Assembly: GCA_947476335.1 (NCBI GenBank) | Contig: CANJQH010000007.1 | Location: 1 to 64,000, forward strand | Length of the DNA: 64,000 nt | Origin: Anaerolineae bacterium | Lineage (GTDB): Bacteria > Chloroflexota > Anaerolineae > J036 > Brachytrichaceae | Reading direction: 5' to 3' | Shown here: one piece after another, positions 1 through 64,000 of the stretch | Numbering within the stretch: position 1 is the first letter of the stretch | How the letters are laid out: each line of letters opens with the position of its first letter | The notes under the pieces: generated by a model | The model's input: only the letters and a program-made list of their open reading frames with translations | What the model was told of the DNA's origin: nothing | Database searches by the model: none | Translations under genes and position numbers: made by a program

Positions 1-31
1 GATGTCGACAACAACCCAAAAGACAATTACG

Positions 32-143
32 GTAACTACTCAGGCCCAAATCAGTATTTCCCGTGAAACACAGTATTCTCTCCCCCGAAGGGGGAGAGAA
101 TACTGTGTTTCACGTTGGAAAAATGGCTGGCCTGAGTAGTTAC
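32..143 (+). mobile_element. Element A, intact 112-bp copy
   Basis: The ends are the inverted repeats GTAACTACTCAGGCC and its complement. The core is a perfect 23-bp-arm hairpin with a CCCCC-GAA-GGGGG tip. It is flanked by the exact 8-bp direct repeat CAATTACG at 24-31 and 144-151, which is a target-site duplication. It has no coding capacity. It lies upstream of the phytoene synthase gene. Confidence 0.93.
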
Positions 144-178
144 CAATTACGTAAACGACATTCACCATTCAAATTTCT

Positions 179-1084
179 ATGCTCGACTCGCTGCGCCCCT
201 CCCGCTCCGAGCCCGCACCGTCGAACCTGCAGCACGCGTTCCGGTTGTGCGATCGCATCACGCGTGAGCACTCCAAGTCGTTCTTTTTCAGCACTGCATT
301 TCTGCCGTCGGCCAAGCGCCGCGCGATCCGCGCGTTTTACGCATTTTGCCGGCGCACTGACGACATCGTCGACGTAATGCCATTGCGCAGCGCCGAAACG
401 CTGGCGCAATGGCGCGCCGCTGCCCAGAGGCCCGCCAACGAACAGACCGACCCAGTGCTGCTGGCATGGGCCACAGTGCGCCAACAATTCGATGTGCCGC
501 AGCGCTACATCGAAGAGCTTGTCGACGGCTGTGAGATGGATCTGACCATCAACCGCTACGCGACCTGGGAGCAGCTGCGCCGCTACTGCTACTGCGTCGC
601 CAGCACCGTCGGGCTCATTTCCATGCATATCATCGGCCTGCGGCCAGACGCTTCTCGCGAGCGAGCAATGGCGCTGGCGGAGGACCTCGGCGTAGCGCTG
701 CAGCTCACGAACATCCTGCGCGACGTCGGCGAGGACATCGGCCGCGGGCGCATTTATCTGCCGCAAGAAGATCTGGCGCGCTTCCACTACTCCGACGACG
801 ACGTGCGCCACGGTGTCATCGACGGCCGCTTCAGGGCGCTCCTGCGCTTTGAAATGGATCGCGCCGATGCGCTCTACGACCGCAGCTGCAGTGGCATTCC
901 GCTGCTCAGCTCTGATGGCCGACTCGCCGTCTCCGCAGCAGCAACGCTCTACCGCGGCATCCTCGGCAAGATTCACTTGAACGACTACGACGTATACAAC
1001 CGCCGCGCCTACCTGTCACAGACCGAAAAAATGCAGCGCCTGCCAGGCATTTACCTCAACGTCATGCGCATGGGGGACGGATGA
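179..1084 (+). CDS. crtB: Phytoene synthase (squalene/phytoene synthase family)
   Basis: This 301-residue protein should condense two geranylgeranyl diphosphates to phytoene, the first committed step of C40 carotenoid synthesis. The first aspartate-rich motif is visible as RRTDDIVD near residues 58-65 and the second as LTNILRDVGEDIGRGRIYLP near residue 180. Length fits the family. The stop codon overlaps the start of the next gene in an ATGA (1081-1084), so the two carotenoid genes are translationally coupled. No Shine-Dalgarno sequence precedes the ATG. A squalene synthase role is possible, but the carotenoid neighbour and the prenyl synthase at 9.2 kb favour phytoene. Confidence 0.92.
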   Translation: MLDSLRPSRSEPAPSNLQHAFRLCDRITREHSKSFFFSTAFLPSAKRRAIRAFYAFCRRTDDIVDVMPLRSAETLAQWRAAAQRPANEQTDPVLLAWATVRQQFDVPQRYIEELVDGCEMDLTINRYATWEQLRRYCYCVASTVGLISMHIIGLRPDASRERAMALAEDLGVALQLTNILRDVGEDIGRGRIYLPQEDLARFHYSDDDVRHGVIDGRFRALLRFEMDRADALYDRSCSGIPLLSSDGRLAVSAAATLYRGILGKIHLNDYDVYNRRAYLSQTEKMQRLPGIYLNVMRMGDG

Positions 1085-2046
1085 GCGCTGCGGCAAAAAA
1101 GCTGCGGCCAGGCGTGCTGCTGTTTGGCGCATACCTCGCTGCAATGATGATCTACTGCCTTGTCCGACTGAGCGCCCGCAGCGAACTCATCATGCCGGCC
1201 ACCGCAGCAACGATCGCGTTGTGGCTGGCATGCGCCATTGTCGCAGCGCTAGAGCGCGTGCAGATGCGGCGCACTCTACTTATGCTGGCCAGCGGCTTCG
1301 GCGTCGCTCTGTGCTTCGAATACCTCGGCAGCAGCCACGGCCTCATCTTCGGCGACTACGACTACACCGACCTGCTCGGTCCGCGCATGCTCGGCGATGT
1401 GCCGGTGCTGATCCCAGCCGCGTGGTTCATGATGCTTTACCCATGCTGGGAGATCGCCGCCGTGCTGACACAGCAGATCACCGCCCACAGGCGCACTGCG
1501 CGCATCGTTATCGCTGCCGCGGCGATGACCGCATGGGATCTCAGCCTTGATCCGCGCATGGTCGCCGATGGCGCCTGGATCTGGCCGCATGGCGGCGCGT
1601 ACTTCGGCGTGCCACTCAGCAATTTCGTCGGCTGGTTCGTCACTGCGGCAACGATATTTATCGTGTGGACGCAGATCGACCGACGCGCATCGGCCCACTC
1701 AGGTGGACGGCTCAACCTGCCAATCGCGCTGTACGTCACAACATGGCTGGGCGAAGCAGGCGCCAATGCCATGTTCTGGAGCGGCGCACAGGTCGGCCTG
1801 ATCGTCTTCACCGGAATGGGGCTGTTCGCCGCACCAGCGCTGTGGCTATGCGGCGGCTACGACCTGCTGCGACGCACTGTCAGTGGCAGAGCCGATGCGG
1901 GTGCGCTGCTCGAACGCATCGGCCCATTTGCGCGCTTCAGCCCGCTGAAACCCCGTTCGATTGCCATCGACGTGCCGCAGAACCAGATACGAGCCGCCGC
2001 CGCGACGACCGTTGAACATAACAGCCAGATGCACGCTGGCGAATAG
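1081..2046 (+). CDS. Carotenoid biosynthesis membrane protein, CruF/DUF422 family
   Basis: This 321-residue polytopic membrane protein has about seven to eight hydrophobic segments. The stretch around residues 80-120 (EYLGSSHG, FGDYDY, LGDVPVLIPAAWFMM) is typical of the Caroten_synth family, whose studied members are CruF-type 1',2'-hydratases of carotenoid end groups. It starts inside the stop codon of the phytoene synthase gene. The last codons and the stop (GAATAG, 2041-2046) lie in the truncated element A copy that follows, so the native C terminus has probably been replaced by repeat sequence. The exact reaction cannot be told from sequence. Confidence 0.85.
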   Translation: MSAAAKKLRPGVLLFGAYLAAMMIYCLVRLSARSELIMPATAATIALWLACAIVAALERVQMRRTLLMLASGFGVALCFEYLGSSHGLIFGDYDYTDLLGPRMLGDVPVLIPAAWFMMLYPCWEIAAVLTQQITAHRRTARIVIAAAAMTAWDLSLDPRMVADGAWIWPHGGAYFGVPLSNFVGWFVTAATIFIVWTQIDRRASAHSGGRLNLPIALYVTTWLGEAGANAMFWSGAQVGLIVFTGMGLFAAPALWLCGGYDLLRRTVSGRADAGALLERIGPFARFSPLKPRSIAIDVPQNQIRAAAATTVEHNSQMHAGE

Positions 2047-2086
2047 TGTGTTTCGCGTTGGAAAAATGGCTGGCCCGAGTAGTTAC
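2041..2086 (+). repeat. Element A, right-half fragment
   Basis: This is the right half of element A, from the hairpin arm GAATAGTGTGTTTCG through GGAAAAATGGCTGG to the terminal repeat with one mismatch (CCCGAGTAGTTAC). The left half is missing. The fragment supplies the stop codon of the preceding carotenoid gene. Confidence 0.85.
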
Positions 2087-2191
2087 GCCGGATCCATATA
2101 CGCCCGGTTCTTATCGATTTTCGCCGTTATGGCAAGTGTAAACGTCGAGTAGTCGTCTGCCAGCCGACAGCTTCCCGGCAAAGCTGCGCCC

Positions 2192-2197
2192 TATAAT
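2192..2197 (+). promoter_or_regulatory. TATAAT, likely -10 element
   Basis: A perfect TATAAT lies 14 bases before the ATG at 2212. No convincing -35 is seen and there is no Shine-Dalgarno sequence, so the transcript would be leaderless or nearly so. Confidence 0.5.
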
Positions 2198-2211
2198 TCA
2201 CTTTCCCCAAC

Positions 2212-3813
2212 ATGGCTGACACTCCGATTCGTGATCGTATTCAGGCGACCAAATTTCCAGCGCAGAAAAAGCGCCGCCAGATGCTGCCTGCGCTCGTGAC
2301 TGCGCTATTTGCATGCCTGATGGCGACATTGATCGCCGGTTCCGGCCTGCTCGGTGCGCGTGACGGCCAGCGCGAACTGGCAGTGCGGCGCACAGCGACG
2401 ATCGAGTCGCTGATCAGCCAGCGCTTCAACAACGGGCTGCGCCTGCTCAACGAGGGAAATTACGCACTCGCACAAGCCAATCTGGAAGAAGTGCTGCGTT
2501 ACCAGCAGGGTAACCATGGTGCGCGCGACCTGCTGGCCACGGCCATCGCCGGCCAGGTCCCCACCGCCACCCCGCTGCCAAAGCCGACGGCGACGGCTGT
2601 GGTCATCGACAAAGCAGCGCTTCTGAAGCAGGCCCGCGCCGCGGCCAATACCCAGGACTGGGACGCCACCATCGCGCTCACTGATCAGTTGATAGCGGTC
2701 GATAACAAATTTCAGTTCGACACCGTCGCCGATTTGCGCTACGAGGCATTCGTACAGCGCGGATTGGCGGAAATCAACAACGGCGCCGCCGCCGATCTGG
2801 AATCCGGCATTTTTGACCTGGACCAGGCCGCCGCCATTCGCGCCCTGCCCGCCAACGCAGCCGGCGCACACGCCGTCGCCGTGCGCTATCAAACTGCGGT
2901 GCAATACATCGGCGCAGACTGGGATGCGGCCATTCGTCTATTGAAGGAAATTCCCGGCGGCTACCGCGACGTCGCCGCGCAGCTGCGCAACGCCTACATC
3001 GCCGCAGCCGAATCGTATGCCAACGCTGGCAACTGGTGCGAAGCCAAGCGCCGCTACGACGAGGCTGGCAAGGCACTTTCCATACAGTCACTGGAGCAAA
3101 AAGCCAGCGACGCAGCCAGCCGCTGCACCGCCAGCGGCGGCGCGCTTAGCGAATTTACCGTCCTGCCGGCCATGGGCGTCTCCGGCAACATCTCTTTCCG
3201 CGCAACCGACGCCGCCGGCTTCTATCAGAACTATGCGTATGACGCCGCACGCGCCGGTGTGTTCACACAGAGCCTCGGCTTCAGCGGCGCCGGCATCTAT
3301 TCCCCTGACGGTTCCCGCTACGTACTGAGCGAAAGTGGACAGATCATCGTGCACGGCGCCGGCCAATCCGCCATCGTCGCCGCCGGAATCGATCCGCAGT
3401 GGGGTCCGGGCGGGATTATCGCGTTCCAAGGCTGCACAGACGGCATCTGCGGCATCCACCTTGTCAACCCTGACGTGCCCAACAGCCTGCGACGCATTAC
3501 CTCATCCAGCGGCGACATCGGATACCGCTGGTCACCAGCCGGCGATCAACTGGCGTTCACCGCCAATCACACCGGCGCATGGGAGATTTTCGCTATCAGC
3601 ATTGCCGGCGACATCCGCCCGCTGACAACGCTGGGTTCGGCCAGCGGCGCACCCAGCTGGTCGCCAAATGGCGCACAGATTGCCTTCATCTCCAACCGCG
3701 ACGGCGGCTTCGGGCTGTTCGCCATGAACGCCGACGGCAGTGGACTGCAGAAGCTGGTCGATTTTGGAGCAGCCAATGCAGACTGGCAGGGCGCCACTGT
3801 ATGGGTGCCTTGA
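2212..3813 (+). CDS. Membrane-anchored TPR-like protein with TolB-type (PD40) propeller repeats
   Basis: The protein has 533 residues. A membrane segment near residues 28-48 anchors it. The middle (about 70-310) is alanine-rich and helical with TPR-like spacing, interrupted near residue 120 by a proline/threonine linker. The last 200 residues contain WD40-like TolB repeats, seen as YRWSPAGDQLAF and PSWSPNGAQIAF followed by SNRDGGFGLFAMNADGSG. Such proteins are usually extracytoplasmic scaffolds; no enzyme motif is visible. A TATAAT lies just upstream of the start. The gene stands alone, followed by an element A fragment. Confidence 0.75.
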   Translation: MADTPIRDRIQATKFPAQKKRRQMLPALVTALFACLMATLIAGSGLLGARDGQRELAVRRTATIESLISQRFNNGLRLLNEGNYALAQANLEEVLRYQQGNHGARDLLATAIAGQVPTATPLPKPTATAVVIDKAALLKQARAAANTQDWDATIALTDQLIAVDNKFQFDTVADLRYEAFVQRGLAEINNGAAADLESGIFDLDQAAAIRALPANAAGAHAVAVRYQTAVQYIGADWDAAIRLLKEIPGGYRDVAAQLRNAYIAAAESYANAGNWCEAKRRYDEAGKALSIQSLEQKASDAASRCTASGGALSEFTVLPAMGVSGNISFRATDAAGFYQNYAYDAARAGVFTQSLGFSGAGIYSPDGSRYVLSESGQIIVHGAGQSAIVAAGIDPQWGPGGIIAFQGCTDGICGIHLVNPDVPNSLRRITSSSGDIGYRWSPAGDQLAFTANHTGAWEIFAISIAGDIRPLTTLGSASGAPSWSPNGAQIAFISNRDGGFGLFAMNADGSGLQKLVDFGAANADWQGATVWVP

Positions 3814-3845
3814 AGAAGAGGGGAATAGTAGATACGTAGATAAAC

Positions 3846-3932
3846 GTAACTGCTCAGGCCAGCCATTTTTCCAACGCGAAACACGCGATTCCTTCCCCAG
3901 AAGGGGAAGGGATCGCGTGTTTCGCGGGAAAC
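3846..3932 (-). repeat. Element A, copy truncated on one side
   Basis: It is read as GTAACTGCTCAGGCC, CAGCCATTTTTCCAACG, then the full hairpin in a variant form (CGAAACACGCGATTCCTTCCCC with nearly matching right arm), ending at GCGGGAAAC. The other terminal repeat is lost and no target duplication can be found. Confidence 0.85.
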
Positions 3933-3939
3933 CGTCCAT

Positions 3940-3982
3940 CTACCAACCCTCTACCAACCCTCTACCAACCCTCTGCCAACCA
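3940..3982. repeat. Short tandem repeat, 11-bp unit
   Basis: CTACCAACCCT is repeated three times, followed by a diverged fourth unit (CTGCCAACCAT). It lies directly after the broken edge of the element A fragment. Confidence 0.8.
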
Positions 3983-4006
3983 TCCACTATCTACTTGCTT
4001 CTCCGA

Positions 4007-5143
4007 CTACCTCTTCTCCAGATACAGCCGCAGCGCCGCCTGGTTTGTCATTTCGAGATACTCGACGCGGATCGTGTGCATACCGGGCGTGAGGGCGACA
4101 TCAGATACGAATGTGCGATACGACTGTTCGCGCCATTCATTCAGCACAGGCACGTCATCCACAAAGACGCGTATACCATCATCAACCTGAGCGACCACGC
4201 GGTAGTTTCCACCGACATATTCGCGCGTCTGAACGAAGCGAGCGCTCCAGTTGTCCTTCTGCACACTTGAAGCCGGTGAACCATAGCCCCAGTTGAAATT
4301 CAGCTCACGGGCACGGGCAACGCGCACAGGCGAACCGCTCAAGTCCATATTATTGAAGTAATCGGCGCTCCAGTCGGTGCTCGGCGGGGGCGGATTGCCG
4401 CTGGTCGGCGCATCACCGACCTTGTAGTAATTGAACTTCACAACCGAGACGCCAGTCTTTTCCACGTAGTCGATACGCACTTGGCGCGTACCGGCACCGA
4501 CCTCGACGTCGATTGCCTTGGCCGACTCTCCTTCAAAGCCGAACTGATCCAGCACCAAATTCCCATCGACATAAAGCCGAAAGCCGTCATCGGCCTGCAC
4601 ACCAAAGCGATATACGCCAGCGGCAAAGGCGACATTGCGCGTCCAACGCGCCGAAAAATTGTCGGCGAACACGCGCGCAGGGTCCGGCGACCCGAAACCC
4701 CAGTTGAAATTCACGGCAGCGTCGGTGCGGCTAAGCGCCGGCGTGCCCGACTGATTCGTATTGTTCCAGAATTCGGCCGACCATGGTCCAGCGGCGGCAG
4801 GCGGAGGTGCGCCATGTGCGCCCGGCCCCCCCGACGATGGTGGAGGAGGTGGCGGCGGTGCAACAATCGTCGGAATGCACAGGCGCTGACCGATATAAAT
4901 CGTAGTTGTGCGCAGACCATTGGCGCGCCGCAGCGCCATGACATCTGTACGATAGCGAATCGCCAGCTCACCGAGCTGATCTCCGTTGCGCGCCACATAC
5001 CAGCGGCACACAGTCGCTGCGGGCGGGGCCGCGGAAACAGCACCCGGCGCAGTGGCGATTGTCATCGCCAGCACACCCGTAACCACTGCGGTTGCGAAGC
5101 GCTGCATGCGCCTGCCGTTTGATCCACTCACTTGTGTTGTCAT
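4007..5143 (-). CDS. Exported LysM protein with two PA14-like domains
   Basis: This 378-residue protein has a signal peptide (TAVVTGVLAMTIATAPGAVSA), one LysM domain near residues 45-90 (WYVARNGDQLGELAIRYRTDVMAL, then IYIGQRLCIP), a proline-rich linker near 94-118, and two tandem PA14-like beta domains. The PA14 pair is recognisable from the repeated NFNWGFGSPDP and NFNWGYGSPAS and from VQADDGFRLYVDGNLVLDQF and AQVDDGIRVFVDDVPVLNEW. LysM suggests attachment to a cell-wall glycan, and PA14 domains bind carbohydrate. It is probably a surface carbohydrate-binding protein. No catalytic domain is present. Confidence 0.85.
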   Translation of the reverse strand: MTTQVSGSNGRRMQRFATAVVTGVLAMTIATAPGAVSAAPPAATVCRWYVARNGDQLGELAIRYRTDVMALRRANGLRTTTIYIGQRLCIPTIVAPPPPPPPSSGGPGAHGAPPPAAAGPWSAEFWNNTNQSGTPALSRTDAAVNFNWGFGSPDPARVFADNFSARWTRNVAFAAGVYRFGVQADDGFRLYVDGNLVLDQFGFEGESAKAIDVEVGAGTRQVRIDYVEKTGVSVVKFNYYKVGDAPTSGNPPPPSTDWSADYFNNMDLSGSPVRVARARELNFNWGYGSPASSVQKDNWSARFVQTREYVGGNYRVVAQVDDGIRVFVDDVPVLNEWREQSYRTFVSDVALTPGMHTIRVEYLEMTNQAALRLYLEKR

Positions 5144-5537
5144 CGTGTACCTCTTGGATTGCCGAACTCCGCAGGAATTCTAGCAGCGACAGATACTTAG
5201 AGATAACAGGCAAAAGATTGAGAAAACGCTCTGTTTTACAAATAGATGCTTGTGCACGGAGCAACACGGACCGTTTTATGCAGAGGAGTGAAGAAGCCGC
5301 GGCGGCACCACGACGGACGACCCCACGCACGAACCCCGTGCTGAGCGCCGAAGGCCCGACGCTGCCCCAGCCCGGACCCTCGGTCCATGCGACAGCCGCC
5401 GACGCCCGACGCAGAGACAATTTCTGGGCGATATAATTCATGCGTCCCAGCTCCAGCGAATTCGACATGCGCAGTGGAAATATCCCGCCGTGTGTGTACG
5501 TCGCTGGTCCGTGTGAGTCTAAAGAGAGGTAACTCGA
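5144..5537. other. 394-bp intergenic region, divergent promoter zone
   Basis: No gene is evident. The region separates two divergent exported-protein genes. It holds a TATAAT hexamer at 5432-5437 about 100 bases before the plus-strand start, and a GC-rich stretch (5290-5410) with no clear coding frame. Confidence 0.5.
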
Positions 5538-7430
5538 ATGCATTTCCTAAACCGTGCCGCTGCGATCGCCGCTGCGAGCACTCTCCTACTGACAGCCTGC
5601 GGCGCAGTGCCAGCAAACGTACCGACTGCGACGGCGGTTCAGGCCACGCCGACGGCCGGCGACATTATGCCGACGGCCACAGCCGCACCGGCCACGCCTG
5701 ATGCCACAGCTGCTGCTGCCGCTGCTGCCGCTGCTGCAGCCGTCAGCGTCAGCGACGCACCACGCCCATATGCGAAGTTGTCACCCGCCGAACGCGGCAA
5801 CATCGCCACACAACCCCCGGCGCTGTCCATCGACGTGACGAAGAAATATATCGCCACGATCTCAACTGCCAAGGGAAACATCGTCGTCGAACTCGATCCG
5901 TCCGCCGCACCAAATACGGTGAACAACTTCGTGTATCTGGCGAACAACGGCTTCTATGACGGGCTGATCTTTCACCGCGTCGAGCCCGGCTTCGTCATTC
6001 AGGGCGGCGACCCGGCCGGCAACGGCGCAGGCGGCCCCGGTTATGACGTTCCGCCTGAAATCAAGCTGAAGCACATCGATGGCGCCATCGCCATGGCGCG
6101 CACCGGCGGCCCGCCCGAGACCACGCCCAACAGCGGCAGCCAGTTCTATATCACGCTCGGCGCGCAGCCCAACCTCGACAACAATTACACTTCCTTCGGC
6201 CACACGCTTTCGGGCATGGACGTGGCCAAGCAGATCGCCATCGGCGACAAAATCGAACGCATCGACGTCGTCACTGCGGATGGATCCGCCGTGGCCACAG
6301 CACCGCTGCTGCCGACCGCGCCGCCACCGCCGACGCCCGCTCCCGTCATCGCCAGCTGCAACGCGGTGCAGACCAATGTCACCGCAGATGACCATGTGCG
6401 CGGCAACCCGAAGGCGGCCACCACCATCATCGAATACGCCGACCTGCAGTGCCCCTCGTGCGCTGCGCTCAACCCGAGCATCAACACGATCTATCAGGCA
6501 GTCAGTGACACCGTGCGCTTCGTCTACCGGCATTTCCCGCTGGTCACCGTGCACGACAAGGCATTCACCGCCGCACTCGGCGCCGAAGCCGCGCAGAAAC
6601 AAGGCAAGTTCCAGGAGTTCGTCGACGCACTCTATGAGCGCCAGTCGGTCTGGGCGACGCTGCCGGCCGAAAATTTCACGGACACGCTCAAAGCGCTGGC
6701 AGGCGAGCTGTCCATGAATTCGGATCAGTTCATCACCGACCTGTCCAGCCCGGAAACAGCCGCACGTGTGCAGCACGATATAGACAGCGGCAACACGATG
6801 CAGGTCGCCAGCACGCCGTCGCTGTACGTCGACGGACAGCCTCTGACGCCCGCCGCGCTCGCCGACACAGCCGTGATCACCGAACTGCACGCCTACGCAA
6901 AACAGCGCCAGGATGCACTCGGCGCAGACGCCGCACGCAACGATGTCAGTTTCAAAAATCCTGAGACGGTCACCGAGAAGAACAGCCTCTACGTGCTCAC
7001 CGTCAAGACCTCCAAGGGCGACATCGAAATGACCATCGACACGGCACTGGCGCCGCTCAACGCCAACGCCGTAGTATTCCTGGCGCAGAAGGGTTATTAC
7101 GACAACTCACCCGTCATCGCAAATACAGCCGAAGTCAGCGCCGTAATCTTCAGCAGCACGCAGGCACAGGGCAACCCCGGCTTCGACTGCTCCAGTGAAG
7201 GCCAAAAGAGCGACTTCTCGAAGCCTGGAACGATCGCGCTGAATCCGCTCGGCGCAGCTCGCAATACGACCGAACTGGTGATCATGTACGGAGCCGGCGA
7301 ACGCTTCAACGGGCAGCTCACGGCTGTCGGCCGCATCACGGCCGGCCTCGAGATCGCCCAGTCGCTGCAGGCGGCCACCAAAGATCAAAAAGCTGACCGC
7401 ATCATCTCGGTGACGGTCCGCAAAGTCTGA
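5538..7430 (+). CDS. Lipoprotein with cyclophilin, DsbA-like and second cyclophilin-like domains
   Basis: The protein has 630 residues. A lipobox (LLLTAC) ends the signal peptide, so it is anchored outside the membrane. An alanine-rich linker precedes a full cyclophilin-type peptidyl-prolyl isomerase domain at about 105-245 (FHRVEPGFVIQGGDP, NSGSQFYITLG). A thioredoxin-fold DsbA-like domain follows at about 275-455, with C305-P-S-C308 and the cis-proline region STPSLYVDG. The C-terminal third is a diverged cyclophilin-like domain lacking the FHR and SQF catalytic motifs. The start is supported by AGAGAGG upstream. It probably combines disulfide exchange with prolyl isomerisation on exported proteins. 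Confidence 0.85.
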   Translation: MHFLNRAAAIAAASTLLLTACGAVPANVPTATAVQATPTAGDIMPTATAAPATPDATAAAAAAAAAAAVSVSDAPRPYAKLSPAERGNIATQPPALSIDVTKKYIATISTAKGNIVVELDPSAAPNTVNNFVYLANNGFYDGLIFHRVEPGFVIQGGDPAGNGAGGPGYDVPPEIKLKHIDGAIAMARTGGPPETTPNSGSQFYITLGAQPNLDNNYTSFGHTLSGMDVAKQIAIGDKIERIDVVTADGSAVATAPLLPTAPPPPTPAPVIASCNAVQTNVTADDHVRGNPKAATTIIEYADLQCPSCAALNPSINTIYQAVSDTVRFVYRHFPLVTVHDKAFTAALGAEAAQKQGKFQEFVDALYERQSVWATLPAENFTDTLKALAGELSMNSDQFITDLSSPETAARVQHDIDSGNTMQVASTPSLYVDGQPLTPAALADTAVITELHAYAKQRQDALGADAARNDVSFKNPETVTEKNSLYVLTVKTSKGDIEMTIDTALAPLNANAVVFLAQKGYYDNSPVIANTAEVSAVIFSSTQAQGNPGFDCSSEGQKSDFSKPGTIALNPLGAARNTTELVIMYGAGERFNGQLTAVGRITAGLEIAQSLQAATKDQKADRIISVTVRKV

Positions 7431-7442
7431 CGCGCACTGCGC

Positions 7443-7835
7443 ATGTTTACACACGTCCTCCATCCGCGCTTCAGCGACATCGACGTCTACGGCCACGTGA
7501 ACAACGCGGTCTATCTGACGTATTTCGAAGAAGCGCGGGTGGCGTTCGGCAATATAGCCGGCCTGCGGCGGCTGTATTCGCGCACCTGCAGCACCATCGT
7601 CGCGCACGCCGAGGTCGACTACAAGGCACCGGCATTCCTCGGGGATGAGCTGCACATCGATGTCGCGACCGGCACGGTCGGTCGCAGTTCTTTCGAATAT
7701 CAGTACGAAGTGCGCCGGCCGGCGAGTGGCACCCGCATCGCCATCGGCCGCACCGTGCAGGTCTGCTTCAACTTCGAGCTCGGCGCCGTCGTGCGTGTGC
7801 CCGAAGAATGGCGCAGTCTGCTGACCAGTTCATAA
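7443..7835 (+). CDS. Acyl-CoA thioesterase, hotdog fold (YbgC/FadM type)
   Basis: This 130-residue protein begins with HPRFSDIDVYGHVNNAVYLTYFEEAR, the classic N-terminal signature of 4-hydroxybenzoyl-CoA-thioesterase-like enzymes, including the catalytic aspartate (SDIDVYGH) and the HVNN turn. Length is normal. It starts 12 bases after the preceding lipoprotein gene and may be cotranscribed with it. The acyl-CoA substrate cannot be predicted. Confidence 0.82.
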   Translation: MFTHVLHPRFSDIDVYGHVNNAVYLTYFEEARVAFGNIAGLRRLYSRTCSTIVAHAEVDYKAPAFLGDELHIDVATGTVGRSSFEYQYEVRRPASGTRIAIGRTVQVCFNFELGAVVRVPEEWRSLLTSS

Positions 7836-7877
7836 CTTCACGTGACGTGCCACCTTGCGGCATTTCATCTGTAGATG

Positions 7878-7931
7878 CCCCAAATTGCACCTTTCTCCTT
7901 CTCCAAAAAGAAGCAATAGTGCAATTCGGGG
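7878..7931. promoter_or_regulatory. Inverted repeat upstream of carA
   Basis: CCCCAAATTGCAC (7878-7890) pairs with GTGCAATTCGGGG (7919-7931) with one mismatch, giving a 13-bp stem around a 28-base pyrimidine/purine-rich loop, 43 bases before the carA start. It may be a terminator for the thioesterase gene or a leader structure for carA. Confidence 0.5.
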
Positions 7932-7974
7932 AGATGACAAGCGCAAGGTAATCAATCACGTTCTCTTCCACACT

Positions 7975-9129
<1,155 letters not shown>

Positions 9130-9131
9130 TC

Positions 9132-9173
9132 GCTCTCCCCTTCGAGCTCTCCCCTTCGAGCTCTCCCCTTCGA
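9132..9173. repeat. Three tandem 14-bp units downstream of carA
   Basis: GCTCTCCCCTTCGA is present three times in a row, then GGAAGAGATCAGGCCATTCGGGGAG, so the units can pair with the downstream GGGGAG. It may act as a terminator-like region between carA and the prenyl synthase gene. Confidence 0.75.
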
Positions 9174-9228
9174 GGAAGAGATCAGGCCATTCGGGGAGTA
9201 ATCAACGGATAAAACGCAGCTTAACTTT

Positions 9229-10248
9229 ATGAACCTCGCCGCACAATTCGAAACCTGGCTTCCACGCATCGAAACAGAGATGATCGATGTGGTCGAGACA
9301 TGCTTCAGCCCCATGCCGGCTGAACTGCGCACGATGCTGCTCTACCACCTCGGCTTTGCAGACGCACAGGGTGCGCCGGCGCGCATTAGCGCTGGCAAGC
9401 GCATTCGCCCAATGCTCGTGCTACTCGGCTGTCAGGCGGCCGGCGGCGATCCGATGCACGCGCTGCCAGCAGCGGCGGCAGTCGAGCTGATGCACAATTT
9501 TTCACTGATCCACGATGACATCGAGGACGGCGACGAGCTGCGGCGCGGTCGGCCGACGCTGTGGAAGGTATGGGGCATCGCACAGGCCATCAACAGCGGC
9601 GACGCGATGTTCGCGATGTCGCACCTGGCGCTGCTGCGCTGCAGCCTGCGCGGCGTGGATCCTGTGCGCGTCGTGCGCGCCATGGGCGTCTTTGGCCGCA
9701 CCAATGTGCACCTCACCGCCGGGCAGCACCTCGACATCGGCTTCGAAACGCGCTCCGACGTGAGCGGCGCCGAATACGGCATCATGATTGAAGGCAAAAC
9801 CGCCGCGCTGATCCGCGCCTCGCTCGAAATCGGTGCCATCCTTGGCGGCGGCAACGACGCTCAGATCGCCGCACTTGGCGAGTTCGGTCGCTGCCTTGGC
9901 CTTTCTTTTCAGCTGCAGGACGATGTGCTCGGCATCTGGGGCGACCCACAACAGACGGGCAAAGCCGGCAGTGATCTCATCCATCGCAAGAAGACGCTGC
10001 CGACGATCTTCGCAGCCGAACAGGATCCGATTGTGCGCGACGAATATATGCGCGCCCTGTCCGTCAGCGAAGCCGACGCTGCGATCCTGCGCGAACGCAT
10101 CACCATCGCCGGCGGTCGCGCGCACACCGAAGCCGCAGCCGAAGCCGCGTACCGCAACGGGCAGAACGCACTCAACGCCGCCGGTTCGTCACCTGCTGTT
10201 GCGCTGCTTGAAGAACTTGCCCGCAGCCTGCTCGGCCGCAGTACGTAG
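9229..10248 (+). CDS. Polyprenyl diphosphate synthase (GGPP/FPP type)
   Basis: The 339-residue protein is a trans-isoprenyl diphosphate synthase. The first aspartate-rich motif is DDIED at D96 followed by LRRGRPT, and the second is QLQDDVLGIWGD at D231 with the expected K near HRKKT. These are the magnesium and allylic substrate sites. Chain length is not certain, but a product of C15-C20 fits the short family length and the phytoene synthase at 0.2 kb. The spacing of about 100 bases from carA suggests separate expression. Confidence 0.9.
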   Translation: MNLAAQFETWLPRIETEMIDVVETCFSPMPAELRTMLLYHLGFADAQGAPARISAGKRIRPMLVLLGCQAAGGDPMHALPAAAAVELMHNFSLIHDDIEDGDELRRGRPTLWKVWGIAQAINSGDAMFAMSHLALLRCSLRGVDPVRVVRAMGVFGRTNVHLTAGQHLDIGFETRSDVSGAEYGIMIEGKTAALIRASLEIGAILGGGNDAQIAALGEFGRCLGLSFQLQDDVLGIWGDPQQTGKAGSDLIHRKKTLPTIFAAEQDPIVRDEYMRALSVSEADAAILRERITIAGGRAHTEAAAEAAYRNGQNALNAAGSSPAVALLEELARSLLGRST

Positions 10249-10280
10249 ATATTGCCTATACGAAACAGCACGCAGCAAAT

Positions 10281-10712
10281 CTAACGCGAAGCATCACTCG
10301 GAAATCGCCGCATACAAATCACCGGCAGGCCAAAAAACCTGCCGGCCGCGCGCTTGCGACGCAACATTTCCGGCAACTCGGCGCCGTCCACCTCGACAAA
10401 CCCGAAACGCGCATAAAAATTGCGCAACCGCTCGGCGCACAGCAAATACAAATCGCCCACTTCCCACGCGAGCAGCGCATTCACCAGCCGTGACGCAATA
10501 CCGCGATGACGATGCGTCTGCGCCACCACCATGCTGCTCAACTCACGGCCGTCGTGATGCACACGAACCTGCACACAGCCAACGATCCACTCGCCATCGC
10601 ACGCCACAAGAAACCGCCGCCAGTCCAGCCCCGTCGGGACCAGCCCCGCCCACACTACCAGCGACACGATGCTCGACCGATCCGCAGCCGTCGCCACACG
10701 AATCTGAATCAT
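10281..10712 (-). CDS. GNAT-family N-acetyltransferase
   Basis: This 143-residue protein begins IRVATAADRSSI and has the acetyl-CoA-binding segment VVAQTHRHRGIASRLV (Q/RxxGxG/A type) and a C-terminal LRNFYARFGFVEV, as in GNAT enzymes. The start at 10712 is chosen because it matches the domain edge; an in-frame ATG at 10733 would add seven residues and collide with the divergent hydrolase gene. The acceptor substrate is unknown. Confidence 0.8.
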   Translation of the reverse strand: MIQIRVATAADRSSIVSLVVWAGLVPTGLDWRRFLVACDGEWIVGCVQVRVHHDGRELSSMVVAQTHRHRGIASRLVNALLAWEVGDLYLLCAERLRNFYARFGFVEVDGAELPEMLRRKRAAGRFFGLPVICMRRFPSDASR

Positions 10713-10731
10713 GGCATGATTGTCGCGCATC

Positions 10732-11628
10732 ATGAACTATACCGATCCCATGCGCTTCGCCGACGCGCTCGCCCCTTTTGCACATTCGGTCACAATCTCA
10801 AACGGCACGCACGTCACCTACGCCGACTCCGCACCCGCCAGCCACATGGAAACAGTGCTGCTCGTACATGGCCTGCAAGATGAAGCAGACACCTGGCGCT
10901 CGGTTTTCACACCCCTCGCTCGCTCCCACCGCGTCGTCGCACCCGACTTGCCTGGCTTCGGACGCAGCAACAAACCACACCGACGCTACGACATCGGCTT
11001 CTTCGCCGATTCACTGCTCGCACTGCTCGACACGCTGCAAATCGAACGCGCACACCTCGTCGGCAATTCACTCGGCGCGATGATCTGCGAATATCTCGCG
11101 CTCACACAACCTGCCCGCGCACATTCGCTGACGCTGGTCGACGGCACGCTGATCATTTCCGCACCGCCGCCGACAACGCCCGGTGCGCTGCTGCGTTCAA
11201 TTTTTGCCGACTGGTTCGACCGCCGCTTTTTCGCCCAGCTGCGCCGCTCACCCGACGCCGCCTTCGCTACGCTCCACCCCTATTACGCCGCCCTCGACGC
11301 ACTGCCCGCCGCCGAACGCGCCTTCCTCTACCAGCGCGTCAATGAGCGCGTCTGGGACGAACAACAACGCCTCGCTGCACTTTCCACGCGCAACTCACTG
11401 ACAACGTTTGTGCTGCGCAATACGAACCGCATGCGCGCACTCGCCACAAAATCAACCGTGCCCACCACGGTGATCTGGGGTGCATCGGACCGCCTGCTGC
11501 CACGCGCCAACGGCGTCGCGCGCGCAGCACTGCAACCAGGCGCACGATTCTTCGAAATTACCAATGCCGGCCACCTGCCCCACCAGGAGCAGCCAGAAGC
11601 ATTTCTGCAGGCGCTGCAGCTCAGCTGA
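10732..11628 (+). CDS. Alpha/beta hydrolase
   Basis: This 298-residue protein has the fold's hallmarks: oxyanion region VHGLQDEADTW, nucleophile elbow GNSLGAM with S113, acid D in WGASDRLLP and the histidine in NAGHLPHQEQPE. Small-molecule esterase, lactonase or C-C hydrolase functions are all possible. The ATG at 10732 is preferred over a TTG 12 bases upstream. It diverges from the acetyltransferase gene across a spacing of about 20 bases. Confidence 0.85.
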   Translation: MNYTDPMRFADALAPFAHSVTISNGTHVTYADSAPASHMETVLLVHGLQDEADTWRSVFTPLARSHRVVAPDLPGFGRSNKPHRRYDIGFFADSLLALLDTLQIERAHLVGNSLGAMICEYLALTQPARAHSLTLVDGTLIISAPPPTTPGALLRSIFADWFDRRFFAQLRRSPDAAFATLHPYYAALDALPAAERAFLYQRVNERVWDEQQRLAALSTRNSLTTFVLRNTNRMRALATKSTVPTTVIWGASDRLLPRANGVARAALQPGARFFEITNAGHLPHQEQPEAFLQALQLS

Positions 11629-11977
11629 GCGGCATCAGGCCGTGCGGCGATGGTCGATCATCACCCAAATCCGAATCTGAGCCGGAGTCCGAGCCGGAAT
11701 CTGAGTCGTCCATCCCGCTGCCGTCGCCAAAGAGCGAATCGATGCGCGCCTGCTCTCGCCCAGCGTCATAGCCGATGATGAACATCGTCTTGCTCAGCGC
11801 ACGCAGCGTCACCATAAATGGCTCGCGCGCATCTTCCTTCGCGTACTGCCACGCCGCATTTTCACCCGTCAGATGAATACGATCGACATGCTCCATGATT
11901 TCGGCTGCGACGACTTCGTCGATCGGCATGTCGCCCAGCACACGTTCCAGCCACTTTACAAACTCTGACTGCGTCAT
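11621..11977 (-). CDS. Small hypothetical protein with acidic Ser-Asp tail
   Basis: The protein has 118 residues from the chosen start; an upstream in-frame start would give 132. The first 85 residues look like a helical cytoplasmic domain (FVKWLERVLGDMPIDEVVAAEI). The tail is a low-complexity run DDSDSGSDSGSDSDLGDD, encoded by an imperfect tandem repeat. Its last 8 bases overlap the convergent hydrolase gene. No family is recognised. Confidence 0.6.
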   Translation of the reverse strand: MTQSEFVKWLERVLGDMPIDEVVAAEIMEHVDRIHLTGENAAWQYAKEDAREPFMVTLRALSKTMFIIGYDAGREQARIDSLFGDGSGMDDSDSGSDSGSDSDLGDDRPSPHGLMPLS

Positions 11978-12043
11978 AGGAGCGGAGTGTACATCTGAGT
12001 TCCGAGTAGCTCTGGGCATCTTGACATCGACGTACGCACCCGT

Positions 12044-12071
12044 TCTCTCTACTTGGGTTTAACCGCTCCCA
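12044..12071 (+). repeat. Dispersed 28-bp motif, copy 1
   Basis: TTCTCTCTACTTGGGTTTAA followed by CCGCTCCC recurs at 17164-17192 and, inverted and more diverged, at 28709-28738. It may be the end of an unidentified mobile element. Confidence 0.6.
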
Positions 12072-12133
12072 CACTCCCGGTTTCGTCAGCCTTCGTCAGG
12101 TACATTCGCAACACACCGTGCGACGCTGTCTGC

Positions 12134-13045
12134 ATGACCACTTCCCACACAACCAGCGTCTGGCGCAGCAACTCGCTGCATCGCACCATATACAGCACAC
12201 TCGGATGTGAGCTGAACCTGCCGCTGCACTGGATCATTCACGTTGACGGGCGCCGCATCATGGCAGAACCGCCGCAATCGAGCACAGACGCAGCCCATCT
12301 TTCCGCACCGGCATATGAATTTGCCTCGCGCACTCTGCAGCGAAACAGCGCCGATCAACTCGAACGCACCTGCGCTGAAATTCTTCAGCGTGAGCACGCG
12401 CGCAGCATCCGCCGCCATCTCATTAACCATCCGCGCACCGGCCTGCTCTTCGAAGCAATTTCCGCACCGGCAAAAGCACCGCCGCTTTTTATTTGCCTGC
12501 TGGCGGAAACGACGGACGACGAAGAAACATGCATCCTGCATCTCTTCCGCGACCGGCTCGACGATGCGGCGTACGTACGCGCGCACGCCCATCGCATCTG
12601 GCGCAAGGCGCAGCCACACCCGGCTCCGCTGCTTTCAACGCACCGCCGCTGGGTCAGTGAAAGTGCTGGCATACAAATCGGCTGGCCGAAAACATGGCTG
12701 GTCGACGCAGATTCCGCCGATCAACTCACAGTGCGTCCACGTCGACGCAGCCGTAGCCGTCCCAGCCTCCTCGTCAAGATCGACACGAGCGACGAACGTG
12801 CACGCAGCCTCACAGAACTGGCCGCACGCATCGGATGGACAACGCATTTTTGGCAGCCAACGCGCATCGGCAACCGCGCCGGCCTCTGCACCGACACAAA
12901 TTTCGATGGAACCAGCTTCGTGCGCTTTCTACTGCCGGAACCGACAACCCACGCCGCCGTCTTCGCTCAGATCAGCCTTGCACCGCACGAATCCCCACTC
13001 GCCGATGCACTGCAATCGGATTTTCACTGGTCGAGTATTGACTAA
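12134..13045 (+). CDS. Hypothetical protein
   Basis: This 303-residue protein is soluble in appearance and shows no motif I recognise. It is rich in Arg, His and Ala. The frame is open from a TTG at 12053, but that start lies inside the dispersed 28-bp motif, so the ATG at 12134 is preferred. Acidic and basic stretches alternate (ETTDDEETCIL, RPRRRSRSRPS). It converges on the YdjM-like gene with a 17-base gap. Confidence 0.6.
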   Translation: MTTSHTTSVWRSNSLHRTIYSTLGCELNLPLHWIIHVDGRRIMAEPPQSSTDAAHLSAPAYEFASRTLQRNSADQLERTCAEILQREHARSIRRHLINHPRTGLLFEAISAPAKAPPLFICLLAETTDDEETCILHLFRDRLDDAAYVRAHAHRIWRKAQPHPAPLLSTHRRWVSESAGIQIGWPKTWLVDADSADQLTVRPRRRSRSRPSLLVKIDTSDERARSLTELAARIGWTTHFWQPTRIGNRAGLCTDTNFDGTSFVRFLLPEPTTHAAVFAQISLAPHESPLADALQSDFHWSSID

Positions 13046-13062
13046 ACGACTCAATATGCTCT

Positions 13063-14007
13063 TCAAGCCTCATCCTCCGCCGCAGATTCGCGCTGCTCAC
13101 TGTGCAGCAGCGATGCGCGCAGCCGGCGCCGGACGTAGCGCATACCGAGCAGCACGCCCGGCGCCACCACCACGCCGAGCAGATACGGCACGCCGTCGAG
13201 CACAGGCGCATCCGTCGCGCGGTCGAGGTTGAACAAGATCAGCGCCAGTGATGTCCACACCGTCAGAAAATTCGGAATCGCATCTCCGGAATGCAGCAGC
13301 TTAAGGCCACGCGCCCGATCGCGCGTAAACGGCCAGAATAAATTTGACCCCATATATCCGAGCTGATCTTCGAGCACATGCACGGTGAAGCCCAGAGCGC
13401 TGACGATGCCGGCGCTTGGGCCAAACAACAGCCAAGCCAGCACACCGCACAGCAACGCGATCATGAGCGAATGCGACCACGTCCGATGCCACGGCAGAAA
13501 TTCGATCCGCACCATGCCGAGCGCATCCGGCGCCAGCAGCAGCGCCGGCCCGCCAAGTTCGCCGGCTTCCAACTCACCGTCGTAGGCATAGTCGAAATCA
13601 CCGGCAGTTGCGCACGCGCCGCAGTCGCGGAATTTCACATGCACCCGACGTGCGGCAGCGTCGAAACGCACCGTCCACGTCGCCCAGTCAATTACACCCA
13701 GCCGCCGCGAATGCAGCTGAATCACCCGCGGCATTCCGGACGACTGCGCCAGCGCGATTTGCCCAGCGACAGCGTTCGCCAGTGCAGCTGCGACAGCCGC
13801 AGGATCCGACGCAGCATCCGGCGGAGGCTGCACATCAGCCTGCCGCCGCTGCAAAAAGCGTGCAAAGCGAAAATCGAGAAAATCGGGCAGCATGGCACAG
13901 GCACCCGCCAGCGGAATCCAGAGCGCGCCAGCGGCAGCGGCCTCGACAACGCCCGGAACGAACGTGGCAGCGCACAGGCCCGACGCAAAATGAGCAATGC
14001 CTTTCAT
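13063..14007 (-). CDS. YdjM/YbcI-like membrane-bound metal-dependent hydrolase
   Basis: The 314-residue protein begins MKGIAHFASGLCAATF and has PDFLDF, WHRTWSHSL and a membrane stretch ending GFTVHVLEDQLGYMGSNLFWPF, the pattern of histidine/aspartate ligands on membrane helices typical of the DUF457/YdjM family. Some family members are annotated as phospholipase-like or LexA-regulated, but function is not established. The start is set by the family N terminus. It is divergent from the chromate-transporter-like gene, sharing a 100-base region with paired palindromes. Confidence 0.75.
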   Translation of the reverse strand: MKGIAHFASGLCAATFVPGVVEAAAAGALWIPLAGACAMLPDFLDFRFARFLQRRQADVQPPPDAASDPAAVAAALANAVAGQIALAQSSGMPRVIQLHSRRLGVIDWATWTVRFDAAARRVHVKFRDCGACATAGDFDYAYDGELEAGELGGPALLLAPDALGMVRIEFLPWHRTWSHSLMIALLCGVLAWLLFGPSAGIVSALGFTVHVLEDQLGYMGSNLFWPFTRDRARGLKLLHSGDAIPNFLTVWTSLALILFNLDRATDAPVLDGVPYLLGVVVAPGVLLGMRYVRRRLRASLLHSEQRESAAEDEA

Positions 14008-14050
14008 GCGCGCGAGCATAGCGGCGCATATGGCAGATCGGTACCCATTC

Positions 14051-14083
14051 GTGCGACGCACAGGTGGGTGCGACGCACAGGTG
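14051..14083. promoter_or_regulatory. Tandem palindromic operator candidate
   Basis: The 11-bp palindrome GTGCGACGCAC occurs twice (14051-14061 and 14068-14078) within a 16-bp direct repeat, with a half-site (GTCGCAC) near 14091. It lies between the divergent YdjM-like gene and the chrA-like gene, 25-57 bases before the latter's ATG. The 17-base spacing suits dimeric repressor binding. Confidence 0.6.
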
Positions 14084-14107
14084 CATTCCGTCGCACAATC
14101 AGCGCTT

Positions 14108-15238
14108 ATGATGCTCCGGGTGTCGCATTCGTTGAGTGTTTCTGAACTGGCGCTCTATTTTCTGCGCCTCGGCATCATCGGCTTCGGTGGCCCGCCGGCG
14201 CACATCGCACTGATGCGCACCGACCTCGTCGAAAAGCGCTGCTGGCTCACATCCGAACAATTTGCAACCGACCTCACCACGGCGAATCTGCTGCCAGGGC
14301 CAACCTCAACTGAAATGGCCATTTACATCGGCTATCGCATGCGCGGGCCACTCGGCGCGCTCATCTCCGGCTGGTGCTTCATCCTGCCAGCGGCACTGCT
14401 CGTCGGACTACTGGCCTGGGCATATGTGACATGGGGTGGACTAAGCTGGATGCAGCATCTGCTCTACGGCGTAAAGCCAGTAGCTTTCGCACTAGTGCTT
14501 CACGGCCTGCTGCAAATGGTGCGCACTACACCATGGACGCCACCGCATGCAGTAATTCTTCTGACCGCCTTCGCACTCCTGCAGTGGACTGCGATCGACG
14601 TCTTGCTAATCTTCCTGCTCGCAGGCATGGCAGCGTTACCATCGCTGCGCAAAACGACACCAGCGACATTGTTCATCTCAGCCACCACTATCACAAGCAC
14701 AAGCATCGTCGCAGCACCGCTTTTGTCCGTACTGTGGGAATTTCTCAAAATCGGCACCGTCATCTACGGCGGCGGCTTCGCACTCATCGGCGTGCTGCAA
14801 CAGACGATCGTCATCCGCCTTGGCTGGCTGACGCAACAACAATTGCTGGATGCCATCGCAGTCGGTCAGAGCACACCCGGACCGGTCTTCACCACAGCGA
14901 CATTCATCGGCTATCTCGTCGGGGGTGCGTCGGGCGCGGCGCTCGCTACCATCGGCATTTTCGCTCCAGCATTCGTCTTCGTGCTCGCCGAAAATCTGCT
15001 GTTGTCTCGCCTGAAACAGGCGCCACAAATGCGCCGGTTTCTACAGGGAGTCAATATCGCAGTGATCGCCAGCCTGGTGCACGCGGCCATTGCACTTGGC
15101 AGCAGCGCACTCATCGACCCGATTGCCTTACTGCTGTGTGCAGCAGCGTTCGGCGCGCTGTGGTGGAAAAAAATCGACGCCCACTGGCTAGTGGGCGTCG
15201 GTGTGCTGGTCGGCCTTAGTCGACTCGCAATATTTTGA
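14108..15238 (+). CDS. chrA: Chromate-transporter family protein, two-domain ChrA type
   Basis: This 376-residue membrane protein has two homologous halves, each beginning with the CHR signature: FGGPPAHIALM and LPGPTSTEMAIYIGY in the first, YGGGFALIGVLQQTIV and QSTPGPVFTTATFIGY in the second. Such proteins export chromate using membrane potential, though many uncharacterised members may carry other anions. The ATG at 14108 gives the usual length. Its 3' end overlaps greA by 23 bases in convergent orientation. Confidence 0.87.
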   Translation: MMLRVSHSLSVSELALYFLRLGIIGFGGPPAHIALMRTDLVEKRCWLTSEQFATDLTTANLLPGPTSTEMAIYIGYRMRGPLGALISGWCFILPAALLVGLLAWAYVTWGGLSWMQHLLYGVKPVAFALVLHGLLQMVRTTPWTPPHAVILLTAFALLQWTAIDVLLIFLLAGMAALPSLRKTTPATLFISATTITSTSIVAAPLLSVLWEFLKIGTVIYGGGFALIGVLQQTIVIRLGWLTQQQLLDAIAVGQSTPGPVFTTATFIGYLVGGASGAALATIGIFAPAFVFVLAENLLLSRLKQAPQMRRFLQGVNIAVIASLVHAAIALGSSALIDPIALLLCAAAFGALWWKKIDAHWLVGVGVLVGLSRLAIF

Positions 15239-15692
15239 ATGCAGATGCGCCACCGGGAGTGTTCACCTTCACCTTCACCCCGGCGCGCTTGCCCATCAGC
15301 ACGTTGCCAAGCGGTGACACATTTGAAATTTTGCCTTCAACGGGGTTGGCCTCGGCCGGTCCGACAACCTGGAAAGTTTCTTCCTCGGTGTACCCCTCTT
15401 CGCATACAGTGACACGACTTCCCATGCGCACTTCACCGTCACCACCGACTTCGCTGATGATTTCAGCGCTTTTCAGCATACGCTCAAGCGAAAGAATTTT
15501 GCCTTCGAGAAAACTCTGTTCTTCCTTGGCTGCCGTGTAATCGGCGTTTTCAGAAAGATCTCCCTGCTGAATAGCTGCACGCAAGCGATCGGCAAGCTCG
15601 ACCTTTCTGACGTCCGTTAGAAACTTAAGTTCATCGCGCAATTTCTGTGCGCCTTCCGCAGTAAGGTATGTCTTGTTGTCCGATGCGTCCAT
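15216..15692 (-). CDS. greA: Transcription elongation factor GreA
   Basis: The 158-residue protein has the full GreA architecture: an N-terminal coiled-coil hairpin (LTAEGAQKLRDEL to SLERMLKSAE) with the acidic tip GDLSENADYTAAKEEQ that acts in RNA polymerase's secondary channel, and the C-terminal FKBP-like domain (ISNVSPLGNVLMGKRAG). It rescues backtracked polymerase. The start is fixed by family length; the long upstream open frame runs through element C and is spurious. Confidence 0.95.
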   Translation of the reverse strand: MDASDNKTYLTAEGAQKLRDELKFLTDVRKVELADRLRAAIQQGDLSENADYTAAKEEQSFLEGKILSLERMLKSAEIISEVGGDGEVRMGSRVTVCEEGYTEEETFQVVGPAEANPVEGKISNVSPLGNVLMGKRAGVKVKVNTPGGASAFKILRVD

Positions 15693-15734
15693 GCGGAGAA
15701 TTCTAATCCAGCCATACCGAATTCCGTAACAGAG

Positions 15735-15918
15735 GGGTGCATTCGCCAAAAGGGGCAAACTTTCGGCCGCCGGCGATCGGCACTGAACTGATTGGAATCC
15801 TCGAAACGCGCTATCTCCCTCCCCCTTCGGGGGAGGGAGATAGCGCGTTTCGAGGGACTTACCAACGATGGGCCACGCGATGGCGGATGACCAAATCCCC
15901 TTTTTGGCGAATGCACCC
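15735..15918. mobile_element. Element C, 184-bp element with 9-bp target duplication
   Basis: The ends are inverted repeats GGGTGCATTCGCCAAAA (left) and the complement with two extra bases on the right. Flanks are the exact 9-bp direct repeat GTAACAGAG (15726-15734 and 15919-15927). The centre (15799-15854) is a perfect 26-bp-arm hairpin, CCTCGAAACGCGCTAT down to CCCCCTTCGGGGG, resembling the element A hairpin. Immediately right lies another GTAACAGAG plus GGGTGCATCCGG, a remnant of a second end. It has no coding capacity. Confidence 0.85.
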
Positions 15919-16024
15919 GTAACAGAGTAACAGAGGGGTGCATCCGGAATAAATGACACGAGTCACCTGCGAGTGTGATGTCATTCACTGCCAATCCTCA
16001 GCTTACAGACATACGATATTCGGC

Positions 16025-17065
16025 ATGATTTGGTTGCTGAACCGCAGATCCCTGGCCGTAATTTTCGGTATGGTCGCACTCATTGCCTTTTCCACAGCGC
16101 CCGCCCTTGCGGCCGGCCGCAAGCCATCTGATGTGCCGTCCGGCGACACAGTGCGTGTGACGCAAGTGCTCGACGCGGCCACCATCGAGGTCACCCTGAA
16201 CGGCGTGCCGACGCTTGTGCGCTATCTGGGTATCACAACGCCGACAAATTCTGAATGCCTCGCACAACAAGCTGCGCAGGCCAACACCACGCTGGTAAAC
16301 GGCAAGCTGGTGCGGCTTGAGCGCGATGCAACCGACAAAGACGATCAGGGCCGCCTGCTCCGTTACGTCTACGTGCTGGACGGGCGCATGGCAGAAGAAG
16401 AGCTGCTCGCAGCCGGCTTGGCGCGCGCCAACGCCGTCGAGCCGAACGTCAAATACACGCGCGGCCTCACCGCGATCGAATCCGGCGCAGTCGCAAAAAA
16501 AATCGGCGGCTGGGCGCGCTGCGGCTGGCAGACCATCGCCACCGCACCGCGCAATGACGGCTGCATCATCGTCGAAGTAGAGCGCCTGATGGAGCGCCGC
16601 GCTGACCTGCCGGAACTCGCTCGTGTAAAGCCGGGAGACTGCGTGTTTATTCATAAAGCCGTAAACGCCGCCAGCCCGGAATGGGCTGGTGAGTACATCT
16701 TCCAGCCGGCCGGCACGGTGGTTACACCCAGCACGATGTACGTGCGCTGGAAGGATTCGTTCATGCTGATGAGCCTTGAGAAAGACGGCATCGTCTACGC
16801 CAACGTCGTGCGTGACAGTTATAAGAAGCGCATCATGCCGTGGGAGAACGGCAACTGGGACACCGTCCCAGGCAGCACACGCGTCGGCCAGCAGGTGCTC
16901 ACACCAGACACCGCAGACGCATCGATTCTGGTGCTTCCCAACCCGCGCACTTTTCTTTTCCGCGATCTGGGCAACGGCAAATGGCAGGCACTCGTCGACG
17001 TCTTCCTCTACCGCAGCGGCGACGCACGCGCGCCGCGCTACACGATCGACGGCATCGTCGAATAA
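16025..17065 (+). CDS. Secreted staphylococcal-nuclease-like protein, probably catalytically altered
   Basis: This 346-residue protein has a signal peptide (MVALIAFSTAPALAAG) and an SNase-like OB-fold at about 40-175. Family landmarks are VRYLGITTPT (R66), DDQGRLLRYVYV and EEELLAAGLARA. In active SNases the first motif reads R-x-L-x-V/I-D-T-P-E; here the Asp and Glu are both Thr (T71, T74), so calcium binding and catalysis are probably lost. The C-terminal half (about 180-346) is an unrecognised, probably beta-rich domain. The ATG at 16025 begins the signal peptide; the upstream open frame is unsupported. Confidence 0.78.
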   Translation: MIWLLNRRSLAVIFGMVALIAFSTAPALAAGRKPSDVPSGDTVRVTQVLDAATIEVTLNGVPTLVRYLGITTPTNSECLAQQAAQANTTLVNGKLVRLERDATDKDDQGRLLRYVYVLDGRMAEEELLAAGLARANAVEPNVKYTRGLTAIESGAVAKKIGGWARCGWQTIATAPRNDGCIIVEVERLMERRADLPELARVKPGDCVFIHKAVNAASPEWAGEYIFQPAGTVVTPSTMYVRWKDSFMLMSLEKDGIVYANVVRDSYKKRIMPWENGNWDTVPGSTRVGQQVLTPDTADASILVLPNPRTFLFRDLGNGKWQALVDVFLYRSGDARAPRYTIDGIVE

Positions 17066-17106
17066 CACTCTGAACATACAGATTTTTCGTGCAGATAAAG
17101 AGTCCA

Positions 17107-17159
17107 CGAAACACGACATCACCCGCCGCCCTTTGGGCGATGGGTGATGTCGTGTTTCG
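17107..17159. repeat. Perfect-arm hairpin after the nuclease-like gene
   Basis: CGAAACACGACATCACCC pairs with GGGTGATGTCGTGTTTCG around a GCCGCCCTTTGGGCGAT tip. It begins and ends like the element A hairpin (CGAAACAC/GTGTTTCG) but has different internal bases and no element A ends nearby. It could serve as a terminator. Confidence 0.75.
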
Positions 17160-17163
17160 CAGA

Positions 17164-17192
17164 TTTCTCTCTACTCGGGTTTAGCCACTCCC
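17164..17192 (+). repeat. Dispersed 28-bp motif, copy 2
   Basis: TTTCTCTCTACTCGGGTTTA followed by GCCACTCCC matches the copy at 12044-12071 with few changes. Confidence 0.6.
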
Positions 17193-17302
17193 CAGGCCAG
17201 ACTGCACCCATCAAAAAAAATGCGCGACAATCACGGCCGCTAAAAACCATGCGTCATGCGAAAAAAATTTGCCTGATGTTTTCAATCAAGAGGTAACCGA
17301 AC

Positions 17303-18109
17303 GTGATTGTTGTAAAAGTCGGCGGCAGCGCCGGAATCGACTACGACTTGTTCTGCGACGATATCGCGCAACTGGTAACAGCAGGCGAGCATGTTGTGCT
17401 GATTCACGGTGGCTCTCACGAGACCAATGTCATCAGTGAAAAGCTCGGCAAACCACCGCGGATTCTCACATCATCGCAGGGCTACACTTCGCGCTACACA
17501 GATTCGGAGACGCTGGATATCTTCGCCATGGTCTACGCCGGCAAGATGAACACGCGCATCGTCGAACGTCTGCAGAAACGCGGAGTCAACGCCGTCGGCC
17601 TGAGCGGCATCGATGGCCGCCTGCTGGAAGGCACGCGCAAAGCCAGCGTACGCGCCGTCATCGATGGCAAACAGGTGCTCGTACGCGACGATTTCACCGG
17701 CAAGGTCGAAAAAGTCAACGCCAGCCTGCTGCACCTGCTGCTCGATGCCGGCTACACGCCGGTGCTCACCCCGCCGGCTGTCAGCTACGAAGGTGAAGCG
17801 ATCAACGTCGACGGCGACCGCGCGGCTGCGATGGTGGCAGCGGCGCTCGGCGCAAAACAGCTGATCATTCTTTCAAACGTCCCCGGCCTGCTGCGCAGCT
17901 TTCCCGACGAAAGTACGCTGATCCGCGACATCCGCTACGCCGACCTCGAGCAGGCGCTCGGGTTTGCCGAAGGCCGTATGAAAAAGAAAGTACTCGGCGC
18001 CACCGAAGCCATCGCCGCCGGCGTGGAACAGGTCATATTCGGCGACGCGCGCCGCGCACGGCCAATCTGGAATTCGATGAACGGCGAAGGCACTGTCATT
18101 CATAAGTGA
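17303..18109 (+). CDS. lysZ: [LysW]-aminoadipate/glutamate kinase, LysZ type
   Basis: This 268-residue amino-acid kinase begins MIVVKVGGSAGI and has the substrate and ATP sites HGGSHETN, GLSGIDGRLLEG, EAINVDGDRAA and GRMKKKVLGA. The insert RKASVRAVIDGKQVLVRDD is typical of LysZ enzymes, which phosphorylate aminoadipate or glutamate carried on LysW, rather than of ArgB. It starts with GTG after a good AAGAGG ribosome site. LysW, LysX and LysY genes are not nearby, so it is an orphan here. An acetylglutamate kinase role remains possible. Confidence 0.85.
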   Translation: MIVVKVGGSAGIDYDLFCDDIAQLVTAGEHVVLIHGGSHETNVISEKLGKPPRILTSSQGYTSRYTDSETLDIFAMVYAGKMNTRIVERLQKRGVNAVGLSGIDGRLLEGTRKASVRAVIDGKQVLVRDDFTGKVEKVNASLLHLLLDAGYTPVLTPPAVSYEGEAINVDGDRAAAMVAAALGAKQLIILSNVPGLLRSFPDESTLIRDIRYADLEQALGFAEGRMKKKVLGATEAIAAGVEQVIFGDARRARPIWNSMNGEGTVIHK

Positions 18110-18127
18110 TGAGCGGTACTTATAAAG

Positions 18128-18322
18128 TCAGGCCTCGATTGATATTTCCCGTAACTACTCAGGCCAGCTATTTTTCCAACGCGAAACACACTATTCTCTC
18201 CCCCGAAGGGGGAGAGAATAGTGTGTTTCGCGGGAAATACTGATTTGGGCCTGAGTAGTTACTATTTCCCGCATTACACGCACCTGTTTCGCGTTGAAAA
18301 ACCGACTGACCTGAGTAGCTAC
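18128..18322. repeat. Old element A copy interrupted by a younger copy
   Basis: The outer sequence (GTCAGGCC... at 18127-18142 and GCATTACACGCACCTGTTTC... to GACCTGAGTAGCTAC at 18308-18322) is a diverged element A. The intact copy at 18151-18262 sits within it, and the host bases TATTTCCC are duplicated on either side. The old copy has lost its hairpin. Confidence 0.85.
18151..18262 (-). mobile_element. Element A, intact 112-bp copy (nested)
   Basis: It has complete terminal repeats and hairpin (CGAAACACACTATTCTC arms, CCCCC-GAA-GGGGG tip). The exact 8-bp flanks TATTTCCC lie at 18143-18150 and 18263-18270. It is inserted into an older element A copy. Confidence 0.95.
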
Positions 18323-18414
18323 GATAAATAACAACGCATAACCGACGACGGCAAGGATAAAAGGGGCATCCGGACAGGCACCTGCTCATCCGGCACAAAT
18401 ATGCTCACAAACTC

Positions 18415-19389
18415 ATGGACCTGTCTTTAATTCTTACAAACCTGCTGAATCCGCCGGTGCTGTTCTTTTTTCTCGGCATCGCAGCGGTACTCGTCAAATC
18501 AGATCTGGAAATCCCACAGCCGCTGCCGAAGTTTTTCTCGCTGTATCTGCTGTTCTCGATCGGATTCAAAGGCGGCATCGAACTCAATCACAGCGGCATG
18601 GACGGTCACGTGCTGTATACGCTCGTCGCTGCGATGGGCATGTCGCTGCTGACGCCACTGTGGCTCTTTCCGCTGCTGCGGCGCCGCTTCGACATCTCCA
18701 ACGCTGCGGCGATTGCGGCGACGTACGGCTCGATCAGCGCCGTCACGTTCATCACGGCCTCGGCGCTGCTCGAGCAGATCGGCATACCGGCGAGCGGCCA
18801 CATGGTGGCAGTGATGGCGCTGATGGAATCACCGGCGATCATCGCCGCGATTGTGCTGGCGCGCCGGGCCGGCGTCAGCAGCGGCAACACTGAAAGCCAC
18901 GGCACAGCCGGGCTGTTGCGCGAGGCGCTGTTCAACGGCTCGGTGCTGCTGCTGCTCGGCAGCCTCGCCATCGGCATGATCACCGGCGCGCGCGGCGCGA
19001 AGGCACTGTATCCGTTCACCAGTGACATTTTTCAAGGATTCCTGAGCCTCTTCCTGCTCGAAATGGGCATCTCGTCGGCGCGCCGCTTCAAAGACCTGCG
19101 CATCTTCGGCATTCGGCCGCTCGTCGTCGCCGTCGGCATTCCGCTGGTAAACGCCACGCTCGGCATCAGCCTGGCCTGGCTCGGCGGGCTCAGCCGCGGA
19201 GATGCGCTGATCTTCACCGTGCTGTGCGCCAGTGCATCCTACATCGCCGTGCCCGCTGTCATGCGCATGTCGCTGCCAGAATCCAACCCCGGACTCTTCG
19301 TGCCGATGGCGCTGGCGATCACGTTCCCTTTCAACGTCGCCATCGGCATTCCACTCTATCTGGGCATCATCGAGCGGCTCTGGCGATAG
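18415..19389 (+). CDS. sbtA: SbtA-family sodium-dependent bicarbonate transporter
   Basis: The 324-residue protein has about ten membrane segments in two inverted halves. Family features include FFFLGIAAVLVKSDLEIP, LFSIGFKGG, TYGSISAVTF, GHMVAVMALMESPAI and CASASYIAVPAVMR. Cyanobacterial SbtA takes up bicarbonate with sodium; non-cyanobacterial members are less studied. No SbtB (PII-like) partner gene is adjacent. A TATGCT hexamer lies 9 bases before the ATG. It follows the nested element A cluster. Confidence 0.87.
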   Translation: MDLSLILTNLLNPPVLFFFLGIAAVLVKSDLEIPQPLPKFFSLYLLFSIGFKGGIELNHSGMDGHVLYTLVAAMGMSLLTPLWLFPLLRRRFDISNAAAIAATYGSISAVTFITASALLEQIGIPASGHMVAVMALMESPAIIAAIVLARRAGVSSGNTESHGTAGLLREALFNGSVLLLLGSLAIGMITGARGAKALYPFTSDIFQGFLSLFLLEMGISSARRFKDLRIFGIRPLVVAVGIPLVNATLGISLAWLGGLSRGDALIFTVLCASASYIAVPAVMRMSLPESNPGLFVPMALAITFPFNVAIGIPLYLGIIERLWR

Positions 19390-19406
19390 GCTGGATTTCA
19401 GATTTC

Positions 19407-19456
19407 GTAACGACTCAAGCTGATCAGTGTTTCACGGGAAATGCTGATCCTTGGCC
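19407..19456. repeat. Element A remnant without hairpin
   Basis: GTAACGACTCAAGC, CAGTGTTTCACGGGAAATGCTGAT and TTGGCCT match parts of element A; the core hairpin and one terminus are lost. Confidence 0.6.
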
Positions 19457-19514
19457 TCATCGGCGGCGGCAACCCCAACTCACAATCACCAGCAAAAACA
19501 CATTCCGTTTGTAA

Positions 19515-21203
19515 TCAGCTCGCAGCCACGTCCCGCAACAGCTCCGGCAGGTACTGCAGCAAGTCACCGGCGAGCATGCCAGCCTCACCATGCGTCGCAC
19601 GCCAGCGCTCACCGGCACGTCCATGCAGATACGCGCCGCACACTGCAGCATCGAACGGCTTCACGCCCTGCGACAACATGCCAAGGATACATCCGGCAAG
19701 CACGTCGCCCGTGCCAGCCGTGGCCATCGCCGGGTTCGCAAACGGCATCACCACCGCGCGCCCTTCCGGCGCCGCAATGACCGTATGCGGCCCCTTCAGC
19801 AACACCACGTGCCCCCATTCCGCCGCATAGCGCAGCGCGATGCCGATGTGATCGCGTTGCACATCGCGCAGCGACGTGCGCGTCAATCGCGACATCTCGC
19901 CGTCGTGCGGCGTCAGCACCGTGCGCGGCGGCAGCAGCTCGTGCCAGTTGTCACGTTTTGCCAACAGATTCAGACCGTCGGCATCCACCACCAAACGCCC
20001 TTCCAGATCGGCTCCAACTGCCTGCAGGAACTGAAAAACAAATTCGCCTGCGGTCTCAGCCTGGCTCATTCCCGGCCCCATCAACACAGGCGCGCGGTTC
20101 CCGCTGATCGACATCCAACGCGTGATCACCGGCACCGATTCCGGCGTCATCGCACCTGGAGATTCATGCAGCGTAATGAACGTCGCCTCACGAATCACAA
20201 CCGCTGCAATAGCCTTGACACTCATCGGCACCGCCAACGTCACCACACCAGCACCGGCACGGTACGCCGCAGTCGCCGAAAGCGCTGGCGCTCCGACAAA
20301 ATCGTCACAGCCGCCGATCACCAGCGGACGTCCGTGCGTGCCCTTGTTGGCGTTCTTCAGCCGCACCGGCAGGAGCGGCGCAACCAGCGCATCATCGGCC
20401 AGCATCGCCGTGGGCACTGGCAGATCAACTGGTGCTGCATCATCGTCGCGCCGATGTGTACCGATGCCGATATCCACCACGACAAGCTCACCGCACGCCG
20501 CAGCGGCCGGATAGCTGTAATGACCGCGCTTCGGCGCGTGAAAAGTGATGGTCAAATCTGCAGGTACCACAGCCACATCGATCTCGCCAGTGTCAAAATT
20601 CATGCCGCTGACGCCGTCGAGCGCGACAAGCAGCGGCAGACGATCAACGCGCAACATGTCGCGCACGTTGGCCACTTCGTTCAAAATATCGCGTAAATCG
20701 CCCTCGATCGGCCGCGATACCCCGGAACCAAGCAGCGCATCGACGACGACGTCCGCACGCAACAGCAGCGACCACAGATCGCCGAGCCGCTGCAGCCGCC
20801 CTTCGCCGCTGGCTTCAACGCCATCGATGTAAATGCCGTCAGCAATCAGATCTTTCAATGTGGCCCGCACATAATCGGTAATCGGGCTGGGTGTGCGCCG
20901 CGCATTGACAACCAGCATATAAATCTGCGGCATCACGCCGAGCCGCGCCAATTCCTTGGCGCAGGCCAGCCCATCACCGCCGTTGTTGCCTTTGCCACAC
21001 AGCACCAGAACGCGCGTCTCCGACGGCGCGCGCGGATTAAAGCGTGGCGAGCGGCGAATCTGGTCGAAGATCACCCGCGCCGCCGCCTGTCCGGCGTTGC
21101 GCATCATCTGCGCATAGGTCGGATTCGCAACGTGATCGGCTCGTCGCTCGATCTCGCGCATCTCAGCCGTCGTCACGATCGGGGTCTGGTTCTTCACTGC
21201 CAT
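19515..21203 (-). CDS. nnr: Bifunctional NAD(P)HX epimerase/dehydratase
   Basis: This 562-residue protein repairs hydrated NAD(P)H. The N-terminal YjeF_N epimerase domain (about 1-240) has VLCGKGNNGGDGL. The C-terminal ADP-dependent dehydratase domain (about 265-560), of ribokinase-like fold, has VVDADGLNLLA, TPHDGEMSRL, LLKGPHTVI and ATAGTGDVLAG with the catalytic aspartate. The start at 21203 follows a weak AAAAGA and fits the family. It is monocistronic and bounded by element A derivatives on both sides. Confidence 0.93.
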   Translation of the reverse strand: MAVKNQTPIVTTAEMREIERRADHVANPTYAQMMRNAGQAAARVIFDQIRRSPRFNPRAPSETRVLVLCGKGNNGGDGLACAKELARLGVMPQIYMLVVNARRTPSPITDYVRATLKDLIADGIYIDGVEASGEGRLQRLGDLWSLLLRADVVVDALLGSGVSRPIEGDLRDILNEVANVRDMLRVDRLPLLVALDGVSGMNFDTGEIDVAVVPADLTITFHAPKRGHYSYPAAAACGELVVVDIGIGTHRRDDDAAPVDLPVPTAMLADDALVAPLLPVRLKNANKGTHGRPLVIGGCDDFVGAPALSATAAYRAGAGVVTLAVPMSVKAIAAVVIREATFITLHESPGAMTPESVPVITRWMSISGNRAPVLMGPGMSQAETAGEFVFQFLQAVGADLEGRLVVDADGLNLLAKRDNWHELLPPRTVLTPHDGEMSRLTRTSLRDVQRDHIGIALRYAAEWGHVVLLKGPHTVIAAPEGRAVVMPFANPAMATAGTGDVLAGCILGMLSQGVKPFDAAVCGAYLHGRAGERWRATHGEAGMLAGDLLQYLPELLRDVAAS

Positions 21204-21262
21204 TCTTTTCACCGAAAATCTCACCCACACGCAACTGAATCAATGACCAGTCGCAAATCATC

Positions 21263-21323
21263 GTAACTACTCAGGCCAGCTAGTTTTCCTACGCGAAACA
21301 CTGATTTGGGCCTGAGTAGGCAC
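21263..21323 (-). mobile_element. Element A derivative lacking the hairpin (61 bp)
   Basis: Both ends are present (GTAACTACTCAGGCC and CCTGAGTAGGCAC) with CCTACGCGAAACAC joined directly to TGATTTGGG, so the central hairpin is deleted. Flanks AAATCATC (21255-21262) and AAATAATC (21324-21331) match at 7 of 8 positions and probably represent the old target duplication. Confidence 0.85.
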
Positions 21324-21585
21324 AAATAATCACAATGCGTAAGAGTGTACTTTGGAAAGGAGTTTTTCATCGTGCAAAAGAAGCTGAACTTTTTTCTCTT
21401 CCGACCTCTTTTAGCTCTTTTAGCTCTTTTTTTTCTTCCAAACCTTTTTATCTCCCAATTCGCCCTTCCCTTCGCATTTTTCACTTCACACCAAACGTCG
21501 GGCGCCCATACGAAAAGCGTGACTAAATCCGAGCAGAGAAATTCACGAATCACACAACGACCGCGCGGTGATAATAAAGTCTTCC
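21324..21585. other. AT-rich intergenic stretch with T tracts
   Basis: This region is far richer in A and T than its surroundings, with CTTTTAGCTCTTTTAGCTC and a run of eight T. A strong GGAAAGGAG lies nine bases before a GTG at 21372 that opens a hydrophobic frame (LLALLALFFLPNLF), but the frame runs into the next gene and is not called. Confidence 0.5.
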
Positions 21586-22686
21586 ATGCAAAATCACACA
21601 GAAAATGCCCCGCACGCAGGAGCGCGCGCGCTTCTGGCTTTCGCTATGCTACTGCTCACTGCATGCAGCAGTTCAAGCGCCCCGCCCGCCGCCAGCGCTG
21701 CACAGACCGGCATGAACGGCGTGAAGGCGCACGTCGTCGGGCGCAGCGCCGCACTGAGCCGCGCAGCAGCGGCGCTGCGCACTGCAGCACAGGCTTACCT
21801 GGAACTCGGGCGCACGACAAATTTCGACTACGCCGCACTCGCCGAAAAAAGCAACAAAGATGTGCTCAAGCGTATTCTTGAAGCGCGCGAAGCCTGGCGC
21901 AATGCCTCCACCGCATACGCTCAAATGGAAGGCATCGTCGCAGGCGTACCTGCACTGGCAGACTTCGACCTGATCCTGGACACCGGCACCTCCGAAGAGG
22001 AAGGGGACGAGAGCGTCGTCCCCTTCGACCTGAAACTGCCCGATGGCCGCACACTGCCGAAGCCGGGCAACCTGTTCGGTGTCCTTGAAGGGACGCTGTG
22101 GGGCACCGTGGCGAAATACCACGGCACGGGCAACGTCAAACTGGATCTGGACGGAGACGGCGCCGTCGGCTTCGGCGATGTGCTGCCCGACGCAAACGTG
22201 CTGGTGGGCGCGGCGGATGCGCTCGTTGATTACGTCGGCCAGCTCGAACGCGCCGCAGGCGAATGGCAGCCGACCGACAAAGACGCCTATCTCGCACTGA
22301 CGATCATGCTGCCGAGCATCGGCGATTACTTCACCGCCTGGAAGGAATCGCGCTTCGTCGCCGGCGACGACAGTGCACACACCGACTACGTGGCAATCTC
22401 ACGCGTCACCGACCTCGATGCGGTGATGATGAGCCTGAAAATTCTTTTTGCCGGCGTCGAGCCACAACTCAACCAGATCGATGCCCAGTCCGCGGGCAAA
22501 CTCAACACCGAACTCAATGCCCTCGCCGATGTCGTTTCCCAAACAGCCAAAGCCGAGGCCGATGGCAAGCACTTCACACCAGCCGAAGCCAGCGCGCTCG
22601 CCGATCGCGCCATGCGGAGCGGTGAGCAGATGGCCGATATCGTGACCACACTCGCACAAAAAACCGGTATCAAACTAGACGAATAG
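21586..22686 (+). CDS. Lipoprotein, possibly imelysin/EfeO-like
   Basis: This 366-residue protein has a signal peptide ending in the lipobox LLTAC, so it is anchored outside the membrane. The mature part is helical. The segment GNLFGVLEGTLWGT recalls the conserved GxHxxE...LWG region of imelysin/EfeO proteins but lacks the histidine, so the assignment is weak. A calcium-loop-like DLDGDGAVGFGDVL sits near residue 190. The ATG at 21586 is chosen over a GTG six codons upstream because it directly precedes the signal peptide. No iron-uptake genes are nearby. Confidence 0.6.
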   Translation: MQNHTENAPHAGARALLAFAMLLLTACSSSSAPPAASAAQTGMNGVKAHVVGRSAALSRAAAALRTAAQAYLELGRTTNFDYAALAEKSNKDVLKRILEAREAWRNASTAYAQMEGIVAGVPALADFDLILDTGTSEEEGDESVVPFDLKLPDGRTLPKPGNLFGVLEGTLWGTVAKYHGTGNVKLDLDGDGAVGFGDVLPDANVLVGAADALVDYVGQLERAAGEWQPTDKDAYLALTIMLPSIGDYFTAWKESRFVAGDDSAHTDYVAISRVTDLDAVMMSLKILFAGVEPQLNQIDAQSAGKLNTELNALADVVSQTAKAEADGKHFTPAEASALADRAMRSGEQMADIVTTLAQKTGIKLDE

Positions 22687-23002
22687 GCCGGAACACCGCC
22701 CACATTTTCTGCCCTGGACAGACGCATCCGCTGACTCTTAGGGGCGGATTGCCCACACGAAAAGCTTCAGCCTCACAGGGCAGTCTTTCTTTTCAGCCAT
22801 GGGCTCACACATCTTCAGTGCTGTGCCCATGGCGACGGGCGGCGCACGGGCGAAGGAAAATCGCGCAAATTTCACTGCAAAGCCGAGATCGCAGATTTTC
22901 TTTCATGTATCAATCCGCGGTATCTGTCCCTCTTCGCGTGCTTCGCGTGAAAAATCTTCTCTTTGCTGAAGTCTGCCGCAACCGCCGAATGCGCCCGAAT
23001 CG
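22687..23002. other. 316-bp intergenic region with hairpin relic (element E)
   Basis: No gene is seen. A stem GCCATGGGC (22796-22804)/GCCCATGGC (22825-22833) follows AGGGCAGTCTTTCTTTTCA. The same leader with a differently spelled stem occurs at 42802-42858. The rest has no recognisable content. Confidence 0.55.
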
Positions 23003-23010
23003 AAAAATCG

Positions 23011-23122
23011 GTAACTGCTCAGGCCAGCCATTTTTCCAACGCCAAACACACTATTCTCTCCCCCTTCGGGGAAGAGAATAGTGTGTTTGGCGGGAAATAT
23101 TGATTTGGGCCTGAGTAGTTAC
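23011..23122 (-). mobile_element. Element A, intact 112-bp copy
   Basis: It has complete ends and a hairpin with a compensated change (CCAAACAC paired with GTGTTTGG instead of CGAAACAC/GTGTTTCG). Exact 8-bp flanks AAAAATCG lie at 23003-23010 and 23123-23130. Confidence 0.94.
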
Positions 23123-23144
23123 AAAAATCGATATAACACTTTTA

Positions 23145-23161
23145 GATAGTGATACACTATC
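23145..23161. promoter_or_regulatory. Small palindrome upstream of the helicase gene
   Basis: GATAGTG and CACTATC flank a 3-base centre, 130 bases before the helicase start. It could be an operator; no regulator gene is adjacent. Confidence 0.35.
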
Positions 23162-23290
23162 GCGCCCCGCTTCGACCACGGTTTACAAGTGCGCCAGCGT
23201 GATTGCTGCGGAAACGGATTTCGGCGCACCATTCAGCATGTCCTGCAAACGCAGTTCGGCATTCCTGCCTTACCATCGTTTCCGCCGGAC

Positions 23291-24631
23291 ATGAGCACAG
23301 GTAACTACTTGACATTCGATCGATTTCAGCTTGACGCGCTCTTGCTTCGTGCCGTGCACGACGCCGGCTATACCACTCCTACGCCCATTCAGGCCGGATC
23401 CATTCCGGTCGCAATGACCGGTACCGACCTCATCGGCACCGCACAAACCGGCACAGGCAAGACCGCCGCATTTGTTCTGCCGCTTCTGCAGCATCTACTG
23501 CAAAAGCCCGAGCGCCGCGGCACCCGCGCGCTTATCCTCTGCCCGACGCGTGAGCTCGCCGAGCAGATTCACGACAGCATCCGCATGTTCGCACGCCATA
23601 CGCGCATGCGCAGCGCCACCGTATACGGCGGCGTCGGCATGGGCATGCAGGAACGCGCCCTCCGCAACGGCACCGAAATCATCGTTGCCTGCCCCGGCCG
23701 CCTGCTCGACCATATCGGCCAGCGCAACGTGGATTTCACCAACGTCGACCACCTCGTGCTTGACGAAGCCGACCGCATGTTCGATATGGGCTTCCTGCCA
23801 CAGGTGAAGCGTATCGTGGCGCTGCTTCCCAAGGAACGACAGACGCTGCTGTTCTCCGCCACCATGACGCGTGAAGTTGAAGACCTCACTCATCACGTGC
23901 TCCGCAATCCGCATCGCATCACGATCGGTTTGCAGAAGCCGGCGGCCACCGTGGCACATGCGCTCTATCCGGTGCCGCAGGCGCTCAAGACGCAGATGCT
24001 CATCGGCCTGCTCCGTCACACCAACGCCTTCTCGATGCTCGTCTTCACGCGCACCAAGCACCGCGCAGACCGACTGTCGCGCGTGCTCGACAAGGCCGGC
24101 TTTCCGTCGGCTGCGCTGCACGGCGATCGCTCGCAGGGCCAGCGCCAGCGCGCGCTTGACAGCTTCAAACGCGGCGACCTGCAGGTGCTCGTCGCAACGG
24201 ATATCGCCTCACGCGGCCTCGACATCGAATCGGTGTCGCACGTCATCAACTTCGACGTGCCGGCCACACCCGAGGATTACATCCACCGCATCGGCCGTAC
24301 CGGGCGCGCCGAGCGCACCGGTGACGCATTCACGCTCATCACCTCCGAAGATCGTGAAATCGTACGCGACATCGAGCGCACACTCGGCAAGCCGATTGAA
24401 CGCCGCACACTGCCGGAGTTCGATTACAACGCCATCGCATCCGATGCGCCGGCGCGCGACGTCCCCCTCACCGAAGGTGCACGGCCGTCGATCGACGACC
24501 GACCGCGCAACAACGAAAATCGCCCGCAGTCGCGACCGCAATCACAGCGGCCCTTCACGACAGGCAGCCCAGACTCCCGCAGCCGCTCGCCCGAAGGCGC
24601 ACGCCCCAGCGGCCCGCGCCGCCGCCGCTGA
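23291..24631 (+). CDS. DEAD-box RNA helicase, RhlE-like
   Basis: This 446-residue protein has every DEAD-box motif in order: FDRFQLDALLLRAV and the Q motif TPTPIQ, Walker A AQTGTGKT, PTRELAEQI, DEAD in VLDEADRMFDMGF, SAT in LFSATM, and HRIGRTGRAERTG. A basic, Arg/Pro/Ser-rich tail of about 75 residues probably contacts RNA. It unwinds short RNA duplexes, likely in ribosome assembly or cold adaptation. The ATG at 23291 is selected by the family N terminus; the 34 codons upstream have no similarity. Confidence 0.93.
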   Translation: MSTGNYLTFDRFQLDALLLRAVHDAGYTTPTPIQAGSIPVAMTGTDLIGTAQTGTGKTAAFVLPLLQHLLQKPERRGTRALILCPTRELAEQIHDSIRMFARHTRMRSATVYGGVGMGMQERALRNGTEIIVACPGRLLDHIGQRNVDFTNVDHLVLDEADRMFDMGFLPQVKRIVALLPKERQTLLFSATMTREVEDLTHHVLRNPHRITIGLQKPAATVAHALYPVPQALKTQMLIGLLRHTNAFSMLVFTRTKHRADRLSRVLDKAGFPSAALHGDRSQGQRQRALDSFKRGDLQVLVATDIASRGLDIESVSHVINFDVPATPEDYIHRIGRTGRAERTGDAFTLITSEDREIVRDIERTLGKPIERRTLPEFDYNAIASDAPARDVPLTEGARPSIDDRPRNNENRPQSRPQSQRPFTTGSPDSRSRSPEGARPSGPRRRR

Positions 24632-24689
24632 TTTTTAGTTGCCACACCTTCGGCCCTAACTGCCGATTGCCGACATACGGTCCTTGGGC

Positions 24690-24695
24690 TATAAC
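24690..24695 (+). promoter_or_regulatory. TATAAC, likely -10 element
   Basis: This hexamer lies 9 bases before the E1-alpha ATG, again suggesting a leaderless or near-leaderless transcript. Confidence 0.4.
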
Positions 24696-24704
24696 GGGGA
24701 CCGT

Positions 24705-25676
24705 ATGACTGCTGCACAACTTCCGCTCGCCGCACGCCAAAAGGCGCTGCGCAGCATGCTCGAAATTCGCATCGCCGAAGACCGCATCCAGGAGATGTTC
24801 ATGGCAAACCTGGTCCGAGGCACAGCTCATCTATGCATCGGCCAGGAAGCCTGCTCCACCGGCATGGCCGCCGCACTCCGCCCAGGTGACACGGTCACGT
24901 GTACCTACCGCGGCCACGGACACGCACTCGCGCTCGGCATGGGCCTGCGCGACCTCATGTCTGAAATGCTCGGTAAAGCTGCCGGCTGCTGCAAAGGCAA
25001 AGGCGGCAGCATGCACATGACCGATGCCAGCATCGGCCTGCTGGGTGCAAACGCCATCGTCGGCGCACAGATCCCCATCGCCGTCGGCGCCGCACTCACC
25101 GCACAGGTGAAAGGCCTGCCGTACATCGCGCTCACGCTCTTCGGCGAAGGCGCAACCAACATCGGCGCATTTCACGAATCGCTCAATATGGCAGCTGTGA
25201 TGAAGCTGCCGGTGCTGTTCTGCTGTGAAAACAACGTCTACGGCGAATACAGCGTCTGGAGCAAAACCACTCCGCTGCAGGACATCGCCGAACGCGCACA
25301 TTCCTACAATATGCCCGGCATCATTGTCGATGGCCAGGATGCCGAAGCTGTGCACGACGCCGTCGCCGCCGCCGCTGCGCGCGCGCGCGCAGGCGAGGGC
25401 CCGACACTGATCGAATTCAAGACCTATCGCTACAAGGGCCACTCGCGCAACGATACTGCGCCATACCGCCCCGCCGGCGAGCTTGACCGCTGGCTGGCGC
25501 GTGATCCGATTCAAATCCTCAAGGCACGCATGATTGCCGACGGCCAGCTCGACGAGGCCGAATTCGAGGAACTGCAGCACGCCGCCCAGGTCGCCGTCGC
25601 CGACGCCGTCGATTTTGCCATGGCCGCACCCTTCCCCTCCCTCGACGAACTCACTCGCGATATTCTGGTGGATTAA
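24705..25676 (+). CDS. 2-oxoacid (pyruvate/acetoin) dehydrogenase E1 alpha subunit
   Basis: This 323-residue protein binds thiamine diphosphate through FGEGATNIGAFHESLNMAA...CCENN (GDG-type motif with E for D) and has the phosphorylation-loop-like region YRYKGHSRND. It decarboxylates a 2-oxoacid together with the beta subunit encoded next. Pyruvate is the likely substrate, but acetoin cannot be excluded. No E2 or E3 gene lies in the window. A TTG seven codons upstream is possible, but the ATG fits the family. Confidence 0.9.
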   Translation: MTAAQLPLAARQKALRSMLEIRIAEDRIQEMFMANLVRGTAHLCIGQEACSTGMAAALRPGDTVTCTYRGHGHALALGMGLRDLMSEMLGKAAGCCKGKGGSMHMTDASIGLLGANAIVGAQIPIAVGAALTAQVKGLPYIALTLFGEGATNIGAFHESLNMAAVMKLPVLFCCENNVYGEYSVWSKTTPLQDIAERAHSYNMPGIIVDGQDAEAVHDAVAAAAARARAGEGPTLIEFKTYRYKGHSRNDTAPYRPAGELDRWLARDPIQILKARMIADGQLDEAEFEELQHAAQVAVADAVDFAMAAPFPSLDELTRDILVD

Positions 25677-25703
25677 CCCGCTGAATTTACAAAGACACTC
25701 CTG

Positions 25704-25793
25704 TTCAGCCTCAGAGCAGTATTTTCCGCGAAATACGCTGTCCATTCCGCCTTCAGTAAGAGAGACAGCGCGTTTCACAATGGGGAATTGACC
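25704..25793. repeat. Old element A copy between E1 alpha and E1 beta
   Basis: CAGTATTTTCCGCGAAATAC, GCTGTCCATTCCGCCTTC, GAGAGACAGCGCGTTTCAC and TGGGGAATTGACC follow the element A order with many substitutions. The hairpin is partly preserved (GCTGTC/GACAGC) and the termini are gone. Confidence 0.7.
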
Positions 25794-25823
25794 AGCATGA
25801 ACAGGGGCAAAAGGACAACTCTC

Positions 25824-26813
25824 ATGCCCGAACTTACCTACCGCGAAGCAGTGTGTAAAGCGCTGGCGGACGAACTGCGCAGTGATCCCGATGTGATTTT
25901 CTTCGGCGAAGACGTCGGCGAAGCCGGTGGCGTGTTCAAAGTCACCCCAGGTCTGTACGAAGAATTCGGACCCAATCGCGTCCGCGACACTCCAATCTCC
26001 GAACAGGCCATCCTCGGTTCCGCCCTCGGCGCCGCCATCACCGGACTGCGCCCCGTCGCCGAACTCATGTTCGCCGACTTCATCCCGGTGGCGATGGACC
26101 AGATCGTCAACCAGATCGCCAAGTACCGCTATATGAGCGGCGGCCGGCTCCGCACGCCACTGACCGTGCGCGCTGCACAAGGCGGCGGCGTCGGATTCGG
26201 CACACAGCACTCGCAATGCGCCGAATCCTGGCTCGCCAGCTTCCCCGGCATCAAAGTCGTCTCACCAGCCGACCCGGCAGAGGCCTATGGACTACTGCGC
26301 GGTGCCATCCGCGACGACAACCCAGTCTTCGTCCTCGAGCACAAACTGCTCTACAGCATGAAGGGCGAAGTTGCCGCCGATGCCGGTCCGATTACACTCG
26401 GCAAGGCGCGCATCGTGCGCCCCGGAAAACACGTCACTGTCGTCGCACTGCAGCTCATGCTGCAACGTGCGGTCGAAGCAGCGAACCTGCTGGCCACCGA
26501 AGGCATCGACGTCGAAGTCATCGATCTGCGCTGCGTGTCTCCGCTCGACCGCGCCACCGTGCTCACATCTCTCGAAAAAACCGGACGCATAGTGGTCGTT
26601 GAAGAGTCGCCCTCCGGTGCAGGATGGGGCGGCGACATCGCCTCGCTGGCGGCCGACGAGGGCGTCTATTTCCTCGATGCACCCGTCAAGCGCGTCAACA
26701 TGGGCATGACGCTCACACCGTACTCGCCGCCGCTCGAAGACGCCGCCGTGCCAACCACAGCGCGCATCACCGATGCAATTCGCAGCGTAATGCACGGCTA
26801 CCGCAGAAGCTGA
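25824..26813 (+). CDS. 2-oxoacid dehydrogenase E1 beta subunit
   Basis: The 329-residue protein starts MPELTYREAVCKALADEL and has FGEDVGEAGGVFKVT, DTPISEQAILGSALGAA and the C-terminal transketolase domain (VIDLRCVSPLDRATV, VVEESPSGAGWGG) typical of PdhB/AcoB. It pairs with the alpha subunit 150 bases upstream. AAGGA before the ATG at 25824 supports this start. The stop codon TGA shares its last two bases with the target duplication of the next element A copy. Confidence 0.92.
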   Translation: MPELTYREAVCKALADELRSDPDVIFFGEDVGEAGGVFKVTPGLYEEFGPNRVRDTPISEQAILGSALGAAITGLRPVAELMFADFIPVAMDQIVNQIAKYRYMSGGRLRTPLTVRAAQGGGVGFGTQHSQCAESWLASFPGIKVVSPADPAEAYGLLRGAIRDDNPVFVLEHKLLYSMKGEVAADAGPITLGKARIVRPGKHVTVVALQLMLQRAVEAANLLATEGIDVEVIDLRCVSPLDRATVLTSLEKTGRIVVVEESPSGAGWGGDIASLAADEGVYFLDAPVKRVNMGMTLTPYSPPLEDAAVPTTARITDAIRSVMHGYRRS

Positions 26814-26819
26814 CAAAAA

Positions 26820-26931
26820 GTAACTACTCAGGCCCAAATCAGTATTTCCCGCGAAACACACTATTCTCTCCCCCTTCGGAGGAGAGAATAGTGTGTTTCG
26901 CGTTGGAAAAATGGCTGGCCTGAGTAGTTAC
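26820..26931 (+). mobile_element. Element A, intact 112-bp copy
   Basis: It has complete ends and hairpin, with one mismatch at the tip (CCCCCTTCGGAGG). Flanks GACAAAAA (26812-26819) and GACAAAAG (26932-26939) match at 7 of 8 positions. The left flank begins inside the stop codon of the E1 beta gene. Confidence 0.93.
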
Positions 26932-26976
26932 GACAAAAGACACCAGACGACGGACGACAAGCAACTGACCATCGTC

Positions 26977-27999
26977 TTATCGTGCCCGAAACAGCAAAAC
27001 CGGCACATCTGAATGCCGCACCACGCGCTCCGAGACGCTGCCAAGCAGGAAGCGCCGCAGGCCGCTGCGGCCGTGCGTACTCATCGCGATGATGTCAACA
27101 TGCTCATCACGTGCAACATCAAGGATGATCGTCGCCGGATCGCCCAGCAATACGAGCGTGCGAGTCGGCACCCCCCTATGCTGCACAGACGCGCCGGTAT
27201 TTTCGATGTACTCATTCGCCACCTGCTGCTGATAAACATCCGACGCATGCATCGGTTCAAACATCTCGCCGTGAAGCAGCGTTGGCTGAAGAATCGGCAT
27301 CGGCTCTGCCATATATCCACGCTCTCCAGGCGCGACACGCAGCAGCAGAATTTCAGCAGCACACGCCTGTGCAATCTCCTGCACTTTCGGCAATACCGCC
27401 GCCGCCAGCTCTGACCCATCCAACGGCACGAGAATGTGTTTCAACTTCGGCGTCTCGCGCACCACATCCTGCGCACGCACCAGCAGCACCGGCACCTCCG
27501 CATGGCGTGTCACCCGATCCGCCACGCTGCCCAGCACAAAGCGCCCAAGACCGCCACGACCATGCGTCGTCATTGCAATCATGTCGACCGCCTCCTGCTG
27601 TGCCACATCCAGCACAGTTTCGGCAATCACACCCGGCTGCAGAATCGTACGCACTACGAAGCCTTCGCTCAACAGCTGCACCTGCAGCGCATCAAGCTCG
27701 ACTGCTGCCTGCTCAACCTCATGCTCAATGCGCGGATCTGCATGTGGCGGCGCATCAGGAATAAACATGCGATCCCCCAGCGTCGGCTGATATGGGCTGC
27801 TGCCCAGCGGATGTCTCCGCTCACCAAGCACAGCCGCAACGTCCTCCGGCGTCAGCATCACACCAGTCGGCTGCGACGTGACGCGCAGCAAAACCAATTC
27901 GGCAGCCTGCTCCCCGCAGCGCGCGATGTACTTCGCATACGGCAACGACTGCTGAGACAACAAGGATCCATCCAACGGTACGAGAATTCGCTTGAACAT
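26977..27999 (-). CDS. Tandem universal stress protein (UspA x2)
   Basis: The 340-residue protein contains two Usp domains, about 1-165 and 190-340. Each starts with ILVPLDGS and ends with the nucleotide-binding motif (THGRGGLGRFVLGS in the first, THGRSGLRRFLLGS in the second) followed by RHxxVPVLLxRA. Both retain the G-x2-G-x9-G-S pattern, so both probably bind ATP. Such tandem proteins are common in stress-adapted bacteria; the partner or signal is unknown. Confidence 0.92.
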   Translation of the reverse strand: MFKRILVPLDGSLLSQQSLPYAKYIARCGEQAAELVLLRVTSQPTGVMLTPEDVAAVLGERRHPLGSSPYQPTLGDRMFIPDAPPHADPRIEHEVEQAAVELDALQVQLLSEGFVVRTILQPGVIAETVLDVAQQEAVDMIAMTTHGRGGLGRFVLGSVADRVTRHAEVPVLLVRAQDVVRETPKLKHILVPLDGSELAAAVLPKVQEIAQACAAEILLLRVAPGERGYMAEPMPILQPTLLHGEMFEPMHASDVYQQQVANEYIENTGASVQHRGVPTRTLVLLGDPATIILDVARDEHVDIIAMSTHGRSGLRRFLLGSVSERVVRHSDVPVLLFRAR

Positions 28000-28038
28000 T
28001 CAGCTTCCTCCCGCCGGCAACGACAACACCGCCGGCGA

Positions 28039-28044
28039 TACTAT
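28039..28044 (+). promoter_or_regulatory. TACTAT, likely -10 element
   Basis: It lies 5 bases before the ATG at 28050 in the gap between divergent genes, a spacing that would start the transcript at or near the initiation codon. Confidence 0.4.
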
Positions 28045-28049
28045 CAACC

Positions 28050-28565
28050 ATGCCACTTCCGAAACAATCGCTCGCAGACGCGCTACGCCACACATCTGCA
28101 CTTTCAAAAGACGGACAGTTCGCAGCCGCCGCAGCCGAGTACGCCGCCCTCGCCGCCGAAGCGGAAAAAGTTCGGAACCGCCGCCGCGCCGCAAACACAC
28201 ACGCACTCGCCGCACTCGACTTCGCCACCGCGCGCGAACCGAATGCAGCCATGCAACACGCACGCGCCGCATTCAAAGAATTCTTCGACCTGCGCCTGTA
28301 TCAGCGCGCACCGACGTTTTATCTGTCTCTGCTGCGCATCGCCGATGAGCGCAAACTTATCCGCCTCGTGGATGCTCTGCGTACAGAATTCAGCGCACAG
28401 ATAGTCATATACACCGCTGAAGCACGCAAAGAATCCTTCCCTGAGACAAAACTTCCAGCCACATGCCCGGGCTGCGGCCTGGCCATGCGGCCAGAGCTGG
28501 TCGACTGGATCTCCGACGCGCGCGCAGAATGTGATTTCTGCGGCACAGTCATGGACGCACAGTAA
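28050..28565 (+). CDS. Small protein with helical repeats and C-terminal zinc ribbon
   Basis: This 171-residue protein has an N-terminal 110-residue helical, TPR-like part (alanine-rich pairs of helices) and a C-terminal rubredoxin-type zinc ribbon with CPGC and CDFC. Function is unknown; the ribbon suggests nucleic-acid or protein binding. It is divergent from the UspA gene. An intact element A follows the stop codon after three bases. Confidence 0.7.
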   Translation: MPLPKQSLADALRHTSALSKDGQFAAAAAEYAALAAEAEKVRNRRRAANTHALAALDFATAREPNAAMQHARAAFKEFFDLRLYQRAPTFYLSLLRIADERKLIRLVDALRTEFSAQIVIYTAEARKESFPETKLPATCPGCGLAMRPELVDWISDARAECDFCGTVMDAQ

Positions 28566-28576
28566 CTTCTGTTGAA

Positions 28577-28688
28577 GTAACTGCTCAGGCCAGCTATTTT
28601 TCCAACGCGAAACACACTATTGTCTCCCCCTTCGGGGGAGACAATAGTGTGTTTCGCGGGAAATACTGATTTGGGCCTGAGTAGTTAC
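28577..28688 (-). mobile_element. Element A, intact 112-bp copy
   Basis: It has complete ends and a hairpin carrying a compensated pair (CTATTGTCTC/GAGACAATAG). Exact flanks CTGTTGAA lie at 28569-28576 and 28689-28696. Confidence 0.95.
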
Positions 28689-28708
28689 CTGTTGAAGCAT
28701 TAGCTACA

Positions 28709-28738
28709 GGAGTGGCCCCAACCCTAAGTAGAGAGAAA
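28709..28738 (-). repeat. Dispersed 28-bp motif, copy 3 (inverted)
   Basis: GGAGTGGCCCCAACCCTAAG followed by TAGAGAGAAA is the diverged reverse complement of the motifs at 12044 and 17164. Confidence 0.5.
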
Positions 28739-28925
28739 CCTATACCTGCTAAGAACTATGCCGTTGATACAGTGATCGCGAGCAAGTGCAAAGAATCCGG
28801 CTGAGCAATACACGCCTTCAGTACATCAATTCGACTCCGAAGGTGCGCCCGTCGTTTCGGCCAAAGCGTGCGCCAATGGAACGGCTCCAGCTGCACGGCA
28901 CTACGGATATCGTCGACGAATCACC

Positions 28926-31157
28926 TTACCTCGCGTGCTCGAGCAGCTCCGCCACCTTCAGCAAACTCATCCACCACTGTTCCTTCGGTCGATCAAAAGT
29001 CATGTCTCCAAGGTCGTAAAAATTTTTCAGCGGCGTCATCACTACATCACCATGCTGATGGCCGATCATGACTGCATCACGACGACCATACGCAAACTGC
29101 TCACCAAAAAAACCTACTGCACGTGCCGCCAACTGCGTCGCTCGTACGCGGTCTTCCGGGCTCGGATCTCCGCCCTGCTGCATATGGCCAAGCACGGTAT
29201 TGCGCACATCGAAGTGCGCACCGCCCTCTTCTTCGAACATCGCGCACATGAACGGCGTTGTATACAGCTTGTTCGCTGCTTCGTTGCGAACCATCAACGA
29301 CAAGCGATTGCCCTTCTCGAAGCTCTCAATCATGCGCGCCAGATCGCGCTGCAGATCCGCCATGCAGATACCCTGCTCGTGCGTATAGATGTGCTCAGCA
29401 CCGGAAGCGAGTCCGGCCATCACAGCGAGATAGCCACAGTAGTGACCCATTACTTCCACCACGAATGCGCGATGCTGTGATGCAATCGCCGACTGCTTGA
29501 TCATGTCAATCACGCGCACAATGGCGTTCAATGCCGTATCCGCACCCACACTGAAATCCGATCCTGGCAGGTTGTTGTCGATGGAAACCGGTAGACAAAC
29601 GATTGGAATATCCAGTTCCGGATGCAGCACACGCGCAGCGCGCAGCGTATCTGCAGCCACATAACCACTCCAGCCGCCGATGACGATCAGGCCGTCAATC
29701 GCGTGCGCCTGCATCTGCCCTGCGCACAGCGCAATTTCATCGGCCGTCGGCAAATGCCGATTTGTGCCGAGTAGCGCTCCACCTTGCGGCCCCCAGCCAT
29801 CGACGCTGCCCCAATTAAAAGGCTCGATATTGCCCGCGGCAAGGCCGATGAATCCATTGCGCACCGCATGCACATCATGCCCATGCTCAAGCGCAAGCCG
29901 CACCACCGCCCGCACCGCCGTGTTCATCCCAGGTGCCGGCGCACCGCCGTGCATCACCGCGATACGCCGCCCACCACGTGATCCCTGGTCCGGCAGCGCA
30001 CGCGCCATCGCCTCAAATACTTCGTGCAACTCAGCGAAGTCCGCACCACGCAGCTGCATCACACGCTCAAAATTGCCCGCCGCCACAGCCTGCGGAACAG
30101 CACGAGTCTCGGCCACACAGTGCATCAGCGGCGCGCGCACTATGCGATTGTTCTGTATGCCGATCAAACATGGCTCACTCGACGGCGATGTACCCAGCAA
30201 CAACTCCACCGCTTCAACACCAAGCAGCGAACTCATCCAGCGGTCGTACGCACTCGGTGCACCACCACGCTGCACGTGGCCGAGGATCGTCACGCGCACT
30301 TCCACGTTCAGCTGCTCTTCGAGGATGTGCTGCACAGCCTCGCTCGTAATCGGCCGGCCAGCACGATCGCGCGCACCTTCGGCCACCACCACGATGCTGT
30401 CGCGACGCCCGGCCGCACGCCCGGCGCGCAGCAACGCACACATCTGATCTTCCCAGCCGTCCTGCGGCGGAATTTCTGGCAGCAGCACCCAGTCGGCCCC
30501 ACCAGCGATGGCGCCGGCCAACGCCAAATAGCCGCAGTTGCGGCCCATCACTTCGATGATGAACGTGCGCTGATGACTCGCCGCCGTGCTCGAAATCGCA
30601 TCGATGGCCTCGATGATGCGATGCAGCGCCGTGTCCGCACCAATCGTCATATCAGTGCCGCAGAAGTCGTTGTCAATCGAACCCACCAGGCCGACGATGC
30701 CAAGCTGTGGATGCGCATCCGCCAGCGCACGCGGGATGCGCCCACCCGCGACAAGTTCATCCAGCAGGCCCGGCCACTCACGGCGAAAAGTATCGGCGCC
30801 AGTCAGGCTGCCATCACCGCCGATGACGACGATGCGATCGATGCCATGCACAAGCAGATTCTGCGCCGCACTCAACCGGCCAGCTCGCTCACGAAACGCC
30901 GGGCAACGTGCAGTGCCGATGATGGTGCCGCCACGCTGCAGAATGCCGGCGGTATCACGCCACTTCATTGGCCGAATTGCGTCACCCCCATCGACCATGC
31001 CCTGATACCCTTCACGAATCGCGAACACTTTCGCGCCACGATTCAGCGCACTGCGCACCACAGCGCGCACCGCCGCATTCATTCCAGGCGCATCGCCGCC
31101 GCTCGTCAATACACCGATCGAAATTGCTTCGTGCTCACGTTCAATTGAAGAATCCAT
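28926..31157 (-). CDS. Two-domain (eukaryote-like) 6-phosphofructokinase
   Basis: This 743-residue protein has two PfkA domains in tandem, as in eukaryotic ATP-PFK; bacterial enzymes normally have one of about 320 residues. The N-terminal half keeps the catalytic set: GGDAPGMN (20-27), GGDGS (113-117), SIDND (160-164, with the base Asp) and MGRNCGYLA. The C-terminal half (from about 395) keeps the fold (GGAPAPGMN, GADTALN, MGHYCGYLA) but has GGWSG for GGDGS and SIDNN for SIDND, so it is probably a non-catalytic, regulatory half. It catalyses fructose 6-phosphate to fructose 1,6-bisphosphate in glycolysis. Whether ATP or PPi is the donor is not tested; GGDGS favours ATP. Confidence 0.92.
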   Translation of the reverse strand: MDSSIEREHEAISIGVLTSGGDAPGMNAAVRAVVRSALNRGAKVFAIREGYQGMVDGGDAIRPMKWRDTAGILQRGGTIIGTARCPAFRERAGRLSAAQNLLVHGIDRIVVIGGDGSLTGADTFRREWPGLLDELVAGGRIPRALADAHPQLGIVGLVGSIDNDFCGTDMTIGADTALHRIIEAIDAISSTAASHQRTFIIEVMGRNCGYLALAGAIAGGADWVLLPEIPPQDGWEDQMCALLRAGRAAGRRDSIVVVAEGARDRAGRPITSEAVQHILEEQLNVEVRVTILGHVQRGGAPSAYDRWMSSLLGVEAVELLLGTSPSSEPCLIGIQNNRIVRAPLMHCVAETRAVPQAVAAGNFERVMQLRGADFAELHEVFEAMARALPDQGSRGGRRIAVMHGGAPAPGMNTAVRAVVRLALEHGHDVHAVRNGFIGLAAGNIEPFNWGSVDGWGPQGGALLGTNRHLPTADEIALCAGQMQAHAIDGLIVIGGWSGYVAADTLRAARVLHPELDIPIVCLPVSIDNNLPGSDFSVGADTALNAIVRVIDMIKQSAIASQHRAFVVEVMGHYCGYLAVMAGLASGAEHIYTHEQGICMADLQRDLARMIESFEKGNRLSLMVRNEAANKLYTTPFMCAMFEEEGGAHFDVRNTVLGHMQQGGDPSPEDRVRATQLAARAVGFFGEQFAYGRRDAVMIGHQHGDVVMTPLKNFYDLGDMTFDRPKEQWWMSLLKVAELLEHAR

Positions 31158-31207
31158 AGCTCAATTTTTTGAAAGTTAAAAGTAGATGGTCACAGTAGAT
31201 ATTCCTA

Positions 31208-31297
31208 AGTGAGTCGCCAAAAGTTCTGGCGGCAGATTCGCCTCCCCCGCTTTGCGGGGGAGGCGAATCTGCCGGACAAAACTTATGGACAGGAACT
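31208..31297 (+). mobile_element. Element B, 90-bp copy
   Basis: Imperfect inverted ends are AGTGAGTCGCCAAAAGTT and, on the complement, AGTTCCTGTCCATAAGTT. A perfect 21-bp-arm hairpin (31230-31250/31254-31274, CGGCAGATTCGCCTCCCCCGC) lies inside. The dinucleotide TA flanks both sides, as expected for Tc1/mariner-IS630-type insertion. Confidence 0.85.
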
Positions 31298-31299
31298 TA

Positions 31300-31369
31300 G
31301 TCACCGTCCATAATTTCTCGGACCAGTCAGTTGTCCAACACGAAAAATTGAGATGCCTGAGTAGCTGCA
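31300..31369. repeat. Degenerate element A remnant
   Basis: GACCAGTCAGTTGTCCAACACG and GATGCCTGAGTAGCTGC follow element A with many changes. It adjoins the element B copy. Confidence 0.5.
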
Positions 31370-31402
31370 TCCACTGTAGATATTCGCTGTAACTATCCAC
31401 CC

Positions 31403-33088
31403 TCATGCACTCAACAGCAGCAGCACCGCCTGCGCCAGCAGAATTTTCGCCACCATGGCGACAGGATACACGGTGGCATAGGCAAGTGCAGGCAGATCAT
31501 TGCCCGTCTGATCACTCGCAAATGACAAGACGGCCGGATTCGTCTGCAAGCCGGCAAGCATCCCGATCAGCAGGCTCATCGGTGTTTTGAAAACGCGATG
31601 ACCAATCCAGAGCAAAATGAACGCAGTCACGGCCGTCACCACAGCACCTGCGAAAAACAACGCCATGCCACCGCTGCTCAGCAGCGTGCTGACAAATGCG
31701 TAGCCCGCGCGCGTTCCAACACCCGCAAGAAAAAGCACCATGCCGAACTGCCGCAGCGTCAGGTTCGCGCTGTACGGCACGCTCCACACCAATCGCCCGC
31801 TGCGTTCAAGCGCACCAAGCACGAGTGCGACGAGCAGCGGGCCGCCTGCAATGCCCAGTCGAAAAGACGCACCGCCAGGCAGAGGAATTGGCACCGTGCC
31901 GAGCAGCAAGCCGAACACAAGGCCGGCACTGAACGTCAGCACGTCGATCTCACTCAGTGCACGATACGAATCACCAAGGAATTCGCTCACTTCACGCATG
32001 CGATCGCGCAGCGCGACAACGCGTACACGATCACCAGGTTCGAGCACGGTCGCACCCGTCGCCAGCAATTCGATATCGCCGCGTCGCACGCGCGTGATCA
32101 ACGCACCGAAGCGCGTCTGCAAACCAAGCTCATCCAGCCGCCGCCCGAGCACGGCCGGGTTCGACACGAAGATGCGCCGAAAGTCGATCACCGTCCGATC
32201 GAGCGCAAGCTGTTCATCGACCGCTGTGCCCAGCGCAGCCACGACGGCGTCGAGATCGTCACGCACGCCGATTACCATGAGCAGATCACCAGCCGCAATG
32301 CGCGTGCCGCCGCTCACGAGGCCCAGTTCTTCAGCATGACGAATGCGCGAAAACACCACGCGCCAGCCAAAGCGCGCAATCAGATCCTGGACGGTCATAC
32401 CAACGACGTCCAGATTTTCAACACGCACTGTGCACGAGAGCAGCTCCTCACCGGAAGCGCCCAGGTCGCGCAGTTTGCGCGCTTCGGCCGCGTAGTCGGG
32501 CTTCCATGCGCGCTGCGCCAGTTGAATCGCCACGATCATGCCGAGCACGCCCATCGGATACGCGATCGAATAGCCAATGATCGGCTCAATCGCCATGCGC
32601 TCGCGCAGCTCCGGCGACGCAAGACGACCAATCTGTTCAACCACTCCCGCCAACGCTGGCGTGTTCGTCAGGCTTCCGGCAAAAAGACCAGCGCTCTGCG
32701 CAGCAGGCAGGCGCAGCACAAGCGCAGTCGCAACAACCAGCCCGGCGGCCAGCAACAGCGTGACCAGCACAAGTGCCACATCACGCAGCCCGCCGCGGCG
32801 CATCGCACGAAAAAAACCCGGCCCACTGCTCAACCCTATCGTGTACACAAATAACACCAGCCCAAGCTGCATCACCAACTCCGGCAGCTTCAGTACCGGA
32901 TCGATCGCACCGACAGCGAGGCCGACGAACAACACCGCCGCCACGCCGAGGCTCGTCCCACCGATGCGCACCGCACCGAGCGGATACCCGATTCCTGCAA
33001 CGAGAAACAGCAGCAGCAGCGGATTCGCCGCAAGCAGCGCCACGAAATCGTTCCACATGATCAGCAACATTACCACCGGCAGGGACAT
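31403..33088 (-). CDS. AspT/YidE-family membrane exchanger with two TrkA_C domains
   Basis: This 561-residue protein has the duplicated AspT-type architecture: about five membrane helices (residues 10-170), two RCK/TrkA_C domains (about 205-375; VENLDVVGMTVQDL, LEPGDRVRVVAL), then a second set of helices with GLVFGLLLGTVPIPLP and GMLAGLQTNPAVLSF. Relatives exchange aspartate for alanine, or are putative transporters. The start at 33088 is inferred from where membrane homology begins; 33070 and 33058 are alternatives. It is divergent from the enolase-superfamily gene. Confidence 0.85.
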   Translation of the reverse strand: MSLPVVMLLIMWNDFVALLAANPLLLLFLVAGIGYPLGAVRIGGTSLGVAAVLFVGLAVGAIDPVLKLPELVMQLGLVLFVYTIGLSSGPGFFRAMRRGGLRDVALVLVTLLLAAGLVVATALVLRLPAAQSAGLFAGSLTNTPALAGVVEQIGRLASPELRERMAIEPIIGYSIAYPMGVLGMIVAIQLAQRAWKPDYAAEARKLRDLGASGEELLSCTVRVENLDVVGMTVQDLIARFGWRVVFSRIRHAEELGLVSGGTRIAAGDLLMVIGVRDDLDAVVAALGTAVDEQLALDRTVIDFRRIFVSNPAVLGRRLDELGLQTRFGALITRVRRGDIELLATGATVLEPGDRVRVVALRDRMREVSEFLGDSYRALSEIDVLTFSAGLVFGLLLGTVPIPLPGGASFRLGIAGGPLLVALVLGALERSGRLVWSVPYSANLTLRQFGMVLFLAGVGTRAGYAFVSTLLSSGGMALFFAGAVVTAVTAFILLWIGHRVFKTPMSLLIGMLAGLQTNPAVLSFASDQTGNDLPALAYATVYPVAMVAKILLAQAVLLLLSA

Positions 33089-33185
33089 CGAAGTTCGAAG
33101 AAGATTCTCCACAGTCGTCGGCGGTCTGTACTCATCCGTCCTCCACTTCCCCTCCCACCTCATCGGTGCCACAATCCCACCATCT

Positions 33186-34325
33186 ATGGCACTCAAATTT
33201 CGCAAGTTTCGCGTTTTCGAAGTCGTGGTTCCAGCACGCCGAGACATCTTGTCCGCACAGATGAAGGGCCGTATATATTCCGGCAGCATCACCTGGGACC
33301 AGCTCTCGCTGCACCTCATTGAAGCCGAGACCGACGCCGGCTTCGTCGCTGTCGGCGAATCGCCGCGCGGCACCTCGCATGCCATGGTCGAAGCAACGCT
33401 GCGCGATCTGCTCAGCCGTGACCTCACCGCGCACACCCCGGCCACGATGTGGATGGCCGACGGCGATCTGCCGCAGAGCTACCCAAACTGGTCGTGGCAG
33501 ATGCAGCCGCAGCTGAGCTATCTGCTCATGGAATCGCTGTGGCTCGATGCTGCCGGCAAAGCCGCCGGCATGCCCGCGCATCAACTGCTCGGCGGCGCGG
33601 TGCGCGATCGTGTGCTGACGGACTTCTGGGCCAACCGCCCCGATGCGCCGACCATGCTCACACTGATCCGTGAAGCGATCGACCGCGGCCTGCATGGCAT
33701 CAAGATGAAAAGCGATAGCACCGGCGACACCGCGCGCGCACTCATCGAAATCGCCGGCGACCTGCCGGCCGGCTTCCGCGTCACCATCGACCCAATGAAC
33801 TCCTGGCGCAGTCTGCGTGAAAGCGCACGCTGGCTCGAAGCACTCTCGAAACTGCCGATCGACATCCAGCTCGAAGATCCTTTTCCCTATCTCGCCACAG
33901 ACGACTGGCGCCAGGCGCGCACCTTCAAGCCACTCACCATCGTCTGCCACGCGCGCTCCGAACACGATTTCCGCATCGCACTCGACAAGGAACTCTCCGA
34001 CGCCTACAACCTCGCCGGCGGCGGCGCATTCAATTTCCAGCAGCTCGCGCACATCGCTGAGTTCTACAGCAAAGACTGCTGGCAGGGCAGCGCACTCGAA
34101 CTCGGCGTCGCCCAGCACGTGCGCCTGCACGCCGCCTCCGCCGCGCGCGCCTGCGTGCTTGCCAGCGATCTGCAAAGCGAATGGGTGCGCGAACACACGC
34201 TCGTCACCCAGCGCATGCAGTACGTCGATGGCCACGCCATCGTCCCCCAACGCCCAGGCCTCGGCGTCGAACTCGATCACGCAGCCATCCAGAAATACCT
34301 GCGCAGCCAGTGGGAAGTGGCGTAA
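33186..34325 (+). CDS. Enolase-superfamily enzyme (mandelate racemase/muconate lactonizing type)
   Basis: The 379-residue protein has an N-terminal capping domain and a barrel with the K-x-K catalytic motif (GIKMKSDS) and metal ligands in TIDPMNSW and IQLEDPFPY. The reaction is probably abstraction of a proton alpha to a carboxylate, with dehydration of a sugar acid a good guess from the rhamnose genes that follow. Substrate is not assignable. An ATG begins MALKFRKFRVFEV. It opens a co-directional block that runs to rhaB. Confidence 0.8.
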   Translation: MALKFRKFRVFEVVVPARRDILSAQMKGRIYSGSITWDQLSLHLIEAETDAGFVAVGESPRGTSHAMVEATLRDLLSRDLTAHTPATMWMADGDLPQSYPNWSWQMQPQLSYLLMESLWLDAAGKAAGMPAHQLLGGAVRDRVLTDFWANRPDAPTMLTLIREAIDRGLHGIKMKSDSTGDTARALIEIAGDLPAGFRVTIDPMNSWRSLRESARWLEALSKLPIDIQLEDPFPYLATDDWRQARTFKPLTIVCHARSEHDFRIALDKELSDAYNLAGGGAFNFQQLAHIAEFYSKDCWQGSALELGVAQHVRLHAASAARACVLASDLQSEWVREHTLVTQRMQYVDGHAIVPQRPGLGVELDHAAIQKYLRSQWEVA

Positions 34326-34400
34326 ATGATTGCGGATTTTAGATTTCAGATTTCTGATTTGGCCCGCACCCACATCAGCCACGGCCGCGAGTGCGTCAAT

Positions 34401-34428
34401 CTGAAATCTGAAATCTGAAATCTGAAAT
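34401..34428. repeat. Four tandem 7-bp units
   Basis: CTGAAAT is repeated four times and is complementary to ATTTCAGATTTCTGATTT upstream (34343-34360), so a long imperfect stem can form after the enolase-family gene. An element A copy is inserted at its right edge. Confidence 0.75.
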
Positions 34429-34431
34429 AGG

Positions 34432-34543
34432 GTAACTACTCAGGCCAGCCAGTTTTCCAACGCGAAACACGCTATTCCTTCCCCCTTCGGAGGAAGGAAT
34501 AGCGTGTTTCGCAGGAAATACTGATTTGGGCCTGAGTAGTTAC
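34432..34543 (-). mobile_element. Element A, intact 112-bp copy
   Basis: It has complete ends and a hairpin with several compensated changes (CACGCTATTCCTTCC/GGAAGGAATAGCGTG). Exact flanks GAAATAGG lie at 34424-34431 and 34544-34551. Confidence 0.95.
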
Positions 34544-34607
34544 GAAATAGGTAATTTCATCTCCCACTTGCACAATCAGCGTTCGCAGGGTTGAATAGAG
34601 CTTGCAT

Positions 34608-35342
34608 ATGGCAAAACTTACTCCTCGCCCGCAGGGCAACTTTTCGTACCTCCCCGGCAGCGGCACATACTGTCGCGGCGTCGTCGCCGATAAGGGCTAC
34701 ACGCTTGCACACGCCACTCTCCGCACACCGCTGCCGCTCGCGCAGGGCTTCAAGGCCATCGCTGAGCATTTGGCCTCCATCGGCCGACCAGCCGAGGCGT
34801 TCTGCGGCGCCGAACTACGCATCGCCGAACCCTTCACAGCTGAAGCGTTCGCTACGTTCAACACGACATACATCAAACTGCTCGACAAGCATGGACTGCG
34901 CGACGGCGAAAACGCCACAGCCACGCGCACCAATGTCGCCATCAGTGGCGACATCGCGCCAAAGTCGCCGAGCGTCTTCGCGTTCACTTACACCATCCCC
35001 GGCGTGCGCACCGGCGGCCGCAAGAGCTTTATCGGCTCCGGCCTTGGCGAAGGAAAAATTCAGGTCGGCAAGTCGACACCCAAAGCCATGGCGGCAAAAG
35101 CCGCTGACGTCATGGGTGCGCTGAACGGGCAGCTCGAATCACTCGGCACGAAGTGGAGCGATGTCAGCCACACGACGATGTACACCGTACGCTCCGTCGA
35201 CTCATACGTGCACACCGTCGTGCTCGCCGGCATGGGCCCGGCCGCACGCAACGGCCTGCACTGGTTCTTCGCCGCACCGCCAATCCTCGATCTCGAATTC
35301 GAAGTCGACATCCGCGGCGTTGCGCAGGAGCTCTTCCTGTGA
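34608..35342 (+). CDS. RidA-like protein (uncertain)
   Basis: This 244-residue soluble protein has a C-terminal half (KAADVMGALNGQLESLGTKWSDVSHTTMYTVRSVDSY to LDLEFEVDIRGVAQE) that reads like a RidA/YjgF domain: a helix, 'W.DV..TTMYTV' and a closing strand with the beta-bulge. The N-terminal half could be a second diverged domain. RidA enzymes hydrolyse reactive imines. The ATG at 34608 is used; a TTG two codons upstream also fits. The stop overlaps the next gene in GTGA. Confidence 0.6.
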   Translation: MAKLTPRPQGNFSYLPGSGTYCRGVVADKGYTLAHATLRTPLPLAQGFKAIAEHLASIGRPAEAFCGAELRIAEPFTAEAFATFNTTYIKLLDKHGLRDGENATATRTNVAISGDIAPKSPSVFAFTYTIPGVRTGGRKSFIGSGLGEGKIQVGKSTPKAMAAKAADVMGALNGQLESLGTKWSDVSHTTMYTVRSVDSYVHTVVLAGMGPAARNGLHWFFAAPPILDLEFEVDIRGVAQELFL

Positions 35343-35986
35343 TCTCGAGCCGGCCGCTGCCGCGCTTCACGGTTCCGCGCATCGCGCCCGACCATGAACT
35401 TGACTGGGCACAGCTTCCGGCGCTGCCGCCGCTGCTGCTCGCCGACGGCAGCGGTCCGGCTCGCCAGCAGACGAAAGTGCGCATGTGTCACGACGGCAAA
35501 CTCCTGCGCGTGCGCTTCGACTGCACCGATGCGTCGATCTGGGGAAATTTCCTGAAACGAGATGATCCGATCTACGAAGAGGAAGCCGTCGAAGTTTTTC
35601 TCGCGCCTGGCGTCGATGATCCGCTGCGTTACTTTGAATTTGAAATCTCACCCGACGGCGTGCTCTGGGATGGCATCATCGAAAACCCAACGCTCGACGG
35701 TGCACAGTTCAGCGGCAATGTCGCCTGGAACTGCGCTGGCATTCACTGGAAGGCGCAGCGCAACGACTCGCAAAATATCTGGCACGTCTGGCTCGCTTTA
35801 CCGCTGCGCGAACTCGCCGGCAGTGACGCCGTCCCGCCAATCTGGCGCGCCAATTTTTATCGCATCGATCGGCCTTTTCAAAACAGCGACCCGGCCCGCG
35901 CCGAATTCAGCTGCTGGTCGCCTACGCTCACATCACCCGCTTCGTTTCATCAGCCGCAACGCTTCGGCATACTCGAATTTGCGTAA
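35339..35986 (+). CDS. Carbohydrate-binding family 9-like protein
   Basis: The 215-residue protein has the CBM9-like pattern: start of the domain at VPRIAPDHELDWAQ, then LLRVRFDCTDASIWGNFLKRDDPIYEEEAVEVFL, YFEFEISPDGVLWD and FYRIDRP near the end. No signal peptide is visible, which is common in this subfamily. The start is a GTG that overlaps the previous stop (35339-35342), implying coupling. It may recognise sugars in the catabolic block, but ligand is unknown. Confidence 0.75.
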   Translation: MISSRPLPRFTVPRIAPDHELDWAQLPALPPLLLADGSGPARQQTKVRMCHDGKLLRVRFDCTDASIWGNFLKRDDPIYEEEAVEVFLAPGVDDPLRYFEFEISPDGVLWDGIIENPTLDGAQFSGNVAWNCAGIHWKAQRNDSQNIWHVWLALPLRELAGSDAVPPIWRANFYRIDRPFQNSDPARAEFSCWSPTLTSPASFHQPQRFGILEFA

Positions 35987-36074
35987 CCTCGCCCTCGCCG
36001 GGCAACGCTCGGTCGACACGTCCGCGCACCAATCACAATCGCTGTTGAATACCATTCTCAGAGCGAACAACACC

Positions 36075-37592
36075 ATGACACTTCTCATCACCGGAGCCGA
36101 CAGCACGCTCGGCCGCGCACTCACAGCCACGCTGGCCGGCACAATTCAAGTACGCGCCATCAGCGCGTACGACGGCGACCTGCGCGATCCGCAATTCGTC
36201 GAACAAGTGCTGCAGGGCATCAACAGCGTCGTGCATCTCGCACCATTCGTCACACGCATGCCGAATGTGCTCGACAGCTTCGACCTCGCCGCACGCGGCA
36301 CGCATCATCTGGCGGCTTTGTCCGCAAAGCTCGGCGTGAAGCGCTTCGTGCTCGCCAGCAGCCTGGCACTTTTTCGGCCCGAAGATGCCGCGCAATTCCG
36401 TGTGAACGAGTCATTCCGCCCACGCCCAACCACCGATCCAGATCACCTCTGCTCGTGGCTCGGCGAGGTGTCTACGCGCGAAACCGTGCGCGTAAACGGC
36501 CTCTCCACAGCATGCCTGCGCTTTGGCGAAATCGTCGACGACGCGGCCATTGCCGCAGCCATTGCCGCAGCGGCACAGCCTAGCGCAGCCTGGCTCCACG
36601 TCGACGACGCCGTGCACGCTATTCAGCGTGCGCTCGAAATTGAGATCAAGGGCTGGTACATTGCACATATCAGCGCCGGGCCAGATGCGCTCGTCATCCC
36701 CGGCCGCGCAAAGAGTGAGCCGTTCAATTTCGTCGCATCTAAGACACTGCCGAAGGGCAGCCTCACCGTGACCCCGCGCACTTTCGCGCAGATCCCGCCC
36801 ATCGGCCGCCCGGTGCGCAACGTCGCCATCCTCGGCGCCGGCGGCCCGCTCGGCACAGCGATCACAGACGAACTGGCAAAGAGTTACACCCTGCGCCTGT
36901 GCGACCTCAAGCCCGTCGAAGAGCTGCTCGAAACGCTCAAACCACAGGCGCCCGGTGCCCCACTGCCGACGCCGCCCGCCGCACCACACGAGTGGCGCGC
37001 CGTCGATGTGCGCGACCCACAGCAGGTGCTCGCCGCGTGCGAAGGCATGGACGCCATCATCAACGTCACCGTCATCCGCAACGACGTGGCCGGCTGCTTC
37101 CAGGTGAACATGAATGGCGCCTACAACGTCATGCAGGCGGCGCTGACACATCGCATTCACCGCGTCGTTCATACAGGCCCGTACCAGGTGGTGTCAAAAG
37201 GCGCAGCCAGCTACGAGTGGGATTACGAGCTGCGCGAAGATATGCCGCCCCGCCCCGGCATCGAGTGGCTCTATCTGCTCAGCAAACTGTGCGGCCAGGA
37301 AATTGTGAAAATCATCGCGCGTCAGCATGGCTTCAGCGTGCCCGCACTGAATTTCGCCACGTTCGTGAATCACGAAGTCCCCTACGGCGAGAACATCAAT
37401 CCGCTCAGCGTCTCCTGGCAAGACTCCGCGCGCGCCATTCGCAACGCGCTTGAAGTCGAAAGCCTGCCCACACCGTTCGAACTTTTCCATATCGGCACAG
37501 ACCTGCCGCACGACAACTTCGTCAACGAAAAACCCAAACGGCTGCTCGGCTGGAAGCCGCAGCATTCGCTTGATAATTTCTATCGGCGCTGA
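36075..37592 (+). CDS. Tandem NAD-dependent epimerase/dehydratase (double SDR)
   Basis: The 505-residue protein is made of two extended SDR domains. The first starts LLITGADSTLGRAL, has the usual VVHLAP stretch, but has no YxxxK (WLGEV at that place). The second starts about residue 255 with AILGAGGPLGTAI and has the catalytic tyrosine-lysine pair in WLYLLSKLCG. So the C-terminal half is probably active and the N-terminal half is probably structural or degenerate. Sugar or sugar-nucleotide oxidation/epimerisation is likely in this context. The ATG at 36075 begins directly at the Rossmann fold. Confidence 0.82.
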   Translation: MTLLITGADSTLGRALTATLAGTIQVRAISAYDGDLRDPQFVEQVLQGINSVVHLAPFVTRMPNVLDSFDLAARGTHHLAALSAKLGVKRFVLASSLALFRPEDAAQFRVNESFRPRPTTDPDHLCSWLGEVSTRETVRVNGLSTACLRFGEIVDDAAIAAAIAAAAQPSAAWLHVDDAVHAIQRALEIEIKGWYIAHISAGPDALVIPGRAKSEPFNFVASKTLPKGSLTVTPRTFAQIPPIGRPVRNVAILGAGGPLGTAITDELAKSYTLRLCDLKPVEELLETLKPQAPGAPLPTPPAAPHEWRAVDVRDPQQVLAACEGMDAIINVTVIRNDVAGCFQVNMNGAYNVMQAALTHRIHRVVHTGPYQVVSKGAASYEWDYELREDMPPRPGIEWLYLLSKLCGQEIVKIIARQHGFSVPALNFATFVNHEVPYGENINPLSVSWQDSARAIRNALEVESLPTPFELFHIGTDLPHDNFVNEKPKRLLGWKPQHSLDNFYRR

Positions 37593-37610
37593 ATTCACGC
37601 CTACTGGTTT

Positions 37611-37655
37611 GGCCTGAATCGTTAACGTGACTCGGCAAGGTAGCAAGTCGCGCTG
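37611..37655. repeat. Remnants of element A end and element D ends
   Basis: GGCCTGAATCGTTAAC resembles the right terminus of element A. It runs into TTAACGTGACT and GGTAGCAAGTCGCG, which match the two ends of element D with the interior gone. Confidence 0.5.
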
Positions 37656-37745
37656 AGTTCCTGTCCATAAGTTTTGTCCGGCAGATTCGCCTCCCCCGCA
37701 AAGTGGGGGAGGCGAATCTGCCGCCAGAACTTTTGGCGACTCACT
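37656..37745 (-). mobile_element. Element B, 90-bp copy
   Basis: The copy is inverted relative to the one at 31208. Right flank is TA (37746-37747) and left flank is TG, so one side of the expected TA duplication has mutated. The 21-bp hairpin arms have one mismatch at the tip. It ends 18 bases before the creatininase-family gene. Confidence 0.85.
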
Positions 37746-37763
37746 TAGTTACGGAGAAATTCA

Positions 37764-38570
37764 ATGCAACTCGGAAACATCCCCTGGACGCAGGTCGCGG
37801 AACACACACACAAAGTCATCGTCGTGCCAATTGGTTCGTTCGAACAGCACGGCCACCACCTGCCATTACTGACCGACAGCATGATCGGCAGTGAAATCGC
37901 ACACCGCGCTGAAGCCGAACTCGGCGACGCCGCCATGTTCCTGCCCATGCTCTACATCGGCGCGTCAGACCATCACCTCGGCTTCCCCGGCACGATCAGC
38001 CTGAGCATGGAGGTATACACAAAAGCGCTGATTGATCTCGTCGAAAGTCTGATCGGCGCAGGCTTCCGCAAGATCTTCCTGCTGAACTCGCACGCCGGAA
38101 ACATCGTGCCGGCCGGCACCGCGCTGTACGAAGTGAACCTGCGCTACCACGAGGAAGTGCCCGATATGTGGCTTACCTTCGCCAGCTGGTTCGACCTGGC
38201 GCGCGAACAGGTGGCCGTGCTCGAAGGCATGGAACAGCAGAACGTGCTGCACGCCTGCGAGTGGGAAACCAGCATCATCCTGCGCTCGCACGGCGACCTC
38301 GTGCAACGCAAAAACGTGAAGACTGCGCGCACACCGTTCAAGTCGGACTTCTACAGCCCCGACCAAAGCGGCCGCTCGCGCGTCAGCGTGACGAAAACCA
38401 TTCGTCAAATGACCCCCACCGGCGCACTTGGCCGCCCTGACCTCGCCTCCGAAGAAAAAGGCGAACGCATTTTGCAGGTCGCTGTCGCCGAAGTCGTTGC
38501 CTTCGTGCGCGAATTCGACGGCTGGCAGCCGGCTAAGCCGCGCGCAGTGAACACCAAACCCGGCTTCTAA
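37764..38570 (+). CDS. Creatininase-family amidohydrolase
   Basis: This 268-residue protein shows the metal-site signature VPIGSFEQHGHHLPLLTD, then DHHLGFPGTISL and LNSHAGN, as in creatininase and related lactam/amide hydrolases such as MftE. It probably needs two divalent metals. The natural substrate is unknown; placement before rhamnose genes suggests a sugar-acid lactone or amide. A GGAG eight bases before the ATG supports the start, and it lies directly after an element B copy. Confidence 0.85.
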   Translation: MQLGNIPWTQVAEHTHKVIVVPIGSFEQHGHHLPLLTDSMIGSEIAHRAEAELGDAAMFLPMLYIGASDHHLGFPGTISLSMEVYTKALIDLVESLIGAGFRKIFLLNSHAGNIVPAGTALYEVNLRYHEEVPDMWLTFASWFDLAREQVAVLEGMEQQNVLHACEWETSIILRSHGDLVQRKNVKTARTPFKSDFYSPDQSGRSRVSVTKTIRQMTPTGALGRPDLASEEKGERILQVAVAEVVAFVREFDGWQPAKPRAVNTKPGF

Positions 38571-38576
38571 AAAGCC

Positions 38577-38634
38577 GCAACTACTCAGGCATAAGTCGAT
38601 ATTTCCCGCGATATAGACCGGCCTGAATATTGAT
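38577..38634. repeat. Degenerate element A remnant
   Basis: GCAACTACTCAGGC, GATATTTCCCGCGA and GGCCTGAA keep the order of element A without the hairpin. It begins 6 bases after the creatininase-family stop codon. Confidence 0.65.
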
Positions 38635-38649
38635 AAAAAGCCAGGTTTG

Positions 38650-38680
38650 CGGTTGACGAACCGTCAGGTTTCGTCAACCG
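38650..38680. promoter_or_regulatory. Long palindrome upstream of the rhamnose genes
   Basis: CGGTTGACGAACC, loop GTCA, then GGTTTCGTCAACCG forms a 13-bp stem with one bulged base. It lies about 210 bases before rhaM and 80 bases after the creatininase-family gene. It may be an operator for the rhamnose genes or a terminator; the run of five T begins only about 20 bases downstream, which weakens the terminator reading. Confidence 0.5.
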
Positions 38681-38890
38681 TGGCCACACCGAAATGCGTT
38701 TTTAAAACACTGCACGTAAACTGCTGCGTAGCTATTTTTATAAGACGCAACGGCCTAGCTCTTTTCAGCTCTTTTCAGATCTGAAGCGAATCGATCCTGC
38801 CAAAATCAACAGGAATTTAAAATTCGTAGAAATTGAAAATAGATGAACAAAAGCCAAGCAACTGCGAAAAAACTGCGTGAGGTAATTCCT

Positions 38891-39214
38891 GTGAACAGAA
38901 TCGGATTCCTGCTGAAAGTCAAGAAAGAGTTGATCCCCGAATACGTCGAGCATCACAAGCAAGTGTGGCCCGAAATGCTTGATGCTCTGCGCCGCACCGG
39001 CTGGCACAACTACTCAATCTTCATGCGCGAAGACGGCATGCTCTTTGGCTATTTTGAAACGCCCGAAAGCTTCGAGGTCGCCAAACAAAAAATGGCCGCC
39101 GAACCGATCAACGCCAAGTGGCAGGATTTCATGGCGCCATACTTCGAAGGAGCCGGCGACACGCACGCAGATGCGATGATGGGCGACCTCGTCGAGGTCT
39201 TTCACCTGGATTAA
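38891..39214 (+). CDS. rhaM: L-rhamnose mutarotase
   Basis: This 107-residue protein interconverts alpha and beta anomers of L-rhamnose before isomerisation. Family features are FLLKVKKELIPEYVEHHKQVWPEM near the start, and YSIF and FGYFETPESFE in the middle. The GTG at 38891 is chosen because AGGT lies seven bases upstream and the domain begins there; an ATG at 38843 would add 16 residues with no family counterpart. It is followed after 6 bases by rhaI. Confidence 0.88.
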   Translation: MNRIGFLLKVKKELIPEYVEHHKQVWPEMLDALRRTGWHNYSIFMREDGMLFGYFETPESFEVAKQKMAAEPINAKWQDFMAPYFEGAGDTHADAMMGDLVEVFHLD

Positions 39215-39220
39215 CACGAA

Positions 39221-40474
39221 ATGGCTGCACAATCTCACGCATCCGCCTACGCCGTCCTCGCGGAACAACTGGCCGCCGAAGGCCTGAACGTCGAACAGAT
39301 CAAGACCGCGCTCAAGGCGCAGCGCATCGAGACGCCGTCGTGGGGCTACGCCAACAGCGGCACGCGCTTCAAGGCCTTCTCATGGCCCGGCGCCGCGCGC
39401 ACGACGCGCGAAAAGCTCGACGATGCCGCCACCGTGCACAAATACACCGGCATCGCTCCGACCGTGGCCGTGCACATTCCGTGGGACAAGCCCGAGGACG
39501 GCGACTACGTGGCCATGGGCCAGTACGCACAGTCGCAGGGCGTGCGCATCGGCGCCGTCAACCCCAACGTCTTCCAGGACGAAGCCTATCGCCTCGGCTC
39601 GCTCGGTCACCCGCACAGCGCCGCGCGCGAAATGGCGCTCGACCATCTCGTCGAGTGCTGCGACATCATGGGCAAAACCGGCAGCGACCTGCTCAGCCTG
39701 TGGTTCGCCGACGGCACCAACTACGCCGGCCAGGACGACCTGCGCGCGCGCAAGCGCCGCTTCGAAGAAGGCCTCTCGGTCGTTTATAAGAACATGCCCG
39801 CCGGCGGCCGCATGCTCATCGAATACAAGTTCTTTGAGCCGGCCTTTTATTCCACCGACATCCCCGACTGGGGCACGGCCTATGCCTGGTGCCTCAAGCT
39901 CGGCCCGCAGGCGCAAGTGCTGGTCGACCTCGGCCATCACGCGCACGGCGTCAACATCGAACAGATCGTGGCGTTCCTGCTCGACGAAGGCCGCCTCGGC
40001 GGCTTCCACTTCAACAACCGCAAGTACGCCGACGACGACCTGATCGTGGGCAGCGTCAACCCGTACGAACTCTTCCTGATCTACAACGAACTCACCGGCG
40101 CCGCGCTCGGCACGAATGAGCCGTCGCGCAGCTGCGCCGCCGACGTGGCGTACATGATTGATCAGTCGCACAACATCGAGGGCAAGATCGGCGCGATGAT
40201 TCTGTCCGTGCTGAACTGCCAGGAAGCCTACGCCCGCTCGCTGTGCGTGCCGCGCGCAAAGGTCGCCGCGCTGCAGGCGGACGGCAACGTGCTCGGCGCG
40301 CATCACGCGCTCACCGAGGCCTTCCGCACCGACGTGCGCCCGCTGCTCGCGCAGGTGCGCGAAGAGCTCGGCGTGCCGACCAACCCAATCGCCGCCTACT
40401 TCGCCTCCGGCCACGACGCACAGATCGCCGCGGCCCGCGGCACAGCCACCGCTGGCGGCGGCTATCAGAGCTGA
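39221..40474 (+). CDS. rhaI: L-rhamnose isomerase, RhaI (Pseudomonas) type
   Basis: The 417-residue protein converts L-rhamnose to L-rhamnulose. It has the xylose-isomerase-like barrel features of Rha[13 protein letters not shown] near residue 40, metal/substrate residues in [29 protein letters not shown] and [16 protein letters not shown], and [13 protein letters not shown]. It is distinct from the enterobacterial RhaA family. It is cotranscribed with rhaM and rhaB. Confidence 0.92.
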
Positions 40475-40486
40475 ACCCACGGCACA

Positions 40487-40527
40487 GCGCTTCGTTCGAT
40501 CACCGGATTCCGGATCGAGCGAAGCGC
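40487..40527 (+). promoter_or_regulatory. Hairpin between rhaI and rhaB
   Basis: GCGCTTCGTTCGATC pairs with GATCGAGCGAAGCGC (14 of 15) across an 11-base loop, ending 10 bases before the rhaB ATG. In the mRNA it could block the rhaB ribosome site or stabilise the upstream message. No T tract follows. Confidence 0.6.
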
Positions 40528-40537
40528 GGCGCTGCCC

Positions 40538-42025
40538 ATGTTTGAGATGAGCGAAATCACCGTCGCCGCCGTCGACCTCGGCGCCGAAAGCGGTCGCGTC
40601 ATGCGCGCCGCCTTCGACGGCCACACACTACGCCTGAGCGAGGCGCATCGCTTCCCGAATCAGGCCGTGCGCCTCGCCGTCGGCGAACGCATCAGCCTGC
40701 ACTGGGATGTGCTGCGCCTGTTCCACGAGATCAAGCAGGGCATCGGCCGCGCCGCCCATCAGGGCACAATCGCCGCCGTCGGCCTCGATACGTGGGGCGT
40801 CGACTTCGCGCTGCTCGACGAACGCGACCGGCTGATCGGCAATCCGCACTGCTATCGCGACCCGCGCACCGACGGCGTGCTTGAATCGCTCACCCGCCGG
40901 CTGCCGCGCGCCGAAATCTTCGAACGCACCGGCATCCAGTTCCTGTCCTTTAACACGCTCTATCAGGTCGCCGCAATGGCGAACGCACGCGACCCACAGC
41001 TCGACACGGCGCGCACGTTCCTGACGATTCCGGACCTGTTCAACTTCTGGCTGAGCGGCGCCAAAGCGTGCGAATTTTCGAACGCCACCACCACGCAGAT
41101 GTACGACACGCGCGCCGGCGACTGGGCGCGCGGCATGCTGGCGCAGGCCGGCATTCCCAGCCACTTCCTGCCCGCGGTCGTCGCACCCGGAACCGTGCTG
41201 GGCGACATGCAGCGCGCCGTTGCCGAGGAGCTGGGCGTGGCGCGCGTGCCGATCATCGCGCCGGCCTGCCATGACACCGGCTCAGCCGTCGCCGGCGCGC
41301 CGCTGCGCTCGCGCCACGCCGCCTACATCAGCAGCGGCACCTGGTCGCTGGTGGGCGCCGAATCCTCGGCGCCGGTGATCAATCCGAAGGCGCTGGCGAA
41401 CAACTTCACCAACGAAGGCGGCGTCGGCGGCACATCGCGCGTGCTGAAGAACGTGATGGGCTTGTGGCTGCTGCAGGAGTCGCGCCGCACATGGGCAGCC
41501 GAAGGGCGCGAGTACGGCTACGCCGAACTCGCCGCGCTCGCCGCGGACGCGACGCCGTTCGCCCACATCATCGACCCGGACGACGCAGCGTTCCTCGCAC
41601 CGGGCGACATGCCGGCGCGCATCCGCACATGGTGCGCCGATCGCGGCCTGCCGCAGCCGAACACGGTCGCAGAAATGGCGCGCTGCATCTTCGACAGCCT
41701 GGCGCTGAAATATCGCCTCGTCATCGACGCGCTCGCCGACATGCTCGGCTACTCCCTCGACACCGTGCACGTCGTCGGCGGCGGCTCACAGAACGAGCTG
41801 CTCTGCCAGCTCACCGCCGACGTCGCCGGCCGGCCAGTCGTCGCCGGTCCGGTGGAAGCCACCGCCATCGGCAACGCGCTCGTGCAGTTGATCGCACTCG
41901 GCGCCGTGTCCGATCTCGACGAGGGTCGGGCGATGGTCGCCAGCTCGTTCGCCGCGAAGACGTACGAACCGCGCCCGGATGCAAGGGTGGAAGAGGCGTA
42001 CGCGAGGTTCTGCGGACTGGGATAG
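40538..42025 (+). CDS. rhaB: Rhamnulokinase
   Basis: This 495-residue FGGY-family kinase phosphorylates L-rhamnulose. [13 protein letters not shown] is the N-terminal phosphate-binding motif, [12 protein letters not shown] the substrate region, [15 protein letters not shown] and SSGTWSLVG the second domain motifs, and [25 protein letters not shown] the adenosine site. Length is normal. The aldolase gene (rhaD) is absent from the window, so the pathway is completed elsewhere. Confidence 0.93.
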
Positions 42026-42061
42026 GGAGAGGGCGGAGAACGCGAAGGCGGCGAAAAGACG

Positions 42062-42195
42062 CCGGGCCTGCTCGATCTCGGCGATGCGCAGGTTTCCCAC
42101 GATCTGCGCCGGGCTATGTCGTTTGCCTTTCACTTGTTCGTCTCCGTGCCTCTCGTTGACGCCGGAGACTGTAATTCAACCTGGCACCATTTCAG
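42062..42195 (-). pseudogene. IS3-family transposase 5' remnant
   Basis: On the minus strand, a terminus-like CCCCCTGAAATGGTGCCAGG (about 42176-42195) is followed by an open frame reading KGKRHSPAQIVGNLRIAEIEQAR (42062-42133). This is the usual N terminus of an IS3-family OrfA (K-RHSPEQI-x-KLREAE). Homology then stops at the edge of rhaB. Only this end of the insertion sequence survives. Confidence 0.6.
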
Positions 42196-42560
42196 GGGGC
42201 CGGATCAGTCTTCCACCGCCCCGAACGGTCGTCCACGTAGCGCACGTTCCCCGCCGCGTCATACCAGTAGTGCAGCGACAGCTTCGTCGCCGCCCCGTCC
42301 CGGTCGTCGTCCGGACACGTCGCCGCCGTCGTGATCACGCACGTCTGCCGCAGTCGCCCGTAGTGCTGCTGCCCCCAGTTCTGCGTCTCCTGCCCGTAGT
42401 ACCGCCAGTGCTGCGTCGTCCCGTTCCCGTACCCTACGCTGTTCCGCTGCCCCAGCCCGTTGTACGTCGCGTTCGCCGCCAGCGTCCGCTGATCACCCGC
42501 CCCCGCGCGTCGTATCCGTTCGACCGCGTCACCGCGCTCCCGGCACCCAGGGCGGCGCAC
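42192..42560 (-). pseudogene. RHS/YD-repeat protein fragment
   Basis: The frame reads NATYNGLGQRNSVGYGNGTT, then HYWYDAAGNVRYVDDRSGRW, typical YD repeats of RHS-type surface/toxin proteins. A neighbouring frame upstream holds NGYDARGRVIS, implying a frameshift near 42510. The fragment ends where the IS3 remnant begins, so an insertion probably broke the gene. No start, toxin domain or immunity gene is left. Confidence 0.7.
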
Positions 42561-42801
42561 CTTCGGTGCTGTGCCCCGGGCTGGGACGCAACCGCTCCTT
42601 CGGAGCTCAGTGCCAGCACGCCGCTGCGGATCGCACCTTCGGCGCTCATGTTCAGCCGAAAGCGCTGCACTATTGCGAATAACATCTCAGTAAGAGCCTC
42701 GCCCCAGACTGAAGAGCAGATCCGAACGCCGTGTTTGAAATCAGCTGTCGTCCACGGACCGCCAGCGCCAACGGCGCGGTGGTTGGGCCATGAGCCCTGA
42801 A

Positions 42802-42858
42802 AGGGCGGTCTGTCTTTTCAGCCCGGGGCGATGCACCGCAGGTGCGCAAGCCCCGGGT
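42802..42858 (+). repeat. Element E hairpin relic, copy 2
   Basis: AGGGCGGTCTGTCTTTTCA precedes a stem GCCCGGGGC/GCCCCGGGT. The leader matches the one at 22777, while the stem has a different but still paired sequence. Confidence 0.5.
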
Positions 42859-42942
42859 GAACGCGTTGTGCGCTGAACGGCGGCGGTATGACGTCAGCGT
42901 CATGACGTACATGCAGACGAGGCAAGTGTCTAACAGGCTCTA

Positions 42943-43032
42943 AGTGAGTCGCCAAAAGTTCTGGCGGCAGATTCGCCTCCCCCGCAAAGCGGGGGAGGCA
43001 AATCTGCCGGACAAAACTTATGGACAGGAACT
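42943..43032 (+). mobile_element. Element B, 90-bp copy
   Basis: It is nearly identical to the copy at 31208, with TA on both sides (42941-42942 and 43033-43034). The hairpin arms differ at one position. It lies just upstream of the AT-rich acetyltransferase gene. Confidence 0.88.
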
Positions 43033-43086
43033 TAGCATTGGCGCTATCGCTGGTTGTGCAAGACCTCTTGCGTAAATAATTGCTTT

Positions 43087-43581
43087 ATGACTCTGCAGAT
43101 AAAACCACTCGACGAATTGATGGCGCGTGAAATGGTTGCATGGCGCTATGAGTCGCCATACGATGTCTATAACTTTTCAAGCGACGAAGCAGCAATAGCG
43201 GATGTTGTGAAGTACTACGCTGATTCTAAAAATAGTGCGTATGCCATGACAGATAGCGAGCATGGATTGATTGGCTTTTGCAGTTTTGGTGAAGACGCCA
43301 AAGTCGGAGGCGGCGACTACACCGTTGATGCCCTCGACCTAGGCATGGGCATTCGACCCGATATGACCGGACAAGGAAATGGAACAGTTTTTGCATTGAA
43401 AACGGTCGATTTCGCGATTGCGCGTTTTAAGCCGAATCGATTACGTGTAGCGGTAGCAAAGTTCAATCGACGAGCACAGAAAGTTTGGCAAAACATCGGA
43501 TTTGTGATGACAGTCGAGTTTACGAGCACGTTTGACGGCAGTCAGTATGTCATGATGGTGCACGAGGTGATGCAGCTATAG
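43087..43581 (+). CDS. GNAT-family N-acetyltransferase, atypical composition
   Basis: This 164-residue protein has the GNAT pattern GMGIRPDMTGQGNGTVFALKTVDFA (acetyl-CoA loop), then RLRVAVAKFNRRAQKVWQNIGFV. The ATG at 43087 is the likely start. Compared with neighbours, the gene is clearly poorer in GC and uses AT-ending codons, and it sits beside RHS, IS3 and element B relics, so recent acquisition is likely. The acceptor is unknown. Confidence 0.8.
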   Translation: MTLQIKPLDELMAREMVAWRYESPYDVYNFSSDEAAIADVVKYYADSKNSAYAMTDSEHGLIGFCSFGEDAKVGGGDYTVDALDLGMGIRPDMTGQGNGTVFALKTVDFAIARFKPNRLRVAVAKFNRRAQKVWQNIGFVMTVEFTSTFDGSQYVMMVHEVMQL

Positions 43582-43692
43582 GGTGGCATCGGCACGCCAA
43601 TATGGCTGGCAGCGGACGTCCATGGCCAACAGCACTTGAGCGGGATGCCACCTTCCGCGTCTTCTCCTCGCCTGTCATACAATCCTGCTTCG

Positions 43693-45003
43693 ATGGACTC
43701 TCTATTTCATGCAATTGATACGCTGCGCTTCCCTCGTGAACTGCCCGCTACGCTGCTCGAAGTGAAGCAGACCTTCGAAGCCGAACGCGTCGCCGACGTC
43801 GAAGCCGCCACCGTCGCCGCCCTCGAAAATTCCGGCATGCTCGCGCGCATTGCGCCCGGACAGTCGGTCGCCGTCGGCGTCGGCAGCCGCGGCATCACCA
43901 ACATCGCGCGCATCACGAAGGCCGCCGTGGCACGTCTGCAGACGCACGGCGCAAAGCCGTTCGTCGTCGCCGCGATGGGCTCACACGGCGGCGCCACCGC
44001 CGAAGGGCAGCGCGAAATGCTGGCGTCGCTCGGCGTCACCGAAGCCAGCGCCGGCTGTGAACTGCGCATCACGATGGACGTGCGCCAAATCGGCCAGCTG
44101 CCCGACGGCCCACCCCTCTACATGGACGAGTTCAGCGCCGCCGCCGATCATTCGATCCTCCTCAGCCGCGTCAAGCCGCACACCGATTTCCGCGCCGCAC
44201 TCGAAAGCGGCCCGAGCAAGATGACCGTCATCGGCTTTGGCAAACAGAAAGGCGCACAGGCCATGCACGCCTACGGCGGCAACGGCTTCCGCAGATTCCT
44301 CGCCGACGCAGCGCGCATATACGAGGCAAATACGAATTTCCTCGGCGCCGTCTGCATCCTCGAAAACGCCTACGATGAAACCGGCCACATCGCCGGCCTA
44401 TCCGCTGCGCAGGTCGGCACCGACGCCGAAGCACAGCTGCAGGCGAAGTCGAAATCCATGATGGCCAGCATTCCGTTCGACGACCTCGACGTGCTCGTCG
44501 TCCGCCGCATGGGCAAGAACATCAGCGGCGCCGGCATGGACCCCAATATCCTCAAGCGCCTGCTCGTCCCACGCGAACCCGAACCGCACGGCGGCCCGGC
44601 CGTCATCGTCACGCTCGACCTGACGGACGAAACGCACGGCAACTGCGCAGGTCTCGGCCTGGCCAACATCATCACCAAGCGCCTGTTGCAGAAAATTGAC
44701 TTCCACGCGTTCTACGTTAACGGCATCACCAGCGGCACCTTCGGCGTCTATCGCGGCGCCATGCCGCTCGTCATGCACGACGACCAGCGCGCGCTCGAAG
44801 TCGCCTCGCACATGTGCGGCGTGCCGCAGCCGCCCAACGTGCGTATGGCTCTGATCCGCGACACGCTCACCGTCGACCGCATGTGGGTCTCGCCCGCCCT
44901 GCGCGCCGAGGTGGAGGCGCATCCGCGCCTGTCAATCGAACGCGAAGTGCCACTCTCGTTCGACGCCAACGGCGCAATGGCGAGCCCGTGGCAGATCGGC
45001 TGA
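43693..45003 (+). CDS. LarA-like (DUF2088) protein
   Basis: The 436-residue protein has the N-terminal LarA-type Rossmann-like segment VAVGVGSRGITNIARITKAAV followed by KPFVVAAMGSHGGATAEGQREML, and SRVKPHTDFRAALESGPSKM in the middle. Relatives include the nickel-pincer lactate racemase, but this subfamily is mostly uncharacterised and no cofactor-synthesis genes (larB, larC, larE) are near. The ATG at 43693 is preferred; TACAAT lies 9 bases upstream of it. Confidence 0.75.
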   Translation: MDSLFHAIDTLRFPRELPATLLEVKQTFEAERVADVEAATVAALENSGMLARIAPGQSVAVGVGSRGITNIARITKAAVARLQTHGAKPFVVAAMGSHGGATAEGQREMLASLGVTEASAGCELRITMDVRQIGQLPDGPPLYMDEFSAAADHSILLSRVKPHTDFRAALESGPSKMTVIGFGKQKGAQAMHAYGGNGFRRFLADAARIYEANTNFLGAVCILENAYDETGHIAGLSAAQVGTDAEAQLQAKSKSMMASIPFDDLDVLVVRRMGKNISGAGMDPNILKRLLVPREPEPHGGPAVIVTLDLTDETHGNCAGLGLANIITKRLLQKIDFHAFYVNGITSGTFGVYRGAMPLVMHDDQRALEVASHMCGVPQPPNVRMALIRDTLTVDRMWVSPALRAEVEAHPRLSIEREVPLSFDANGAMASPWQIG

Positions 45004-45012
45004 TCGCAGAAG

Positions 45013-45110
45013 AGAGTAGAGAGTCAGAGTAGGCGGCAACTGCAGTCGTTCATCGTCAGCGGGCAACAGCTGACGCTCGACGTCCGGTGTTCACTCTGAC
45101 TCTCTACTCT
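45013..45110. repeat. 18-bp perfect inverted repeat around a 62-base spacer
   Basis: AGAGTAGAGAGTCAGAGT (45013-45030) and its exact complement (45093-45110) lie between the LarA-like gene and the envelope operon. It could be a terminator or a small mobile element. No flanking duplication was found. Confidence 0.75.
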
Positions 45111-45143
45111 GAGTCTCTACTTCTGCCATCCGTCATCGAATCC

Positions 45144-47126
45144 ATGCGCTCTCCCCTCCGCCGTTCCCTGCCGCTGCTGCTGATCATGCTGATCGGCGCG
45201 GCACTGCGGCTGTGCCACATCGGCGCGCTCCCGCCAGGCCTCTATCACGATGAGGCCTTCTATGGCCTCGACGCCGCCGGCGTGCTCAATGGCAATCTCG
45301 CCATCTGGTTCCCAGCCAACAACGGCCGCGAAGGGTTGTTTATCTATCTGCTCGCCGCGTCGGTCGCCGCGCTCGGCCACACCGCGCTGGCGCTGCGGCT
45401 GACGGCCGCGCTCATCGGCATTGCCACGATCGCCGCAGTCTACGCAGCCGCGCGCGCGATGTTTTCGCAACGCGTCGGCGTGCTCGCCGCCGCCATCATC
45501 GCCACGACGTTCTGGCATGTGGCGCTCAGCCGCGTCGCCTTCCGCGCCATCACGCTGCCACTTGTGCTCAGCATCACGGCGGCGCTGCTCTTCGCCGCGC
45601 TGCGCGCACGCGGCCGCCGCCGCACCGCACTTGCTTTCGCCTGCGGCCTCACCTTCGGAGCAACGTTCTACACATACGCGTCCGGGCAATTCATCGCGCC
45701 GCTCTTCGTCCTCACAGGAATCAGCCTGTTCGTGATTTCCCGCGCACGCGTGAAAGCGAACGCTCGTGCGATCGCCGCCGCATGCGCCGGCGCACTCCTG
45801 GTCCTTGCACCTTTTCTGATCTGGCTCAGCGGCCACACCGATCTATATTTCGCGCGCGCCGGCCAGGTCTCGGTGTTGAACGCCGCGATCAATGGCGGCG
45901 ATCTCGCCGGCACACTGCTGCGCAACACACTGCGCGTGCTCGGCATGTTCACGTTTACAGGTGATCGCATCTGGCGCCACAACGATTCGCTGCGCCCGGT
46001 CTTCACCGATTTCATTGCGCTCACCTTCCTCATCGGCGCGCTCGCACTCACCATGCGCACATGGAAACAGCGCACCGCTCCCGTTGCCGCCGACGCGCTT
46101 GCTGCGCCATTCGCGCTGGTGTGGCTGCTGATCTTTCTCGCGCCGAGCGCACTCGCCGAAGACGCACCGCATTTTCTGCGCGCGATCGGCGCACTGCCCG
46201 CCGCCTGCATCGTCGCCGCCGTCGGACTCGAAGCTGCCCTCAAATGGGCCTCGCGCCGCGGCCTGCTCGTCGGCCTCGCGCGCGGGCCGCTCTATCGCCG
46301 CGTCTCACCGCCGGCGCTGCTCGCCACCGCCGCCCTCATCGTCAGCGGAGTGCGCACGTACACCGATTACTTCGACGTCTACGCCAAGCGCGACGTCGTC
46401 GCCTACTGGCTCGAAGCGCAAAACACCGCGCTCGCGGCGGAAGTAACCGGCGCACCGGGCGACGTGTGGCTCGATCAACGCCTGGCTTCGGACAATGCCA
46501 CACTCGACTTCCTCGCCGCGCGATCCTTCACACCGTTCGATCCGGCCACGCCGCCGCCCGACCTCAGCGCACGTTCGTCGTTCACCGCGATCTTCGATCC
46601 GAACCACAACTGGGACGCGCTGCGCCGCACACTGCCGACGCCCGCTCACATCTCGATTCACGAAGGGCCCCTCGCGCAGGGCGATCTCGATCCGCAGCCG
46701 CGCCGTTCGTTTATCGCCATCTCAGTCCAGCCAGCGCGCTCAGTCGACGCACGCGTCACCGCCGAATTCGACCAAGGCATTCGCCTGCTCGACGCACGTG
46801 TGCTCACCAGCACAACGCCCGGCCACTACGCAGTCGAACTACTCTGGGATTCGAACGCGCCGATCGACGCCGACTACGCCGTTTTCGCGCATTTGAACGC
46901 CGGCGAAAATCTGGTCGCACAACACGACGGCAGCCCAGCCAACGGCCGCATGCCCATGAACACATGGCGCCCCGGCCAACAAATCGTCGACGTGCACGAA
47001 ATGGATGCTGCAACGACACCCGACACAATCACCGTTGGAATCTATCGGCGCGAAGACGGCATACGCCTCAACGTCACGCGCGCCGACGGGACGAAGGCGG
47101 ATTACGTTATCATTCCGCTCCGTTGA
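45144..47126 (+). CDS. GT39/ArnT-like membrane glycosyltransferase
   Basis: The 660-residue protein has about 11-12 membrane helices in the first 420 residues and an extracytoplasmic C-terminal domain. The first external loop holds the GT-C catalytic acidic motif in GLYHDEAFYGLDAAG, and NNGREGLFIYLLA follows. Such enzymes transfer sugars from polyprenyl-phosphate donors to cell-surface acceptors. The ATG at 45144 starts the basic stretch before the first helix. It opens an operon with the next three genes. Confidence 0.82.
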   Translation: MRSPLRRSLPLLLIMLIGAALRLCHIGALPPGLYHDEAFYGLDAAGVLNGNLAIWFPANNGREGLFIYLLAASVAALGHTALALRLTAALIGIATIAAVYAAARAMFSQRVGVLAAAIIATTFWHVALSRVAFRAITLPLVLSITAALLFAALRARGRRRTALAFACGLTFGATFYTYASGQFIAPLFVLTGISLFVISRARVKANARAIAAACAGALLVLAPFLIWLSGHTDLYFARAGQVSVLNAAINGGDLAGTLLRNTLRVLGMFTFTGDRIWRHNDSLRPVFTDFIALTFLIGALALTMRTWKQRTAPVAADALAAPFALVWLLIFLAPSALAEDAPHFLRAIGALPAACIVAAVGLEAALKWASRRGLLVGLARGPLYRRVSPPALLATAALIVSGVRTYTDYFDVYAKRDVVAYWLEAQNTALAAEVTGAPGDVWLDQRLASDNATLDFLAARSFTPFDPATPPPDLSARSSFTAIFDPNHNWDALRRTLPTPAHISIHEGPLAQGDLDPQPRRSFIAISVQPARSVDARVTAEFDQGIRLLDARVLTSTTPGHYAVELLWDSNAPIDADYAVFAHLNAGENLVAQHDGSPANGRMPMNTWRPGQQIVDVHEMDAATTPDTITVGIYRREDGIRLNVTRADGTKADYVIIPLR

Positions 47127-47128
47127 AC

Positions 47129-48607
47129 ATGAAAATGAGTCTGACGCGCCTCATCGCCTGCACTGTACTGTTCATTGCCAGCACCGGATTTCATGGCGCA
47201 CAAGCGCAGTCCGCGCCTCTGCTCGATGAAGGCTTCGAAGGCACCTTCCAAAACGACGCCGCTGGCGGCGTCGACTGCGCACAAGGTGGATGCAATGTGC
47301 CGGCCGGCTGGGGCGTGTGGTTCACCAAACGAACCGACGCCGACGCCGCTGGCATAAACCTGCAGCCAAAGTACGAGCAGACTCGCACAGCAGGCCGCGT
47401 GCGCGGTGGCTCCGCAGCGCTGCGCATCTTCAGCGATCAAGGCACGCACACAGGCGGCGTCTATCGCGTCGTACAAAATATGACGCCCGGCGCACGACTG
47501 GTGCTCACCGCATTCGGCCTTGCCTACAGCACCAACGACGATAGCCCGATTTCAACGCGCCCCTCGCGCGACGTGCGGATGAAAATCGGCGTCGATCCGC
47601 TCGGCGGAGATGGCGGTAAGGCCAATCCCTTCAGCCCACAAATTATCTGGTCCGCTGAACAAGGCCCGCTCGACGCGTACAAACCGTTCACCGTGGAAGT
47701 CGAAGCGAAGTCCAGCACCGTCGTCATCTATCTCTTCTCGACGATGCGTGATCCGGTGCGCCATAACGATGTGTTCTGGGACGATGTGCGCATCTCACTG
47801 GCACAGCCAAATGCCACACCCACCAGCGCTCCTTCACAAGCAACGCCTGATCCGGCCGCAGTCACACCCACCGCAGCACCGGCCGCCGTCGCACCTTCCA
47901 CCGACGTCACCGTGACGGTCGAAAGCGGCGGCACGCTGCTTGGCATCGCGTTCGACAATGGCATCACCCTTGAAGAACTGCAAAAGCTGAATCCCGATGT
48001 TGCTCCGGAAACGCTGCAAGTCGGCCAGGTGCTCGTCATCAAGAAGGGTGTGCCGTCCGCCGCCGCTGAACCTGGAACTACCCCAGAGCCGGGCGCAGCA
48101 GGAACCGCAGTCGCTCCCTCCGATGTGCTCACCGGTACGCCCACAGTCGGCGCCGCCTGTGTGCAGGCGTACTTTGATGACGACGGCAACGGCGAACGCG
48201 CTGAACGGGGTGAAGACCTCGTACCACAGATTCTCTTCACCCTCTCACGCGATGGCACCATGCTCTCGACATACACCAGCACCGGCGTCGACGAACCGTA
48301 CTGCTTTGAAAATCTTGACAACGGCCAGTACGTCGTCGCCGCCACTGTGCTGCAGATATATCAGCCATCTACGCCTATCAACGATACGATCCGTATCCGC
48401 GGCGGTCGCACCTTCTTCTCTATCGGCATCCGCAGAATCGCAGATGCAGCGGTCAACGTGAGCGCGACAGCGACGCCAACTACGAAGACTGCGATCGTCA
48501 GCACGGAAAACGCCGTCGCCATCGTCGCTGTAATTGGCGGCCTGCTCATGATCTTCGGACTAATCGGCTTCGTCGTCTCGGCAGCGCTGCGACGCAAACG
48601 GTTGTGA
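47129..48607 (+). CDS. Exported LysM protein with C-terminal membrane anchor
   Basis: This 492-residue protein has a signal peptide (LIACTVLFIASTGFHGAQAQ), an N-terminal beta domain (about 30-235), a Thr/Pro/Ala linker, a LysM domain near 262-310 (VTVESGGTLLGIAFDNGITLEELQKLN), a SdrD-like beta domain (about 350-430, YFDDDGNGERAERGED) and a final membrane helix with RRKR outside it. It likely binds wall glycan. It starts 2 bases after the previous stop and overlaps the next gene at GTGA. Confidence 0.8.
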   Translation: MKMSLTRLIACTVLFIASTGFHGAQAQSAPLLDEGFEGTFQNDAAGGVDCAQGGCNVPAGWGVWFTKRTDADAAGINLQPKYEQTRTAGRVRGGSAALRIFSDQGTHTGGVYRVVQNMTPGARLVLTAFGLAYSTNDDSPISTRPSRDVRMKIGVDPLGGDGGKANPFSPQIIWSAEQGPLDAYKPFTVEVEAKSSTVVIYLFSTMRDPVRHNDVFWDDVRISLAQPNATPTSAPSQATPDPAAVTPTAAPAAVAPSTDVTVTVESGGTLLGIAFDNGITLEELQKLNPDVAPETLQVGQVLVIKKGVPSAAAEPGTTPEPGAAGTAVAPSDVLTGTPTVGAACVQAYFDDDGNGERAERGEDLVPQILFTLSRDGTMLSTYTSTGVDEPYCFENLDNGQYVVAATVLQIYQPSTPINDTIRIRGGRTFFSIGIRRIADAAVNVSATATPTTKTAIVSTENAVAIVAVIGGLLMIFGLIGFVVSAALRRKRL

Positions 48608-51345
48608 ACCGAACCACGCGCACCGCCCTGCTGCTGCTTGCATGCGCGTGTGCCGCAGCATCGCTCGGCATCTGGCTCGCCGACGGCCTGCTGAGCACGC
48701 GCGCCGGCGGCGACAGCCCGTTTCTCCTTTTTCGCACCTTCGAACTCTCAACATCCATCGGCGACGGCGCACTGCCAGGTCGCTGGATGCCCGACGCCGC
48801 TTTTGGCCTCGGCTACCCATTTTTCGTCTATTACGCCGCACTCCCGTACTACCTCGCCGCCGTCGTTGCAATGACCGGCCTCTCCGTCGTCAGCGCAATC
48901 AAGATCACACAGACGCTCGGCGTGATCGCCGCCGCCGCCGGCATGTACGGCTTTGCACGCAAATGGCTGCCCTCACACGGCGCAGCGCTCGCTGCCGTCG
49001 CCTACACCACCGCACCCTTTCACCTTGCCAACGTCTACGTGCGCGGCGATTCGCTCTCCGAATTCTGGGCCTTCGTCTGGTTTCCGCTCATTCTATGGAC
49101 GCTGTCCGAACGGCCGCAGCAGCCAGGCAATCGCATCACGCTCGTCCTGCCCGCGCTGCCGCTTGCCGCGCTCGTGCTGACCCACAACGTCTCAGCGCTG
49201 CTCTTCGCACCGTTCATCGTGGCATGGCTGTTGCCCGATCTTGCATCGCTGTTGCGTACGCCGCGCGCACTGCTGCGTCACATCGTCGAACTTGCCATAC
49301 CTGCGCTGCTCGCGATCGCGCTCAGCGCATGGTTCTGGCTGCCCGCGCTCGGCGAAAGCGCGCAGGCGCAGCTCAGTGAACAGACCAGCGGCTATTTCAA
49401 TTTCGCCAACCACTTCCGCACGTTCGATTTTTGTGCTCCGAGCACGCTGCAGAATTCCTGCCCTGAACGTCCCATCGACCAAATTCCACTTGTTCAAACC
49501 ACGCTCTTCGCCGACGCCGCACCGCCGCACGCCTTCGCGATGGGTCTGCTGCAAACGCTGGCCACACTCGTCGGTGCCGTGCTGTGGCTGCGTCGAGATT
49601 CCTCAGAAAAAACGAGGCGTCCACTGCGCGTCCCGCTGCTATTCGCCGGCGCCACGCTGATGATCACGGTGCTTTCAGAACCCATTTGGCGCGCCTCGCC
49701 GCTGCTGCAGCTCGCACAATTCCCATGGCGCATGCTGTCGGTACAAGCGCTCTTCGGCAGCCTTCTCATCGGCGCAATCGGCGCGCGCGCAAGCAAAGCC
49801 AGCGCAACAGCCGCAGCCGGCGTCTGCCTCCTACTCATCGCATCCATTGTGCCGCTGACCACGCGCATCGAATCGCTGCACATCAGCCAGGACGATCTCA
49901 ATCCGCGCACGCTGCAGCTGTTCGAGTGGTACTCCGGCATCATCGGCACCACCATTCGCGCCGAATATCTGCCGGCCACCGTGCAGCCTGTTCCAGCGAT
50001 CGGACCGGATCTGCTCGGACAGCCCCGCCGCGCACTCATCGCGCAAGACGGCTTTCCGTCAGATGCGCTTGATTCGCAGTTGCTCACCATCGAGACGGAC
50101 GCGCAGGTATGGCGCATCGACGTGCACACCGACAAGCTCACGATGGCGCTGCCGCTGCTGTATTCACCCGCATGGGAAGCGATTGATCTCGATAACGGAG
50201 CCGGCGTGCCGCTCGCGGCTTATCACGGGTCCGGCTGGGTGCAGCTCGAACTGCCGCGTGGTCGACATCACATCATGCTGCGCTACGCCGGCACGGTGCT
50301 GCAGCGCACCGCGCAGAACGCATCGCTCATCGCATTCGCCATCACTACGCTGCTGCTGCTCAGCGCATTGCCACGAATGCCCCGCGAAGCTGTGCGGCGC
50401 AGCGGCCTCGTTGCGCTCACATTCATCGTCGCCATCGCTGTGCCCATCTTCGCTGAACGCCTGATTCATCGCCGTGCCGTCGTGCCGCCCAGTGGCGATT
50501 TCGTCGACTTCGCACAGCAGCCGTTCGTGCATCGCGGCGGCATGACGCTCACTCACGACGATTCACACGCCGAACTCGTCGGCGCAGTCGTCGAACCATC
50601 CACGCTGCGTGCAGGCGAACTCTTCACACTCACACTGCAATGGCGCACAGACACGATCGCGCCGCTCGAACTCGTGCAAGAACTTCCATCTTCAAGCGAG
50701 CGCTTCGACCTGTTCAAACATAGCCGCGAACGCAGCCCGGTGCAGTCGATCGTCAGCACACACATCGCACCGCGCGATGCGCTGCCCGGCCCACTGCTGC
50801 TCATGCTCGTGCCAGTCGAAGGCTGGAGCGTCAATCGCAACGAAGCCAACGTCGCCGGCAAGACCGGCCCCGGCGTAACCCTCATCGGGCCAATCGTGTA
50901 CGACACGCCGATCAACATCCCCACAGAAATCACAGCGCGCTTCGCCAACGGCATTCGTGCGCACTCGATCGACTGGCTGCAGCCGGACGGCGAGCGCATC
51001 TGCTTCCGCGCGCGATGGTCGCGCAACGGCGCCGTGAATCGGGCTGATGCGCTCAACGTCTCCTTCAAACTCTTCGGCTCAGACGGCCGGCTCATCGCTC
51101 AGGCTGATGGCCAGCCACAGCAGGGTCTCGCACCAACCTGGTCATGGCTCGACGACGTCGTCGTCGCCGACAGCCGCTGCGTGCACGTCATTGATCCGCA
51201 GCACTCACTCAGTGATCGCGAAAAGTACAGGCTGGAGATCACGTGGTATCGGTTATTCGACATGCAGAGCACCGGGCAGGCCGTACTGCACGGACGCGCC
51301 GACGCAGCCGAGGGCGCCGTCAACGTCGTGGAGGCTCAGCCATGA
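48604..51345 (+). CDS. Large polytopic membrane protein, GT-C/YfhO-like
   Basis: This 913-residue protein has a dozen or so membrane helices in the first 450 residues, an extracytoplasmic beta-rich part, one more helix near 585-605, and a C-terminal domain. The first loop (DSPFLLFRTFELSTSIGDGALPGRWMPDAAFGLGYPFFVYY) is characteristic of YfhO-like and '6-PTS-related transmembrane' proteins, thought to be GT-C-fold glycosyltransferases. The GTG start overlaps the previous stop (48604-48607) and the stop overlaps the next ATG. Confidence 0.72.
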   Translation: MNRTTRTALLLLACACAAASLGIWLADGLLSTRAGGDSPFLLFRTFELSTSIGDGALPGRWMPDAAFGLGYPFFVYYAALPYYLAAVVAMTGLSVVSAIKITQTLGVIAAAAGMYGFARKWLPSHGAALAAVAYTTAPFHLANVYVRGDSLSEFWAFVWFPLILWTLSERPQQPGNRITLVLPALPLAALVLTHNVSALLFAPFIVAWLLPDLASLLRTPRALLRHIVELAIPALLAIALSAWFWLPALGESAQAQLSEQTSGYFNFANHFRTFDFCAPSTLQNSCPERPIDQIPLVQTTLFADAAPPHAFAMGLLQTLATLVGAVLWLRRDSSEKTRRPLRVPLLFAGATLMITVLSEPIWRASPLLQLAQFPWRMLSVQALFGSLLIGAIGARASKASATAAAGVCLLLIASIVPLTTRIESLHISQDDLNPRTLQLFEWYSGIIGTTIRAEYLPATVQPVPAIGPDLLGQPRRALIAQDGFPSDALDSQLLTIETDAQVWRIDVHTDKLTMALPLLYSPAWEAIDLDNGAGVPLAAYHGSGWVQLELPRGRHHIMLRYAGTVLQRTAQNASLIAFAITTLLLLSALPRMPREAVRRSGLVALTFIVAIAVPIFAERLIHRRAVVPPSGDFVDFAQQPFVHRGGMTLTHDDSHAELVGAVVEPSTLRAGELFTLTLQWRTDTIAPLELVQELPSSSERFDLFKHSRERSPVQSIVSTHIAPRDALPGPLLLMLVPVEGWSVNRNEANVAGKTGPGVTLIGPIVYDTPINIPTEITARFANGIRAHSIDWLQPDGERICFRARWSRNGAVNRADALNVSFKLFGSDGRLIAQADGQPQQGLAPTWSWLDDVVVADSRCVHVIDPQHSLSDREKYRLEITWYRLFDMQSTGQAVLHGRADAAEGAVNVVEAQP

Positions 51346-52103
51346 AAGCAGTACGATTCATGCCGCTCGCCGCGCTGATGCTGCTTGCATCCGGCTGCGC
51401 GCTGCGACCACCGCAGGTGCTGCGCATCGCGCTGGTCGCGCCATTCGAAGGCCGCACACGCCGCATCGGCTACGACGCTTTCCCAGCGCTGCGCATCGCC
51501 GTGCGCAATGCAATCACAGCCGATCCAGCGCGTGCTGTGCAAATCGAATTCGTCGCGTACAACGACGACGGTGATCCAGCAACTGCCCAGCGCGTCGCAC
51601 ACAGCGTTGCAATCGATCCGCAGGTCGTCGCCGTGATCGGGAATTTACAACTCAGCACCACGCTCGCCGCACTCAATGTCTACACCACTGCAGGACTTCC
51701 CGTGCTTGCACCCGCCGTGCCCTCGTCACAGCTTCCCGATGATCCTTTGCTCTTCCGCATGGGCCCAGGCACACAAGCGATGACGGCGATCCAATGCGTC
51801 GGCTGCGCCGTCGTCGGTGCGCCGGAGCCCGATGCGCTGCCAGCCGCAGTGCGCGCGCTCGCGAAATTCAAAGACGTGTCGCTCGGCGCTGCACCCACCG
51901 CCGATTCCGTCGTCGCATACGATGCCGCAGCACTGCTGCTCGCCGCCATCCACGACGCAGCATCCACAGGGCCCGTCGATCGCACCACCGTGGCACAAGC
52001 GCTGCAGCGTGTACGATTTGAAGGCCTGACCGGAACGATTCACTTCGATGAGCACGGCATATGGCCGGAAGCGCCCGCATATGTGCGTTCTCGATCACGC
52101 TGA
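51342..52103 (+). CDS. Truncated branched-chain amino acid-type binding lipoprotein
   Basis: The 253-residue protein has a signal peptide with lipobox LLASGC and resembles type I periplasmic binding proteins (LRIALVAPFEG, IEFVAYNDDGDPATAQRVAHSV, VVAVIGNLQLSTTLAAL, and near the end SVVAYDAAALLLAAI and GLTGTIHFDEHG). Family proteins have about 350-400 residues. Here the central section is missing: the N-terminal lobe runs from MGPGTQAMTAIQC straight into the C-terminal lobe. It may bind no ligand. It starts in an ATGA overlap. Confidence 0.7.
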   Translation: MKAVRFMPLAALMLLASGCALRPPQVLRIALVAPFEGRTRRIGYDAFPALRIAVRNAITADPARAVQIEFVAYNDDGDPATAQRVAHSVAIDPQVVAVIGNLQLSTTLAALNVYTTAGLPVLAPAVPSSQLPDDPLLFRMGPGTQAMTAIQCVGCAVVGAPEPDALPAAVRALAKFKDVSLGAAPTADSVVAYDAAALLLAAIHDAASTGPVDRTTVAQALQRVRFEGLTGTIHFDEHGIWPEAPAYVRSRSR

Positions 52104-52116
52104 TGCGGATTACATC

Positions 52117-52905
52117 GTGAAGTTATTCCTGCGCCGCCTGTTCGGATTCGACTATGCCGACCATATTTCTCTGCCGAAGCAGACCCGCACGGGTCTGACA
52201 TATTTTTATAGGGACGCAGTGTTTGCATTTTTTTCTGACGCGTCCTCGGCCAACTACATTAATCTTTTTCTCGTGTCGCTGAAAGCGAGCAACACTCAGA
52301 TCGGTTTCCTCACCACTTTCGTGCAAATTCTGACCGCGCTCGCGCCATTGCCAAGAGCAACGATCGCCGAACGCACCAGCCGTTATCGGGCCAATATCCT
52401 CGCGCCAGCATTCGTCGCACGCATAGGCTGGTTCGCACTTGCACTGCTCCCCTTCCTCTCACTCGGCCCGGCAGCTGTGACAGCCGCGATCACCATCTTC
52501 GGCGCCCGCATATTTCTGATGGCGTGGTTGAGCGCACCATGGACGGCATTCGTTGGCCGTCTGGTTCCTGCATATGTGAGCTACATGGCCACGCGCAACT
52601 TCGGCGGCGGCCTCGCCACGACGCCAACAATGGGCATCCCTATCGTCATCCTCGCCGGATCGCTGTGGTCGGGCCACGAATTGTCCAGCTTCAATACGCT
52701 GCTCACTGTCACACCCGAAAACGGCCGCGCAAATTTCATCGCACTGCATATGTTCGCCATCTCGCTCTTTGCCGCCGTCGGGCCGGCCATCGGCGACGCA
52801 CTCGTCGACACGATCGGCTTCTTCCCATTCTTCGCTGTCTCAGTGACGCTGCGGCTGGCAGTTGGCATTCTCCAGAATGTACTCACCAGACCCAACCCAT
52901 CATGA
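52117..52905 (+). CDS. MFS transporter paralogue with internal in-frame deletion
   Basis: The 262-residue product is a close paralogue of the next gene (LRRLFGFDYAD, ANYINLFLVSLKASNTQIGFL, RNFGGGLAT, MGIPIVILAGSLWSGHELSSFN) but lacks about 161 residues between RNFGGGLAT and TPTMGIPIV, which removes the middle membrane helices. Start and stop are intact, but transport is unlikely. The GTG at 52117 matches the paralogue's start; an ATG at 52048 would overlap the previous gene. Its stop overlaps the next ATG. Confidence 0.75.
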   Translation: MKLFLRRLFGFDYADHISLPKQTRTGLTYFYRDAVFAFFSDASSANYINLFLVSLKASNTQIGFLTTFVQILTALAPLPRATIAERTSRYRANILAPAFVARIGWFALALLPFLSLGPAAVTAAITIFGARIFLMAWLSAPWTAFVGRLVPAYVSYMATRNFGGGLATTPTMGIPIVILAGSLWSGHELSSFNTLLTVTPENGRANFIALHMFAISLFAAVGPAIGDALVDTIGFFPFFAVSVTLRLAVGILQNVLTRPNPS

Positions 52906-54182
52906 TTTCAACATTGCGCCGGCTCTTCGGCTTCGACTACGCCGACGGTCATAATCTTCCGCCACGCACACGACGCGGGCTGACTTTTTTTTACTGGGAC
53001 GCCGTCTTCGCACTGTTGTCTGACTCGTCGTCAGTCAATTACGTGAACCTGTTCCTCGTTTCGTTAAAAGCGACGAATGCACAAATCGGTTTTCTCGCAA
53101 CGATCGTACAGATCGTGAGTGCAATTGCTCCGCTTGGAGGCGGCGCAGTCGCTGAGCGCACCGGCCACTATCGGGCGAACATCCTCAAGCCATCGTTCAT
53201 CGCGCGCCTGTTCTGGTTCATGCTGGCGCTGCTGCCGTTCATGCCCCTCGGGCCGGCAGCAATAACGATTTCGATCACCATCTTCGCCGTGCGCGCGTTT
53301 TTCTTCGCATGGCTGCAAGCGCCATGGACAGCGTTCGTCGGCAAGCTCGTACCAACGGAAATTCGCGCCAGCTATCTTTCAATGCGCAATTTCGGCGGCG
53401 GCCTCGCCACCATCATCGGCACCATGCTCGCCGGCTGGATCGTCACTATCATTGGTCCACCAGGTGGCTATCAGGTCATCTTTGTCATCTCGGGCATCAT
53501 CGGCATGGCGGCACAGTGGGCGTTTTCGAACATCCCCTTCGAAGAGCCACAGCTCGCAGCGCAGCCAGCGCCGCGATTCAAGCTCCGACGCATCATCGAC
53601 AACACCATGGAAATGCTGCGGCGCTATCCAACGTTCGCACGCCTGCTCGTGTGCGACTGCGCACTCGCACTTGCCGTCGGCATCGGCGGCCCATTCATTC
53701 AGGTCTACCAGGTGCGCGTGCTCGGCTTCAGTGCGGGTATCGTCGGCCTGATGGTGTCAGGCGAAATCGCCATGAACATCATCATGCAACGCGTGTATGG
53801 CTCATACGTAATCCCACGCTTCGGCGAGCTGCGCGTGATGCGCTTCCTGCGACCGCTCACCAGCCTCGTCCCATTCGCATGGCTGTTCGCCACGACACCG
53901 GCCATGGGCATCCCGATCGTGATGCTCGCCGGAACACTCTGGTCCGGCCACGAACTTTCAAGCTTCAACACACAGCTGCACCTTACGCCGGAAGCAGGTC
54001 GTGCAAATTTCATCGCACTACACATGTTCGCCGTCTCGCTCTTCGCCGCCATCGGGCCGGCCATTGGCGGCGCACTCGTCGACACCATCGGCTTCTTCCC
54101 GCTCTTCGCTGTGTCGGCGGCACTGCGCGTCGGCGCAGGCATTCTGCTGAACGTGATGTTCAAACACAAGACGGCACACTGA
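52902..54182 (+). CDS. Major facilitator superfamily transporter
   Basis: The 426-residue protein has about 12 membrane segments. It begins MISTLRRLFGFDYAD with FFYWDAVFALLSDSSSVNYVNLFLV as the first helix and has a conserved loop SMRNFGGGLATIIGTMLAGW. No substrate motif is visible. The ATG at 52902 overlaps the stop of the truncated paralogue. The stop TGA shares two bases with the target duplication of the following element A copy. Confidence 0.83.
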   Translation: MISTLRRLFGFDYADGHNLPPRTRRGLTFFYWDAVFALLSDSSSVNYVNLFLVSLKATNAQIGFLATIVQIVSAIAPLGGGAVAERTGHYRANILKPSFIARLFWFMLALLPFMPLGPAAITISITIFAVRAFFFAWLQAPWTAFVGKLVPTEIRASYLSMRNFGGGLATIIGTMLAGWIVTIIGPPGGYQVIFVISGIIGMAAQWAFSNIPFEEPQLAAQPAPRFKLRRIIDNTMEMLRRYPTFARLLVCDCALALAVGIGGPFIQVYQVRVLGFSAGIVGLMVSGEIAMNIIMQRVYGSYVIPRFGELRVMRFLRPLTSLVPFAWLFATTPAMGIPIVMLAGTLWSGHELSSFNTQLHLTPEAGRANFIALHMFAVSLFAAIGPAIGGALVDTIGFFPLFAVSAALRVGAGILLNVMFKHKTAH

Positions 54183-54188
54183 AAAAAT

Positions 54189-54300
54189 GTAACTACTCAG
54201 GCCCAAATCAGTATTTCCCGCGAAACACACTATTCTCTCCCCCTTCGGGGGAGAGAATAGTGTGTTTCGCGTTGGAAAAATGGCTGGCCTGAGTAGTTAC
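54189..54300 (+). mobile_element. Element A, intact 112-bp copy
   Basis: It has complete ends and a perfect hairpin with the CCCCC-TTC-GGGGG tip. Exact flanks GAAAAAAT lie at 54181-54188 and 54301-54308. The left flank begins inside the MFS stop codon. Confidence 0.95.
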
Positions 54301-54351
54301 GAAAAAATTACGATCGCGCCCGCTGACGCCAAATGCACTCCACTCACGCTG

Positions 54352-54357
54352 CATAAT
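54352..54357 (+). promoter_or_regulatory. CATAAT, likely -10 element
   Basis: It lies 6 bases before the ATG at 54364, so transcription would begin at the initiation codon. No Shine-Dalgarno sequence is present. Confidence 0.45.
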
Positions 54358-54363
54358 CGTCGC

Positions 54364-55488
54364 ATGCCGAATCCGCTGACTTCCATCCCGCCGCGCCGGG
54401 CTGCACAGTACGGCCTCGCATTCATCACGGCAACGCTGGCGCTGTGGATTTTCATGCAGGCCGGCAATGCAATGACGCCATTCATCATCGGTCTGGTCGT
54501 CACCTGGCTGCTCGGTTCAATCGTCAATCGCCTCGCCGCATTCATGCCCCGCTGGGCTGCAGTCTTCATCGTCTATGCCACGTGCGCGCTCGTCTTTGGA
54601 TTGCTGCTGGTCTTTCTCGTGCCTGCATTCGTCAATCAAGTACAGCGCCTGCGGGCAAATATCCCTTCGCTCGAAGCGCTCCAGCGCTGGTCCACACAAA
54701 GAGTCGCTGACTATCACACGATCACGCCTGATGCGCTCGAACCGCTCGTCGAACAAGGACTGCACTCAGTACTCACATCGCTGCAATCGAACTTCAGTAC
54801 GCTCGTGCGCAATGCGCTGTCGTTTGCCATCGGGCAAATCACACATCTGATCGGCATCCTTACATTTCTTCTCGGCCTGTTCATTCTGCCCATCTGGGTT
54901 TTCTATCTGCTCAACGAGCAGAAAAAAGTCGTCACATTTTTAAACCACCTGATGAAATTTCAACTGCGCGCCGACGTCTGGCATATCTGGCGCGTGATCG
55001 ACCGGTCCCTCAGCGCCTATCTGCGCGGCCAGCTCACACTCGGCGCAATCATCGGCATTGCCGTCGGCTGCTCGCTCAGCATCGCTGATTTGGTGCCCGG
55101 TATCGAAATCGACTACATTCTGTTGCTCGCGCTGTGGGCCGGCCTGTGCGAACTCATCCCCATGGTTGGCGCACTGCTCGGTCTAATCCCCGGCGTCATC
55201 GTCGCATTCGTACTTGGCGGGCCAGTCTCAGGCATCGTCGTCGCCATCATCTACATCGTCATTCAACAGATCGAAAACAATCTGCTCGTGCCACGCGTGA
55301 TCGGCAACGCCGTCGGCGTACACCCAGCCATCCTCACAGTCACACTCGTCGCAGGTGCATCAATCTTCGGCCTGCCCGGCGTCATCCTTGCCGCACCCAC
55401 GACCGCCATCACACGCGATCTGTATCTGTATGCCTATCGCCGTCTTGGCGGCGCTACAGCCGACGAGGCGATGAAATCCATTTCGTAG
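54364..55488 (+). CDS. AI-2E family (PerM/YhhT-like) transporter
   Basis: This 374-residue protein has about eight membrane segments with a soluble helical domain after the third (about 100-150) and the family motifs ILPIWVFYLLNEQKK, RGQLTLGAIIGIAVG, ELIPMVGALLGLIPGV and IQQIENNLLVPRVIGNAVG. Relatives export AI-2, act in Na+/H+ exchange or are unknown. The ATG at 54364 is the start; the open frame upstream reads through element A and is artefactual. Confidence 0.87.
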   Translation: MPNPLTSIPPRRAAQYGLAFITATLALWIFMQAGNAMTPFIIGLVVTWLLGSIVNRLAAFMPRWAAVFIVYATCALVFGLLLVFLVPAFVNQVQRLRANIPSLEALQRWSTQRVADYHTITPDALEPLVEQGLHSVLTSLQSNFSTLVRNALSFAIGQITHLIGILTFLLGLFILPIWVFYLLNEQKKVVTFLNHLMKFQLRADVWHIWRVIDRSLSAYLRGQLTLGAIIGIAVGCSLSIADLVPGIEIDYILLLALWAGLCELIPMVGALLGLIPGVIVAFVLGGPVSGIVVAIIYIVIQQIENNLLVPRVIGNAVGVHPAILTVTLVAGASIFGLPGVILAAPTTAITRDLYLYAYRRLGGATADEAMKSIS

Positions 55489-55497
55489 GCGCACGCA

Positions 55498-55536
55498 GGA
55501 GCGAGGCTTGACTCGCCCACACGCCGGCCTCGCTCC
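55498..55536. terminator. Hairpin between convergent AI-2E transporter and surE genes
   Basis: GGAGCGAGGC (55498-55507) pairs exactly with GCCTCGCTCC (55527-55536). It lies 10 bases after the transporter stop and 44 bases before the surE stop, and can serve both directions. No long T run is adjacent. Confidence 0.6.
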
Positions 55537-55579
55537 CGTCACAGCATCAAAAGCCTTAAAAAATAACTGTGAAAAATTT

Positions 55580-56368
55580 CTAGCGGCGCTGCGCATCCCA
55601 ATGCTCCAGCGCCGTCAACTCGCGCACCAGCGGCGTCACCGACACCACGCGATCGATCGCCAGCGCACGCACATCAGAATCCACCTCGCTGCCATCTGCG
55701 ATCTTATCGACGCGCAGGCTGTGCGGCTGCGACCAGTCGCGTGAGCCTGTCGACGACCACTGGTAGTAATTCATACGGCTTTGCCGCGTCCAGCGCACTT
55801 CCGTGCTTTCATCCGCGTCCGATGGCACGTTCACGTTGTAAACGCCCACAGCTGAAGGCCAGCCATTTGCCAGCACTTCCTCAACAAGTCCACGCACCAC
55901 ATGCTGCGTTGGTCGCCAATTCAACTGCGGCAATTCGTCGCTGTGGTTCAACGACATCGGCGTCTCTAGCGAAACCGCGATCGCTGGCACGCCGAATGCA
56001 GCAGCTTCCATCGCCGCGCCCACCGTTCCGCCAGTGCTCAGCGCATACCCAATATTTTCACCGTAGTTGATCCCACTCAAACACAGATCGGGACGCCGCG
56101 GCGCAATTTCGAGAATGCCGTGCAACACCGATAGCGACGGAGTCCCAACCACCCCATGCGCCACATGCGGAATACCGCCGAGCATTACTTCAATTTTGTG
56201 AATCACACCGCCGCCAGCCGGCCGCCGCTTTGCACGGCTCATGCTCGTCTGCTGATCAAACGGCGCGGAAATCACAATGTCAGCGATGTCGAGCACGCAC
56301 TCCGCCAGCGCATGCAATCCGGGCGAACGCACACCGTCGTCGTTGGAAATGAGAATCAATGGTCGCAT
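55580..56368 (-). CDS. surE: 5'/3'-nucleotidase SurE
   Basis: The 262-residue protein begins MRPLILISNDDG, the metal-binding start of SurE, and has PFDQQTSMSRA, the conserved SGINYGENIGYALSTGGTVGAAMEAA and PAIAVSLE. It removes phosphate from nucleoside monophosphates and is linked with survival in stationary phase. It is divergent from the cytochrome c maturation operon across a 70-base gap. Confidence 0.92.
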   Translation of the reverse strand: MRPLILISNDDGVRSPGLHALAECVLDIADIVISAPFDQQTSMSRAKRRPAGGGVIHKIEVMLGGIPHVAHGVVGTPSLSVLHGILEIAPRRPDLCLSGINYGENIGYALSTGGTVGAAMEAAAFGVPAIAVSLETPMSLNHSDELPQLNWRPTQHVVRGLVEEVLANGWPSAVGVYNVNVPSDADESTEVRWTRQSRMNYYQWSSTGSRDWSQPHSLRVDKIADGSEVDSDVRALAIDRVVSVTPLVRELTALEHWDAQRR

Positions 56369-56420
56369 TGCGCACGAAGTGTACGGGAAAATCTGTCAAA
56401 GATAGATCATGACGCCGTGC

Positions 56421-56426
56421 TATATT
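56421..56426 (+). promoter_or_regulatory. TATATT, likely -10 element of the ccm operon
   Basis: It lies 12 bases before the ccmF ATG in the divergent region with surE. Confidence 0.4.
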
Positions 56427-56438
56427 GCTCGCGTCACT

Positions 56439-58439
56439 ATGCTAACTGATCTTGGTCACCTCTCAGTCTGGCTCGCACTGGTCTTCTGCGCATATGCAGC
56501 AATCGTCTCGATCATCGGCGCATCACGCAATGACGATCGGCTCGTGCAAAGCGCGCGCTACGCCGCATTGTTGACGCTCCCTCTCGTGTTGATCGGATGT
56601 CTTGGCCTGTGGTACGCGCTCTTCACACATGACTTCGGTGTGAAATATGTCACAGAAGTCTCCAGCCTTGCCACGCCGATGATCTTTCGCTTCACCGCAC
56701 TCTGGGGCGCGCAGGCAGGATCAATCTTGTTCTGGTGCTTGATCATGAGCCTGTTCGTCGCCACGGTCATGCTGCGCAATTGGAAAAATGAAAAAGCACT
56801 GCTTCCGTATGTAACCCTCGCCAGCGTGCTCGTGCTCGGATTTTTCATCGGGCTCGAGCTGTTACTCGCAAACGCATTCATACGGCTCGACTTTCCGCCG
56901 GCAGACGGACGCGGCCTCAACCCGTTGCTGCGCCACCCGGGCATGATCATTCACCCACCAATGCTCTATGCCGGATACACCGGCATGCTGCCGTCGTTCG
57001 CGTTCTGCATCGCTTCGCTCGCTACGCGCCGCACAGACAACCTGTGGCTGACAGCGTCACGGCGCTGGACGCTTTTCGGCTGGGTGCTGCTCACCGCCGG
57101 CCTCATTCTCGGCGGACGCTGGGCGCACGACGTGCTCGGCTGGGGCGGCTACTGGGGCTGGGATCCGAGCGAGAACATGCCCTTCATCACATGGCTCCTC
57201 TGCACCGCTTTTCTGCACTCGCAGATGATTCAAGAAAAACGCGGCATGTTCAAAAATTGGAATGTGTTCCTGATGCTGGTGACCTTCGCCAGCATGTTCT
57301 TCGGAACCGCATTCATCCGCAGCGGCCTGCTCACCAGCGTGCACGCGTTCGCCGCTTCCAACATCGGCCCGTGGTTCATGGGCGCGATGGCACTCATGCT
57401 GATCGGATCCACCGCACTATGGCTGACGCGTCTCGACACGCTGAAGAGTGAGAACAACCTCGACGCAGCATTTTCGCGCGAAGGAATCTTCCTGCTGCAG
57501 AACGTGCTCTTCGTCAGCACCGCATTTACAGTATTCATCGGCACGATTTTCCCGATCCTCAGCGAAGGCATCGGCGGAAAGAAAATCACCGTCGGCCCGC
57601 CATTCTTCGATCAGGTCGCCGGCCCGCAAATGATGATCCTTGTGTTTCTGATGGGCGTCGCACCACTGCTGGCCTGGGCCCGCGCCAGTGCACGCGCCGT
57701 TGGTCGCATGGTCATCGTGCCGCTCCTCGTCGCCGTCGCCGTCGTCGGGTTATTCCTGGTGAGCGGGCGCACTCAGCCGCTGCCGCTGTTTGGAATATTT
57801 CTCTGCGCATACACTCTCGCGCAGACCCTCCTCGAATACGTGCGCGGCGTACAGGCGCGCATGAACAGCATGAACGAAAATATCGGCGTCGCGCTCTGGC
57901 GACTATTGCAGCGCAACCAGCGCCGCTACGGCGGTTATTTCGTACACATCGGTGTCGTGTTAATCGCAGTCGGCGCACTCGGCAAAGGCTTCTACGGCTT
58001 TGATCACATTCGCAACGTGCAGCTCAACGAGACCTTCACCGTCGGCGACTACACGTTCACATACCGCGGCATCGCTCCGGCCACATGCGAATTCGAAGAC
58101 TGCCAAACCACACAGGCAGCCCTGCTCGTACAAACAACGGACGGCCGCACACTTGGCGGCGTATACCCACATCGCGATTACTACCCAATACAGCAACACA
58201 CCGCCACCATCGCTGATATCTCCGGCTCATTCAACGAAGAGGTGTACGTATTGCTCGGCGGCTGGGACAAAGGCGGCGCAACCGCATCTTTCCACGTCTA
58301 CATCAATCCGTTTATCAACTGGATCTGGGCAGGCGGCATCATCATGGTGCTCGGCTTCATGCTAACTTTCTGGCGCTTCGAAACGACGCCGGTTACGTCA
58401 ACGGTGCACAAATCTGATGTCGTAGGAGCTGCAGCGTGA
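56439..58439 (+). CDS. ccmF: Cytochrome c maturation protein CcmF
   Basis: The 666-residue protein has about 15 membrane segments and the tryptophan-rich heme-handling signature GWGGYWGWDPSENMPFITWL (residues about 235-255), preceded by HPPMLYAGYTG. It ligates heme to apocytochromes together with CcmH. The start at 56439 is preferred; an ATG ten codons upstream is also in frame. The stop overlaps the ccmH GTG (58436-58439). The ABC exporter, heme-handling and chaperone genes ccmA-E are not in this window. Confidence 0.93.
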   Translation: MLTDLGHLSVWLALVFCAYAAIVSIIGASRNDDRLVQSARYAALLTLPLVLIGCLGLWYALFTHDFGVKYVTEVSSLATPMIFRFTALWGAQAGSILFWCLIMSLFVATVMLRNWKNEKALLPYVTLASVLVLGFFIGLELLLANAFIRLDFPPADGRGLNPLLRHPGMIIHPPMLYAGYTGMLPSFAFCIASLATRRTDNLWLTASRRWTLFGWVLLTAGLILGGRWAHDVLGWGGYWGWDPSENMPFITWLLCTAFLHSQMIQEKRGMFKNWNVFLMLVTFASMFFGTAFIRSGLLTSVHAFAASNIGPWFMGAMALMLIGSTALWLTRLDTLKSENNLDAAFSREGIFLLQNVLFVSTAFTVFIGTIFPILSEGIGGKKITVGPPFFDQVAGPQMMILVFLMGVAPLLAWARASARAVGRMVIVPLLVAVAVVGLFLVSGRTQPLPLFGIFLCAYTLAQTLLEYVRGVQARMNSMNENIGVALWRLLQRNQRRYGGYFVHIGVVLIAVGALGKGFYGFDHIRNVQLNETFTVGDYTFTYRGIAPATCEFEDCQTTQAALLVQTTDGRTLGGVYPHRDYYPIQQHTATIADISGSFNEEVYVLLGGWDKGGATASFHVYINPFINWIWAGGIIMVLGFMLTFWRFETTPVTSTVHKSDVVGAAA

Positions 58440-58915
58440 AAAAGTTGATGCTCGCTGCACTTCTCACTCTGATCGCCATACTCGCGCTGCAGTCCACACC
58501 ACTGCACGCGCAGGGCACATCGCCAGAAATAGACGACGATGTACGCACAGTCGCGAAGAAGCTGAACTGCCCAACCTGCTCGGGCCGCAATCTGGCGGAC
58601 TGTCCGACGGAAACCTGCCTGCAGTGGAAAGGTGAAATTCGCGCGCAGCTTGATTCTGGCAAGTCTACGAATGAAGTAGTAACGTATTTCCAGGATCGCT
58701 TCGGCGCCGGAGTGCTGCAGGAACCGCCCAAAGCCGGCAGCACGCTGCTGCTTTGGCTCGTGCCAATCGGTGCCGCGTTCATATTGATCAGCAGCGGTAT
58801 GCTGGTCGCACAACGCCTTTCGAAAAACAAAGCCGCGACGGTGACACAGCCGACCGCACCAGCGGCCGATGATTTCACAGCGCAAATCGAAGCGCAGATA
58901 AAGGACGCGCTATGA
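58436..58915 (+). CDS. ccmH: Cytochrome c maturation protein CcmH
   Basis: The 159-residue protein has a signal peptide, then KKLNCPTCSGRNLADCPTETC with the redox pair C45-x-x-C48, a short helical bundle (EIRAQLDSGKSTNEVVTYFQDRFG) and a C-terminal membrane helix. It reduces the CxxCH cysteines of apocytochrome c. The family usually reads RCPxCQ; here S replaces Q, and an extra pair of cysteines follows. The GTG start lies in the ccmF stop codon. Confidence 0.92.
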   Translation: MKKLMLAALLTLIAILALQSTPLHAQGTSPEIDDDVRTVAKKLNCPTCSGRNLADCPTETCLQWKGEIRAQLDSGKSTNEVVTYFQDRFGAGVLQEPPKAGSTLLLWLVPIGAAFILISSGMLVAQRLSKNKAATVTQPTAPAADDFTAQIEAQIKDAL

Positions 58916-59457
58916 AATCACGCATCGGCCCGTTCATCATCGCCGGCGTCGCGATCACAGCACTCATAAGCCTCGGATTCGTTGCCATGAACCTCGTCGG
59001 TCAAAAAGGCAATCGCCCCACCGTCGGCTCACAGGCGCCCGATTTCCAACTCGAGCTCTATAAGGATTACCGCGCCGATCTGCCGGAAACGGCACAGCTT
59101 TCAGCGCTGCAAGGCAAGATCGTCGTCATTAATTTCTGGGGATCGTGGTGCCCTGAATGTCACGTCGAAGCCGAAGCACTACAGCGCGTCTATGAAAAAT
59201 TCCGTGGTCGCGATGTGGTCTTCCTCGGCGTCGATTATCTTGATACCGAAACTGAAGCCTACCGCTACCTCACGCGATACGCAATCACATACGCCAATGG
59301 CATCGACGTGCAGCAGAAAATCAGCACGCTCTATCGGATCACCGCTGCGCCAGAGACGTTCATCGTCGGCCGCGACGGCCGCGTATCCGCGGTCATCATC
59401 GGCGGCACGACAGAAGAAGCGCTGTCGCAACAACTCGAATCGGTTCTCGCGCAATGA
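58912..59457 (+). CDS. ccmG: Thiol-disulfide oxidoreductase CcmG/ResA type
   Basis: The 181-residue protein has an N-terminal membrane anchor and a thioredoxin-fold redoxin domain with SWC80-P-E-C83, APDF near residue 43 and the cis-Pro segment ITAAPETFIVGRDG. It passes electrons to CcmH and apocytochromes outside the membrane. The ATGA overlap with ccmH and another with the next gene indicate tight coupling. Confidence 0.92.
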   Translation: MKSRIGPFIIAGVAITALISLGFVAMNLVGQKGNRPTVGSQAPDFQLELYKDYRADLPETAQLSALQGKIVVINFWGSWCPECHVEAEALQRVYEKFRGRDVVFLGVDYLDTETEAYRYLTRYAITYANGIDVQQKISTLYRITAAPETFIVGRDGRVSAVIIGGTTEEALSQQLESVLAQ

Positions 59458-59900
59458 ACATACCTTTCGCACCCAGCACACTCATCCTCGCTCTGGCGCT
59501 GGTGATCCTCTTCGGCGCAATCGTTGCCATTCCACTGCTCGATCGCAAACGTCCCGCCGTCGACCGTCCCAGTCCACTCGATGTTCTCGAACTGGAACGC
59601 GCCACAATCGTGCGCAATGTGCGCGAACTTGATTTTGATCAACGCACCGGCAAAATCTACGACGCAGACTATCTCGCACTGCGCACTCACCAAGTTGAAC
59701 GCGGCGCACATATCCTGCGCGAAATCGCTGCGCTTCGCTCCGCCGAAACCGGCCACGATCATGTTTTCGCGGAGCACGAAATCGAAGAACAGGTTGCACG
59801 CCTGCGTGCACGTGCAACGCGCACATGCGCACGCTGCACCGCCGTCCTGCGGCAGGACGATAAGTTCTGCTCGCAGTGCGGCGAAAAGGTGAAGCCTTGA
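59454..59900 (+). CDS. Membrane-anchored zinc-ribbon protein in ccm operon
   Basis: This 148-residue protein has one N-terminal membrane helix, a charged helical segment (LELERATIVRNVRELDFDQRTGKIYDADYLALRTHQVERG) typical of CcmI-like and related small subunits, and a C-terminal zinc ribbon with CARC and CSQC. It may organise the maturation complex on the cytoplasmic side. It overlaps both neighbours by four bases. Confidence 0.75.
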   Translation: MNIPFAPSTLILALALVILFGAIVAIPLLDRKRPAVDRPSPLDVLELERATIVRNVRELDFDQRTGKIYDADYLALRTHQVERGAHILREIAALRSAETGHDHVFAEHEIEEQVARLRARATRTCARCTAVLRQDDKFCSQCGEKVKP

Positions 59901-61717
59901 AGTTCCAATCCCAAATTGCCTCGCTGCTCGCAGCTACCTGCACCGGCGTACTTCTCATCACGGCGCTCGCCGCATGCTCGACCACAACCGACGCACGTAT
60001 CCGCGCAATCGACCTGAATCAGCCAGCCTCGATTCCCACACCGCCCGCAGATGGCGAAGCCTATCCACTCCTGCCTCCTTCAGCCGAGCGCGGCGCAGCA
60101 CTCTATGCACAGAAGTGCATCGCCTGCCACGGCATCGGCGGCGAAGGCGATGGCTCACGCGCTGCGCAGATTAAGCAGCAGGGCCACCTCGTCGCCAACC
60201 TCGTCATGCTCGCTCGCACGCGCACAGTCAAGCCAAGCGAATGGCATACGACCATCACCGTCGGCCGCATCCAGAATCTGATGCCCGGCTTCAGCGGTTC
60301 GCTCAATGCGCAGAACCGCTGGGACGTGCAAGCCTATGTCTGGTCGCTTGGCACAATCGCAGCTGATCTCGATGCAGGCCGCGCCATCTACGCGCAACAA
60401 TGCGCTACCTGTCACGGCGCCAAAGGCAAGTCCCCCGACGGCAAATTGCAGAACCTCGCCGACGGCCGCTGGCTCTCCGACGAGTCACTGCTCGAAATTG
60501 CCGGCGCCGTCGCCAAAAGTGACGCACACACCAAACTCAAACTCAGCGAAGCGCAGCGCATTCAAGTCGCCAGCGCTGTGCGCGCGCTCGGTTACGTACA
60601 CACTTCTCCCGCAAACCTGCGCCAGACAAAAATCACCGGCTCCGGAGTGCTGGTGCTTCGCGCAATGAATGCTTCCCCCAACGGCAACCAGGCTGTCAAT
60701 GCACCAGTCACACTGCGCGCACTCGACGCCAATGGCGAAGTCTTCTCACGCACCGCACCAGTCGACGCCGCCAACATTGTGACGTTCACCAGTCTGCCGC
60801 AACGCAGTGATTATTTTTATCAGGCCGAACTCGAATACGCCGGCGGTCGCTTCTTCGGTGCACCGACGCAGATGCTCACTACAACCAGCCTGGTCACTGA
60901 TGTAATTCCCTACTACGAGACCACATCCGACCCAGCCGGCATCCGCATCAACAACGTGCTCTTCGCAGTACAGAACCTGACAGAAGGCGAGCTCACCATG
61001 GTCGAAATCTACGAATTCGACTACACAGGTACGCGCGCTTATATCGGCGAGAAGGGCCGCACCCTGAAACTCACTGTGCCTGCCAGTGCGAAGAATGTGC
61101 GCTTCGATGGCCTCGGCCTCGGCAAACGTTTTTTTCAGGAAGGTGATGTGATCTACGACACCGACGTCGTCGGCCCGGGCACGCCCGCGCAGCGCATCAC
61201 GATGATCTACGAGATGCCCTATCGCAACAGCGCCACCATCGATCGCAGAATGCTCTACCCCGTTGATCGTTGGAATGTCTTCCTGCCTGAAACCGAAGGC
61301 TTCCCTGGTACGCCACTGCGTGTGACCGGCGCTGCATCGACACCACTGAAAGACGAAGGCACGCGCGATGCAAACTCGGTCAAGGTGCGCGTCTACTCCG
61401 GCGACAAGCCGACCAGCGACACGCTGCGCTTCGATCTGACCGGCCAGCCGCTTGGCGCAGAAAAGCCAGGCAATGACACCCCCACAGTCGGCATCGCCAT
61501 GATCGGCCTTGCACTCACCCTCGCCATCCTCGCCTTCGTCATCGTACGCGTGCGCCGCATCCGCGATGCGGTGCACACACCCACGCAAAACAAGCAGCAA
61601 CTGCTGCACCAGATCGCCGCACTCGATGACGACTTCAGCCAGGGCAAATTACGCCCCGACGACTATCACACCACGCGCGCGCGCATTCTGGCAACGCTCA
61701 AGGAGATCTGGGAGTAA
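59897..61717 (+). CDS. Diheme cytochrome c lipoprotein with membrane anchor
   Basis: The 606-residue protein has a signal peptide ending at lipobox LAAC, two cytochrome c domains with heme motifs C74-I-A-C-H78 and C169-A-T-C-H173, a beta-rich middle (about 230-520), one membrane helix near 543-560 and a cytoplasmic tail (LLHQIAALDDDFSQGKLRPDDYHTTRARILATL) like that of the preceding gene. It is probably an electron carrier or a heme-insertion client and partner of the ccm system. The TTG at 59897 overlaps the previous stop and has AAAGGTG seven bases upstream. Confidence 0.83.
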   Translation: MKFQSQIASLLAATCTGVLLITALAACSTTTDARIRAIDLNQPASIPTPPADGEAYPLLPPSAERGAALYAQKCIACHGIGGEGDGSRAAQIKQQGHLVANLVMLARTRTVKPSEWHTTITVGRIQNLMPGFSGSLNAQNRWDVQAYVWSLGTIAADLDAGRAIYAQQCATCHGAKGKSPDGKLQNLADGRWLSDESLLEIAGAVAKSDAHTKLKLSEAQRIQVASAVRALGYVHTSPANLRQTKITGSGVLVLRAMNASPNGNQAVNAPVTLRALDANGEVFSRTAPVDAANIVTFTSLPQRSDYFYQAELEYAGGRFFGAPTQMLTTTSLVTDVIPYYETTSDPAGIRINNVLFAVQNLTEGELTMVEIYEFDYTGTRAYIGEKGRTLKLTVPASAKNVRFDGLGLGKRFFQEGDVIYDTDVVGPGTPAQRITMIYEMPYRNSATIDRRMLYPVDRWNVFLPETEGFPGTPLRVTGAASTPLKDEGTRDANSVKVRVYSGDKPTSDTLRFDLTGQPLGAEKPGNDTPTVGIAMIGLALTLAILAFVIVRVRRIRDAVHTPTQNKQQLLHQIAALDDDFSQGKLRPDDYHTTRARILATLKEIWE

Positions 61718-61721
61718 CGCA

Positions 61722-62663
61722 ATGAAAAAACGCATCACCGTCGTCGGCAGTTCGAACGTCGACCTCATCATGAAAATGGACCGCTTGCCGCGCGTAGGCG
61801 AAAGCGTCACCGATGCGGACTTTCGTCAGACCTTCGGCGGCAAAGGCGCAAACCAAGCGTACGCCGCTACACTCGCCGGCCGAACCTCGCCGCCCACGGA
61901 AGTGACGTTCGTGTCGTGCGTCGGCGACGATGCCTACGGCGCTCAGGTCATCGAAAACATGCGCGCAGCCGGCGCCAATGTCGAGCACGTCTTCGTCGAA
62001 CCCGGCGTCGCCACCGGCACCGCGCTGATCATGATCGGCGAAGCCGGTCGCAATTACATTTCAGTCGCGCCCGGTGCCAATTACTGTCTGCGCCCGGAGC
62101 ACGTCGAACGTGCCGCCGCTGCGATCGACGCATGCGATCTGCTCGTCCTGCAGTATGAAGTGCCAGTCGAAACCGGCATCGCCGCCGCCCGCCGCGCACA
62201 CGCGCACGGAATTCCGGTCATGCTCAACCTCGCACCGCCGCGGCCGATCAGCGACGACTTCCTCTCCATGCTCGATTACTTCGTCGTCAACGAAACCGAA
62301 GCCGCCTTCGTACTCGGCTTCGACGTCGACTCAGATAAAAACGTGCGCCGCGCCGCTGCTGCGCTGCTTGCACGCGGACCGCGCAACGTCATCATCACAC
62401 TCGGCGAAAAAGGCGCGTTCGTCGCCACCGGCGATGGACAATCCGCACTCGTGCCCAGCTTCCCTGTCACCGCAATCGACACCACCGCTGCAGGAGATAC
62501 TTTCTGCGGCGCATTCGCCGTGGCCCTGCTCGAAAACCGCCCGCCGCTCGAAGCCGCCCATTTCGCCAATGCCGCCGCCGCCATTACCGTCACTCGCCTC
62601 GGCGCACAGGCAGCCGTGCCCACACGAGAAGAAATCGACGAGTTTCAGATTTCAAGATCCTGA
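61722..62663 (+). CDS. rbsK: Ribokinase-family sugar kinase
   Basis: The 313-residue protein has SSNVDLIMKMDRLPRVGES near the start, FGGKGANQAYAA, and the ATP/catalytic site DTTAAGDTFCGAF. These are characteristic of ribokinase in the PfkB family, which phosphorylates D-ribose. Other sugars cannot be excluded. It starts four bases after the cytochrome gene with AAGGAG and GGGAG upstream, so it may be read from the ccm promoter. Confidence 0.88.
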   Translation: MKKRITVVGSSNVDLIMKMDRLPRVGESVTDADFRQTFGGKGANQAYAATLAGRTSPPTEVTFVSCVGDDAYGAQVIENMRAAGANVEHVFVEPGVATGTALIMIGEAGRNYISVAPGANYCLRPEHVERAAAAIDACDLLVLQYEVPVETGIAAARRAHAHGIPVMLNLAPPRPISDDFLSMLDYFVVNETEAAFVLGFDVDSDKNVRRAAAALLARGPRNVIITLGEKGAFVATGDGQSALVPSFPVTAIDTTAAGDTFCGAFAVALLENRPPLEAAHFANAAAAITVTRLGAQAAVPTREEIDEFQISRS

Positions 62664-62674
62664 TTTCAATTTTC

Positions 62675-62974
62675 GTAACTAACGTGACTTGCTACCGTAG
62701 CTGGACTTTGGCCATTTTCGACGGACGCCACGGCTCGCGCCGGCGTCGCCCGCGGCGGACCCCGCCTCCGGCGCTCATGCTGGACGAAAAAGCGCCGGAG
62801 GCGCGCCGCTTACCCAGCCCGGACCAACGGTCCGGGCGTGGCATGGGCAAATTCGTCGGGGACGCGACGCCGTCGCGACCAGGCCGAAATTCTGCCTACG
62901 GTAGCAAGTCACGTTAACTACTCAGGCCCAGATCAGTGTTTCGCGTTGGAAAAATAGCTGTCCTGAGTAGTTAC
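62675..62974 (+). mobile_element. Element A derivative split by element D
   Basis: GTAACT at 62675-62680 and AACTACTCAGGCC from 62916 onwards are the two parts of an element A left end, separated by element D. The remainder lacks the hairpin (CAGATCAGT joined to GTTTCGCGTTGG) and ends CCTGAGTAGTTAC at 62974. No 8-bp duplication is visible. Confidence 0.8.
62681..62915. mobile_element. Element D, 235-bp element with 20-bp inverted ends
   Basis: AACGTGACTTGCTACCGTAG (62681-62700) is exactly complementary to 62896-62915. The flanks are AACT on both sides (62677-62680 and 62916-62919), a 4-bp target duplication within element A. The GC-rich interior has two small hairpins (CCTCCGGCGCT/AGCGCCGGAGG and CCCGGACC/CGGTCCGGG) and no credible gene. 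Confidence 0.85.
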
Positions 62975-62986
62975 TGAAACTCAAAT

Positions 62987-64000
62987 TCAGAGTTCCCCTG
63001 TCTCACGCATCTTACGCATCCACGCCAGCGCATTCGCCAGCGTCGTCTGCGAACGCGCCGCAGCGCGCTGAGCACGGCAACCATCCAGCATCGACTCCAA
63101 ACGCTCCGGGTCTATGCCACCATGACTGCCAATAAACACCAGGCGCGATTGCCGTGGCCGATCGCCCCACAACGCACCCACCTGCAACGACGCACGCCGC
63201 CCCACCACATGCAGCACGCACTGGTTGTTCGGATATTCCTGCAGATTCAAAAATCCCTTTGAACGATAAATCGTCGCCGGCAGATCCTGCACCACTTCCT
63301 TCAACGCAGCAAACGACAGCGGCTCAGCTACAGAATACGACCACGTGCTGAATACCTGTGAATGATCGTGTTCATGTTCATGGCCATCATCTGCACCAGC
63401 CTCGTGCACATGCACGTCGCGCACCGCGCGCTCAGCCAGCCGCTCCGGGTCGAACTCGCCGACCGACAACACCAGCTCAAGCGGCACATCGGCGTTCGTC
63501 GTCGGATAAATACGCGCCTGCTCAGCAACCGCACAAAGCCAGCTCGTCACTTCAGCCAACTGCTCCGGCGTAACAAGATCAACTTTATTCAGCAGCAAAA
63601 TATCCGCAGCACTAATCTGATCCATCGCCAGCATTTCCTGATCATCACGCAGATCACGAATCTGCTCGGCATCGACTACAGTGAGAATCCCGTCGACGCG
63701 CACATACGGCCGCAGCTCTGGCACGAGAAAAGTCTGCGCCACCGCGAACGGATCCGAAACACCGCTCGTTTCGATCACGATGTACTCCGGCGCGTTGTCG
63801 GACAAAATCACGCGAAAGACTGCGTCTAACAGGTCGTCACGGATCGTGCAACAAATGCAGCCGTTCGACAAGCTGATCGTCTCACCTTCCACTCCGATGA
63901 CCAGCTCCGAATCGATGTTCACAGAGCCAAAATCGTTGACGAGCACAGCCACGCGCAGCCCATGCCTTCCATTCAGGATGCGGTTGAGCAGCGTTGTTTT
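62987..64000 (-). CDS. COG0523 (CobW/ZNG1-like) GTPase, 5' end outside window
   Basis: The 337 residues seen start with KTTLLNRIL, the end of a Walker A P-loop, so only the first few residues lie beyond the window edge. The metal-binding motif GCICC, the switch ETSGVSDPFAVA, the G4 motif LLNKVDL and a histidine-rich loop (HVHEAGADDGHEHEHDH) are visible, and the C-terminal CobW_C domain follows (AEPLSFAALKEVV to WGDRPRQSRLVFIG). Such proteins deliver zinc or cobalt to target enzymes. It is convergent with element A/D debris. Confidence 0.9.
   Translation of the reverse strand, partial: KTTLLNRILNGRHGLRVAVLVNDFGSVNIDSELVIGVEGETISLSNGCICCTIRDDLLDAVFRVILSDNAPEYIVIETSGVSDPFAVAQTFLVPELRPYVRVDGILTVVDAEQIRDLRDDQEMLAMDQISAADILLLNKVDLVTPEQLAEVTSWLCAVAEQARIYPTTNADVPLELVLSVGEFDPERLAERAVRDVHVHEAGADDGHEHEHDHSQVFSTWSYSVAEPLSFAALKEVVQDLPATIYRSKGFLNLQEYPNNQCVLHVVGRRASLQVGALWGDRPRQSRLVFIGSHGGIDPERLESMLDGCRAQRAAARSQTTLANALAWMRKMRETGEL

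Follow-up and report, generated by a model that had tools for sequence, protein, structure and literature searches.

How MITE families whose interiors do not resemble a parent transposon come by their cores is, to our knowledge, not well explained. The question is raised by a short element lying between divergent genes, upstream of greA and not at a gene end, in the 64,000-nucleotide stretch of DNA analysed here (the window), which is part of a 3.42-Mb draft genome (G000; 125 contigs, 92.7% complete) whose GreA has its nearest matches, at 69-72% identity, in Thermoflexales, Anaerolineae and Roseilinea MAGs, pointing to the Chloroflexota. A first-pass annotation had claimed an element of 184 bp (element C) with ends of its own and an exact 9-bp duplication, and such an element is indeed present and has no internal coding gene (Table 1). 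Its ends, of 21 nt each, are complementary at 95%, the 9-bp target duplication GTAACAGAG is exact on both flanks, and the region 15726-15935 folds with a z-score of -11.2 (0 shuffles equally good). No Rfam family was matched at the gathering threshold in the window, and a known RNA identity for the hairpin was ruled out for want of such a match. The greA frame is open across the whole of element C (15216-15959, minus strand), so a mechanical gene caller may wrongly extend GreA at the N-terminus, to 247 aa. To the right of the element a third GTAACAGAG is followed by GGGTGCATCCGG, as had been noted; its earlier reading as the trace of another end stands less firmly, as the stretch is possibly either the remnant of an old element end or a repeated target of a preferred tandem-repeat type.

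Table 1. Positions in the window of element C, its parts and the related elements discussed in the text.
Feature	Position	Strand	Remarks
Element C, assigned to ISKra4-type MITEs, 184 bp	15735..15918	+	upstream of greA, 42 bp from its start codon (15692, minus strand)
Left terminal inverted repeat of element C, GGGTGCATTCGCCAAAAGGGG	15735..15755	+	
Right terminal inverted repeat of element C, CCCTTTTTGGCGAATGCACCC	15898..15918	-	
Left target-site duplication of element C, GTAACAGAG	15726..15734	.	
Right target-site duplication of element C, GTAACAGAG	15919..15927	.	
Hairpin of element C, CCTCGAAACGCGCTATCTCCCTCCCCC	15799..15855	.	perfect 27-bp stem, 3-nt loop TTC
Arm y (left in the window copy of element C), CAAACTTTCGGCCGCCGGCGATCGGCACTGAACTGATTGGAAT	15756..15798	+	from the alignment of 30 copies
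Arm x of element C, minus strand inward ..GGCCCATCGTTGGTAAGTCC	15856..15897	+	resembles arm x of element A
Third GTAACAGAG (15927-15935), then GGGTGCATCCGG (15936-15947)	15927..15947	+	1-base overlap with the second GTAACAGAG
Element A copy, assigned to IS66-type MITEs, 112 bp	18151..18262	-	hairpin 18180-18232
Element A copy	26820..26931	+	hairpin 26850-26902
Element A copy	54189..54300	+	hairpin 54219-54271
Copy of a third family (E)	17107..17192	.	hairpin CGAAACACGACATCACCCGCCGCCC 17107-17159; right end GGGAGTGGCTAAACCC (minus strand) 17177-17192; left end unrecognisable

The ends of element C can be linked to a transposase through related genomes. The ISKra4 family model (NF033572) finds many transposases in sister genera, and complete ISKra4 elements of one of these (genomes G016 and G021) carry the ends GGGTGCATTTCAGTTTTGGGGC and GGGTCTATTTCAGTTTGGGGGC and 8-9-bp duplications, with a protein that passes the curated cut-off of the model (208.7 vs 205 bits); the element C end GGGTGCATTCGCCAAAAGGGGC matches GGGTGCATTTCAGTTTTGGGGC of these NF033572-positive elements. 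Both genomes have a heavy ISKra4 load (47 and 20 matches, respectively), and their transposase is split over two reading frames. In genome G022 the end GGGTGCATTCGCTAGCGGGGGC follows a fragment of the ISKra4 C-terminus that matches weakly (22.8 bits). Further ends in G022, identical to the 22-bp C end but for one mismatch, lead, as judged by eye, into a reading frame that begins MTQANLKTELMAEIEAEVDALVEW and resembles a portion of the sister genus's first ISKra4 frame. Element A, the family with which the first-pass annotation had compared the hairpin of C, and whose hairpin is present in the three tabulated copies and elsewhere, has GTAA ends. The reading frame of a 487-aa IS66 transposase (NF033517, 314 bits; PF03050) in G006 reaches its stop codon within the A-type end GCCTGAGCAGTTAC, G022 has an IS66 match at a distance of 33 bp from such an end, and an 8-bp target duplication can be seen by eye in the flanks of A copies such as L033, L034 and L040. 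Judged by these linkages, element C is an ISKra4-type MITE, its ends and 8-9-bp duplications matching those of ISKra4 elements in relatives, and element A is an IS66-type MITE, its ends adjoining IS66 transposases in relatives. Thus, C and A belong to unrelated end families and would depend on two unrelated transposases, which supports the earlier claim that a different transposase acts on C. Neither a match to the ISKra4 model NF033572 nor an IS66 transposase was found in the source genome, a draft at 92.7% completeness, so that any present mobility of the elements is putative, although a MITE need not have its partner transposase in the same genome.

Element C has approximately 40 copies in the source genome, of which about 30 are full length with 88-93% identity by BLAST and are fairly uniform in arms and stem. 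Most are flanked by 8- or 9-bp target duplications, and a duplication of 7-9 bp was found in 24 of 28 copies when at most one mismatch was allowed. Matches to its ends number 105+95, versus 3+4 for a reversed control pattern; those of element A are far commoner (472+461), and those of the E family, with GGGAGTG ends, number 39+38. An additional C-like end lies within 70 bp of 6 of the 28 C copies, compared to 7% of random genome positions, and an additional copy of the target duplication lies within 45 bp of 6 of the 28, compared to 3.7% in a swap control. Such extra ends or duplications, seen at 15919-15947 in the window and at L015, L012, L013 and L029, could have arisen by serial insertion at one site, as traces of excision, or through a preference for tandem repeats. 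One locus considered as an autonomous C element, L061, was rejected as a different small element with other contents.

Several other repeats were encountered. Family B (CTAAGTGAGTCGCC ... GGACAGGAACTTAG, with the hairpin CGGCAGATTCGCC) occurs in the window at 31205-31300, 37653-37748 and 42940-43035, and is recurrently nested at the same place within A elements (about 20 cases in 1.74 Mb, for instance at C4:50567-50701, C18:20675-20808 and C8:53728-53868, where the C-number is that of the contig). Separate long palindromes, with CCCGTCTTCTAAGAAGACGGG or CCCGGCTTCTAAGAAGCCGGG at the centre and in some cases an outer stem CGAAACGAAGG, fall outside families A-E (C9:45046, C5:83225, C25:9784, C17:37234 and C8:41614); the palindrome at C17:37234 has only its first bases in common with CGAAAC-type hairpins. 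Two diverged pairs of direct repeats, one of 283 nt at 78% and one of 205 nt at 70%, lie at 52364-54169 in the window and are probably duplicated coding segments.

For comparison of the cores, all long hairpins were listed and sorted by their flanks across 1.74 Mb of the source genome. Read inward from CGAA, the half-stem of A is CGAAACACACTATTCTCTCCCCC (with the variants CGAAACACGCTATTCCTTCCCCC, CGAAACATGCTATTCC and CGAAACGCGCTATTCC), that of C is CGAAACGCGCTATCTCCCTCCCCC, that of D is CGAAACATGCCATCGCCCGCC and that of E is CGAATCACGGCATCGCCCCGCC, while the window copy at 17107 has CGAAACACGACATCACCCGCC. The A and C half-stems align with a Smith-Waterman score of 15, where 600 shuffles average 6.0 and peak at 11, and scores of 17 for A2 with C and of 16 for D with the 17107 copy also lie above a shuffle maximum of 11; the null consisted of composition-matched shuffles, a control set of real palindromes, which held leftover A hairpins, having been left out. 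The E half-stem scores 8-9 with those of A or C, inside the shuffle maximum and weaker than A with C, and groups with the D and 17107 stems, and the unrelated B hairpin scores 8 with A and 8 with C, inside the null. An intermediate stem, CGAAACGCGCTATTCC, is found in an A-ended copy at C8:57317. In anchored comparisons of the flanks (37 comparisons, p values uncorrected), arm x of A resembles arm x of C (p = 0.008), with p = 0.004 for A3_x and C_x and p = 0.002 for both A3_x with E_x and C_y with D_y, and no similarity was found between A_y and C_y. Outside the stem, A and C resemble each other modestly and on one side, and their common part may reach some 10-20 bp past the stem on that side. 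On the evidence of these alignments, the A and C hairpins are homologous and not mere look-alikes, the hairpin of the E family would be more distantly related to the A/C core, and there is good support for the hairpin being shared by descent or transfer. The hairpin as an autonomous unit was rejected, as the CGAAAC-type hairpins of this family in the 1.74 Mb are bordered, on one side or both, by a recognisable end of A, C or D/E-like type.

The same module may extend beyond the genus. A covariance model of the module gave 41, 26 and 54 matches in G001, G019 (genus g2) and G010 (genus g4), respectively, and none to four in the remaining family members; these matches were picked by a model derived from the source genome, a selection that also inflates their z-scores, and the control, run over 150 members of the class, was a shallower search that still gave matches of 38-40 bits in two unrelated genomes. 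The g2 stems read GCCGAAATCACTATCCC, with different flanks, and are suggestive of an older module.

The way in which the stems have changed bears on how a core might be transferred. Hairpins chosen by their pairing hide changes that affect one arm, and copies were gathered by their flanks alone (131 of A and 24 of C), which raised the count of one-arm changes in A from 12 to 40. Among the changed stem positions of A, 39 are complementary changes on both arms (21 distinct states), versus approximately 1.2 expected with independent arms, 40 are on one arm, and 1 is changed on both arms and unpaired, the both-arm count being an upper bound on events, as copies of common descent are not independent. 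Similarly, C has 10 both-arm changes (8 distinct states), versus 0.42 expected and again as an upper bound on events, with 11 on one arm and 0 changed on both arms and unpaired, such that roughly half of the changed positions in either family are altered on both arms. The loop reads TTC or GAA in a ratio of 69:53 in A and 11:11 in C, so that about half of the copies are inverted, these counts also being upper bounds on inversion events. Homogenisation of arms and inversion of the spacer are products of template switching between the arms of inverted repeats, including switching between molecules (PMC8604942), and quasipalindrome-associated template switching also appears in two further reports (PMC8794818, PMC7202029). 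The coupled arm changes and the inverted loops are both signatures of template switching during replication.

In three chimeric copies, the ends of two families meet at the hairpin, at homologous positions. At C31:26715 an A-type left part (GCTCAGGCCTAAATCAGTATTTCCCG) is followed by a C-type inner stem and by the right arm and end of C; at C46:3861 the arms and an end of C on one side are joined to an E-like GGATATCAACTGCG...GTACTCCCC on the other, with CGCGAAACATGC on both arms of the stem; and at C20:7482 a left half of C meets a right half of A, with most of the palindrome missing and an insertion of a B element. A target duplication is absent at all three, so that recombination or deletion is the most likely origin of each, rather than transposition as one unit. 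Furthermore, C-type ends frame unrelated cores elsewhere in the source genome (for instance at C13:54350-54614, with the 8-bp duplication CACGTGAG) and several other cores in the sister genus, so that the exchange of cores between such ends is a general phenomenon. The earlier proposal that the hairpin is a module carried by different terminal sequences gains from the third end family with a related stem, from the chimeras and from these other cores, and the accompanying claim that the A and C hairpins share a design withstood the comparison with shuffles.

Given these observations, a chance likeness of GC-rich palindromes is barely credible. All of the stems are C-rich in their inner part, and the B hairpin also has CTCCCCC, but composition-matched shuffles never attain the A-C score, on which ground chance was rejected, and the chimeras join at homologous positions. 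An improbable alternative is that a host or transposon protein, or a role as terminator, calls for such a hairpin, which different families would then have evolved or kept. Consistent with a function of this kind, related stems recur with different flanks in another genus, and the hairpin at 17107 sits between two rightward-reading genes. The window copy of C, however, lies between divergent genes rather than at a gene end, pairing is not strictly kept, as roughly half of the altered positions in the stem differ on a single arm, and the matches in the other genus were chosen by a model built on the source genome, with single unrelated genomes reaching 38-40 bits. Against such a requirement, too, are one-armed short forms that keep their ends and lack the palindrome, of 61 bp in A (such as 21263-21323 in the window; at least 17 copies in the half of the genome that was sampled) and of 66 bp in E (C26:1842-1907 and C24:36914-36979). 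If these short forms multiplied as such, the palindrome is dispensable for multiplication of the elements.

It is somewhat less unlikely that an ISKra4-ended element enclosed an A-like core on a single occasion, or that both families inherited the core from one ancestor, and that all else is descent with no continuing exchange and with the chimeras as late accidents. One capture per family followed by descent would also yield similar stems, and the chimeras could be deletions between neighbouring elements. The likeness of the C and A x arms extends out to GGCCCA, the roughly 30 C copies are fairly uniform in arms and stem, and the other cores framed by C-type ends indicate that capture of new cores does occur. 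On the other hand, the palindrome itself is the junction in at least three recombinants, and A-ended elements have stems of intermediate type. Taken together, we regard it as probable that C and A are MITEs of unrelated transposases with homologous palindromic cores, and that these cores were exchanged by template switching at the palindrome.

In the mechanism that we favour, the palindrome would prompt a replicating strand to switch template. A switch within one element would copy one arm onto the other and flip the loop, whereas a switch or recombination between the palindromes of two elements would transfer the core, or form hybrids of A with C or of C with E. The same hairpin would in this way land between different terminal sequences, and ordinary transposition would then spread it. 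For transfer between families, template switching is a likely though unproven route, and no inter-element switch was caught in the act. A broader and more tentative proposal, which we consider possible if open to doubt, is that palindromic MITE cores have a second, transposase-independent mobility, in which template switching between families spreads one hairpin across unrelated terminal repeats, both within a genome and among related genera. With hundreds of near-identical copies, intermediates and hybrids in one genome, the acquisition of MITE cores becomes testable, and the dense natural record of co-evolving palindrome arms and flipping loops in mobile elements could be used to measure template switching.

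The literature on ISKra4 MITEs, hybrid MITEs and Roseilinea transposases yielded nothing directly on sharing of a hairpin, and several known systems offer partial parallels. Like element C, the ISKra4-family MITEs have GGG-type terminal repeats, 8-9-bp duplications and no transposase gene; in place of a deleted ISKra4 gene, however, C has at its core a palindrome related to that of another transposon family. The IS66-family MITEs represented by element A share with C the core palindrome CGAAAC...GTTTCG and short target duplications, but differ in their GTAA ends and unrelated transposase. REP and REPIN sequences with their RAYT, a transposase of the IS200/IS605 type (PMC3116915, PMC3733652), also comprise many intergenic palindromes. 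Unlike these, the present elements have target duplications, long terminal repeats and IS66 or ISKra4 partners in relatives, and a REP/REPIN identity fits poorly with terminal repeats and target duplications as clean as these. Quasipalindrome template switching (PMC8604942, PMC8794818, PMC7202029) shows the same combination of arm homogenisation and spacer inversion within one set of repeats; there it is described for single inverted repeats, including intermolecular events, while here it is proposed to act also between copies of different transposon families. Finally, TIMEs and mosaic non-autonomous elements (PMC4133298) resemble the C-type ends in that one set of terminal repeats encloses different core modules. 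The cores of TIMEs are captured plasmid segments, whereas the core described here is a palindrome common to unrelated end families.

Follow-up and report, generated by a model that had tools for sequence, protein, structure and literature searches.

How did an intact copy of a short repeat, here called element A, come to lie inside a diverged sequence that resembles it, and which enzyme could have put it there? A sequence-only reading of the window, a 64,000-nt stretch of DNA from an Anaerolineae bacterium, had proposed that a young element A interrupts an old one, and that this gives a relative age with at least two waves of activity. The window belongs to contig C7 of an assembly of 3.42 Mb in 125 contigs (92.7% complete). 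Family statistics were collected from a sample of 791,775 bp, made up of the window and of stretches that are parts of contigs C1–C10.

A young copy within an older relative

The features of the locus are as follows.

17303..18109, + strand: upstream intact reading frame, 268 aa
18120..18150, − strand: left part of the old host, including one target copy; 21/31 matches to the 83-type consensus, 5/15 mismatches in the terminal repeat
18143..18150, no strand: left target-site duplication TATTTCCC, exact 8 bp
18151..18262, + strand: young element A (a MITE), 112 bp; 111/112 matches to the consensus of its own type
18151..18165, + strand: left terminal inverted repeat GTAACTACTCAGGCC, 15/15 complementary
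18180..18204, + strand: left arm of the central perfect hairpin, 25 bp, 100% paired
18205..18207, + strand: hairpin loop GAA, 3 nt; in the copies as a whole, GAA and TTC are about equally frequent
18208..18232, − strand: right arm of the hairpin, 100% paired with the left arm
18248..18262, − strand: right terminal inverted repeat, 15/15 complementary to the left one
18263..18270, no strand: right target-site duplication TATTTCCC, exact 8 bp
18271..18322, − strand: right part of the old host; 43/52 matches to the 83-type consensus, 2/15 mismatches in the terminal repeat
18415..19389, + strand: downstream intact reading frame, 324 aa

The boundaries first proposed for the intact copy, 18151–18262, proved exact, and the host bases said to occur once before and once after it are the perfect 8-bp duplication at 18143–18150 and 18263–18270. 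Folded as DNA, the 112-bp element reached −48 kcal/mol (z −15.25), and eleven identical copies, itself included, were found in the genome among the matches listed. When the insert and one duplicate were removed, 18120–18150 joined to 18271–18322 gave exactly 83 bp, in an orientation opposite to that of the insert. The reading had suggested aligning the reconstructed host with the consensus of A. This alignment gave 64 matches in 83 positions, ungapped, to the consensus of an 83-bp subfamily, and the profile of the 112-bp type matched across the rejoined junction with an E value of 2.9e-9. When the host was shuffled 20,000 times, 64 matches were never reached (maximum 38), and the reversed 83-type consensus found at most 41 matches anywhere in the 792 kb. 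As the right joint was slid over 18263–18281, the sole best score was obtained at 18271 (64; next best 58). As only uninterrupted copies entered the subfamily set, the host had no part in building the consensus of the 83-type.

These results confirm that a young A lies in an older relative of A, as the sequence-only reading had correctly seen. Its account of the old copy held in so far as this is a diverged relative whose order is restored by removing the insert; the host is, however, not a decayed 112-bp copy but a member of the shorter and older 83-bp subfamily. The right end of the nest at 18322 stands, and the host begins further left than 18128, at 18120. The host's own target duplication was not recognisable (AGCGGTAC / GATAAATA), a point that we count against our best explanation; more than one mismatch in the duplication was also found in 12 of the 15 copies of the 83-type. 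No known RNA family was found in the window at gathering score, and no tRNA gene that might serve as a target was found there.

Two explanations without any insertion were considered. Two A copies might have recombined, or undergone gene conversion, to yield a chimera that looks nested, and similar copies are indeed many, some neighbours sharing a duplication in tandem (C4:89105–89399); such an event would nevertheless not bring back an 83-bp register free of interruption and, with it, an exact 8-bp duplication whose length is typical of the family, and we regard it as scarcely credible. An assembly artefact joining two loci, conceivable in 125 contigs full of near-identical repeats, appears just as improbable to us, given that the host halves are in register and the flanking genes are intact. 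The products of these genes may be an ArgB/LysZ-like kinase (upstream) and an SbtA-like membrane transporter (downstream).

The sequence-only reading had named a composite fixed at many genomic sites as the finding that would speak against it. Across the whole assembly, the left junction (22 bases) occurred without mismatch at C7:18142 only, the 21 other places each differing by 2–3 bases, and in the 792-kb sample the right junction was exact at the window locus only. As a unit, the composite does not recur.

Subfamilies and their order in time

Searching the 3.42 Mb for the end pattern with at most one mismatch gave 468 and 453 matches, compared with 2 and 2 for the reversed control, and we therefore estimate about 460 copies with recognisable ends. 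In the 791,775-bp sample, merged segments of the A family numbered 175 and covered 17,024 bp, or 2.15%. The 112-bp element was present in one of 28 genomes of the family and in one of 396 genomes of the class, in both cases its own (0/27 and 0/395 others). Among the 72 copies of 108–116 bp with good ends in the sample, 46 carried an exact 8-bp duplication, against 0.86 for shuffled partners, and exact duplications of other lengths (range 4–12) were absent. The targets were AT-rich (63% in 62 duplications vs 40% for the sample), and TATTTCCC fits this pattern. CAGATTTC and GAAATCTG are recurring targets of A. Tandem heptamers (AATCTGA)n adjoin A copies at 34398–34428 and in the flanks of several copies on C1–C4. 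At G000:C4:89105–89399, two A copies stand in tandem (83 bp, and 204 bp with element B inside); the 8-mer CAGAAATC flanks the pair on both sides and also separates its two members.

Element A is thus short, multi-copy and without coding capacity, with terminal inverted repeats and a target duplication of fixed length, which are the marks of a MITE. REP/REPIN sequences, which are moved by RAYT, make no target duplication, and an assignment of A to them was ruled out by the 8-bp duplication. In the available excerpts of the sources, Correia, ERIC, Chunjie (PMC10969869) and MITECca01 (PMC9769881) resemble A in being short, with palindromic or inverted ends, high copy number and a duplicated target; A differs from them in its IS66-type ends and in its subfamilies of 61, 83 and 112 bp.

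The subfamilies differed in divergence and in the state of their duplications. Median divergence was 4.5% in the 112-bp type (89 copies; exact duplications in 50/89), 9.8% in the 61-bp type (11 copies; 4/11) and 19.3% in the 83-bp type (15 copies; 2/15), in a comparison that required both ends at no more than 4 mismatches, so that decayed copies are under-counted, and that leaves aside 11 further rows of other lengths. Of the 15 rows of the 83-type, one (C1:45128) probably does not represent an element, and another (C4:1040) shows a different deletion and has kept its duplication intact. On these figures, the type of 112 bp is young and that of 83 bp old. Hence the two or more waves of activity that had been read from the nest are supported independently of it, by subfamily divergence and by decay of the duplications. 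Taken together, our data demonstrate the insertion with its 8-bp duplication, show what the host is and that it is the older of the two, and establish a multi-copy family.

Among 78 A copies with a duplication, we found one clear and one weak case of A inside A, where about 1.7 would be expected by an estimate from the 2.15% coverage. A candidate for a second nest at C3:4215 (E 3.7e-4) was not accepted on inspection. Nesting of A in A is about as frequent as coverage predicts, neither clearly favoured nor avoided, and strong self-avoidance is therefore not indicated. Where MITEs are this dense, such a nest is to be expected, and it belongs to ordinary mobile-DNA biology.

A second repeat, element B, is a 90-bp MITE found at CTAG, with a TA duplication in 41 of the 43 full copies in the 792 kb. 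Copies in the window lie at:

31208–31297: element B
37656–37745: element B
42943–43032: element B

Outside the central ten bases, 29 of the 43 copies were identical. B lay inside A in 11 of 43 cases, and A lay inside B in none of 78, against about 0.4 expected by an estimate from B coverage, too few for the zero to be informative. B looks younger than the A types and would represent a third wave. This gives a relative chronology for a dense bacterial MITE population, with the 83-bp wave followed by the 112-bp wave and then by B. A single IS630-type transposase frame (PF13358) occupies a TA-flanked stretch of 1,167 bp at G000:C3:25444–26610, which covers the L136 match; the left end of the stretch agrees with the left end of B at 13 of 16 positions, and this IS630-type element could possibly represent the parent family of B.

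The mobilising enzyme

IS66 elements have GTAA ends and produce 8-bp target duplications. For the enzyme that moved A, the terminal sequence in question is GTAACTACTCAG. In its terminal GTAACTRCTCAG ends and its 8-bp duplication, A is like the IS66-family insertion sequences (NCBIfam NF033517), the IS66 side of this comparison being general background; unlike them, it is 112 bp long and carries no gene, and no IS66 gene was found in its own assembly.

A physical link between such ends and an IS66 transposase was found in a related genome (G011), where both ends of a 1,500-bp element carry GTAACTGCTCAG and lie directly against a 487-aa transposase. This protein is IS66 by Pfam PF03050 (1.3e-46) and by the NCBIfam model transpos_IS66 (314 bits, cut-off 180). 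Over the outer 12 bases, the ends of A differ from those of the 1.5-kb element at one position (A/G). The two have only the outer 12–15 bp in common, the interior being unmatched, and the 1.5-kb element reaches the contig end, so that its own duplication is not visible. Other IS66-like frames in G011 and in a second related genome (G002) are adjoined by GTAACTGCTCAG or GTTACTACTCAG ends.

The end pattern was present in 44 of 396 class genomes, that of the window included, with unrelated interiors in the loci compared. Among short pairs with these ends in other class genomes, 7 of 13 showed an 8-bp duplication with at most one mismatch, 3 of them exact, as judged by eye. Judging by such ends, IS66-type MITEs seem widespread in the class. 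At three loci in other class genomes (L066, L084, L057), short elements combine GTAACTRCTCAG-type ends with an interior of another kind and are flanked by exact 8-bp duplications.

In the assembly that contains the window, no IS66 transposase was detected with Pfam PF03050 or with the G011 protein as query, and hence no resident mobiliser. Assemblies of this kind often lack insertion sequences that are present in many copies, and the absence is therefore weak evidence. It does give some room to the view that the nest is real and the mobiliser belongs to another DDE transposase family that shares GTAA-type ends and an 8-bp stagger. We consider this unlikely, as IS66 transposase frames in two related genomes are immediately bordered by near-identical ends, and as the end pattern recurs in the class and in the genome itself.

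The explanation that we prefer, and hold to be highly probable, is that A is an IS66-type MITE moved in trans, with an 8-bp stagger, into an older 83-bp relative. As a non-autonomous miniature transposon of 112 bp, it would have been carried by a transposase acting on GTAACTRCTCAG ends and cutting the target with that stagger; it would then have landed in an 83-bp relative that dates from an earlier wave, with duplication of TATTTCCC. From the shared ends, we infer that this enzyme was an IS66-family transposase that is now absent from the genome or unassembled in it. The finding also ties this MITE population to IS66 ends. The main text of the MITE review PMC10969869 does not contain the term IS66, and in the accessible part of the open-licence literature we found no description of a comparable IS66-type MITE family. 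The A family seems to be previously undescribed.

Orientation of the hairpin loops

Loop orientation was read relative to the unequal outer arms, with copies taken from the assembled sequence. In 68 exact 112-bp copies, the loop was GAA in 32, TTC in 29 and other in 7. Pairs of copies with at most one difference outside the loop had the same orientation in 137 cases and the opposite one in 136, and genome-wide an otherwise identical 50-mer occurred 62 times with GAA and 57 times with TTC. On a tree of 61 copies from which the loop had been left out, loop orientation needed 16 changes, against a mean of 16.7 for shuffled labels (90/200 at or below 16), while on the same tree a stem variant needed 1 change and site 19 needed 6. 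Orientation followed no clear phylogenetic pattern. All four combinations were present for loop and site 19, and also for loop and stem variant. A nearest-neighbour test gave an agreement of 0.564 vs 0.494 (129 of 2,000 shuffles as high), a marginal hint of inheritance. A site that by itself divides two subfamilies, as site 19 does, escapes this test, and we therefore relied on tree change counts and combination counts.

The mixture may be an assembly artefact, although the bases that define orientation are 25 bases away from the loop, so that, by reasoning, an assembler using words of more than about 29 should preserve the orientation. In an excerpt of PMC8794818, template switching in hairpins is described as predicting loop inversion and paired stem changes. 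Element A resembles those hairpins in both respects and B in loop inversion; loop inversions are rare there, whereas orientation is fully mixed among the copies here. In the stem of A (75 distinct rows), 110 cells carried changes in both arms that still pair, 2 carried changes in both arms that do not, and 76 were changed in one arm; in the terminal repeat of the same rows the figures were 9, 2 and 79, all of these counts being inflated by shared ancestry. Template switching between the arms would explain the mixed loop and the mostly paired stem changes. We give an even chance to the idea that the hairpin cores of these MITEs invert so often that loop orientation is fully randomised between copies that are otherwise identical, one arm being repeatedly corrected from the other. 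Should the flipping prove genuine, one could measure directly how fast palindromes invert in a bacterium, and hundreds of near-identical palindromes would serve as a natural assay for template switching or for cruciform flipping in the chromosome of a bacterium.

The loop of B was TTT in 23 of 43 copies, AAA in 17 and other in 3. In the subset of 29 whose sequence outside the core is the same, 15 had TTT, 13 AAA and 1 another loop, and genome-wide, where the AAA orientation only was counted, it gave 60 exact matches.

Follow-up and report, generated by a model that had tools for sequence, protein, structure and literature searches.

Bacterial MITEs such as MITEAba12, MITEPsy1, MITECca01, ERIC and Correia are short, gene-less elements with terminal inverted repeats (TIRs) that lie mostly between genes. 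They can be numerous, with up to 711 copies for ERIC (PMC10969869) and 169 for MITECca01 (PMC9769881). The 112-bp family that we describe here resembles them in its size, its lack of genes, its TIRs and its intergenic location, but the known families have other ends and other parents (IS982 in the case of MITECca01), and no IS66-derived MITE was found in the literature searched. REP/BIME sequences are also extragenic hairpins present at high copy number. However, they lack target duplications (TSDs) and are RAYT-moved, whereas the 112-bp family has TSDs of 8 bp. ISDge4, an active insertion sequence of the ISBst12 group, terminates in GTGACTACTCAGCA/GTAACTGCTCAGCA, with a direct repeat of 8 bp (PMC12898284). 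The 112-bp element is like this group in end motif and in the 8-bp repeat, but ISDge4 carries a transposase in a single ORF. The hairpin that occupies most of the element has parallels of a different kind, because polymerase template switching is known to homogenise the arms of palindromes and to invert their spacers (PMC8604942; PMC8794818). The published footprints, in yeast genes and rRNA, include both outcomes, among them a spacer inversion from ttc to gaa (PMC8604942, PMC8794818). They are single loci followed across lineages, whereas the family described here offers dozens of paralogous copies sampled in one genome.

Copies in the window and across the genome

The window, i.e., the whole 64,000-nt stretch of DNA that was analysed, belongs to contig C7 of a 3.42-Mb MAG (G000) that has 125 contigs and is 92.7% complete. 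The host probably belongs to Chloroflexota/Anaerolineae, judging by its gene content and by a single protein search with taxonomically mixed hits. The initial annotation had listed seven intact copies, six of them between exact 8-bp duplications and one between flanks matching at 7 of 8 positions. We re-read each copy in place (Table 1): all seven are exactly 112 bp long and the duplications are as listed, the imperfect pair being that of the copy at 26820. The ends are GTAACTACTCAGGCC; the copies at 23011 and 28577 have the variant GTAACTGCTCAGGCC on the left. The window contains 25 end-like sites with at most 3 mismatches, compared with 0.56 expected from shuffled sequences. The shorter and broken relatives, the nested insertion and the extent of the hairpin had been missed initially. 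A search of the window against Rfam gave no match.

Table 1. Members of the 112-bp family and of a second palindromic family in the window (strand, orientation relative to the consensus).
Feature	Position	Strand	TSD or flanks	Remarks
Intact 112-bp copy	32..143	+	CAATTACG (24-31 / 144-151)	Loop GAA
Partial copy	2041..2086	+		One half only
Partial copy	3846..3934	-		One end and hairpin retained, other end gone
Older degenerate relative, ~87 bp	18116..18322	.		Split by the 18151 copy; right end with 2 mismatches
Intact 112-bp copy	18151..18262	-	TATTTCCC	Nested in an older family copy
61-bp form	21263..21323	-	AAATCATC/AAATAATC (7/8)	Without central hairpin
Intact 112-bp copy	23011..23122	-	AAAAATCG
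Intact 112-bp copy	26820..26931	+	GACAAAAA/GACAAAAG (7/8)	Stop codon 6 bp before
Intact 112-bp copy	28577..28688	-	CTGTTGAA	Stop codon 11 bp before; two-sided stem change C47G
Second-family copy	31206-31299
Intact 112-bp copy	34432..34543	-	GAAATAGG	Inserted where a (CTGAAAT)n array ends
Second-family copy	37654-37747
Second-family copy	42941-43034
Intact 112-bp copy	54189..54300	+	GAAAAAAT	Identical to consensus; stop codon 6 bp before
61-bp form	62914..62974	+	No TSD	Without central hairpin

Across the genome, ends with at most one mismatch occur 914 times (466 + 448), compared with 1 + 1 occurrences of a reversed control pattern, and form 177 strictly intact pairs. We studied the duplications in 811 kb of the genome, where 80 copies of 105-120 bp have readable flanks. 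The flanking 8-mers are identical in 50 of the 80 and match at 7 of 8 positions in another 9. Hence, 59 pairs match at 7/8 or better, far above the 1.6 expected when left and right flanks are permuted. The duplications have a length of 8 bp only. The exact ones reveal a palindromic target, SAAATTTS, i.e., (G/C)AAATTT(G/C), and have 37% GC in a genome of 60% GC. The copy at 18151 took the TATTTCCC that it duplicated from the older copy around it. Because differing TSDs surround near-identical copies, and because one copy is nested in another, the 112-bp copies are products of transposition, as the initial annotation had claimed from the seven copies of the window.

These duplications also bear on two other accounts of the family. 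The first takes the copies for structural repeats of the REP/RAYT type, or others spread by recombination instead of DDE transposition. The palindromic core and the high copy number are indeed those of REP elements, but precise 8-bp TSDs of differing sequence are not a feature of REP and refute this reading, to which we give practically no credence. The second takes the copies and their junctions for artefacts of short-read assembly. The MAG may be such an assembly, its contigs are many and several of them start near a copy, and about a quarter of the sampled 112-class copies are without TSD (21/80, with flanks matching at fewer than 7 of 8 positions); individually, copies without TSD could be recombinants or misjoins. 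Yet misjoins would not flank most copies with matching 8-mers, and the same ends recur, with TSDs, in different elements of unrelated genomes, which makes this account very improbable.

The 112-bp family is MITE-like and non-autonomous. Each copy consists of a 15-bp TIR, a 15-bp spacer, a 25-bp arm, a 3-nt loop, a 25-bp arm, a 14-bp spacer and a 15-bp TIR; it is non-coding and leaves no room for a transposase. The fixed TSD length, the number of intact pairs and their location mainly outside genes are also those of MITEs. MITEs often have an autonomous partner with the same ends, although they need not; no IS66 transposase was found in this incomplete MAG (see below). As a transposon, the family belongs to an already known kind. 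It also includes size variants: 61-bp copies lacking the hairpin (8/8 TSD in 2 of 6), forms of 80-96 bp, and forms of 153 and 204 bp. The latter were considered as larger autonomous elements and rejected: they are 61- and 112-bp copies that hold a nested element of a second, unrelated family. End pairs spaced by 320 bp to 6 kb and flanked by TSDs, which could have revealed an autonomous copy in the sample, gave only two spans, and both are clusters of short copies. Searches by DNA match found the 112-bp element in none of 395 other genomes of the class, none of which is of the host's genus, nor in viral contigs.

Genes were called by a simple dicodon-based finder, which gave a coding fraction of 0.83. 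By these calls, almost all copies are intergenic. Joining the flanks of TSD-bearing sites showed a disrupted gene in 3 of 59 cases, compared with 82% of random genic points. For 37 copies, the 3' end of a gene is no more than 30 bp away, whereas uniform placement would give 26 (p about 0.001). This excess may come from the choice of targets, from selection or from a role similar to that of a terminator. Separately, positions 52364-54169 of the window hold two tandem related genes, membrane-transporter-like and with stretches 70-78% identical, the first of which is apparently truncated.

The candidate transposase

From the GTAA-starting ends and the 8-bp duplications, it had initially been suggested that an IS66-like transposase encoded elsewhere in the genome may mobilise the element. 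We found no IS66 transposase in the MAG, neither with the PF03050 HMM nor by tblastn with an end-matched homologue, although the MAG is incomplete and repeats assemble poorly. PF03050 is present in 85 of 298 genomes of the class, and we scanned these loci for the 15-bp ends. The scan identified single-ORF IS66 elements with related ends, having 11 to 15 of the 15 bases in common with the 112-bp element; they are of ~1.5 kb, except for a deleted one in G081 (see below). One of them is in the host's own family (G011), with ends at 14/15 and 13/15; it reaches the contig end, and its TSD is not demonstrable. The ends are at 13/15 in the element of G065, and at 11-12/15, with TSDs of 8/8, in those of G118, G223 and G250. 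The IS66 elements with 8-bp duplications include L094, L106 and L110. G081 contains an internally deleted single-ORF element of 971 bp (L115:4079-5049), with ends at 14/15 and 15/15 and no TSD, whose remaining ORF fuses N-terminal and C-terminal transposase segments; it is plausibly a MITE-forming intermediate. The three end-matched proteins that we tested match PF03050, DUF6444 and NF033517, while the deleted protein of G081 is under the NF033517 cut-off. Finally, short elements unrelated to the 112-bp one have exact GTAACTACTCAGGCC ends in four other genomes of the class (L065-L083, from G253, G155, G139 and G287), and several of them have 8-bp TSDs (among them L067, L076 and L083; genomes G253, G155 and G287). 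The same ends are found in differing short elements of other genomes and have therefore been used repeatedly.

Several transposase families make 8-bp duplications. The element could thus be moved by another one (e.g., ISL3, IS256, IS6 or IS1595), its IS66-like ends being coincidental, and the lack of an IS66 gene in this genome would fit. Against this, the end bases are held in common with independent single-ORF IS66 elements, and a published active element of the ISBst12 group agrees both in end motif and in the length of its duplication, such that we regard another family as improbable. The relatives' ends, their TSDs, the protein scores and the likeness to ISDge4 support the IS66 link from sequence comparisons, but narrow it to the single-gene ISBst12 group instead of classical IS66. 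The 112-bp element is not itself a member of IS66, only a proposed client, because it has no room for a TnpC-like transposase of its own. A full-length insertion sequence with the same type of ends and such a transposase, which the initial annotation had proposed to look for, was found in related genomes and not in this one. Because no IS66 transposase was found in a 93%-complete MAG, the actual driver is probably absent from it or unassembled.

We propose that an ISBst12-group transposase (single-ORF, IS66 family) would bind the 15-bp GTAACTACTCAGGCC ends and insert the element at AT-rich palindromic 8-bp SAAATTTS sites, duplicating them. The driver is pictured as an ISBst12-type insertion sequence, ~1.5 kb long and ending in GTAACTACTCAGGC. 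Its source may have been lost, may lie on an unbinned replicon, or may be in a repeat missing from the assembly.

A second palindromic family and heptanucleotide arrays

The second family is palindromic, MITE-like and unrelated to the first. Its copies are 94 nt long, including TA at both ends, and there are 142 strict copies in the genome. The context is nearly always C-TA...TA-G, which indicates a CTAG target with duplication of TA, and the insertion behaviour is Tc1/IS630-like. These elements are frequently inside copies of the 112-bp family, where they produce the 153- and 204-bp composites. The composite junctions are in one orientation in 13 of 19 cases and in the other in 6, and uninterrupted GCTAGC ends occur as well.

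The genome also has (CTGAAAT)n heptanucleotide arrays between genes, one in the window (34397-34429) and 40 others in the 811-kb sample. Among these 41 arrays, 21 have a 112-type element at a distance of 10 bp or less; conversely, 17 of 110 112-type copies are adjacent to an array, compared with 49 of 4000 random non-coding points. The heptad unit GAAATCTG fits the target consensus. Several 112-type copies lack a TSD and are flanked left and right by inverted heptad arrays, and we considered such flanks as possible extended ends.

Coupled changes in the hairpin

Folded as single-stranded DNA, the copy at 54189 has an energy of -48.8 kcal/mol (z = -15). The stem is perfect in 48 of the 67 copies of exactly 112 bp, compared with a mean of 22 and a maximum of 29 when arms are shuffled between copies. 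Hence, the two arms change together. In the mid-stem (positions 33-50), we counted 50 two-sided complementary cells and 11 one-sided ones, whereas the TIR pairs in these copies have 3 two-sided and 36 one-sided cells (Fisher p = 8e-14); these cells are not independent, since some two-sided changes are subfamily-wide (A41G/T48C/C49T), and the safer mid-stem comparison is that of 18 distinct two-sided with 10 distinct one-sided changes. Counted per site, the mid-stem has 4-fold fewer one-sided changes than the TIRs (p = 2e-5). The loop, read relative to the asymmetric spacers, is TTC in 33 copies and GAA in 27, and both orientations occur among the copies identical to the consensus outside the loop (6 TTC, 5 GAA). 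In any single copy, the orientation of the loop could be mis-set by short-read assembly. The loop of the second family flips too (AAA/TTT).

The coupled arms of the 112-bp family and the loop flips of both families fit polymerase template switching within palindromes. The hairpin would extrude during replication and the polymerase would switch template between the arms, so that each new mutation would be either transferred to the opposite arm or removed, and the loop would be inverted. Three copies of the second family are putative large template-switch footprints: in two the entire interior is inverted (C1:119762-119857 and C39:21755-21850), and in one the arms have been made identical (C13:52213-52309).

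Alternatively, selection for a functional hairpin (a terminator, an mRNA stabiliser or a transposition signal) could keep the arms coupled. Such a function would agree with the very stable fold and with the intergenic copies clustered at gene 3' ends, but it would not flip loops, whose orientation is free in this family and which flip in an unrelated family as well. It would also need each change in a young copy to result from two hits, whereas many two-sided changes occur in a single copy and the one-sided intermediates are depleted relative to the neutral-looking ends. Finally, the 61-bp forms can carry 8/8 TSDs without any hairpin. Selection is therefore an unlikely explanation, if less so than the other alternatives above. 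We hold the explanation as a whole, that of a MITE-like family moved by an ISBst12-group transposase and carrying a template-switching hairpin, to be highly probable. We are less assured, but still think it probable, that the family is a natural multi-copy recorder, in which nearly every mid-stem mutation has been copied to the other arm and loop flips are near equilibrium.

If this is true, a single genome sequence suffices to estimate the rates at which arms are homogenised and spacers inverted. The numerous near-identical palindromes of this genome also provide a replicated natural test of hairpin co-evolution, opposing selection to single-step copying error, with the TIRs of the same elements as internal control. 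Through the proposed transposase, the ISBst12 group, on which few studies exist, would be connected with a MITE-like family of very high copy number and with short elements of other content in other genomes of the class, and the ends, target preference and duplication length are now defined for a family with this putative link.

Follow-up and report, generated by a model that had tools for sequence, protein, structure and literature searches.

The window, by which we mean the whole 64-kb stretch of DNA analysed here, carries at 28577-28688 a 112-bp imperfect palindrome, element A, in which 15-bp TIRs and two asymmetric, poorly pairing outer stretches surround an inner hairpin of 25 bp whose 3-nt loop reads TTC or GAA (C-TTCG-G on one strand). 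Each DNA strand of the element yields the same predicted hairpin, and the predicted RNA fold (-79.1 kcal/mol, z -14) takes in the TIR helix along with the inner stem. Altogether the window holds seven complete copies of element A, along with a few incomplete ones and two hairpin-less derivatives of 61 bp, as well as copies of a second repeat, MITE B (Table 1). The copy at 32 recurs together with its target-site duplication (TSD) at the start of contig C29 (locus L095), and therefore the contig end at 1-143 and the start of C29 probably overlap. Elsewhere in the window, two direct-repeat pairs at 52364-54169 (283 nt at 78% and 205 nt at 70%) hint at coding domains repeated in tandem. For the neighbouring phosphofructokinase the best hits are mixed, with identities of about 60%.

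Table 1. Element A at the reference locus, its other copies and derivatives, and MITE B in the window
Feature	Position	Strand	Remarks
Left 8-bp TSD	28569..28576	+	CTGTTGAA; direct repeat of 28689-28696
Element A, reference copy	28577..28688	+	112-bp MITE copy cited in the sequence-only reading
Left TIR	28577..28591	+	GTAACTGCTCAGGCC; IS66/ISBst12-type end
Inner hairpin, left arm	28606..28630	+	columns 30-54; paired change C>G at 28622
Loop	28631..28633	+	TTC (C-TTCG-G); GAA (inverted) in half of genomic copies
Inner hairpin, right arm	28634..28658	+	columns 58-82; partner change G>C at 28642
Right TIR	28674..28688	-	
Right TSD	28689..28696	+	CTGTTGAA
Element A copy	32..143	-	paired changes in columns 32 and 41; TSD CAATTACG
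Element A copy	18151..18262	+	inverted loop (GAA); TSD TATTTCCC
Element A copy	23011..23122	+	paired change in column 33, single-arm change in column 50; TSD AAAAATCG
Element A copy	26820..26931	-	single-arm change in column 52; TSD GACAAAAA/GACAAAAG
Element A copy	34432..34543	+	second subfamily (paired columns 40, 47, 48); TSD GAAATAGG
Element A copy	54189..54300	-	TSD GAAAAAAT
61-bp derivative of element A	21263..21323	+	no hairpin
61-bp derivative of element A	62914..62974	+	no hairpin
MITE B	31206-31299, 42941-43034, 37654-37747		94 nt; TAAGTGAGTCGCC...GGACAGGAACTTA; TA ends

Across the host genome, a 3.42 Mb draft assembly of 125 contigs that is 92.7% complete, the TIR of element A matches 575 times in forward and 560 times in reverse orientation, as against 8 and 12 matches for a reversed control. 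A 1.57 Mb sample of this assembly contains 246 two-ended copies, 168 of them 105-120 bp and 134 exactly 112 bp in length, and on these counts the genome holds about 500 copies in all, with full-length copies outnumbering the hairpin-less 61-bp forms. The exact TIR was not found in 27 same-family genomes, and the single TIR match in genome G052 is compatible with chance. Scanning genome contigs for the element's pattern gave, among the matches listed, no loci beyond the host's near-own records, and the viral contigs scanned gave no match.

Perfect 8-bp duplications flank 103 of the 168 copies of 105-120 bp, as opposed to 1 of 168 with shuffled flanks; for duplications matching at 6 or more of the 8 positions the corresponding figures are 134 and 5, and among lengths from 4 to 12 only 8 bp shows an excess. 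Element A thereby has the attributes of a MITE, being short, non-coding, bounded by TIRs and TSDs and present in many copies. The hairpin-less forms of 58-62 bp are likewise flanked by TSDs (perfect in 6 of 18, at least 6/8 in 12 of 18), and they therefore appear either to have moved themselves or to have dropped the hairpin later. One TSD, CAGATTTC/GAAATCTG, occurs 8 times among the perfect ones, and tandem CTGAAATCTGAAATC tracts, seen at 34401-34430 and in many copy flanks, are repeated insertion targets of the element.

With respect to parentage, one locus (L204) in a same-family genome carries GTAACTGCTCAGCCC, a 487-aa ORF and GTAACTGCTCAGGCC within 1.5 kb, constituting a single-ORF IS66 element whose product is an IS66 transposase (DDE_Tnp_IS66, NF033517, E 1.3e-93), and the element A-type end is also present at further IS66 loci in same-family genomes. 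ISDge4, of the ISBst12 group, has been described as a copy-and-paste element whose ends read GTGACTACTCAGCA/GTAACTGCTCAGCA and which has a repeat of 8 bp (PMC12898284). By the shared TIR type, GTAACT(A/G)CTCAG, and the shared 8-bp duplication, element A is a non-autonomous MITE of the IS66/ISBst12 type. It differs from the ISBst12 group in having no internal transposase and in consisting, over its 112 bp, mostly of an inner palindrome. The IS66 transposase (PF03050) found no match in the host draft assembly, and the link to IS66 is therefore one of ends and TSD only; the host's transposase may have been lost or have gone unassembled, and we infer the identity of the enzyme acting on element A, whose gene is absent from the assembly. 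In the 1.57 Mb sample there was no autonomous-looking pair of TIRs 0.3-6 kb apart with a matching TSD. Two TIR pairs with the same TSD were rejected as an autonomous element: both lie at repeated GAAATCTG/CAGATTTC target sites and are best read as neighbouring copies of element A. Five copies (L023:10988, L023:11963, L045:1406, L046:8687 and L095:6908) have GTACCT in place of GTAACT at both ends, which could mark a different transposase preference.

Stem covariation is standard evidence for functional RNA structure, and an earlier reading of the sequence had claimed that the arms of the hairpin vary between copies but stay paired. All of the arm variants that it quoted are present in the copies concerned (CTATTGTC/GACAATAG at 28577, CAGTATTC/GAATACTG at 32, CCAAAC/GTTTGG at 23011 and CACGCTATTCCTT/AAGGAATAGCGTG at 34432), with single-arm mismatches near the loop in each of the copies at 34432 and 23011. 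Over the 134 full-length 112-bp copies, oriented by their outer arms, the inner stem shows 129 paired and 90 single-arm changes. When the two subfamilies are treated apart and four hybrids and nine distant copies are set aside, the mid-stem (columns 32-48) of the remaining 121 copies has 40 paired and 12 single-arm changes and none in which both arms changed without matching, whereas 2000 shuffles of the right arms among copies gave a mean of 1.6 paired changes and a maximum of 8. An independent structure count on 24 copies found 11 pairs with changes on both sides against 2.0 after shuffling (0 of 500 shuffles reached 11), and a slid-partner control, again on 24 copies, found 0-1. The covariation in the inner stem is thus real, as had been claimed. 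Since the copies share ancestry, these counts are not of independent events and a part of the paired changes was passed on by active source elements; counted as distinct event types, the mid-stem changes comprise 25 paired and 11 single-arm.

Compensatory change under selection, which passes through worse intermediates, is expected to be slower than neutral change. We found paired changes at 0.0194 per mid-stem pair and changes in the unpaired arms at 0.0207 per site, a ratio of 0.94 (95% bootstrap 0.66-1.41) in which the unpaired arms serve as the neutral reference, although they may hold transposase-binding sites and so perhaps are not neutral. This ratio is the one predicted by unbiased arm conversion without selection, and the want of any slowdown in the stem argues against selection. 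The TIR pairs, with 72 single-arm and 5 paired changes (the paired ones all at position 4, A>C, in 5-6 copies), have a single-arm rate per pair of 0.0397, roughly double that per site, and are therefore unconstrained, behaving as free sites. Within the stem, too, pairing depends on position: the loop-proximal columns 49-54 have 4 paired and 22 single-arm changes and the basal columns 30-31 have 0 and 9, the difference between mid-stem and loop-proximal columns being significant both on cells (Fisher p = 4e-7) and on distinct events (p = 0.002), with the boundaries at columns 32 and 48 set post hoc, after inspection of the data. Unpaired changes as common as paired ones, which the sequence-only reading had named as the outcome that would speak against it, thus occur in the TIRs and, within the stem, beside the loop and at the base, but not in the mid-stem. 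Selection would not be expected to leave a stem poorly paired beside its loop; under fold-back copying the loop-proximal bases would prime and the basal bases would serve for the return, and hence neither would be rewritten. In the 52 copies with a perfect outer sequence, picked as young by that sequence only so as to avoid bias, the mid-stem has 16 paired and 3 single-arm changes, which leaves too few intermediates for a two-step route. The number of paired changes in these youngest copies does not fall in step with the divergence of the outer sequence; such changes may outpace neutral change or may go back to source elements that themselves varied.

The loop presents a further regularity: relative to the outer arms it reads CTTCGG in 55 copies and CGAAGG in 55. 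The tip CCCC-TTCG-GGGG had been given with its correct sequence, but with respect to the remainder of the element it is just as often reverse-complemented. We observed similar behavior in MITE B, which inserts at CTAG with a TA duplication and would by this target be IS630-like, and of which the sample contains 77 same-length copies, often nested inside element A. Its loop reads TTT in 40 copies and AAA in 34, and one copy (L014:19763) has a much larger inner inversion. As MITE B is unrelated to element A in its ends and target, yet flips its loop, this points to a general replication process and not to one transposase. The stem of MITE B shows 3 paired and 24 single-arm changes; arm copying is thus weaker in it, perhaps because the family is younger.

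In light of these observations, we propose, and consider it probable, that the arms of element A, as an amplified IS66-type MITE, are kept matched by DNA template switching (quasipalindrome correction) with no selection for structure. A transposase acting in trans would have amplified the element to its present number, and point mutations would hit one arm of the inner 25-bp perfect hairpin. Once past the loop, a nascent strand could then fold back, prime on the loop-proximal base pairs, copy the other arm and rejoin its original template, whereby the mutation would be either written into both arms or erased; an inter-strand variant of the same switch would invert the loop. Through such copying, paired changes would accrue at the ordinary mutation rate without selection on RNA or DNA structure. 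We infer these polymerase events from what is observed in element A, namely its TIRs and TSDs, the TIR match to IS66 elements, the excess of paired changes, their position pattern and the inversion of the loop. Template switching has been reported to homogenise arms and invert spacers (PMC8604942; PMC7202029; PMC8794818), the inversion arising from inter-strand switching (PMC8604942; PMC8794818). Both marks are present here, in paired changes that exceed the chance level while single-arm intermediates are few (40 versus 12, and 16 versus 3 in young copies) and in spacer inversion (55:55 in element A, 40:34 in MITE B). Of the two processes between which the earlier reading had left the upkeep of the stem, selection for structure and arm-to-arm conversion, it is the second that agrees with the rate, the restriction to columns 32-48, the unmatched TIRs and the 1:1 loop. 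Its step from independent paired changes to a maintained stem holds insofar as the pairing is real, but what the changes record is a mutational process and not evidence of function.

The arms might instead be copied in a folded single-stranded or hairpin intermediate of transposition, outside ordinary chromosome replication, which would leave identical marks of arm copying and loop flipping and would suit the copy-and-paste description of ISDge4 (PMC12898284). However, the TIRs, which belong to any such intermediate, are not homogenised, and MITE B, with other ends and a TA duplication, flips its loop as well; we regard this as very unlikely, though it fares best among the alternatives. A little less likely still is selection on DNA structure, with a cruciform or single-strand hairpin bound by a protein and needed for transposition or protection. 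The identical hairpins of the two strands and the preponderance of full-length copies over 61-bp forms would fit such a role, but the hairpin-less 58-62 bp forms retain TSDs, the substitution rate of the stem is not lowered and there is no constraint near the loop.

Selection on a transcribed stem, kept paired as a terminator, mRNA stabiliser or sRNA with the C(UUCG)G loop favored, comes below these and is in our estimation highly improbable. It could draw on the very stable RNA fold and on the mostly intergenic location of element A. Against it stand the paired-change rate, which equals that of the unpaired arms and is not below it, the unconstrained TIR helix of the same fold, and the pairs beside the supposed tetraloop, which are among the least maintained. 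Single-arm G-U cells (12), in element orientation, are not above A-C cells (22). On the sense strand downstream of gene ends, moreover, UUCG occurs 43 times and its complement 39 times, and when genes are called simply from ORFs, 78 copies fall between tandem, 21 between convergent and 18 between divergent genes, with no terminator-like bias in placement. Neither orientation nor placement is thus that of an intrinsic terminator with a UUCG tetraloop, an Rfam search of the 64-kb window at the gathering score gave no match, and the idea that this stable RNA loop is favored is therefore not supported. Mismatch repair of extruded cruciforms, which would also give paired changes without selection, is the least probable of all, as it would leave the loop in its orientation and should make no distinction between loop-proximal and basal pairs.

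Element A and the process are each of a known kind; what is unusual here is the scale, together with the internal controls. Like the systems in which quasipalindrome correction has been described (the Ripley model, E. coli QP reporters, PMC7202029; yeast, PMC8604942; rRNA hairpins, PMC8794818), element A shows arms turned into a perfect inverted repeat, spacer inversion and untouched bases beside the switch points; unlike them, it offers 134 copies, internal controls in its unpaired arms and non-homogenised TIR helix, and a 1:1 loop. With REP/REPIN and other bacterial palindromic repeats it shares short length, high copy number and a mostly intergenic location. For REPs, whose association is with RAYT transposases, TSDs are not known, whereas element A has 8-bp TSDs and IS66-type TIRs. 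With so many copies, element A provides an unusually clean natural experiment, in which strong covariation, by its rate, position and loop behavior, points to template switching during replication. Paired "compensatory" changes can, then, arise without RNA function, which calls for caution in taking repeat hairpins for RNA genes. The study of rRNA hairpins rates its own strongest evidence for template switching in stem maintenance as circumstantial (PMC8794818), and the element A family makes that role directly testable. More speculatively, and with doubt prevailing, hairpin flips and self-corrections may be so frequent that the two loop orientations have come to equilibrium in living populations. 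The family would in that case serve as a record of template switching resolved by position in the genome, by strand and by age, and the covariation seen in hairpins of bacterial repeats would in large part reflect mutation and not function. Finally, four hybrid copies (L026:7766, L041:9099, L046:9785 and L057:13245) combine an arm of one subfamily with an arm of the other, the arrangement that recombination at the loop between two copies of element A would leave.

Follow-up and report, generated by a model that had tools for sequence, protein, structure and literature searches.

A two-domain, eukaryotic-type ATP-dependent phosphofructokinase in Anaerolineae and the probable rise of its fusion in Chloroflexota

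The window analyzed here is a 64,000-nucleotide stretch of an Anaerolineae bacterium genome (contig CANJQH010000007.1, positions 1 to 64,000), in which a 743-aa frame opens from an ATG on the minus strand (Table 1). The plus-strand reading of the same interval was rejected, being interrupted by stops. The frame contains two matches to Pfam PF00365, with 356 and 293 bits. In a preliminary description the protein was called a tandem phosphofructokinase (PFK) with a catalytic N-terminal PfkA half and a degenerate C-terminal half, in which GGDGS is changed to GGWSG and SIDND to SIDNN; the two domains, the intact N-half active-site residues, and both altered motifs are all read in the window protein. 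Single-domain prokaryotic PfkA has one PFK domain of ~320 aa, while this protein has two, and PPi-dependent PFK is recognized by GGDD together with Lys before (T/S)IDND, while the N half has GGDGS and GSIDND.

Table 1. Coordinates of the PFK gene and its domains, motifs, insert, and linker in the window.
Feature	Position	Strand	Remarks
Tandem (eukaryotic-type) ATP-dependent 6-phosphofructokinase, 743 aa	28926..31157	-	Open frame; TIGR02478 987 bits; human PFKP E 1.6e-231
N-terminal catalytic PFK half, residues 13-386	30000..31121	-	PF00365; aligned catalytic residues intact
C-terminal non-catalytic PFK half, residues 398-740	28938..29966	-	PF00365; D103-equivalent is W496, D129-equivalent is N529
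GGDGS, phosphoryl-donor/Mg motif of N half, ATP type, residues 113-117	30807..30821	-	
SIDND, catalytic base motif of N half, residues 160-164	30666..30680	-	
GGWSG, degenerate donor motif of C half, residues 494-498	29664..29678	-	
SIDNN, degenerate catalytic motif of C half, residues 525-529	29571..29585	-	
~23-residue insert, residues 128-150	30708..30776	-	In tandem N halves of both bacteria and eukaryotes; single PfkA lacks it
Inter-half linker, residues 372-397	29967..30044	-	Follows conserved LRG..F motif, also in eukaryotes

Two kinds of repeats were observed around the gene. A 53-nt near-perfect palindrome (CGCGAAACACACTATT...AATAGTGTGTTTCGCG) occurs at 23040-23092, 25727-25779, 26850-26902, 28606-28658, and 34461-34513, within a mostly intergenic repeat of up to ~129 nt present in both orientations, and looks like a REP/MITE-like element. 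A 96-nt element with a 45-nt palindrome is found as inverted copies (98% complementary) at 31205-31300 and 37653-37748, one of them lying between the PFK and AspT-type permease genes, where it begins 48 nt upstream of the ATG of PFK; this element may act as a terminator or may be a mobile palindrome. Neither the Rfam scan nor the tRNA scan returned a match in the window. The sole other PF00365 protein of the genome (G000:C24:7611-8594) is a single-domain PPi-type PFK with a GGDDT motif and ~26–32% identity; therefore, the window PFK is the only ATP-type PfkA found there.

The window protein belongs fully to the eukaryotic-type PFK family TIGR02478 (6PF1K_euk, an NCBIfam equivalog), scoring 987.4 bits against a cut-off of 708.4 across profile positions 2–740 of 744, and the residue table gives it the features of that family: fused PFK domains, an intact N-half active site, and lost C-half catalytic residues. 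Its best solved relatives are the human PFKs, with PFKP at 773 bits over residues 12–738 (E 1.6e-231) and 50% identity. An AlphaFold2 model built from bacterial sequences only (pLDDT 88.6, pTM 0.89) superposes on human PFKL with a Z of 51.8 and 1.5 A across 732 residues and on single-domain bacterial PFKs with a Z of ~40 across 319 residues. By these likenesses, the protein is most likely a eukaryotic-type, two-domain 6-phosphofructokinase that depends on ATP. Since such bacterial proteins are already captured by the NCBI model of the eukaryotic type, family membership is not new; the protein is ordinary as a family member, and its evolutionary origin is the interesting part.

The eukaryotic two-domain ATP-PFKs (human PFKP/M/L and yeast PFK1/PFK2) share with the window protein the intact N-half catalytic residues, the dead C half with a kept sugar-phosphate pocket, the C-half change of R252 to Q, the inserts, the linker, and the full-length fold. 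They differ in the C half at the Mg-Asp position (F in eukaryotes, mostly W in bacteria) and at the catalytic Asp (S in eukaryotes, D/N in bacteria); at the R171-equivalent, most bacterial tandem PFKs have R or H and eukaryotes have G. Mammalian PFK-1 also has an autoinhibitory C-terminal tail of ~20 residues, which the window protein lacks, stopping 2 residues past residue 741, which aligns to human PFKP position 763. Single-domain PfkAs (E. coli and Geobacillus) are homologous to each half and have the same ATP-type catalytic motifs, but they are half as long, lack the ~23-residue insert and the linker, and form a separate clade in trees. A third group, the deep-branching Chloroflexota tandem PFKs (L093, L094, and L145-L163), is fused in the same way, likewise with a dead C half, and is ~47–48% identical to the window protein; these differ in that C-half R252 is mostly kept, L/M stands at the Mg-Asp position, and they branch outside the clade of eukaryotes and main bacteria.

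The rarity implied in the preliminary description did not hold, as the type is widespread in Chloroflexota, present in several other phyla, and covered by the NCBI family model. In a sample of 301 genomes from the window's phylum, 32 exceed the TIGR02478 cut-off, and in a sample of 396 from its class (Chloroflexota), 147 have a match to a deep-clade tandem protein with E < 1e-100. One genome of this class (G495, L188) has a PFK identical to the one in a named Anaerolineae bin (L041), which points to Anaerolineae as the class. A scan of GTDB species genomes confirmed 145 relatives, 80 of which were kept, from Chloroflexota, Accumulibacter, and Competibacter/Contendobacter, with single records in Planctomycetota, Deinococcota, Cyanobacteriota, Myxococcota, Actinomycetota, and Fermentibacterota; the spread outside Chloroflexota is taken from this one scan, and some single-record phyla may be binning errors. 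In the search of relatives at the family level, only genus g7 gave matches over all or nearly all of the length, so the distribution is patchy at a fine scale. The window copy groups with Accumulibacter and the Chloroflexota families f85 and f106 and not with g7 of its own family, which is consistent with transfer or differential loss. An earlier study of phosphorus-removal sludge reports, in passages that do not mention the architecture, that Betaproteobacteria received EC 2.7.1.11 from Chloroflexi (PMC4502571); such a transfer fits the Accumulibacter genes found here. Four Chloroflexota genomes (G367, G415, G433, and G418; e.g., loci L178 and L152) carry two tandem PFKs each, one deep-type and one less deep-like, and the second copies may be paralogues or transfers. 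In Chloroflexi Dive96_bin10.74 (L062), the tandem PFK is split into frames of 528 and 230 aa by a frameshift or sequencing error.

The catalytic and sugar-pocket residues were surveyed in 160 non-redundant bacterial tandem proteins (E. coli numbering). In the N half, R72, G104, D127, D129, R162, E222, R243, and R252 are invariant; H249 is kept in all but a single protein, where the residue could not be read; and the Asp of GGDGS (D103) is D in 157 proteins and E in three. The window N half is typical, with the ATP-type motifs GGDGS/GSIDND and intact catalytic residues. In the C half, the D103-equivalent is lost in all 160 proteins (W in 128, Asp in none) and G104 likewise, so ATP/Mg binding should be gone. 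The C-half motif changes thus run across the whole family and are not due to chance. R162, E222, R243, and H249, which are fructose-phosphate ligands of PfkA, are retained in the C half of 159, 158, 158, and 159 proteins, respectively. A very fast-evolving tandem PFK (L185; G412:C234:4292-6379) has C-half R162 changed to H and R72 to P, unlike nearly all bacterial copies.

These residues suggest a division of roles in which the N half would phosphorylate fructose 6-phosphate (F6P) with ATP, while the C half, predicted to be devoid of Mg/ATP binding and catalysis, would keep its fructose-phosphate pocket for regulation and may stabilize the oligomer. Eukaryotic PFK-1 is inhibited by ATP/citrate and activated by AMP/ADP and by F2,6BP, the product of PFK-2. 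F2,6BP acts there as the sugar effector of the C-half pocket, in which a human PFKP structure has F1,6BP bound (PMC12203962). A 6PF2K gene (PF01591, PFK-2) was over the cut-off in none of the 40 tandem-PFK genomes examined, the window genome included. F2,6BP is therefore disfavored as the native effector, with room left for an F2,6BP source of another kind, and the kept sugar-phosphate pocket points to F6P or F1,6BP instead as the putative allosteric ligand. On this basis, the most probable role of the window protein is that of an allosteric ATP-PFK that responds to F6P or F1,6BP.

Alternatively, the C half could be a structural relic retained for folding and assembly and free of ligand. The ATP/Mg site is destroyed in every C half, a canonical F2,6BP synthase was not found in the 40 genomes, the window C half is the fast half of its protein (end branch of 0.93 in the joint tree, compared with 0.31 for the N half), and some of the retained pocket residues could serve a neighboring site or interface. 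Against these points, the near-total retention of R162, E222, R243, and H249 in widely diverged bacterial C halves is unexpected for a relic, which makes this explanation unlikely, and the regulatory C half is preferred.

The origin of the protein was addressed by phylogeny. Eukaryotes form one clade inside bacterial diversity in every tree, with a eukaryote sample of mammals and two yeasts, and the deep Chloroflexota clade (first L093 and L094, then enlarged) lies outside the eukaryotes and all other bacteria in both halves. Monophyly of the bacterial proteins was not rejected by AU tests in the joint N and C tree (p 0.144 for N and 0.288 for C), but it was rejected for N halves alone with 14 outgroups (p 0.023) and for the concatenated halves (p 5e-5, dlnL 46.7), where each single PfkA was used twice as the outgroup. 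As these four tests overlap, were run once the deep clade was already known, and have p uncorrected for multiplicity, the nesting of eukaryotic PFK within bacterial tandem PFK diversity has support but is not proven. Five signature sites, in groups taken from the tree itself, fit main bacteria and eukaryotes against the deep clade and single PfkA, one of them being C-half R252 to Q (GHxQRGG to GHxQQGG); none fits either alternative.

The simplest reading is that the tandem PFK originated in bacteria and was transferred once to eukaryotes: the duplication-fusion probably took place in Chloroflexota, eukaryotes would then have acquired the fused gene, and it would also have spread to Accumulibacter, Competibacter, and others. 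The main rival is a transfer out of stem eukaryotes, in which the halves were fused in early eukaryotes and bacteria then obtained the gene, which spread widely in Chloroflexota. It draws on the higher identity between bacterial and human proteins (50%) than between human and yeast (43–46%) and on the single-half AU tests of the joint tree, which leave bacterial monophyly possible. With eukaryotes as one clade inside bacteria, however, it needs at least two transfers, one of them before the sampled eukaryotes diverged, and it also has to account for the 147 of 396 class genomes with the gene, for deep and main types within one class, and for a base composition of the PFK gene like that of neighboring genes. 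This rival is accordingly held to be improbable, and the rise of the fusion in Chloroflexota is favored.

Of the two origins offered in the preliminary description, an independent duplication and a common ancestry with the eukaryotic fusion, the phylogeny of each half upholds the second. In the tree of halves with single PfkAs, the tandem N halves of bacteria and eukaryotes fall without exception into one clade and the tandem C halves into another (100/100 each); the same grouping was found in a quick tree of halves, so that the halves group across domains and not within each protein. The outgroup included PfkA of E. coli and of Geobacillus, and the yeast query sequence was identical to its PDB chain. 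Trees required to hold all bacterial halves together are 228 log-likelihood units worse (p-AU 3.6e-4), and those holding all eukaryotic halves together 176 units worse (p-AU 3e-27). Compared with single PfkA, bacterial and eukaryotic tandem PFKs also have in common ~23 extra residues at 128–150, six at 265–270, and the LRG..F linker. The clades, the rejected constraints, and the common inserts and linker thus show the descent of bacterial and eukaryotic tandem PFKs from one duplication-fusion. An independent bacterial duplication that converged on the eukaryotic architecture, which has only the plausibility of tandem duplication in its favor, is hardly credible against these trees and inserts and is rejected. 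An assembly or binning artefact, with eukaryotic DNA in the bins or a metagenome assembly that fused two neighboring genes, is suggested by the many carriers that are metagenome bins, but it is just as remote given unbroken, intron-free frames in more than 100 genomes, single-contig ones among them (G190, G174, and G221), and PDH E1, Usp, and AspT-type permease as neighbors.

Recent papers still place the duplication of PFK in eukaryotes, as an innovation of animals and fungi (PMC12203962, PMC11609450, PMC2990764). No earlier report of a bacterial tandem PFK and no assay of a bacterial relative were found in the open-access literature searched, which is weak evidence of novelty. Taken as a whole, a two-domain ATP-PFK whose dead C half has a sugar-phosphate effector pocket, and which goes back to one fusion in Chloroflexota that later reached eukaryotes and other bacteria, is considered likely. 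The bolder proposal, that the PFK-1 fusion arose in Chloroflexota and was transferred to eukaryotes as a ready-made enzyme, with an effector site that was an F6P/F1,6BP sensor predating F2,6BP signaling, stands at slightly better than an even chance. If true, a core regulated step of glycolysis in animals and fungi would derive from Chloroflexota, and an older, bacterial fusion would shift the textbook origin of PFK-1 regulation into bacteria. The living bacterial proteins would then provide an outgroup for the order in which the effector sites arose, and simple recombinant bacterial enzymes would be usable for studies of PFK-1 allostery.
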